Of a DNA stretch of 22,764 bases, positions 1-22,764 are shown piece after piece (within the stretch, counting starts at the first letter, position 1; each line of letters begins with the position of its first letter). The stretch is from a virus. The stretch spans positions 1 to 22,764 of IMG/VR virus record IMGVR_UViG_3300027974_000169; one strand, given 5' to 3'. The position numbers were made by a program, and so were the translations under genes. Below the pieces are notes generated by a model. It saw only the letters and a program-made list of their open reading frames with translations, was not told the DNA's origin and did not search any database.

Positions 1-48
1 TGGATCATTATGCAACAGGCCGCTAATAACTGCCTCTTATTGGAGTAA
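1..48 (+). CDS. C-terminal fragment of an upstream gene (partial)
   Basis: Frame 1 is open from the window edge and ends with TAA at 46-48, giving a 15-residue tail ending in NNCLLLE. The stop sits 3 nt before the next ATG, and the GGAG inside the tail serves as the ribosome binding site of the next gene, as expected in a tightly packed late operon. Frame 2 is also open until a TGA overlapping the next ATG, so the frame choice is uncertain. Too little is visible to name a product. Confidence 0.35.
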   Translation, partial: WIIMQQAANNCLLLE

Positions 49-51
49 ACC

Positions 52-387
52 ATGACAGTCACCGTAAAAGTATTAGTACCGGCAAAGTATGCCGAAAACG
101 CCCAAACAACCCAGTACACAGCGACTGGCGTTACGGCTATTATCGACAAGTTCACCGCAACCAACATCACTGGCACCGCCGCCACAATCAGCGTTAACTT
201 GGTAACAGTTACTGGTTCTGCCGGTAATACCAACTTGATTACCAAAACTAAGACTTTGCAGGCGTCTGAAGTCTATACGTTCCCTGAATTGGTGGGCCAA
301 GTCCTTGGCATTGGCGACTTTATCAGTACAATCGCAGGCACAGCCAGCGCAATCAATATCCGCGTTTCTGGACGCGAGGTGACCTGA
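52..387 (+). CDS. Small Thr/Ala-rich beta-type protein, probable virion component
   Basis: A 111-residue protein with no signal peptide or membrane segment. It is rich in Thr, Val, Ala and Ile, with alternating short hydrophobic strands (for example AATISVNLVTV and AINIRVSG) that suggest an all-beta fold. It has GGAG upstream and its stop overlaps the start of the SET-domain gene (TGATG). Its position just ahead of the ejection proteins and its composition fit a small structural or decoration-type protein, but no catalytic motif or named family is recognised. The role is inferred from context only. Confidence 0.6.
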   Translation: MTVTVKVLVPAKYAENAQTTQYTATGVTAIIDKFTATNITGTAATISVNLVTVTGSAGNTNLITKTKTLQASEVYTFPELVGQVLGIGDFISTIAGTASAINIRVSGREVT

Positions 388-1241
388 TGCGTGTAACCTA
401 CGGCAAGGGTTTTAATTTTGCACCGACCTTGTCCATGACGGACAAGGTTTTGGCGCTGCAAAATGAACTTCTAAAAATGCCGCAGGCCAATATTGTTACT
501 GAGCATATTTTTAAGCCGGGCGTTTATGAGCGCAAGATCACAATCCCCGCTTGGACTGTTTTAACTGGCGCAGAACATAAGACACCTTACCACGTCCGAG
601 TTGAAAAAGGCACAATTGCAGTTAACACAGATGACGGCATTAAAGTGTTTACTGGCCCGTGCGACTTTCCTGCAAAAGCGGGGATGCAACGCGCAGGGCG
701 GGTGTTTGAAGAAGAAGTGGTTTGGGTGGACGTGTACGACAATCCAGACAATTGTATTGATTTGGCAACGCTAGAAGACCGTTTGTATGTCGTTCCTGCT
801 TGCGGCCTTGCCGACAGCCGGACTGACGTACAAAGAGCGCAGATTGATTACGGCGCGTTTCTTTATCAGATTAACATGACTCAGAATGAAATGGACATGA
901 TTGTCCATAACGAGTCTGATTTGATGGATATGCCCGATGGTGTAGCTGTGGAACTGCGCGATTCGCCGATCCACGGCAAAGGATTGTTTGCAACCCGTGA
1001 TTTTGAGACTGGGGAAGTTGTTTGCCCAGGCCGAGTGGATGGTAAAAGAACGCCTGGTGGGCGATTCATCAATCATTCGTTTAATTCCAATATCAAACCC
1101 GAAAAAGTAGGGGATGACATTTATGCAATTGCTGCGCGTAAAATACGCATAGGCGATGAATTACTGGTAGATTACAGAGCATCAATGCGAGTCAATTTTG
1201 GACTCACGTTACAAGGAGAATTGCCATGTCTGGATGGGTAG
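387..1241 (+). CDS. Cupin-like / SET-domain fusion protein (candidate protein lysine methyltransferase)
   Basis: A 284-residue protein. The C-terminal part (about 185-268) shows SET-domain landmarks in order: GKGLFA at 197-202, RFINHS at 226-231 (the NHS motif contacts S-adenosylmethionine and forms part of the pseudoknot) and GDELLVDY at 256-263 with the catalytic-type Tyr. SET enzymes methylate protein lysines. No Cys-rich post-SET motif is evident. The N-terminal part (about 35-120) is beta-rich and cupin-like, with YHVRVEKGTIAV followed by Gly and Pro turns. The start overlaps the previous stop and the end overlaps the DNA-transfer gene by 16 nt, so it is co-expressed with virion genes. 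The substrate is unknown; a virion or host protein is possible. The SET call is firm and the cupin call is moderate. Confidence 0.8.
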   Translation: MRVTYGKGFNFAPTLSMTDKVLALQNELLKMPQANIVTEHIFKPGVYERKITIPAWTVLTGAEHKTPYHVRVEKGTIAVNTDDGIKVFTGPCDFPAKAGMQRAGRVFEEEVVWVDVYDNPDNCIDLATLEDRLYVVPACGLADSRTDVQRAQIDYGAFLYQINMTQNEMDMIVHNESDLMDMPDGVAVELRDSPIHGKGLFATRDFETGEVVCPGRVDGKRTPGGRFINHSFNSNIKPEKVGDDIYAIAARKIRIGDELLVDYRASMRVNFGLTLQGELPCLDG

Positions 1242-1966
1242 CAGGGGCCATAGCGGTCAGTAGTTTAGTAGGCGCAAATGCGGCTAAAAGTGGGGCTAAA
1301 ACGCAAGCCGCCGCCGCAAGCGACGCCGCTAATCTTCAAAATGAACAATTTCAGCAGACTCGCGCTGACTACGCGCCTTGGCGCGCTGCTGGTGAACAAG
1401 CGCTGAACAAATTAATTCCTTTGTCAGACTATAAAATGTTTGGCCCAGAACAGTTTAGCGCAGATCCAGGCTACGGTTTTCGTTTGGCCGAAGGTCAAAA
1501 AGCGCTTGACCGAAGCGCCGCATCTCGTGGCGGTTTGATTTCTGGTGGTGCTTTAAAAGCGGCTACTCGATTTGGTCAAGACATGGGTTCGCAAGAATAC
1601 ATGAACGCATTTAATCGTTATCAAACTGAGCGTGCGGCGCAATTACAACCGCTTCAATCTCTGGCTCAAATTGGCCAAACTTCTGCCAATCAACTTGGTC
1701 AATTTGGCGCAGCTAATGCGTCTAATGTTGGCAATCTAATGACTGGCGGCGCAGCGGCTAACGCGGCAGGGCAAGTTGGTATGGCCAATGCTTTTACAGG
1801 TGGTCTTGGTCAATACATGAATTACAGCCAAAATCAAGCACAGAATTCATTGTTGCAACAAGCGATACAAAATCGTGGGTCAACGTATGGATACACATCA
1901 CCGCAAACTAATTTTACCGGCGCAGACTATTCCCTTAGTGGTAAATTAGGTTCTGGCTATCCATAA
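1226..1966 (+). CDS. DNA transfer / ejection-type internal virion protein
   Basis: A 246-residue protein with a hydrophobic N-terminus (WVAGAIAVSSLVGA) and a low-complexity Ala/Gln/Asn/Gly body. Residues about 76-132 contain DPGYGFRLAEGQKALDRSAA, then RGGLISGGALKAA and a QEYMNAFNRYQ segment. I recognise this block from phage proteins annotated as DNA transfer protein (p32-like) in podovirus-like genomes. These are packaged in the capsid and help move DNA across the envelope. AGGAG precedes the ATG. It is the first of three consecutive ejection-type genes, as in other podoviruses. The family call rests on motif memory, not on a search. Confidence 0.75.
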   Translation: MSGWVAGAIAVSSLVGANAAKSGAKTQAAAASDAANLQNEQFQQTRADYAPWRAAGEQALNKLIPLSDYKMFGPEQFSADPGYGFRLAEGQKALDRSAASRGGLISGGALKAATRFGQDMGSQEYMNAFNRYQTERAAQLQPLQSLAQIGQTSANQLGQFGAANASNVGNLMTGGAAANAAGQVGMANAFTGGLGQYMNYSQNQAQNSLLQQAIQNRGSTYGYTSPQTNFTGADYSLSGKLGSGYP

Positions 1967-1976
1967 GGACTAAATC

Positions 1977-3488
1977 ATGGCACTTGATCCAAACATCGCT
2001 CTTAGCGTTAGGCCATTGCAATTTGAAATGCCCAATCAGTTGGCGCAGTACGCACAAATATCGCAAATTCAAAACGCGCAGCAAGCTAACCGGTTGCATG
2101 AGATGCAAATGGCCGAATATGAGCGCGCGCGCCTTGAAGAAGAAGGCACACGTAATTTCCTCGGTAGAGCAGATTTAACTGACCCCGCCGTGCGTTCGCA
2201 ACTGTTAACTAGCTACGGTAAATCTGGCCGCGAAATATACGGCAAACTTAGTGAAGCTGAAAAAGCACAAACAGAAGAATCCGCGCGCCGGGCCAAACTT
2301 ATGCAAGACACGCAAGGCATGTATCAAAACATGTCTAACATGATTTCTAACAAGGCAGACGCGGTTGGTTTTTTGCAAAGAATGATTAATGATCCTGCAA
2401 TGAAAGATTCGCCAATTGCAAAAATTCCTTTAATGCAACAAGTTGCAAAAATTCCAGAAGACCCTCAAGGATTGGACGACTGGAAAAAACAATTTGCGCT
2501 CGGCGCAACTAAATATATTACTGAAAACAAACCTCATTACGTTTCACAAAACGCAGGTGGTTTTGAACAAGTTTTGGCAATGCCAGGCCTTGGGGGTGCT
2601 GCTAATGTGGTGCCTGGTAGTTACACTAAAAAAACTGCAACACCCGGCGAATTGATGGTAGACGCCCGCGCAAGAGAACGGCTTGCTGCTGAATCAGCTA
2701 CGGGTGTACTATCGCCTCAGTCACTTGAACTTGCGGCCAACATGTATACACAAACTGGTCAACTGCCAGCTTTGGGTATTGGTAAAGGCGCGGCTAATGT
2801 CAAAGCGCAGATTATGAACCGCGCCGCAGAGCTAGCGACGCCCGAAGGTACAACCGCAGCAAACGCCGCCACAAATATTATTGGTGCTAAACAAGACGTG
2901 GCTTCGCAAACACAAGCTGTTAAAGCCTTTTCAACTGGCAAACAAGGCCAGCAAGTTAATGCGTTTAACACTGCGATTGATCACTTGGGCACAATGGACA
3001 AATTGTCTGACGCGTTGCAAAACGGCGACATTAAAGCATTTAATGCACTTGGGAACGTTGTCGCACGTCAAACTGGCCAACCAGCACCTACCAACTTTGA
3101 CGCGGCTAAACAGATTGTTACTGCTGAAATTATTAAAGCAGTGGTTGCAAGCGGTGGTGGTGTTACAGAACGTCAAGAAGCCGAGCGTAACTTTGCTGCG
3201 GCTAATAGCCCCGAAGCGCTTAAAGGTGTTATGAACACCTATAAACAATTGCTTGGCGGTCAGTTAAAGAGTTTAAACTTGCAGTATGAGAACACTACAG
3301 GCCGCAAAGACTTTGATAAAAAGTTGACGCCTGGCGCTAAATCAACTTTAGATAGTTTGCGCGGCCCTGAAACGCCAGCGGCAAACGCAACTAAACTAAC
3401 GCCTGCCGATCAACAAGCCTTAGCTTGGGCTACGGCTAACCCAAATGATCCACGCGCAACACAAATCAAGCAACGATTAGGGATGTAA
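1977..3488 (+). CDS. Putative internal virion / DNA ejection protein
   Basis: A 503-residue, largely helical protein rich in Ala, Gln, Lys and Asn, with heptad-like stretches (about 22-60 and 85-115) and no catalytic motif or signal peptide. AAGGA lies before the ATG and the gene ends one base before the next ATG. Size, composition and position between the DNA-transfer protein and a second large helical protein match the ejection-protein cluster of podoviruses (compare the three-protein E-protein sets of P22-like phages). The N-terminus MALDPNIALS loosely echoes MAFDPDAYLS of the next protein. The specific role is inferred from context. Confidence 0.65.
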   Translation: MALDPNIALSVRPLQFEMPNQLAQYAQISQIQNAQQANRLHEMQMAEYERARLEEEGTRNFLGRADLTDPAVRSQLLTSYGKSGREIYGKLSEAEKAQTEESARRAKLMQDTQGMYQNMSNMISNKADAVGFLQRMINDPAMKDSPIAKIPLMQQVAKIPEDPQGLDDWKKQFALGATKYITENKPHYVSQNAGGFEQVLAMPGLGGAANVVPGSYTKKTATPGELMVDARARERLAAESATGVLSPQSLELAANMYTQTGQLPALGIGKGAANVKAQIMNRAAELATPEGTTAANAATNIIGAKQDVASQTQAVKAFSTGKQGQQVNAFNTAIDHLGTMDKLSDALQNGDIKAFNALGNVVARQTGQPAPTNFDAAKQIVTAEIIKAVVASGGGVTERQEAERNFAAANSPEALKGVMNTYKQLLGGQLKSLNLQYENTTGRKDFDKKLTPGAKSTLDSLRGPETPAANATKLTPADQQALAWATANPNDPRATQIKQRLGM

Positions 3489-3489
3489 C

Positions 3490-5091
3490 ATGGCCTTTGA
3501 TCCAGACGCTTATCTTTCAGCCGTTCCTGCCGCCGCGCCCGGATTTAACCCAGACGCGTATTTAGCTCAATCTGGCGGCGGTATACCTGGCCAACGCCGC
3601 TCGGCGGATATGCTGACGCAGTTTGGCCGTAGCGCCGCAGGGTTAGTAGATACCACTGTTGGAAATATACCCTCCGCTGTTGTTCAGCAAGTTGGGTACG
3701 CTGCCGCGCGTCCTTTTACAACGCCCGCTAGAGCAACTGAGTATTCTCAAGCCATATCTGAACCAATACGCAACCCCATGGGCCGGTTGACAGGTGTTGA
3801 ACAAACTCCTGAATACCAACAAGAAGCTGGCACACGGATAATGAATTTTATTGGCCAAAACGTCAATAAAGGCGCTGAATGGATTGCTAAGAAAACAGGC
3901 TTACCTACTGCTGACGTAGCCAACATGATTGGAACGCTGACTGTAGCAGCGCCCGAAGTGAGCCAAATTGGCAAGCAAGTTAACGCTATGGCGCCCGTTC
4001 AAAAAGTCACAAACGCGTTAGCGCAAGCTAAAGAAAAAGCAAGTGCTAATGTTTCTGGCGCGGCGGCTAATCTTACCGGTAGCTTGACCGGCAAACCTGG
4101 CGCGGCGTTTAGCGAAGCCTATAAAGCAGGCAAAACAGGCGAAACATCTTTTCTTGAAAATTTGCGTGGTAATGCAACGCCCGATGAACTATTGGCTACT
4201 GTTAAAGAAGGCGTTGATAAAATTCGCTTGGACAATTCAGCCGCGTATCAAAATGCCAAAACTGGTTGGGCGGCTGATAAAACACCGCTAGATTTTAATC
4301 GTATTGATAAAGCGTACAACGACATTAAAAATTCGTATACCGTCAATGGCAAATCCAAAATAGGATCGGCAGAACAAAAAATTGTTGATGAAATTGGTAC
4401 CGTTTTAGACGAATGGCGCAGCGATCCAACCGCGCGTACGGCATTGGATTTAGACGCGCTTAAACAACGTATTGACGCAATCTATCCTGAAAGTCCTAAG
4501 CATACACAGGCACAACGCGCGGTGACAGATGTGCGTAACGCGGTCAAAGACGCAATTGTTCAGCAAGCGCCTGATTATGCTCAAGCCATGAAAAATTACG
4601 ACACTCAAATGACTTTGTTGCGCGATGTAACAAAAGCATTGGGCACAAGTGATAAAGTAGCTAAAGAAACTGCGATTAGTAAAATTATGACTACGTTGAA
4701 ATCAACGCCGTCTGCTGAATTTCGCCGCCAATTAGTAGACGTACTCCAACAACAAGGAGGCGTTGATATTTTGCCTGCTGTAGCAGGACAAGAACTTGGC
4801 CAATTTATACCAACTAGCGGCGTAGGCCGCGCTGTGGCTGGCGGTGGACTTACCGCAGCGTATTATTTGCACCATCCCGAATTAGCCGCCATATTGCCTT
4901 TAACTTCACCACGTTTAATGGGCGAAGCATTTTATAAAATGGGACAAACTGCGGGCGCTGGTGGCCGTGCCGTTAATGCAATGGCCAATATGACACCAGG
5001 CCAAGCTGCTTATGCGGCTTACGCAAGTCAACAGAATCAAAACGCGTTAAACCAACCATTCCGTATGGAAATCCGTGGGACAGGTCAATAA
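3490..5091 (+). CDS. Putative internal virion / DNA ejection protein with N-terminal repeat
   Basis: A 533-residue, Ala-rich, mainly helical protein. The N-terminus has a short tandem repeat, FDPDAYLSAVP then FNPDAYLAQSG, followed by a Gly/Pro linker. Residues about 120-200 and 290-430 are predicted helical. A Gly/Ala-rich hydrophobic stretch near 445-485 (VGRAVAGGGLTAAYYL onward) could insert in a membrane. No enzymatic motif for a lytic transglycosylase or protease is seen. It overlaps the next gene by one base (TAATG). By size and location it is the third member of the ejection module, inferred rather than recognised. Confidence 0.62.
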   Translation: MAFDPDAYLSAVPAAAPGFNPDAYLAQSGGGIPGQRRSADMLTQFGRSAAGLVDTTVGNIPSAVVQQVGYAAARPFTTPARATEYSQAISEPIRNPMGRLTGVEQTPEYQQEAGTRIMNFIGQNVNKGAEWIAKKTGLPTADVANMIGTLTVAAPEVSQIGKQVNAMAPVQKVTNALAQAKEKASANVSGAAANLTGSLTGKPGAAFSEAYKAGKTGETSFLENLRGNATPDELLATVKEGVDKIRLDNSAAYQNAKTGWAADKTPLDFNRIDKAYNDIKNSYTVNGKSKIGSAEQKIVDEIGTVLDEWRSDPTARTALDLDALKQRIDAIYPESPKHTQAQRAVTDVRNAVKDAIVQQAPDYAQAMKNYDTQMTLLRDVTKALGTSDKVAKETAISKIMTTLKSTPSAEFRRQLVDVLQQQGGVDILPAVAGQELGQFIPTSGVGRAVAGGGLTAAYYLHHPELAAILPLTSPRLMGEAFYKMGQTAGAGGRAVNAMANMTPGQAAYAAYASQQNQNALNQPFRMEIRGTGQ

Positions 5092-5312
5092 TGGACACTC
5101 AAGTTTTATTCAACATCGCGGTCAGTCTTGCTGGCTTCTTGGGTGGCTGGGTGTTAAACAACATCTACAGATCACTTGAGCGTCTGGACGCCGACGTTCG
5201 TGCCATGCCTTTTAACTACGTTACCCGCGACGACTACCGCGCTGACATGCGTGAAGTTAAAGATATGTTGGCCAAGATTTTTGACAAACTTGATAACAAG
5301 GTTGACAAATGA
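5091..5312 (+). CDS. Small membrane-anchored coiled-coil protein of the lysis region
   Basis: A 73-residue protein with one N-terminal membrane segment (about 6-25, LFNIAVSLAGFLGGWVLNNI) followed by a charged helix (RSLERLDADV through DMLAKIFDKLDNKVDK) likely to form a coiled coil. The layout resembles small holin-associated or XhlA/BhlA-like proteins, though in those the helix usually precedes the membrane segment. It is translationally coupled to the ejection protein (TAATG) and abuts the next gene. A lysis or membrane role is inferred from topology and neighbours. Confidence 0.6.
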   Translation: MDTQVLFNIAVSLAGFLGGWVLNNIYRSLERLDADVRAMPFNYVTRDDYRADMREVKDMLAKIFDKLDNKVDK

Positions 5313-5597
5313 ATGCGCTGGTTTTGGCTACTGCTCATATCATTGGTTTTTTGGGCAAATGCCAAAGCACCTTGCGTAATTACAGACTTTTACGCTCTGA
5401 GTTGGCTGGGAAACCCCTCAGAGCGTCACCAGAGATTGTCGGAATGGCTCACCACGAATGGTGATAACTGTTCATCTGAGCAATTAGCGGGAATTTGGAA
5501 TAATCTTGCGGCATGGGCGGGGGTTGCAGACAGCGCAGAGTTAAGGGCTAAAGTTCTTTATTACTACGCCAGAGCGGTTGAAAGGGAAAAGAAATGA
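5313..5597 (+). CDS. Small exported protein with a signal-peptide-like N-terminus
   Basis: A 94-residue protein. MRWFWLLLISLVFWANAKA is a good signal peptide with an Ala-x-Ala type cleavage site near residue 18. The mature part holds Cys at about 21 and 53 that could form a disulfide, and Trp-rich helices. It starts directly after the TGA of the preceding gene and its own TGA overlaps the next ATG. There is no lipobox, so it is not an obvious outer-membrane spanin. A periplasmic role during lysis or superinfection control is possible; no family is recognised. Confidence 0.6.
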   Translation: MRWFWLLLISLVFWANAKAPCVITDFYALSWLGNPSERHQRLSEWLTTNGDNCSSEQLAGIWNNLAAWAGVADSAELRAKVLYYYARAVEREKK

Positions 5598-5833
5598 TTA
5601 CCCTAGACAAATGGTATCCCTTAGTGCATCCAACGCCCTATGACGCCAAATCTGTTGCTTTTGAGAAAGCCTGCAAGCGTGTTGAAATGGAATACAAAGC
5701 GGCTTTAGAGTGCCACAAGCAAGTTAAAGCCACGGAAGAAATGGAAGTTGAGCTGTACAACAAACGAGGCAGACAACATACTATTGAACTTGGATCGTTT
5801 GACGATACTAGGCGGTTTAGAATTTTTGTATGA
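5594..5833 (+). CDS. Hypothetical small protein in the lysis region
   Basis: A 79-residue soluble protein of mixed charge with two Cys (about 28 and 39) in a helical KACKRVEMEYKAALECHKQ segment and a C-terminal strand-rich end (RQHTIELGSF, RRFRIFV). It is coupled by ATGA to the upstream exported protein and followed by a GAGG ribosome binding site for the next membrane protein. No recognised domain. Retained as a gene because it fills the operon without a gap and has a coupled start. Confidence 0.55.
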   Translation: MITLDKWYPLVHPTPYDAKSVAFEKACKRVEMEYKAALECHKQVKATEEMEVELYNKRGRQHTIELGSFDDTRRFRIFV

Positions 5834-5841
5834 GGTTTTAA

Positions 5842-6081
5842 ATGGAAGATTTAAGGGGAAAACTTACATTTGCAGTGACTCTTATGGTCAGTGCCACGCT
5901 CTGCATTTGCATACTTGGTATGGTGGGCGCTTTCATACTTGGTTTATGGGCTAAAGAAGTTGACAACTCAGAGATTTTTGCTTTGCTCAGTCCAGCTTTT
6001 CAAACCATCATCGGTGGATTTATTGGACTGTTGGCTGGCGTAAAACTATCACACGACGAGGTTACAAATGTTCGGACTTGA
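5842..6081 (+). CDS. Two-membrane-segment holin-like protein
   Basis: A 79-residue protein with two hydrophobic segments, about 9-35 (FAVTLMVSATLCICILGMVG) and 48-68 (FQTIIGGFIGLLAGVKL), joined by an acidic loop. It has GAGG before the ATG and overlaps the next holin gene by 14 nt. Size, topology and neighbours suggest a class II-like holin or an accessory or antiholin partner of the downstream 3TM-type holin. Assignment is by topology only. Confidence 0.6.
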   Translation: MEDLRGKLTFAVTLMVSATLCICILGMVGAFILGLWAKEVDNSEIFALLSPAFQTIIGGFIGLLAGVKLSHDEVTNVRT

Positions 6082-6475
6082 CGCGCTCTTAGGCATCGGC
6101 GGTAAACTTATTGATAAGTTAATCCCTGATCCAGAACAAAAAGCCAAAGCCCAGCTTGAGTTGGCCAAGATGGCGCAAGATGGTGAGTTGGCAAAGATGG
6201 CTAACGAGACTGAGCTGTACAAGACCGAGCAAAACAATCTGACCCAGCGTGTTCAGGCGGACATGGCATCCGACTCTTGGTTGTCTAAGAACATTCGCCC
6301 CATGACGCTGATCTTTTTGCTGGTGGCCTATTCTGGCTTTGCCATCGCTTCAATCTTTGAATACGAAACCCGTGGCGCCTATGTTGAGCTGCTTGGCCAG
6401 TGGGGTATGCTTGTTATGTCGTTCTACTTTGGCGGCAGAACACTCGAAAAAATTACAGATAGGGTCAAAAAGTGA
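6068..6475 (+). CDS. Holin of the 3TM / gene-transfer-agent type
   Basis: A 135-residue protein. An amphipathic N-terminus (GLDALLGIGGKLIDKLIPDP) is followed by a charged helical region (about 22-70) and then SKNIRPMTLIFLLVAYSGFA, whose IRP-hydrophobic signature is typical of the 3TM holin family found in gene transfer agents and phages. A second membrane segment lies at about 105-122 (LLGQWGMLVMSFYFGGRTLE). Such holins open the inner membrane for endolysin release. It is coupled to the endolysin by GTGA, supporting the lysis assignment. Confidence 0.8.
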   Translation: MFGLDALLGIGGKLIDKLIPDPEQKAKAQLELAKMAQDGELAKMANETELYKTEQNNLTQRVQADMASDSWLSKNIRPMTLIFLLVAYSGFAIASIFEYETRGAYVELLGQWGMLVMSFYFGGRTLEKITDRVKK

Positions 6476-6888
6476 AGTTAACTGAACATTTTTCCCTTGA
6501 GGAACTAACCCACACCGACCACCGTGAATATGATAATACGCCGAATGATGCAGAACTGGAAAACCTCAAGCGCCTTGCGGAGTTTCTTGAAGACGTCAAA
6601 ACTGTATTGGGCGGTAAGCCTGTAATGATCAATTCTGCCTTCAGGAGCAAGGCCGTAAATGACGCAGTGGGTTCATCTGACAAATCTCAGCACCGCACGG
6701 GGTCTGCAGCAGACATCCGTGTGCCTGGTATGACGCCAGACGAAGTGGTCAAAACAATCATTGCTTCGGGTTTACCCTACGATCAAATCATCCGTGAGTT
6801 TGACCGCTGGACGCATATTAGTATTGCAGACAAACCACGCAAGCAAGCATTAATCATTGATAAACAAGGCACTAGGCCGTTTATTTAA
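6472..6888 (+). CDS. Endolysin, peptidase M15 family (D,D-/L,D-carboxypeptidase-like)
   Basis: A 138-residue protein starting with GTG that overlaps the holin stop (GTGA). M15A-type zinc ligands are visible: His74 and Asp81 in SQHRTGSAADIRV and His115 in RWTHIS, with Glu109 as the likely catalytic base. NSAFRSKAVNDAVGSS (54-69) is the usual substrate-site segment. The family cleaves peptidoglycan stem peptides. The protein is a single catalytic domain without signal peptide or wall-binding domain, consistent with holin-dependent release in a Gram-negative host. Confidence 0.9.
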   Translation: MKLTEHFSLEELTHTDHREYDNTPNDAELENLKRLAEFLEDVKTVLGGKPVMINSAFRSKAVNDAVGSSDKSQHRTGSAADIRVPGMTPDEVVKTIIASGLPYDQIIREFDRWTHISIADKPRKQALIIDKQGTRPFI

Positions 6889-6923
6889 ATAAAAGCGTCA
6901 TAAACTTTGTATAAGGTGTTGAA

Positions 6924-7298
6924 ATGTCAAACATACCGACACCCGAAGATGCACGTTTCTTTGCGCTATGCGTAAAGAAATGGCAAGAAATCCTCAACCT
7001 CGGCGACTGGCGCATCGAGAAAGGATTGAAGCCTGCCAAGCAAGCAATGGCTTCTGTCGAATTCAATGAGAGCGCCCGTTTGGCCACCTACCGCTTAGGT
7101 GACTTTGGCGCCGAACAAATAACCCACGAATCCCTTGATTGCACAGCACTGCATGAATTGCTTCATGTGATGCTGCACGATCTTCTGGCTGCGGCTCAAG
7201 ACCCTAAGTCATCGCAAGATGACATAGACAAGCAAGAGCATAGAGTGATTAATTTACTTGAGCGCTTGCTCTCAAAGGATTTAAATGGGCGCACATAA
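6924..7298 (+). CDS. HExxH putative metallopeptidase-like protein
   Basis: A 124-residue protein with ALHELLHVMLHDL at about 76-87: His77-Glu78-x-x-His81 is a zinc-peptidase signature, His85 follows, and Glu105-His106 in KQEHRVINLLE could give the third ligand. The N-terminal part (KKWQEILNLGDWRIE) is helical. AAGGTG precedes the ATG. The small size and placement between lysis genes and a metallophosphoesterase do not reveal a substrate. Enzyme activity is inferred from the motif alone; a structural zinc role is an alternative. It overlaps the next gene by 14 nt. Confidence 0.7.
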   Translation: MSNIPTPEDARFFALCVKKWQEILNLGDWRIEKGLKPAKQAMASVEFNESARLATYRLGDFGAEQITHESLDCTALHELLHVMLHDLLAAAQDPKSSQDDIDKQEHRVINLLERLLSKDLNGRT

Positions 7299-8268
7299 TG
7301 AAACTTGCACAGACGAGGAATTTCTTAGACTGTGGGATAAATACCAGTCTACGACAAAGATTGCAAAAATTTTATGCATATCTGATCGTGCTGTTGCCTA
7401 TCGCAGACGCAGGATGGAAAAAGAGCATGGTGCTTTGCCAGCGGCAGATCATCGCGGTGCGGCTTATGCTTTTACAAGGCCAAAGTCTTTTTCGCCGTTG
7501 AAACAAATAGACCTTGGTATGCTGGACGGCACAGTCATCGTATTTTCTGACTCGCACTTCATACCTGGCCAACGATCAACGGCGTTCAAAGGACTTTTGT
7601 GGGCCATAGAGACGTTTAAACCTCACGCCGTGATAGCTAATGGCGATTCTTTTGACGGCGCGTCTATCAGCCGCCACGACCCGTCAGATCAACCAGCCAC
7701 GTCTGTCATTCAAGAACTAAAGGCTTGTCAAGGTATGCTGGGCGAGATTGAGGAAATTGCTAAGGCTGAGCGCCATAACGTGCGCCTGATCCACACATGG
7801 GGCAACCACGACTCAAGGTTTGCAATGCGCCTTGCTCAACACGCGCCTCAGTTTAAAGACGTGTTGGGTTTTAAATTAGACGATCATCTTCCAGACTGGG
7901 AATTCTGTTGGGCGTGCTGGCCAACTAAAGACACCATCGTCAAGCACCGTTATAAAGGCGGTGTACACGCCACGCATAACAACGCCGTCAATGCTGGCGT
8001 AAATATTGTCACAGGGCATCTGCATTCTTTGAAAGTGACGCCCTTCTCAGATTTTAATGGCGTTCGTTTTGGCACTGACACCGGAACATTGGCTGAAATT
8101 GACGGCCCTCAATTTACTTATGCCGAATTAAATCCTTCAAACCATCGGTCAGGTTTTGCAATACTTAACTTTTTTAATGGCCAGTTGTTGTGGCCAGAGC
8201 TTGTTTGCAAATTTGACGAAGGGCAAATTCAGTTCCGTGGTGAAGTGATTGACGTGAGCGCGTTTTAG
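7285..8268 (+). CDS. HTH-containing calcineurin-like metallophosphoesterase
   Basis: A 327-residue protein. Residues about 9-45 form a helix-turn-helix-like segment (STTKIAKILCISDRAVAYRR). From about 83 the metallophosphoesterase motifs appear in order: DSH (Asp89, His91), NGD (Asp121), GNHD (174-176 core), a His in GGVHATHNN and GHLH (His245, His247), which together build a two-metal phosphodiesterase site. Comparable phage proteins are seen as nuclease or DNA-end-processing candidates, and the HTH suggests nucleic-acid targeting. AAGGA lies upstream and the gene overlaps the HExxH gene. The substrate is unproven. Confidence 0.85.
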   Translation: MGAHNETCTDEEFLRLWDKYQSTTKIAKILCISDRAVAYRRRRMEKEHGALPAADHRGAAYAFTRPKSFSPLKQIDLGMLDGTVIVFSDSHFIPGQRSTAFKGLLWAIETFKPHAVIANGDSFDGASISRHDPSDQPATSVIQELKACQGMLGEIEEIAKAERHNVRLIHTWGNHDSRFAMRLAQHAPQFKDVLGFKLDDHLPDWEFCWACWPTKDTIVKHRYKGGVHATHNNAVNAGVNIVTGHLHSLKVTPFSDFNGVRFGTDTGTLAEIDGPQFTYAELNPSNHRSGFAILNFFNGQLLWPELVCKFDEGQIQFRGEVIDVSAF

Positions 8269-8299
8269 CCCCTATAAGGGCAATACAGGATAAAACTAT

Positions 8300-8443
8300 A
8301 TGAGTGCTTGGTTAATTGTTCTCACGGGGGCAATCTACGCATATATTGCGGTGGAACAGTTGCTAAGGGGAAACCCGTATATGGCAGTTGTATACGCTGG
8401 GTATGCGTTCAGTAATGTGGGGCTTTACTTCTTAGCGAAGTAA
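8300..8443 (+). CDS. 47-residue two-segment membrane protein
   Basis: ATG at 8300, AGGA 9 nt upstream, TAA at 8441. The product begins MSAWLIVLTGAIYAYIAVEQ and has two hydrophobic segments (about 3-17 and 28-44) separated by LLRGNPY. Small hairpin-like membrane proteins of this pattern recur in phage genomes, usually unannotated. It is the last gene of the rightward late block, and its final codons lie inside the terminator hairpin. The function is unknown; a lysis-timing or superinfection role is only a guess. Confidence 0.6.
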   Translation: MSAWLIVLTGAIYAYIAVEQLLRGNPYMAVVYAGYAFSNVGLYFLAK

Positions 8444-8448
8444 GCCCC
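8419..8448. terminator. Bidirectional hairpin terminator between convergent operons
   Basis: GGGGCTTTACTTC and GAAGTAAGCCCC pair over 12 bp with one bulged T and a loop of about 5 nt. In plus orientation it is followed by ATTTAATTATT, a weak U-rich tail; the minus-side tail is poor. It separates the rightward late block from the leftward 8455-11426 operon and overlaps the stop codon of the 47-residue gene. Confidence 0.7.
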
Positions 8449-8454
8449 ATTTAA

Positions 8455-8655
8455 TTATTCCGCAGCTTCTTCTTCTTCAGTGTCTTCTTCAAACTCAATC
8501 TCAAGTTCGTCAGCATCTTCATATTCCATTGCCCAATCATTTGCTTCTTGGGCTTCAATAAATTCCTGAATGATCTGTAGCTTTTCAAAATCATGTGAGG
8601 TAATGGTGACTTTTTCTTCACCAATCCAACCGATGTTAATTTCCAATGTATACAT
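8455..8655 (-). CDS. Small highly acidic protein
   Basis: A 66-residue protein starting MYTLEINIGW, with AAGGAG 6 nt before the ATG at 8655; an upstream in-frame TTG would place the start inside that ribosome binding site. The C-terminal third is almost all acidic (EYEDADELEIEFEEDTEEEE), and the N-terminal half alternates strand and helix (EEKVTITSHDFEKLQIIQEF). Very acidic small phage proteins sometimes mimic DNA to block host nucleases or polymerase; that is speculation here. It is the last gene of the leftward operon, next to the terminator. Confidence 0.65.
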   Translation of the reverse strand: MYTLEINIGWIGEEKVTITSHDFEKLQIIQEFIEAQEANDWAMEYEDADELEIEFEEDTEEEEAAE

Positions 8656-8693
8656 AATTTTCTCCTTACGCAACCGATTGTTGCAATCAAATA

Positions 8694-8870
8694 TTAGGCT
8701 TGTTTTGTGTCAGTTGTGTTTAACGCTCGATATGCCTCAAGTGCTGTTTTTAAGTCACACTGGAGATGCTGAATGATGTCATCTTGCTCTTGCAGTTTGG
8801 CGTAAACGTCCTCAGCAAACTTGGCCAAGTTGGCTTGGCTCCATGAACGAAAGTCAGGTTTGTTGGTCAT
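8694..8870 (-). CDS. Small coiled-coil-like protein
   Basis: A 58-residue protein beginning MTNKPDFRSWSQ. I chose ATG 8870 because the extension to 8954 runs through the neighbouring gene in another frame. The segment from NLAKFAEDVYAKLQEQDD onward is a long amphipathic helix. It overlaps the 8854-9030 gene by 17 nt, giving translational coupling. Similar N-termini occur in other phage small proteins, but no function is known to me. Confidence 0.6.
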   Translation of the reverse strand: MTNKPDFRSWSQANLAKFAEDVYAKLQEQDDIIQHLQCDLKTALEAYRALNTTDTKQA

Positions 8871-9030
8871 CACTTTTCTTTCGGTAGTATTCCCTTGGGA
8901 ATTTGGCCTTGGCGTCCAAATGTTGGCGCAACCAAGCGATGCCGCCAAGCTCATTAAAAATCATTATGTGCCGGTCGCACAGTCTAATCTGGCGCCCTTT
9001 AAGTGGTTCGGGTGGTTTAGGTCTCGGCAT
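8854..9030 (-). CDS. Small conserved phage-type protein with a basic N-terminus
   Basis: A 58-residue protein starting MPRPKPPEPLKGRQIRL. ATG 9030-9028 overlaps the TAA of the upstream gene (TAATG) and its TGA lies inside the next gene. After the Pro/Lys-rich start, LCDRHIMIFNELGGIAWLRQ reads like a short helix-turn-helix or recognition helix. I recall this pattern (DRH, LGG, WLR) from other phages but know no assigned function. DNA binding is a reasonable but unproven idea. Confidence 0.62.
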   Translation of the reverse strand: MPRPKPPEPLKGRQIRLCDRHIMIFNELGGIAWLRQHLDAKAKFPREYYRKKSDDQQT

Positions 9031-9221
9031 TATGGTTGTGTTGCCTCGTTAAGCAACTCGATACGTTCGCGCGCAACGCGCAGGGTGTTATAGCGCTGGT
9101 GTAAGCGCTGGAGCATGGAGACGCGCTTGGCGTTCTTCCGTTCTTCATTCAGCAGTCTGAGGACTTCTTCCTCTGTCAAACTGCTAAGTTTGTTGTTAAG
9201 GCTTCGCCAGGTGTCGTTCAA
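9030..9221 (-). CDS. Small helical protein with TTG start
   Basis: A 63-residue protein. The start is TTG at 9221-9219, supported by GGAG about 7 nt upstream; no in-frame ATG is available before residue 36. The sequence (SSLTEEEVLRLLNEERKNAK then RLHQRYNTLRVARERIELL) is strongly amphipathic helical and rich in Arg and Glu, so dimerisation or nucleic-acid contact is plausible. It overlaps the upstream gene by 26 nt and couples by TAATG to the next. Function unknown. Confidence 0.6.
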   Translation of the reverse strand: MNDTWRSLNNKLSSLTEEEVLRLLNEERKNAKRVSMLQRLHQRYNTLRVARERIELLNEATQP

Positions 9222-9357
9222 TTTTATTCTCCAATTCTACAATCGTTGCATGTACGCGGTTAACTGCGCGCATGGCAGCGTTAACGTCACGATCTCTAAT
9301 GCGTAACTCAGCTTTGGCCGCTTTGAGTTTGGCCTTCCACAGATCAAGTCTTTTCAT
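9196..9357 (-). CDS. Small coiled-coil protein
   Basis: A 53-residue basic protein beginning MKRLDLWKAKLKAAKAEL, helical through most of its length (RVHATIVELENKIERHL) with heptad-like spacing. It overlaps its neighbours at both ends (14 and 26 nt), consistent with a translationally coupled chain. The Shine-Dalgarno is weak (AAAGAA), so coupling probably drives initiation. No recognised family. Confidence 0.55.
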   Translation of the reverse strand: MKRLDLWKAKLKAAKAELRIRDRDVNAAMRAVNRVHATIVELENKIERHLAKP

Positions 9358-9523
9358 TTTGTTCTTTTATTGTTTGCTGAATCTTAGCTTGCGCGGCCAT
9401 GCCGTCCTCGTAGCCTTGCGCGTACGTAGCGTTATCAATGTCAATCAGTTGTTTAATAAGCGCCAGACTTTCTTCGCATACTTTGGTCAAACTAGCCAAA
9501 GCCATATCTCGTTTGATAATCAT
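9344..9523 (-). CDS. Small helical hypothetical protein
   Basis: A 59-residue protein starting MIIKRDMALASLTKVCEE, with a good GGGGA ribosome binding site and an ATGA overlap with the upstream gene. It is helical throughout, with a central IDIDNATYAQGYEDGMAAQ turn and a Lys/Glu-rich end. There is one Cys (residue 16). No motif indicates activity. It is kept as real because of the start signal and exact coupling. Confidence 0.6.
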   Translation of the reverse strand: MIIKRDMALASLTKVCEESLALIKQLIDIDNATYAQGYEDGMAAQAKIQQTIKEQNEKT

Positions 9524-9765
9524 TTGTTTCCCCTTTCTCGAATGGCTTTAACGCAGTCTTCCGCAGTAGGCGCATAAAACCATTCATTCCACATAACTTC
9601 ACATAACTTTGCACATTCTTCACGCTCAATCAGCACAGCGGCTTTAATGGCATCAATTTCCCAATGGTAGGGTTGGCCTTGGGCTTGCAATATCTGTTTG
9701 CCAAGGTTGCTATGCTTTTCAACATCGTTGAATGCTTCTTCTTCCTCATTTGTCCAGTCAGTCAT
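9520..9765 (-). CDS. Small acidic phage protein (MTDWTNEEEEAF type)
   Basis: An 81-residue protein starting MTDWTNEEEEAFNDVEKHS. A later EREECAKLCEVMWNEW segment holds two Cys four residues apart, possibly metal-binding or structural. GAGGA lies upstream, with ATGA overlaps on both sides. I recall similar small acidic ORFs in other phage accessory operons, without function. Context: it lies downstream of the helicase and nuclease in the leftward operon. Confidence 0.62.
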   Translation of the reverse strand: MTDWTNEEEEAFNDVEKHSNLGKQILQAQGQPYHWEIDAIKAAVLIEREECAKLCEVMWNEWFYAPTAEDCVKAIRERGNK

Positions 9766-9857
9766 AGTGGTGCGTCCTCATGGTTATCAGGGTTAAATTT
9801 AGGGACTCGGTTGCCCTTGTCCTTGGGGTTGGGAAACGGTGGGAATGGCCAGCTCAT
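9762..9857 (-). CDS. 31-residue proline-rich microprotein
   Basis: MSWPFPPFPNPKDKGN and a polar tail, 31 residues, between ATG 9857 and TGA 9764-9762. It overlaps the helicase stop (ATGA) and the next start (ATGA), and has GGAAG upstream. Six of the first twelve residues are Pro or Phe, so it is likely an extended, unfolded peptide that could bind a partner. Its position as an exact bridge in the coupled chain is the main support. Function unknown. Confidence 0.5.
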   Translation of the reverse strand: MSWPFPPFPNPKDKGNRVPKFNPDNHEDAPL

Positions 9858-11176
9858 GTTCTAAGTTCTTCCATTGCAATATCAGATATAGCCCGCTTGT
9901 CGTGCAAGGCCGCCCAAATTTTTTCATCAACTGTTTTGTTAGTCAACATGACGTAACACCACACGTCATGCTTCTGGCCGCTGCGGTGCAACCTGCCTAT
10001 GGTTTGTTCAAAGAGTTCAAGTGACCAAGGCAGTGACAGGAATACCATGTGGCATCCACCGTGCTGGAGGTTAAGACCGTGGCCTGCCGACTTCGGATGC
10101 ACGGCCAGCAAGCGTACCTTGCCTTCGTTCCAGCGCTCGATGGCGCGGGCGTCGTCAAGTGTCGTGACCTTAAATCGCCTCTTGAGTTCTGCAAGTTCTT
10201 CTTGATATGTGTACGCGATGATTGTGTTGGCATGTTGGTTTTCATCTAATAATTCTTCTAGCCGGTCAAACTTATGTGTGCTGTACCACATAGGCGTTTG
10301 CTCTCGTATAAATTGGCCTGGCACGTCTGAGGGTGTGATACATGTATCGTAAACAAACCCAGACGCCAGTTGTTGCAACTTGCCCGTTACGACCGCCGCA
10401 TTTATGGCAGTAATACCATCTAGCACAAAGTCTTTTTTAAGAGTGTTGTATGGCTTTAAATCCATGTCGCATTTGAGTTCAACGGTATGCAAAACGGGTA
10501 ATTTGTCCTTATACTCACCTGCCTCCAAGACAAATGTGGCAGGCCTAATTACGTCCATGACCTTCTGAAGTGACCCCACGCGGGGCGCCCATTCGCCAAA
10601 ATCTTTGTTAATTAGTACAAAGTATTGCTGCATAAACGCGCCCTTGGAACGGCCAAGCAAACTCTGGTCAACGATTTTGCACTGGCCAAAGACGTCCTCA
10701 AGGCCGTTGCTGGTAAACGATCCAGTCAAGCCCCAGCGTTTGGTCATGGGGTCAACGACTTTAAGAAATGCTTTGAAGCGTGTGCCGGACGGGTTCTTGA
10801 GGCGCGTGAGCTCATCAAACACCACGCCGTCAAAGTTTAGCTTTTGCTCGGCCAGCCACTGCAAGTTGTCGTAGTTGGTTACAACCACTTGGGCGTTGGT
10901 CTTGAGGGCGTCTAGGCGCTGTTTAGGTGTGCCAACGCACAAAGCCATGCTTAGGCGGTCTGCCCACTTGGGGCGCTCGACTGGCCACACGTCGGTGCAG
11001 ACGCGCTTAGGCGCCAGCACCAGCCAGCGCTTGACGTGGCCGTCGCGGATCATCTCCCACATAGCAGTCAGCGTGATGGCAGTCTTACCAGCGCCGACTG
11101 GCGCCAAGATCATGGCGCGGTCATGCTCGTAGAGAAAGTCAGCGGCTGTCTCTTGATACGGACGCAATGAAAGCAT
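9854..11176 (-). CDS. SNF2-like superfamily 2 DNA helicase/translocase
   Basis: A 440-residue protein from ATG 11176 (TTG 11179 is one codon upstream). Helicase motifs appear in order: an RPYQ start (Q-motif-like), Walker A PVGAGKTA at 26-33, LAPK (54-57, motif Ia), DELT at 121-124 (motif II), LTGSF at 150-154 (III), SAGHGLNLQ at 363-371 (V) and QTIGRLHRSGQ at 391-401 (VI). This is an ATP-driven double-strand DNA translocase core without accessory domains. It overlaps the VRR-NUC gene, a pairing I recall from other phage genomes and thought to act in recombination or replication-fork processing. Confidence 0.9.
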   Translation of the reverse strand: MLSLRPYQETAADFLYEHDRAMILAPVGAGKTAITLTAMWEMIRDGHVKRWLVLAPKRVCTDVWPVERPKWADRLSMALCVGTPKQRLDALKTNAQVVVTNYDNLQWLAEQKLNFDGVVFDELTRLKNPSGTRFKAFLKVVDPMTKRWGLTGSFTSNGLEDVFGQCKIVDQSLLGRSKGAFMQQYFVLINKDFGEWAPRVGSLQKVMDVIRPATFVLEAGEYKDKLPVLHTVELKCDMDLKPYNTLKKDFVLDGITAINAAVVTGKLQQLASGFVYDTCITPSDVPGQFIREQTPMWYSTHKFDRLEELLDENQHANTIIAYTYQEELAELKRRFKVTTLDDARAIERWNEGKVRLLAVHPKSAGHGLNLQHGGCHMVFLSLPWSLELFEQTIGRLHRSGQKHDVWCYVMLTNKTVDEKIWAALHDKRAISDIAMEELRT

Positions 11177-11426
11177 CAACTTGTTCCTTAGTCCATAAAC
11201 ACATATATTTCTGACGCAACAGCATCATGTCAACTTCAAACAATTTTTGTAGTGGCGACAATCTGCCGCCTTTTGTTTTCAATTCCACAAACCATGTTTG
11301 ACCATCGGGTAAACACGCAATGCGATCCGCTACCCCTTTGCGTCCAGGCGATGTAAACTTCCAAGTCCTGCCGCCAATGCTCTGCACAGCCCAGTCGAAG
11401 TAAATTTCAATTTCTTTTTCTCTCAT
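11139..11426 (-). CDS. VRR-NUC domain nuclease
   Basis: A 95-residue protein from ATG 11426. Catalytic residues of the VRR-NUC (PD-(D/E)XK) fold are visible: Asp34 in SPGRKGVADRIA, and Glu48-Leu-Lys50 in WFVELKTKGGRLSPLQ, with Gln60 following. It is a single minimal nuclease domain, as in phage Holliday-junction-resolvase-like enzymes. The start was chosen because the predicted -10 element covers the upstream ATG at 11438, and no Shine-Dalgarno is present; the mRNA may be leaderless. It is the first gene of the leftward operon and overlaps the helicase by 38 nt, implying joint action. Confidence 0.87.
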   Translation of the reverse strand: MREKEIEIYFDWAVQSIGGRTWKFTSPGRKGVADRIACLPDGQTWFVELKTKGGRLSPLQKLFEVDMMLLRQKYMCLWTKEQVDAFIASVSRDSR

Positions 11427-11433
11427 GTTTGAA

Positions 11434-11462
11434 ATCATAACATGTAAAAAAGATTTGCACAA
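11434..11462 (-). promoter_or_regulatory. Sigma70-type promoter of the leftward operon
   Basis: On the minus strand TTGTGC (11462-11457) is followed after exactly 17 nt by TATGAT (11439-11434), a close match to the consensus. The predicted start of transcription falls at 11426-11428, that is at the ATG of the VRR-NUC gene. Its -35 element overlaps that of the rightward promoter. Confidence 0.65.
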
Positions 11463-11483
11463 CTATTATTTCTGTGCTACATT
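11455..11483 (+). promoter_or_regulatory. Sigma70-type promoter of the rightward replication operon
   Basis: TTGCAC (11455-11460), 17-nt spacer, TACATT (11478-11483) with an upstream TG (11475-11476) forming an extended -10. Transcription should start near 11490, giving a leader of about 24 nt with AGGA before the ATG at 11514. The -35 shares four bases with the leftward promoter, so polymerase binding should be mutually exclusive. Confidence 0.65.
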
Positions 11484-11513
11484 TGAATCTCAACTTAACT
11501 AAAGGACTTTCAA

Positions 11514-11807
11514 ATGAAGTACATGCTCTTATCTTTCTTGGCCGCCGCGTCTATCGCTCACGCCGATAACTTTGCTGAAGCAGACAACGCAGCGGGTGGA
11601 AAAATTGTTTTAATGACTGATGCTTGTGAAACAGATAAATCCCTGTCACGCGCGTATTCTTATACCAAAGACAATCGCACTGAAGATGGTTGCTGGAAAT
11701 ATGACGCCGAAACAATCGTCATTCTTTGGGAAAAAGAAGGCAAGCGTCGCTACCCTATCAATCACTTTTCGCTTCTAAACGCTTATCGTAAATTTAAGGC
11801 GTTTTAA
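11514..11807 (+). CDS. Small exported (periplasmic) protein, first gene of the replication operon
   Basis: A 97-residue protein with a clear signal peptide, MKYMLLSFLAAASIAHA, and a predicted cut before DNF. The mature region has two Cys (MTDACETD and EDGCWKYD) able to form a disulfide, and a C-terminal strand/helix part. AGGA lies upstream. Similar short exported proteins appear in other phages, without known role. Being first behind a strong promoter and ahead of replication enzymes, it may act early at the envelope, for example in superinfection exclusion; that is inference. No lipobox or membrane anchor is seen. Confidence 0.68.
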   Translation: MKYMLLSFLAAASIAHADNFAEADNAAGGKIVLMTDACETDKSLSRAYSYTKDNRTEDGCWKYDAETIVILWEKEGKRRYPINHFSLLNAYRKFKAF

Positions 11808-11809
11808 TC

Positions 11810-12937
11810 ATGCAACACTCAAACATCGTCGGCGGCTCTACAGCAAAACGCGTCATCAACTGCCCAGGCAGTGTGGCGCTGGTGCAAAAGATGCCGCCCA
11901 AGCCCTCTAGCAAATACGCTGACGAAGGCACGCTCTTACACAACGTCATGGCCGAACTTATCATGGGTGACGAACCGCCTGAGTTTTACTTGGGAACAAC
12001 TTACGAAGATCAAGTCTTAACGCAAGAGTTGATCGACAACAAGATCAAACCTGCGCTTGAGGCACTTGATGCAATCGACCCACAAAGAATCATGGAAATC
12101 GAAGCTGAGACACGCGTTAATTTTGGCGATCTGCTTCCCAATGTATTTGGCTCTACTGACCTCATCGGTCGTCTGGGCAACCGTGCGGTTGTTCTTGATT
12201 GGAAGTTTGGAGATGGCGTTATGGTTGAAGTCGAAGAAAACCCGCAATTGATGTTTTACGCCGCTGCTGCCATGCGTACGCCCGAAGCGCAGTGGGCGTT
12301 TGACAACGTGACTGAGATTGAAATGGTCATTGTTCAGCCGCCTGAAGTGCGCCGCTGGAAAACCACGCCAGCGCGTATTGCTAAGTTTGAGATGGAACTG
12401 GTGCAGGCCGTTAAGCAGTCTGAGAAACCTGACGCGAAACTTGCAGTTGGTGACCATTGCCGTTGGTGCGCGGCCAAGCCTATTTGCCCCAAGATGACAG
12501 GCGCCGCAGATCGGGCGCTTAAACTTCAGATTGAGGCGTTGCCTGCACAGGAAATCAGCACGCTTTTGCGTAACGCTGACATGCTAGAAGACTGGATCAA
12601 AGACTTGCGCGCCCTTGCATTGCAAATGCTTGAGTCTGGCGTGAAGCTGACAGAACACAAACTTGTGGCCAAGCGCGCCATTCGTTCATGGCACGATGAG
12701 CATAAGGCCAAGGCCGCCTTGCTTGCATCTGGCCTCACAGAATCTGAGGTGTTGGAGACAACCCTAGTCACCCCTGCGAAAGCTGAAAAGGCGCTTAAAA
12801 AGCTCAAGATCAGTTTGCCAGATGACTTGGTTGTTGCCATATCTTCAGGTAACACTTTGGCAAGCGTGGATGATCCACGCCCCGAAGTGATGCTCTTGGG
12901 TAAGCAATTAACCGCTGCCCTTTCTAAACTTCAATAA
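11810..12937 (+). CDS. DUF2800-like PD-(D/E)XK nuclease with four-cysteine cluster (Cas4/AddB-like)
   Basis: A 375-residue protein. RecB-type nuclease features: His44 in EGTLLHNVMAEL, Asp117 in GSTDLIG, Asp130-Trp-Lys132 in VVLDWKFGDG, and a QLMFYAAAA helix (146-154). Cys18 (VINCPGS) plus Cys217, Cys220 and Cys226 (HCRWCAAKPICP) have the spacing of the [4Fe-4S] cysteines of Cas4 and AddB. The match to the phage DUF2800 family is by recognition of N- and C-terminal motifs. The C-terminal third (about 245-375) is helical. It lies directly upstream of a putative ssDNA-binding protein and DNA polymerase, suggesting a replication or recombination exonuclease. Confidence 0.85.
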   Translation: MQHSNIVGGSTAKRVINCPGSVALVQKMPPKPSSKYADEGTLLHNVMAELIMGDEPPEFYLGTTYEDQVLTQELIDNKIKPALEALDAIDPQRIMEIEAETRVNFGDLLPNVFGSTDLIGRLGNRAVVLDWKFGDGVMVEVEENPQLMFYAAAAMRTPEAQWAFDNVTEIEMVIVQPPEVRRWKTTPARIAKFEMELVQAVKQSEKPDAKLAVGDHCRWCAAKPICPKMTGAADRALKLQIEALPAQEISTLLRNADMLEDWIKDLRALALQMLESGVKLTEHKLVAKRAIRSWHDEHKAKAALLASGLTESEVLETTLVTPAKAEKALKKLKISLPDDLVVAISSGNTLASVDDPRPEVMLLGKQLTAALSKLQ

Positions 12938-12945
12938 GGTAAATT

Positions 12946-13584
12946 ATGAACTTAACTACATTCTCCCAGGCAAACTTGCCAGCCGTTTCAACTTTGTCTA
13001 GCGCTTTGCGTTCGATCCAAGCCGAAGTCGGCCCAGCCGGTGTTGTCATCCTAAAGATGGACAAAACTGGTCACTGGGTCTTTGGTGCAGATCAAACCGA
13101 AGTGGAAGACGACGCTGTATGGGCTGTCAATCCTTTCTCTTTTGTCCACGGCTTTATTGCTTGGGGTGATGGCGAAGTGTTGGGCGAGAAGATGACCAGC
13201 GTTAGCAACCCACTACCTGAGTTGGATGAGGCGCCCCCTCAAGCCAAAAAAGGCTGGGAAACTCAAGTTGGTATGTCGCTGAAATGTATATCAGGCGAAG
13301 ACAAGGGTATGGAAGCGCGTTTTACAACCACGTCAGTGGGCGGCAAGCGTTCTGTTCAAACCTTGGCCGTGGCTTTGGCCGAGCAGGTCGAGAAAGACCA
13401 AACCAAACCAGTGCCAGTCGTGCGTCTGAAGAAAGACCATTACGCCCATAAATCTTACGGCAAAATCTACACGCCAGTGTTTGAGATTGTTGAATGGATG
13501 TCTATGGATGGCGAAGCGCCTGCTGCAATTGAAGCCGCTGAAGAAGCGCCTGCTGCACCTGCACGCCGCCGCCGTAACGCTTAA
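12946..13584 (+). CDS. Putative ssDNA-binding replication accessory protein
   Basis: A 212-residue protein with AAGG before the ATG. The core (about 20-185) is beta-rich with many aromatic residues (GHWVFGADQTEVE, NPFSFVHGFIAWGDGEV, PVFEIVEWMSM), followed by an Ala/Glu/Pro linker and a basic tail RRRRNA. I recall homologues in phage operons with DUF2800 nuclease and family A polymerase, where an ssDNA-binding protein is expected. The basic rather than acidic tail differs from T7 gp2.5-like proteins, so the assignment is contextual. No enzymatic motif. Confidence 0.55.
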   Translation: MNLTTFSQANLPAVSTLSSALRSIQAEVGPAGVVILKMDKTGHWVFGADQTEVEDDAVWAVNPFSFVHGFIAWGDGEVLGEKMTSVSNPLPELDEAPPQAKKGWETQVGMSLKCISGEDKGMEARFTTTSVGGKRSVQTLAVALAEQVEKDQTKPVPVVRLKKDHYAHKSYGKIYTPVFEIVEWMSMDGEAPAAIEAAEEAPAAPARRRRNA

Positions 13585-13625
13585 TTGATTAGGGGGCTGT
13601 TAAGCCAGCATTCGAGGATGGTGAC

Positions 13626-13654
13626 TCACAGTTTTTTCTGGTTTTCCACTGTGA
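13626..13654. repeat. Inverted repeat TCACAGT / ACTGTGA before the DNA polymerase gene
   Basis: A perfect 7-bp inverted repeat, TCACAGT (13626-13632) and ACTGTGA (13648-13654), with a 15-nt pyrimidine-rich spacer. It ends 4 nt before the TTG start of the polymerase gene, in the only gap (74 nt) of the replication operon. It could be an RNA hairpin controlling polymerase translation or an operator. There is no U-tract beyond it, so it is not a good intrinsic terminator. Confidence 0.45.
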
Positions 13655-13658
13655 TTTA

Positions 13659-15590
13659 TTGAAGCCCAAATCGAAGCCCCCGCCTTTTATGCTATACGTT
13701 GATTTTGAAACTCGCAGTACATGCGACCTACGCGCCAAAGGCGTGTACAACTACGCGCAAGACGCAAGCACCGATGTGCTGTGCATGTCCTACGCTTTTG
13801 ATGACGATGAAGTCACAACGTGGGTGCCTACCCAGCCATTTCCCGAAAGCGTACGCAACTACACCGGCCAGATCAGGGCGCATAACGCCGCGTTCGAGCG
13901 TTTAATCTTTTGGTACGTACTACAAATAAATTTTAAGCTGGAGCAGTTTTACTGCACCGCAACACAAGCCCGCGCCAACTGTGCGCCTGGCAGTCTGGAG
14001 GACGTTGGCCGATTTGCTGGCGCGTCTATGAAAAAAGATCACAGGGGCGCGCAATTAATTCGCTTGATGTGCGTGCCGCCGTTTAAAGACTCGCCTGAAC
14101 TCATGGCCGAGATGATCCAGTATTGTGAGCAAGACGTCCGCGCCATGCGTGCAATTAGCAAAGCCATGCGTGACTTATCTGACGAGGAACTTACAGACTA
14201 TCACGTCAATGAACGCATCAATGATCGCGGCGTGTTGGTCGATGTGCCGCTATGCCAAGCAGCCGTAAAGTTTGCGTCTGACGAGCTAGTCGAGATCGAG
14301 CAGATTGTGCAAGAAGTCACCGGCGGTGCAATCGCCAGCGTCAGGTCGCCGCGTATGCGTGAATGGGTGCTTGAGCGCGTTGGCGAGCAAGCCAAGAAGT
14401 TGATGGAAAAAGATGGCAAGTATTCCATTGACAAAACAGTCCGTGCCAACCTTTTAATGATGGAGAATCCAGATGAAGTCCCAGCCGATGTACAAGAAGT
14501 TATCCAATGCGCCGACGACCTCTGGGCGTCCTCTGTGGCAAAGTTCAGCCGACTCAGCGGTCTGGCGGATGAGGAGGATCAACGAGTACGAGGAGCGTTC
14601 GTATTTGCTGGCGGCTCAGCAACAGGCCGCGCATCATCCTACGGCGCCCAAGTCCACAATTTCACACGCAAGTGCGCTGACGAACCCGAAGCCGCACGAA
14701 ATGCTATGGTCAGAGGGCACTCAATCGTGCCTCGGTATGGAAAGCGCGTTACCGATGTACTTAAAGGAATGCTCAGGCCAGCCCTTATCCCAGCCGAAGG
14801 CAAACACTTTGTCGTCGCAGACTGGGCGGCTATCGAAGCCCGCGTTAACCCGTGGCTGTCTGGCCGTGGGGGCGACAAACTCGAACTTTTCAGAACGGGC
14901 GAGGATGTTTACAAAGTTAACGCGGCCGCAACATTTAATGTTCGCGTGGCAGATGTCACCAAAGATCAAAGACAAATTGGTAAAGTTCAAGAGCTGGCCT
15001 GTGGGTTCGCTGGAGGCGTTGGCGCTTTCGCTGCTATGGGCAGGGCTTATGGCATATCTTTGCCAGAATCCGTCGCCAAGCGAATGGTGGACGGTTGGCG
15101 CCGTGCTAATACCTGGGCTGTTCCTTATTGGACGTCGCTTGAAGAATCCTACACCAGAGCGATGAGAAACAAAGGCCGCGAGTTTAAAGCTGGCCGTATA
15201 ACATATTTATTCGATGGGCAACACCTATGGTATGCCCTACCTTCTGGCCGCATTTTGTGCTACCCCTATGCCAAATTGGAATCGGACGGCATCAGTTATG
15301 CCAAAGCGGCATGGAAGCCTGCACAAGATGCAAAAGAATGGCCGCGTGCAAGGTTGTGGAAAGGGTTGGCGTGTGAAAATGTGACTCAGGCTGTCGCAAA
15401 CGATTTACTGCGGCATTCCTTGCGCCAACTTGATGACGTCGTGTTACACGTGCATGACGAGATTGTTGTTGAAACTGCTGACCCAAGCGCAGCAGAGAAT
15501 TTAAAGCGTGTGATGTGTACAGCACCAGCGTGGGCGCAAGGCCTGCCACTCGATGCTGAAGTTGAAACTATGAAAAGGTATGGCAAATGA
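13659..15590 (+). CDS. Family A DNA polymerase with 3'-5' exonuclease
   Basis: A 643-residue enzyme that copies the phage genome. Exonuclease motifs: Asp15-x-Glu17 in YVDFETRS, AHNAAFE (74-80) and YCEQDVRA (Tyr155, Asp159). Polymerase motifs: TGRASSYGAQVHNF (about 322-335), motif A VADWAAIEAR (Asp388, Glu393) instead of the usual DYSQIELR, motif B around Arg438-Lys442 with GKVQELACGFAGG, and motif C HVHDEIV (His599-Asp600-Glu601). There is no 5'-3' exonuclease domain. The start is TTG at 13659 or ATG at 13689; neither has a good ribosome binding site, and ATG would leave the exonuclease starting MLYVDFET. It is coupled to the primase by ATGA. Confidence 0.93.
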   Translation: MKPKSKPPPFMLYVDFETRSTCDLRAKGVYNYAQDASTDVLCMSYAFDDDEVTTWVPTQPFPESVRNYTGQIRAHNAAFERLIFWYVLQINFKLEQFYCTATQARANCAPGSLEDVGRFAGASMKKDHRGAQLIRLMCVPPFKDSPELMAEMIQYCEQDVRAMRAISKAMRDLSDEELTDYHVNERINDRGVLVDVPLCQAAVKFASDELVEIEQIVQEVTGGAIASVRSPRMREWVLERVGEQAKKLMEKDGKYSIDKTVRANLLMMENPDEVPADVQEVIQCADDLWASSVAKFSRLSGLADEEDQRVRGAFVFAGGSATGRASSYGAQVHNFTRKCADEPEAARNAMVRGHSIVPRYGKRVTDVLKGMLRPALIPAEGKHFVVADWAAIEARVNPWLSGRGGDKLELFRTGEDVYKVNAAATFNVRVADVTKDQRQIGKVQELACGFAGGVGAFAAMGRAYGISLPESVAKRMVDGWRRANTWAVPYWTSLEESYTRAMRNKGREFKAGRITYLFDGQHLWYALPSGRILCYPYAKLESDGISYAKAAWKPAQDAKEWPRARLWKGLACENVTQAVANDLLRHSLRQLDDVVLHVHDEIVVETADPSAAENLKRVMCTAPAWAQGLPLDAEVETMKRYGK

Positions 15591-17881
15591 ACTTTCTTGA
15601 ATTCCTAACGTCCCTTGCACCTGAGGGCGAGACAGCGCTTATCGTGCGTCAAAAACCCCAACTAAAAGACGGCGAAATGCAGTTCCATGCAGATGGCGCA
15701 ATCAAATGCACATGGCCTGCTATGTTGCCCACCGCACGCATCAAAGACGACTGGGCAATCTACGGCAACACCGCCAGCTTTATCATTGACCGCTTCAAAG
15801 ATGGCCACGTGTCGGCATCTGCCGCCAACTGCGAGTACGTGCTTGTCATGGTGCTTGATGACGTGGGCACCAAGGCCAAGATCCCGCCGCTTGCGCCGAC
15901 TTGGAAGATTGAAACGTCTGAAGGGTCATTTCAATGGGGCTATGTCTTTTCTGAGCAGCCTACAAAGGCCGACTTTAGCGCGGCCATTAAAGCGATTGCT
16001 GACGCAGGTTACACCGATGCTGGCGCTATCAATGCCGTGCGTAACTTTCGCCTGCCTAACTCGATTAACTTGAAGCCTGACCGCAATAATTTTGCCGCCA
16101 TTTTGCGTGAGTTTGAGCCATCACGTGAGTTTACTTTGCATGAAATTTGCCAAGCGCTTAACGTGACGCCCGCGCCTGCCGACTCTGTTGGCGTGCGCCC
16201 GATCCGTCTATCAGATGACGGCGCAGATGATGTGATGGCGTGGCTGTCTAGCCAAGGCCTGCTGTTGTCCAAGCCTAACCAAGAGGGCTGGGCTGGCGTG
16301 ATCTGCCCTAACTCTGGTGAGCATAGCGACGGCAACCCCGAAGGCCGTTACATGCCCGCCAACCGCGCTTACTGTTGCCTGCATAGTCATTGCCTTGAGT
16401 TTGACTCTGGCGTGTTCTTAAAGTGGGTGGCCGAGAATGGTGGCCCGAAACACGCCCCAGGTCTTCGTGATGAGTTACTTACCTTGGCGATGGATCAAGC
16501 CTTGTCTAAGTTGACGCCATCTGACATGTTTACAGACGATGCGTCTGCCGTGATCGCTGAAGTTGAGCGCAAGGAATTAGGCCGTATTGAAAAGTCGCAG
16601 TGGTTTGAACGCTTTGCATACATTCAAGACGATGAGTCTTATTTTGACATGCAAGATCGTCGTGAGGTGTCGCGCTCGACCTTTAACGCTTTATTCCGTC
16701 ACATCGCGTGCAAATCTATACATGGTAAAAACCCTAAGATTGAGGCATCTATTTGCTTTGATGAGAATCGTCAGAAACATGGCGCGAAGGCACTTGTTGG
16801 CATAACGTATGCCGCAGGTGAGTCGGTTATTGTGGCGCGCGATGGTGACCTGTATGGCAATCGCTGGCGTGATGCCCGCCCTGTCGTGGGCACGGGTGAT
16901 GTGACCCCTTGGCTTGAGCATTGCAAGACGCTTGTGCCTGACGAGGCCGAGCTAGAACACATCTTCAATGTGATGGCCTTTAAACTGCAACACCCAGAAA
17001 TTAAAATCAATCACGCCGTTCTGCATGGTGGCGATCAAGGTTCAGGCAAGGACACCATGTGGGCACCTTTTATTTGGGCAGTCTGTGGTGAACACCTCAA
17101 GAATCGTGGCCTCTTGGACAATGACACTATGTCGTCTCAGTTTGGTTATGCCCTTGAGTCTGAAATTTTGATCTTGAATGAGTTGAAAGAGCCTGACGCC
17201 AAAGAGCGCAGAGCGTTAGCCAATAAACTCAAGCCAATCATTGCCGCCCCGCCTGAGATGCTGACAGTTAACCGCAAGGGTCTGCATCCCTATCAAATGG
17301 CAAACCGCGTGTTCGTGTTGGCGTTCTCGAATGACCCCGTGCCAATTAGTTTGGACTCGCAGGATCGCAGGTGGTTTTGCGTATGGTCGCACGCCCCGCG
17401 CATGTCGCCCCAAGCTGCTGAGAAAATGTGGAAGTGGTACAAGTCGGGCGGCTTTGCGGCTATCGGTGGCTGGCTTGCATCCCGTGATGTCTCTGCGTTT
17501 AATGCAGGTGCCGCGCCTATGATGACCGAGTTCAAAATGAATCTTGTCGAGCATGGAATGAGCATGGCCGAGTCGTACCTTGTCGAACTTATGCGCGGGC
17601 GTCTGGGCGAGTTTTCCAAAGGCGTGGTGGCGTCTCCCTTCCATGCGCTGTGTGATCGCCTTGCAGGTGCCGCGCCCAGTGGCGTGAAGGTGCCACAACC
17701 TGCCTTGTTGCACGCGCTCAAAGAAGCCGGATGGATTGACTGCGGACGTCTGAAGTCTCGTGAGTTTGACAACAAGAAACACATCTTCTGCGCTCCTGAG
17801 ATGCGTGATGTGAGCAAGTCTGAATTAAGGCGTCTCGTTGAAGATGTCCCCACCCCTATTTCTGTGAGGTTAGTAAAATGA
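15587..17881 (+). CDS. Primase-helicase: AEP/RepB-like primase fused to a DUF5906-type P-loop ATPase
   Basis: A 764-residue protein. The N-terminal third has a primase-polymerase-like pattern: VLVMVLDDVG (85-94, Asp91-Asp92 as metal ligands) and VRNFRLPNSINLK (151-163), as in RepB-type archaeo-eukaryotic primases. A Cys/His cluster at about 240-269 (VICPNSGEHSDG then YCCLHSHCLEF) looks zinc-binding. The C-terminal part is a superfamily 3/D5-like ATPase: Walker A GGDQGSGKDT (481-490), Walker B with LILNELKE (Glu532) and sensor VFVLAFSNDPVPI (575-587). It would prime and unwind at the fork. Coupled to the polymerase by ATGA, with AAGG upstream. Confidence 0.87.
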   Translation: MNFLEFLTSLAPEGETALIVRQKPQLKDGEMQFHADGAIKCTWPAMLPTARIKDDWAIYGNTASFIIDRFKDGHVSASAANCEYVLVMVLDDVGTKAKIPPLAPTWKIETSEGSFQWGYVFSEQPTKADFSAAIKAIADAGYTDAGAINAVRNFRLPNSINLKPDRNNFAAILREFEPSREFTLHEICQALNVTPAPADSVGVRPIRLSDDGADDVMAWLSSQGLLLSKPNQEGWAGVICPNSGEHSDGNPEGRYMPANRAYCCLHSHCLEFDSGVFLKWVAENGGPKHAPGLRDELLTLAMDQALSKLTPSDMFTDDASAVIAEVERKELGRIEKSQWFERFAYIQDDESYFDMQDRREVSRSTFNALFRHIACKSIHGKNPKIEASICFDENRQKHGAKALVGITYAAGESVIVARDGDLYGNRWRDARPVVGTGDVTPWLEHCKTLVPDEAELEHIFNVMAFKLQHPEIKINHAVLHGGDQGSGKDTMWAPFIWAVCGEHLKNRGLLDNDTMSSQFGYALESEILILNELKEPDAKERRALANKLKPIIAAPPEMLTVNRKGLHPYQMANRVFVLAFSNDPVPISLDSQDRRWFCVWSHAPRMSPQAAEKMWKWYKSGGFAAIGGWLASRDVSAFNAGAAPMMTEFKMNLVEHGMSMAESYLVELMRGRLGEFSKGVVASPFHALCDRLAGAAPSGVKVPQPALLHALKEAGWIDCGRLKSREFDNKKHIFCAPEMRDVSKSELRRLVEDVPTPISVRLVK

Positions 17882-18108
17882 ATCGTGAAGACCTAGATTA
17901 TGAAGGCCTGCTGTTTGCTGATGGCTTTGATGAGGCCATCATTGGCGTCGAAGAACGCGCGGGCGTGGTCGCCTATGACATTGACAAGATCATTGAGATT
18001 TTGATGCGTGAGATGACTGAAGACGAGGCCGTTGAGTATTTTGAATTCAACATTTTTGGCGCGTACGTGGGCGAGAAAACGCCTGTGTATATAAAAATTG
18101 TGAGATAA
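17878..18108 (+). CDS. Small conserved acidic phage protein
   Basis: A 76-residue protein with pattern LLFADGFDEAIIGVEERAG, then DIDKIIEILMREMTEDEAVE and EYFEFNIFGAYVGEKTPVYI. I recognise this arrangement from many phage genomes, normally next to replication genes, annotated as hypothetical. ATGA overlap with the primase-helicase and GAGG upstream support expression in the same operon. It is acidic with a beta-alpha-beta feel. It is the final gene of the rightward block. The role is unknown; a replisome accessory function is inferred from its constant company. Confidence 0.75.
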   Translation: MNREDLDYEGLLFADGFDEAIIGVEERAGVVAYDIDKIIEILMREMTEDEAVEYFEFNIFGAYVGEKTPVYIKIVR

Positions 18109-18132
18109 AAAAAAGCCCCTGTGAAGGGGCTT
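18107..18132 (-). terminator. Intrinsic terminator of the leftward small-gene operon
   Basis: Read on the minus strand, AGCCCC-TTCACA-GGGGCT forms a 6-bp GC-rich stem (one more A-T pair possible) with a 6-nt loop and is followed by eight T (18114-18107). In plus orientation the hairpin has no U-tract, but it lies at the stop codon of the last rightward gene, so it separates the converging operons. Confidence 0.85.
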
Positions 18133-18149
18133 GTGAGGTGTGGCAACTG

Positions 18150-18209
18150 CTACAAATCCAAAAGAATCGCCAGCAGTGCCGCCATTATAACAGCGATTAA
18201 TAGAATCAT
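18150..18209 (-). CDS. 19-residue hydrophobic microprotein
   Basis: ATG 18209 overlaps the upstream TGA (ATGA) and the frame ends at TAG 18152-18150. The whole peptide is MILLIAVIMAALLAILLDL, a single membrane helix with one acidic residue at the end. It is the last possible gene before the terminator. The overlap and fully hydrophobic composition argue for a real translated peptide; its tiny size means chance cannot be excluded. It could act as a membrane-disturbing or regulatory peptide. Confidence 0.45.
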   Translation of the reverse strand: MILLIAVIMAALLAILLDL

Positions 18210-18397
18210 CGCATCATTGCTTCCATCGCGCCCCTGTTGAGCAATCTGCGGGCTTCCTGCCCTTCTGCCTGCGCCCGTTTGTATTCGTGTTCGTTGGCTT
18301 TTCCGCGCTCATGCTGATAACCTAGCTCAACGTAATAGTGCTCGGTATAGGTGAGAGGGCGGAAGGGCGCCAGTGCCTCAGCGATAACTTGATTCAT
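18206..18397 (-). CDS. Hypothetical small protein
   Basis: A 63-residue protein starting MNQVIAEALAPFRPL. The middle (TYTEHYYVELGYQHER) is aromatic, and the C-terminal half is a charged amphipathic helix (EYKRAQAEGQEARRLLNRG). ATGA overlaps link it to the genes on both sides. Unlike most of its neighbours it is close to neutral or basic. No recognised domain; function unknown. Confidence 0.6.
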   Translation of the reverse strand: MNQVIAEALAPFRPLTYTEHYYVELGYQHERGKANEHEYKRAQAEGQEARRLLNRGAMEAMMR

Positions 18398-18591
18398 GGC
18401 AGTAAATCCCTCACGTTTGTGGCCACATTGGCGATCTTTTGGGGGTCACCTTCCTCGATGGCGTCAAGCAGAATATAAATGGCGTGTTCAAGGTCACTGA
18501 CGCGGGCAAATAGGTCGCCCACACCTGTGAAACCTTCAGCATAGGCGATGCGCTCGGCATCAGCGGGAGGCAGTTTAATTAAGTTGATCAT
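18394..18591 (-). CDS. Hypothetical small acidic protein
   Basis: A 65-residue protein starting MINLIKLPPADAERIAYAE, with a GFTGVGDLFARV turn and a helical DLEHAIYILLDAIEEGD segment. It has ATGA overlaps at both ends. Acidic and helical, without catalytic motif. Membership in the coupled chain is the main evidence that it is a gene. Confidence 0.6.
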   Translation of the reverse strand: MINLIKLPPADAERIAYAEGFTGVGDLFARVSDLEHAIYILLDAIEEGDPQKIANVATNVRDLLP

Positions 18592-18755
18592 TTTTCCAAG
18601 CCTTCCAAAAATAAAATTACATCGTCGATGCAGTCGCCGATGGTGATGTCGGTGCCGTCGCTGTCTTTAGGTTTGTTTTTGATGCGTGCTGATAAGGCTT
18701 CGCGTATGTCGTACATATCGCAAAGTGCAGACGATAGGTCGTTTTGATTAATCAT
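18588..18755 (-). CDS. Hypothetical small acidic protein
   Basis: A 55-residue protein from ATG 18755 (MINQNDLSSALCDMYDIREA), two bases after the stop of the upstream gene. An in-frame ATG at 18770 would add MGLLK and overlap that gene by 13 nt; GGGA upstream favours 18755. The centre is Lys/Asp-rich (NKPKDSDGTDITIGD) and the end is a helix DDVILFLEGLE. Two Cys residues. Function unknown. Confidence 0.58.
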   Translation of the reverse strand: MINQNDLSSALCDMYDIREALSARIKNKPKDSDGTDITIGDCIDDVILFLEGLEK

Positions 18756-18757
18756 TT

Positions 18758-18973
18758 TTAGCAGTCCCATTCTTCGAGTGTTAATTTAAAATTGCAAAGA
18801 TCTTTATGAGTGTCGTTGACGTGGGCGCGGACAAGATTGCACACGGCCTCAATCAATTCTTGATCTATCAAGTCGTTCATTGTGAACGTGCCGAACGGCT
18901 CCGCGTCCATGCCGTTGATGTCGAAGGCGTTGCCTCGGTGAAATGTAATAACTGTTCTGTCAAACGTGCTCAT
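18758..18973 (-). CDS. Hypothetical small acidic protein
   Basis: A 71-residue protein starting MSTFDRTVITFHRGNAFD, with a strand-rich N-terminal half (DAEPFGTFTMNDLI) and a helical C-terminal half (LIEAVCNLVRAHVND). GAGGAGG lies upstream and its start overlaps the preceding TGA. Acidic overall; two to three Cys with no obvious metal pattern. No family recognised. Confidence 0.6.
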   Translation of the reverse strand: MSTFDRTVITFHRGNAFDINGMDAEPFGTFTMNDLIDQELIEAVCNLVRAHVNDTHKDLCNFKLTLEEWDC

Positions 18974-19122
18974 TTTTGCAAATCCTCCTCAATAACCGCC
19001 ATCGCGGTGCAAATGTCGTTCCACTGTTCGTCATAGTCGGGGTCGCCTTCGGGTATCAGGTCGGCTCGATAGGCTTCCAAAGCTGCCCACACAATGTCAA
19101 TCTGTTCTTTTATATCGTGCAT
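18970..19122 (-). CDS. 50-residue acidic protein
   Basis: Starts MHDIKEQIDIVWAALEAYRA at ATG 19122 with a strong AAGGAG 9 nt upstream and ends with an ATGA overlap. The middle is IPEGDPDYDEQWNDI and the end is a helix AVIEEDLQK. It overlaps the preceding gene by 13 nt in another frame. Strongly acidic and mainly helical; no recognised domain. It fills a stretch that would otherwise be an unexplained gap in the operon. Confidence 0.58.
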   Translation of the reverse strand: MHDIKEQIDIVWAALEAYRADLIPEGDPDYDEQWNDICTAMAVIEEDLQK

Positions 19123-19406
19123 TTAAACGTCTCCTTGATGTAGTTGTTGGCCTCGGCCTCAGTGTCAAAGCCTAAATATTCGCCATCTTCATTTAGCCAT
19201 TCGTCGGTGGTGTTGCCGTAAATAACCCAAATGTCGCCTGATTGCTCAACATGCCAACAGTTCGGGTCGTTAAAGCGTTCCATGTATAGCTCGTGAACAA
19301 TCTTTTTGCAGGTGGTGTCGTTCTCGCCTGTCAATCGTTCAAGTTCTGCCGGATGGTTTTCAATCAGCAAGTCGCTGATCTTGGTTTTTAATTCGTCATG
19401 TGTCAT
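19110..19406 (-). CDS. Hypothetical protein, 98 residues
   Basis: Starts MTHDELKTKISDLLIEN at ATG 19406, supported by GGGAGG upstream and an ATGA overlap; a longer frame to 19454 would give an Arg/His-rich extension inside the upstream gene and is rejected. The C-terminal half (WHVEQSGDIWVIYG, GEYLGFDTEAEANNYI) has the look of a small alpha/beta domain with the aromatic and Glu-Ala pattern seen in many small phage proteins. Acidic. Function unknown. Confidence 0.62.
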   Translation of the reverse strand: MTHDELKTKISDLLIENHPAELERLTGENDTTCKKIVHELYMERFNDPNCWHVEQSGDIWVIYGNTTDEWLNEDGEYLGFDTEAEANNYIKETFKCTI

Positions 19407-19576
19407 TCGGTGGCCTCCCAAATGTCTTCGATGTGCCAATCGTCGGGGTCGCAATGCGTGTCGTACACACTGCCGTCCAACTGTTTGGCTATCTCATAAG
19501 CTTCGTCTAAACTGTTGGCCTCAACTTCGGTTTGACACATGGCTTGATAAGATGCCCTCACAATGAATTTTTTCAT
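19403..19576 (-). CDS. Small protein resembling the DpnD/PcfM type
   Basis: A 57-residue protein starting MKKFIVRASYQAMCQTEVEA. It has a strand, then NSLDEAYEIAKQL helix, then a strand and HIEDIWEA ending. This layout resembles the small DpnD/PcfM-like family, whose function is unclear; I recall it only by pattern. GAGG upstream and ATGA on both sides. It was not visible as a long reading frame because of its size. Confidence 0.58.
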   Translation of the reverse strand: MKKFIVRASYQAMCQTEVEANSLDEAYEIAKQLDGSVYDTHCDPDDWHIEDIWEATE

Positions 19577-19749
19577 GCTGTAACCTCGTTTAATACAGTG
19601 TTTAAATATTGCTCAGCGCGCCTTAATTCGTCTTCGCTGATGTCCAAATCAGTGCTAATAAGTTCAAGCAGGGTCATATCTCCCAAGTGCAGGTGACCAT
19701 GGCCTAAAGCATGACGCGCGATTTCTTTAATTAAAAGTTCTGTGTTCAT
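19573..19749 (-). CDS. 58-residue acidic helical protein
   Basis: Starts MNTELLIKEIARHALGHGHL at ATG 19749, with GGAG upstream and ATGA overlaps at both ends. The His-rich HALGHGHLHLGD segment (13-24) could bind metal. The rest is helical (DISEDELRRAEQYLNTVL). Function unknown. Confidence 0.57.
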   Translation of the reverse strand: MNTELLIKEIARHALGHGHLHLGDMTLLELISTDLDISEDELRRAEQYLNTVLNEVTA

Positions 19750-20054
19750 TTTGTTGTCTCCATATATGCGGCAATGTCTTCCTCGCCTGCGTAATCAAGG
19801 AACATGTGTCGGGCTATTTCGTGCCAATTGACGTTCTGCAGGAACGCTAGGGCGTAATCCACAGCAATGTTGCCATCACCCCCGCCCGCCTCATAAATCA
19901 GCGTTTCTGCATGTTCTTTTAAGTAGTCTGCAAGCCAATCCATCATGTTGGCTTGATCATCTGAAAAGTGGTCGAACGGATCAAACCCGTCGAAAAGTTC
20001 CAAGTTGACGCGCCACGTTTCGTAGTTAGTCCAGCCGTTGTATTTGTTATCCAT
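19746..20054 (-). CDS. Conserved small protein with NYETW motif (DUF7249-like)
   Basis: A 102-residue protein starting MDNKYNGWTNYETWRVNLEL. The GWTNYETW motif followed by an acidic, aromatic-rich helical body is common in phage and plasmid accessory regions, and I recall it as a DUF7249-type family without assigned function. Very acidic (HFSDDQANMMDWLADYLKEH, DYAGEEDIAAYME). AGGGGG lies 6 nt upstream, overlapping the end of the 27-residue gene. The acidic surface makes DNA mimicry, as in ArdA-like antirestriction proteins, a testable idea only. Confidence 0.7.
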   Translation of the reverse strand: MDNKYNGWTNYETWRVNLELFDGFDPFDHFSDDQANMMDWLADYLKEHAETLIYEAGGGDGNIAVDYALAFLQNVNWHEIARHMFLDYAGEEDIAAYMETTK

Positions 20055-20057
20055 TTT

Positions 20058-20141
20058 TTACCCCCTATAAGTTAAGAAAAAGGCAAGCATGAGCGCAAAG
20101 GCAATTGCCGCCAAAATATCGTAAATGTCTTCTTTTTTCAT
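20058..20141 (-). CDS. 27-residue single-pass membrane microprotein
   Basis: ATG 20141 overlaps the upstream TGA, with GGAG upstream; TAA is at 20060-20058. The product starts MKKEDIYDILAAIAFALM and has one membrane helix (about 8-24) followed by TYRG. The charged start and positive end predict an N-in or N-out single-pass peptide. The gene end carries the ribosome binding site of the next gene. Function unknown. Confidence 0.5.
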   Translation of the reverse strand: MKKEDIYDILAAIAFALMLAFFLTYRG

Positions 20142-20296
20142 TTCTTTAGGCTCCGATTGAGTTGTTGCAAGTAGGTGAGAATGGGCACCGCGTCATAGCG
20201 CGCGGTGTTGATCTTTGGAATGATTGAGGCCTGGAAGGTTTCAAACAATGCCGCGCCTGTGTGTTTGTCTACAATGACCCATGATGCGGTTTTCAT
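20138..20296 (-). CDS. 52-residue conserved phage protein (WVIVDKxTG type)
   Basis: Starts MKTASWVIVDKHTGAALFET at ATG 20296. The strand-turn-strand start WVIVDKxTGxAxFET followed by INTARYDAVPILTYLQQLN is a pattern I have met in many phage genomes as an unannotated small protein. ATGA overlaps on both sides. Its own Shine-Dalgarno is weak, so expression probably relies on coupling. Function unknown. Confidence 0.62.
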   Translation of the reverse strand: MKTASWVIVDKHTGAALFETFQASIIPKINTARYDAVPILTYLQQLNRSLKK

Positions 20297-20535
20297 TTGT
20301 AATCAAAAATAGGCGCTGAAACAATGGAAAACATGCGCTCGATGATTTCAGGGTTATAGGCAACAGGCGCGCCCTTGATGCGGATGATGAACAAGCCATC
20401 ATCTAGTTCAACAGTCAGATCGGGGTCAGTTTCAGAATAGACCAAGTAGATGTCTTGATCGTTGAAGCGGCTTTGAGCCAGCAAGTCGATGACAGAATCA
20501 AGGATTCCATCTAAAGAATAGTCATTACGATTCAT
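20293..20535 (-). CDS. Hypothetical acidic protein, first gene of the leftward small-gene operon
   Basis: An 80-residue protein starting MNRNDYSLDGILDSVIDLL, with AAGGA upstream. Helix, then strands (DIYLVYSETDPDLTVELDDG, FIIRIKGAPVAY), then a C-terminal helix: a compact alpha-beta domain. Acidic. As the first gene, with a leader of about 50 nt behind a near-consensus promoter at 20593-20620, it should be strongly expressed early. No family recognised. Confidence 0.62.
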   Translation of the reverse strand: MNRNDYSLDGILDSVIDLLAQSRFNDQDIYLVYSETDPDLTVELDDGLFIIRIKGAPVAYNPEIIERMFSIVSAPIFDYK

Positions 20536-20592
20536 AATTTTCCTTTACTTGAGGTTAGGTTTTACCTTTGCACTGTTTGCGCGGGTGAATGT

Positions 20593-20620
20593 ATTGTAAA
20601 ACAATTCTTTGCATTGTCAA
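20593..20620 (-). promoter_or_regulatory. Strong sigma70-type promoter of the leftward small-gene operon
   Basis: On the minus strand TTGACA (20620-20615), a perfect -35, is followed after 16 nt by TACAAT (20598-20593), one base off consensus. Transcription should start near 20586. It lies 15 bp from the left 13-bp repeat, so proteins bound to the repeat array could modulate it. Confidence 0.75.
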
Positions 20621-20634
20621 CACTTATTTTATAG

Positions 20635-20647
20635 GGGTAAACCCTAA
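20635..20647 (+). repeat. 13-bp direct repeat, left copy
   Basis: GGGTAAACCCTAA, identical to 21032-21044. It contains the dyad GGGT/ACCC. It ends two positions before the first 9-mer of the array, so the two copies mark the array edges. Confidence 0.75.
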
Positions 20648-20648
20648 G

Positions 20649-21031
20649 TGTGGACAATAGATGGATAACGGGTGGACACTGTATAAATGAAAGTTTGACC
20701 CACGTGGAATGTCAATAAATACGCGGTTTGCAAAGAAGTGTGGACAATGTGGACAATCAATTTCTAGTAACTAAAATTAAAGATTTTGATATAAGGGTTA
20801 ATACCTATACAGTGTGTCACGCCAAGTTGACGCCTCGTCCGCCACCGATTTTAAATCGACGTCCACATTGTCCACATTGTCCACAAATGCCCACGCCAAC
20901 ATGCCCACGCAAAAAACAAAAAAGGAAATGTGGACAAGTTGGACAATGTAAAAACTGATTGTCCACATTGTCCACAAAGTTATGGCCATGCGACTTGAAA
21001 CAGACTGTCCACATTGTCCACATGACCCACA
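20649..21031. repeat. Iteron array of DnaA-box-like 9-mers (TGTGGACAA / TTGTCCACA)
   Basis: Exact copies as TGTGGACAA at 20649, 20739, 20748 and 20929, and as TTGTCCACA at 20868, 20877, 20959, 20968 and 21014. Near copies are at 20671 (GGTGGACAC), 20859 (ACGTCCACA), 20938 (GTTGGACAA), 21005 (CTGTCCACA) and 21023 (TGACCCACA). Within clusters the units abut with a strict 9-bp period and no spacer. Clusters 20929-20946 and 20959-20976 face each other across 12 nt as an imperfect 18-bp dyad. TTGTCCACA differs by one base from the E. coli box TTATCCACA. The binding protein, host DnaA or a phage factor, is unknown. Confidence 0.8.
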
Positions 21032-21044
21032 GGGTAAACCCTAA
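21032..21044 (+). repeat. 13-bp direct repeat, right copy
   Basis: GGGTAAACCCTAA in the same orientation as 20635-20647 and immediately adjoining the last degenerate 9-mer, which ends at 21031. The exact match over 13 bases, 397 bp apart, is unlikely to be chance in a region of this size. Confidence 0.75.
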
Positions 21045-21059
21045 TAGGATTCGGCTTGA

Positions 21060-21088
21060 GGGGAGGGGGTAGGGCCGACGGCAAAGGG
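21060..21088 (+). other. G-run tract, possible G-quadruplex
   Basis: Four G runs of 4, 5, 3 and 3 bases (21060-21063, 21065-21069, 21072-21074, 21086-21088) with loops of 1, 2 and 11 nt. The long last loop makes folding uncertain. It lies between the repeat array and the AT-rich stretch. Confidence 0.35.
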
Positions 21089-21128
21089 CCAACAAAAACG
21101 GATGGGTCACAAACAATTTTTTTTCTTA

Positions 21129-21141
21129 TAGCAATTTGCTA
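21129..21141. promoter_or_regulatory. 13-bp palindrome upstream of terS, possible operator
   Basis: TAGCAATTTGCTA is a perfect palindrome with a central T, set in a T-rich stretch 72 bp before the terS start. It could bind a dimeric regulator. I found no convincing promoter for terS beside it. Confidence 0.4.
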
Positions 21142-21213
21142 ACTGCCTTCAGTTTTTAATTTTTTATTTTTTGTTGTAAACTCACAGCCACGTGCAAACT
21201 GCATGGAGAACAC

Positions 21214-21657
21214 ATGTTCCATTCGATTCCATTTACACCGCGCAAGGTCGAAGCAACAGAGTCGCGCTTGAAGGCGGTATATGACGCCGCAAGGCTAGGC
21301 CTTAAAGGCGACGCGCTTGCGTTGGCCGCAGGCATGTTGCCTACCGAGTACCGGCAACTTACGCAGCTTGACCCCGTGGTCGAGATCGCCGCGCAAAAAG
21401 GCAAAGCAGACGGCGAGATAGAACTTTCCAAAGTGATGCATCAAGCCGCGCTGAACGGCGACTCCAAGGCGGCGTTAGAAATCCTTAAACATCAACACGG
21501 CTGGGTGGCCAAGCAAGCTATATCTGTCGAAGTCGATCAGCGCATCTCAATCACTGGCGCGCTGGCCGAAGCGCAAAAGCGCATACTGGATGTGATTGAT
21601 GTTGAAGAAGTAAACACCCTACAAATACAAAATGCAATCGACCATATACAGCGCTGA
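21214..21657 (+). CDS. terS: Terminase small subunit
   Basis: A 147-residue protein with GGAGA before the ATG. The N-terminal part contains a helix-turn-helix-like block (LKAVYDAARLGLKGDALALA then AGMLPTEYRQLTQLDP), the middle is helical (KADGEIELSKVMHQAALNGD, SKAALEILKHQHGW), and the tail is acidic-helical for oligomer contact. Small terminases bind the packaging site on DNA and regulate the motor. It overlaps terL by 26 nt. The call rests on layout and the following clear terL; the candidate origin or pac-like region is directly upstream. Confidence 0.82.
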   Translation: MFHSIPFTPRKVEATESRLKAVYDAARLGLKGDALALAAGMLPTEYRQLTQLDPVVEIAAQKGKADGEIELSKVMHQAALNGDSKAALEILKHQHGWVAKQAISVEVDQRISITGALAEAQKRILDVIDVEEVNTLQIQNAIDHIQR

Positions 21658-22764
21658 AGACGAACAAGAGTTGATGGCCAGATTATGGGCGCCAGCGATC
21701 AAGGACAACCCGTTGGCGTTTGTTATGTTCGCGTTTCCTTGGGGGCAACCTGGCACGCCGCTGGAACATTTCAAAGGCCCACGCAAATGGCAGCGCGAAG
21801 TCCTCACTGAAATAGGCAACCACATCAAACAGAACCAAGGCAAAGTTGACTTTGACACCCTGCGACACGCCGTGTCATCTGGCCGTGGTATTGGCAAGTC
21901 GGCGTTAGTTAGCTGGATCACGATCTGGATGCTGACCACGCGGATTGGCTCGACGACCATTATTTCGGCTAACAGTGAATCACAGCTAAGGTCAGTCACA
22001 TGGGCCGAGATAACCAAGTGGATAGCGATGTCGCTTAACAGCCATTGGTTTGAAGTCTCGGCAACTAGGCTGATGCCTGCCAAGTGGTTGACTGAGTTGG
22101 TTGAGCGCGACCTGAAGAAAGGCACGCGTTACTGGGGCGTGGAAGGCAGACTTTGGTCAGCGGAGAATCCCGATGCGTACGCTGGCGTACACAATTACGA
22201 CGGCGTGCTGGTGGTGTTTGACGAAGCGTCTGGTATTGACGACAGCATCTGGGCGGTGACATCTGGCTTTTTTACCGAGAACACACCTAACCGTTTCTGG
22301 ATGGCGTTCTCTAACCCACGGCGTAACACTGGGTATTTCTACGAAGCGTTTAATTCAAAGCGTGAGTTCTGGACTACAAAAGTAGTAGACGCCCGCACGG
22401 TCGAGGGAACGGACAAGCAGGTCTACCAGCAGATCATCGACGAGTACGGCGCTGACTCATCACAAGCGCACGTCGAGGTGTATGGTCAGTTCCCATCTGA
22501 AGGCGACGATCAGTTCATATCGGCTAATCTTGTGGACGATGCGATGAAGCGGCCTAAGTACAAAGACGAGACAGCGCCTATCATCATCGGCGTAGACCCT
22601 GCGAGGTTTGGCGCGGATGCAACAGTTATTGCTGTGCGGCAAGGGCGCGACATTATCTCGATTCAGCGCCATCGGGGCGACGACACCATGACTGTCGTTG
22701 GCCATGTGATCGAAGCGATTGAGGAATACAAACCCGCGCTGGTCGTGATTGACGAAGGCGGATT
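21632..22764 (+). CDS. terL: Terminase large subunit (partial, cut by the window end)
   Basis: 377 complete codons are visible from ATG 21632. ATPase: Walker A SGRGIGKS (83-90), Walker B VVFDEAS (194-200) and coupling motif SNP (227-229). Nuclease (RuvC-like): Asp322 in IGVDPARFGAD and Asp374 in VVIDEGG; the final acidic residue must lie beyond the window. It packages DNA into proheads and cuts the concatemer. The start inside terS has a weak ribosome binding site and is probably coupled; ATG 21674 is an alternative but would drop the conserved-looking YSAEDEQELMA segment. Confidence 0.93.
   Translation, partial: MQSTIYSAEDEQELMARLWAPAIKDNPLAFVMFAFPWGQPGTPLEHFKGPRKWQREVLTEIGNHIKQNQGKVDFDTLRHAVSSGRGIGKSALVSWITIWMLTTRIGSTTIISANSESQLRSVTWAEITKWIAMSLNSHWFEVSATRLMPAKWLTELVERDLKKGTRYWGVEGRLWSAENPDAYAGVHNYDGVLVVFDEASGIDDSIWAVTSGFFTENTPNRFWMAFSNPRRNTGYFYEAFNSKREFWTTKVVDARTVEGTDKQVYQQIIDEYGADSSQAHVEVYGQFPSEGDDQFISANLVDDAMKRPKYKDETAPIIIGVDPARFGADATVIAVRQGRDIISIQRHRGDDTMTVVGHVIEAIEEYKPALVVIDEGG

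Follow-up and report, generated by a model that had tools for sequence, protein, structure and literature searches.

The iteron array upstream of terS is very probably the site where an uncultivated lake phage starts its replication, and the protein that reads it appears to be the primase-helicase that the phage itself encodes, not host DnaA. We regard it as highly likely that a relative of the P22-like podoviruses has its iteron origin here, and a self-loading primase-helicase would bind the array through the wing of its C-terminal winged helix and fire replication there. The DNA studied (the window) is the whole stretch of 22,764 nucleotides, positions 1-22,764 of the IMG/VR virus record IMGVR_UViG_3300027974_000169, a virus and probably a fragment. 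Its virion genes comprise terminase and DNA-ejection/tail proteins, and its relatives have podovirus-like genomes of 36-39 kb.

The array lies in the intergenic region 20536-21213, between a leftward run of small ORFs (the last at 20293-20535) and a terS-like ORF that begins at 21214. The nine exact copies of TTGTCCACA counted in the first-pass annotation were all located, at 20649(-), 20739(-), 20748(-), 20868(+), 20877(+), 20929(-), 20959(+), 20968(+) and 21014(+), against a mean of 0.03 and a maximum of 1 in 2000 Markov-1 simulations of the intergenic region. Its "at least five near copies" was generous by about one: four lie within 20649-21031 (21005 with one mismatch; 20671, 20859 and 20938 with two), another at 20614 (one mismatch) falls just outside that span, and two further matches with two mismatches, at 20878 and 20969, coincide in part with exact copies read from the opposite strand. 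Exact 8-mers recur at a distance of 9 bp 17 times (0.02 expected, simulation maximum 2), and 9 bp is the sole spike among spacings 5-24, besides three repeats at spacing 14. TGTCCAC occurs 11 times in the array region and once elsewhere in the window, and the units are concentrated in this one region. The array is real. The mapped copies also confirm that units abut in pairs and that orientation changes from cluster to cluster, and most units are tandem at 9 bp; a strict 9-bp rule goes too far, as the copy at 20649 is solitary with no tandem partner and relatives use 8 or 10 bp. From left to right the clusters run -, --, AT-rich segment, degenerate copy then ++, - then degenerate copy, ++ and ++, as follows (iterons by repeat search):

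20649 to 21022, no strand: iteron array (putative phage origin), unit TTGTCCACA, nine exact copies and 17 tandem-9 8-mer matches
20649 to 20657, minus: outer left iteron, single
20739 to 20756, minus: left iteron pair, 9-bp tandem
20757 to 20820, no strand: AT-rich segment (73% A+T against a window mean of 51%), flanked by inverted iteron sets and a candidate site for melting
20859 to 20885, plus: right iteron triplet, first copy degenerate (ACGTCCACA)
20929 to 20946, minus: inner reversed pair, second copy degenerate (TTGTCCAAC)
20959 to 20976, plus: iteron pair
21005 to 21022, plus: iteron pair, first copy CTGTCCACA

Two ORFs within this region, 20817-21116 (-) and 20798-20989 (-), carry repeated VDN and CGQ peptides; they arise from the 9-bp repeats and are not genes. 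The genes that matter for the reading of the array are these:

13659 to 15590, plus: family A DNA polymerase (PolA), replisome partner (PF00476; phrog_17, E 7e-91)
15587 to 17881, plus: primase-helicase of 764 aa with DUF5906 as its helicase part (Pfam PF19263, E 7e-13), proposed self-loading initiator
17735 to 17791, plus: wing beta-hairpin of the C-terminal winged helix, codons 717-735 (GRLKSREFDNKKH), proposed iteron-reading element (covariation peak 713-736; AlphaFold strands 717-722 and 731-735)
18206 to 18397, minus: 63-aa ORF (o63) between primase and array, distinguishing B arrays from A/C arrays, though only within the close clade
21214 to 21657, plus: terS-like ORF, right boundary of the array, adjoining TerL, without covariation with the array
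21632 to 22764, plus: large terminase (TerL), running off the window (phrog_2, E 2e-30)

The primase-helicase gene ends about 2.8 kb before the array (17881 to 20649), and the terS-like ORF and TerL overlap. By sequence the primase-helicase matches the NrS-1 primase in the PDB (6k9e, E 1e-7), its PHROG match is DNA primase, and the Pfam scan returned DUF5906 only; o63 gave no Pfam match. At the other end of the window, a tail-associated protein (387-1241, +; phrog_34170), part of which resembles a short tail fibre protein, has a C-terminal SET domain (PF00856, E 6e-10) that is unusual for a phage.

A distant blastn search of the intergenic region against phage records gave zero matches, and several hundred loci were collected from virus contigs (mostly fragments, without cultured hosts) by scans with the 9-mer pair, TerS and primase. 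Many of these relatives have no TGTCCA upstream of terS but another tandem word, and some of them are 80-93% identical to the window in TerS. Class A arrays consist of TTGTCCACA at 9 bp pitch, class B of ATGACCCAA at 9 bp and class C of ATGAC[T/C]CACA at 10 bp; wider sampling added class D (TGACAATT, 8 bp), classes E (TGACCTAA) and F (TGACCGAA) and further words such as CTTACA, with classes D-F defined after the arrays had been seen. Across these types the pitch is thus 8, 9 or 10 bp, no system-wide 9 bp, and the earlier argument that a 9-bp pitch would wrap proteins around the helix is set aside. The anatomy is conserved: the cluster order '<<', AT-rich, '>>' is kept across A, B, D and E, and most relatives with the conserved layout have an AT-rich 50-mer at about the same distance from terS, for every unit type except some C arrays. 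Five of 113 arrays stayed unclassified, a few are mixed and some C arrays have few repeats. The first-pass annotation had proposed searching related phages for the 9-mer between the small-gene operon and terS, and had named an array absent or scrambled in close relatives as evidence against an origin. To the letter the latter is what occurs, since the 9-mer itself is often replaced; however, the array stays in position with its inverted clusters and AT-rich segment, and when the word changes, so does the protein presumed to read it.

Two near-identical relatives illustrate this replacement. L133 shares PolA (99%), TerL (99%), the ssb-like protein (100%) and DUF2800 (99%) with the window, while identity in the primase drops to 76%, with the divergence in the C-terminal two thirds, and its array is of class C with 10-bp ATGACCCACA; at the DNA level the differing stretch runs from 17091 to 21018, from inside the primase to the array. 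L134 (PolA 100%, TerL 98%, primase 91%) has a class B array of ATGACCCAA, and its primase differences cluster at residues 600-640 and 720-760. The A/B switch is seen in this close clade and again in a clade about 79% identical.

Such replacement bears directly on the proposal that the phage captures host DnaA at boxes of the actinobacterial form. TTGTCCACA is one base off TTATCCACA, and some A-type relatives (L282) have TTATCCAC units, both of which would suit a host DnaA-box origin. Sister phages, however, carry ATGACCCAA, TGACAATT, TGACCTAA or TGACCGAA at the same place, none of them a DnaA box, and the change of word tracks residues of the phage primase-helicase. Because the unit changes among sister phages we reject DnaA boxes as the basis of the array, TTATCCACA-like boxes are not conserved in the relatives, and capture of host DnaA is left with very little probability.

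Comparison of A and B phages column by column (99 primases) found seven primase positions with disjoint residues, 719, 722, 723, 725, 728, 733 and 741, and none in PolA, the ssb-like protein, DUF2800, TerS or TerL. The corresponding wing motifs are GR[LI]KSR..D.KKH in A, GRVAS.D..SKK in B and GLLKSRAHTTKK in C. When array similarity (repeated 6-mers, both strands) was compared with identity in 16-residue sliding windows along PolA, TerS, TerL and the primase, a single peak appeared at primase residues 713-736 (rho 0.66), with all values outside it below 0.36 and medians of 0.15-0.16. The covariation is specific to the wing: residues 719-733 follow the array with rho 0.68 among 113 phages, and a partial Mantel value of 0.67 is left after removing the primase N-terminal part, the helicase part, TerL and TerS (reached in 0/2000 permutations). 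Leaving out the loci fetched by the 9-mer gives 0.59, partial 0.56. The residues that track the array best are 723, 728, 725 and 722. K723 against other residues matches CAC-type against other arrays in 108/108 classified phages, a rule formulated on the same data as counted. On a tree of TerL and primase 1-280, arrays switched between CAC-type and other at least 22 times, and K723 agreed with the array in 14/14 independent pairs (p = 0.00012). Within class A, R719 goes with GTCCACAA over GTCCACAT by 31:3, compared with 48:105 and 61:109 otherwise. The first-pass annotation had offered as its second alternative an origin-like array for a phage initiator, naming the primase-helicase as a candidate for footprinting, and the covariation with the wing supports that alternative.

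The same comparison speaks to packaging. The array adjoins terS and its position is conserved, as would be expected of a pac or cos site read by TerS or TerL, yet neither terminase protein follows the unit: whole-gene rho is 0.19-0.22 against 0.68 for the wing, with no separating columns. We reject a TerS/pac site because the array does not covary with the small terminase, and a packaging site of any of these kinds is extremely improbable.

Within the close clade, o63 too distinguishes B arrays from A/C arrays (rho 0.62), which made a test of hitchhiking necessary. The array could be an operator for divergent promoters of the small-gene operon and terS, possibly involving o63, with the primase covariation merely carried along on an exchanged block. 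Its position between divergent units fits this, as does the block exchanged in L133. Hitchhiking, however, predicts a signal rising toward the array, and the signal falls past residue 736; o63 fails to separate A from C arrays, and 56 distant phages lack it altogether and have the strongest wing peak (0.78, against 0.08 at residue 703 and 0.18 at 745). The concentration of the units in one region also argues against an operator. Simple linkage to the array is ruled out as the cause, because the wing signal drops on both sides and persists without o63. We consider an operator array very unlikely, if somewhat less so than DnaA capture, and o63 is either a hitchhiker or an accessory factor.

AlphaFold models of residues 301-764 and 639-764 place a C-terminal winged helix at the end of the protein, with its third helix at 704-713 and a hairpin at 717-735 (pLDDT about 90 at the winged helix; the larger model averages only 69). 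The covarying residues lie in the wing and the third helix (PALLHALKEAGW) is nearly invariant, so that on models and alignments together iteron specificity probably sits in the wing. Foldseek matched the larger model to the helicases of NrS-1, poxvirus D5/E5 and SaPI5 PriRep1 (7ola/7pds); the isolated C-terminal domain gave only weak winged-helix matches (best E 0.07).

Loci L261-L303 were fetched by primase alignment alone and typed by wing before their arrays were inspected, and they mostly fit the prediction. Twelve of 14 A-type wings with a readable region had at least three GTCCAC, and TGACCCAA was found in 0/14; L267 and L303 had few GTCCAC and are weak, and L302 combines an A-type wing with a mixed array of TGACCCAC units. 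GR[VI]AS wings came with TGACCCA arrays (4/4) and C wings with C arrays (2/2). Five GRLAS wings were pooled with B by rule, yet their TGACAATT arrays form a separate class. ASRD[YH]TT wings were seen in L268 and L324, and CTTACA units are independently common to both. In a Rhodoferax MAG (L329) an A wing accompanies 12 GTCCAC, the array as predicted. In MW202483 (L260), whose primase is 54% identical, the wing is divergent (CFAPELSTKRH) and the repeat region is of a GTTTAC type; this is consistent with reading by the wing, though the phage is too far for confident alignment.

The array, its conserved anatomy and its covariation with the wing are observed; physical binding, ring assembly, melting and origin activity are steps that we infer, and they would most likely proceed as follows. 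The DUF5906 primase-helicase would bind the 9-mers as double-stranded DNA through its C-terminal winged helix, taking base specificity mainly from wing hairpin 719-733 (K723, R725 and D728 in the window phage). Protomers on the inverted clusters would then form helicase rings that face the AT-rich segment (20757-20820), open it and are loaded onto it, after which fork unwinding, priming and synthesis by PolA would begin at the array with no need of DnaA or of a loader. During evolution, wing and iteron are often exchanged or re-coded as a pair. GC skew in ten near-complete relatives was shallow and inconsistent and supported an origin neither way. Tandem 9-mers also make up the Cox boxes of phage P2, and the array might by that likeness serve partition, Cox-like excision or some other accessory function. 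Among the genes of the 22.8-kb fragment we recognised no integrase, Cox or partition gene, nor any Cox/excisionase gene with an attachment site among the scanned ORFs, and the covariation points to the primase-helicase; of the readings considered, an accessory site has the smallest chance of being correct.

Read as an iteron origin, the array can be set beside several known systems. In PICI origins an AT-rich region is always flanked by two sets of iterons, a layout said to be known from no other replicon (PMC6092414), and the window array shares it. SaPI/PICI Rep, which in many cases also contains a primase, is a self-loading AAA+ helicase (SF3/D5-like), and DUF5906, PHROG and Foldseek link the window protein to this type. 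SaPI Rep and Cch2 recognise iterons by the C-terminal domain (PMC7581432), and in the window group it is the C-terminal wing that covaries with the iterons. The PICI ori, however, lies directly downstream of rep, whereas the window array stands 2.8 kb from the initiator gene and next to terS, and a PICI is a satellite without virion genes, while the window phage has its own terminase and tail genes; the window element is not a PICI. The window group further differs in units of 8-10 bp, often head to tail, with many types in one phage group and specificity apparently mapped to the wing. Cch2 of SCCmec, a D5-type helicase, binds short AAGTG direct repeats with its C-terminal domain (PMC7581432), much like the proposed wing reading, but it has no fused primase, uses three short repeats and works with CCPol-MP. 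In the PLEs of Vibrio cholerae, RepA/ori modules are swapped between close relatives at least twice, the DNA-binding domain covaries with the origin, and replication is experimentally shown to be cognate-only (PMC8263062). PLE RepA, however, belongs to the RepA_N proteins, has neither helicase nor primase and binds semi-palindromes of about 30 bp; the window group has an unrelated initiator (its Pfam scan revealed no RepA_N domain) and at least 22 switches. NrS-1 provides the closest solved helicase part and is also a phage-encoded ring-shaped primase-helicase, but the recognition sequences described for its genome are just two 8-nt sites (PMC7102993), without an iteron array. The alpha protein of phage P4 with ori/crr is a fused primase-helicase replicating from a cognate site (PMC6092414), although P4 is a satellite and the likeness is drawn by description, not sequence.

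Mobile elements commonly encode self-loading initiator helicases, but the way in which these recognise their origins is poorly understood; more than 100 initiators paired with their origins, among which at least 22 switches have occurred, here narrow recognition to about 15 residues. Compared with open-licence papers, a natural specificity code mapped to the wing would be new, as far as alignments suggest it, and an earlier description of wing-based iteron recognition is possible. Perhaps the wing is a compact, re-programmable DNA reader in which residues 719, 722, 723, 725 and 728 set the iteron word and sometimes the pitch (8, 9 or 10 bp). Co-infecting phages, satellites or nucleases directed at the origin might then drive joint changes of word and wing, so that a single phage population would come to contain several replication incompatibility groups; we advance this tentatively, as a possibility that may well prove wrong. 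The switches themselves suggest that phages with near-identical genomes could be unable to replicate each other's DNA, with a bearing on co-infection, satellites and origin-targeting nucleases. The pairing of wing with 9-mer yields directly testable predictions, and metagenomic phages gain a sequence-based origin call.

The space around the arrays holds other elements in some relatives. Distant relatives such as L063, L023 and L084 have palindromic repeats (GTTAGTnnnnACTAAC), another repeat type adjoining the iterons, between array and terS. In L261 and L262 a tandem GCCTGCCT tetranucleotide-type repeat (16 overlapping 8-mers) adjoins the class A array upstream of terS. MW202483 has a gene annotated 'dnaa protein helix-turn-helix' slightly downstream of its primase (L260:7083-7379). 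An ORF resembling, by eye, an HNH homing endonuclease lies between the class B array and terS in L141, and MW202483 also has an annotated homing endonuclease upstream of terS.
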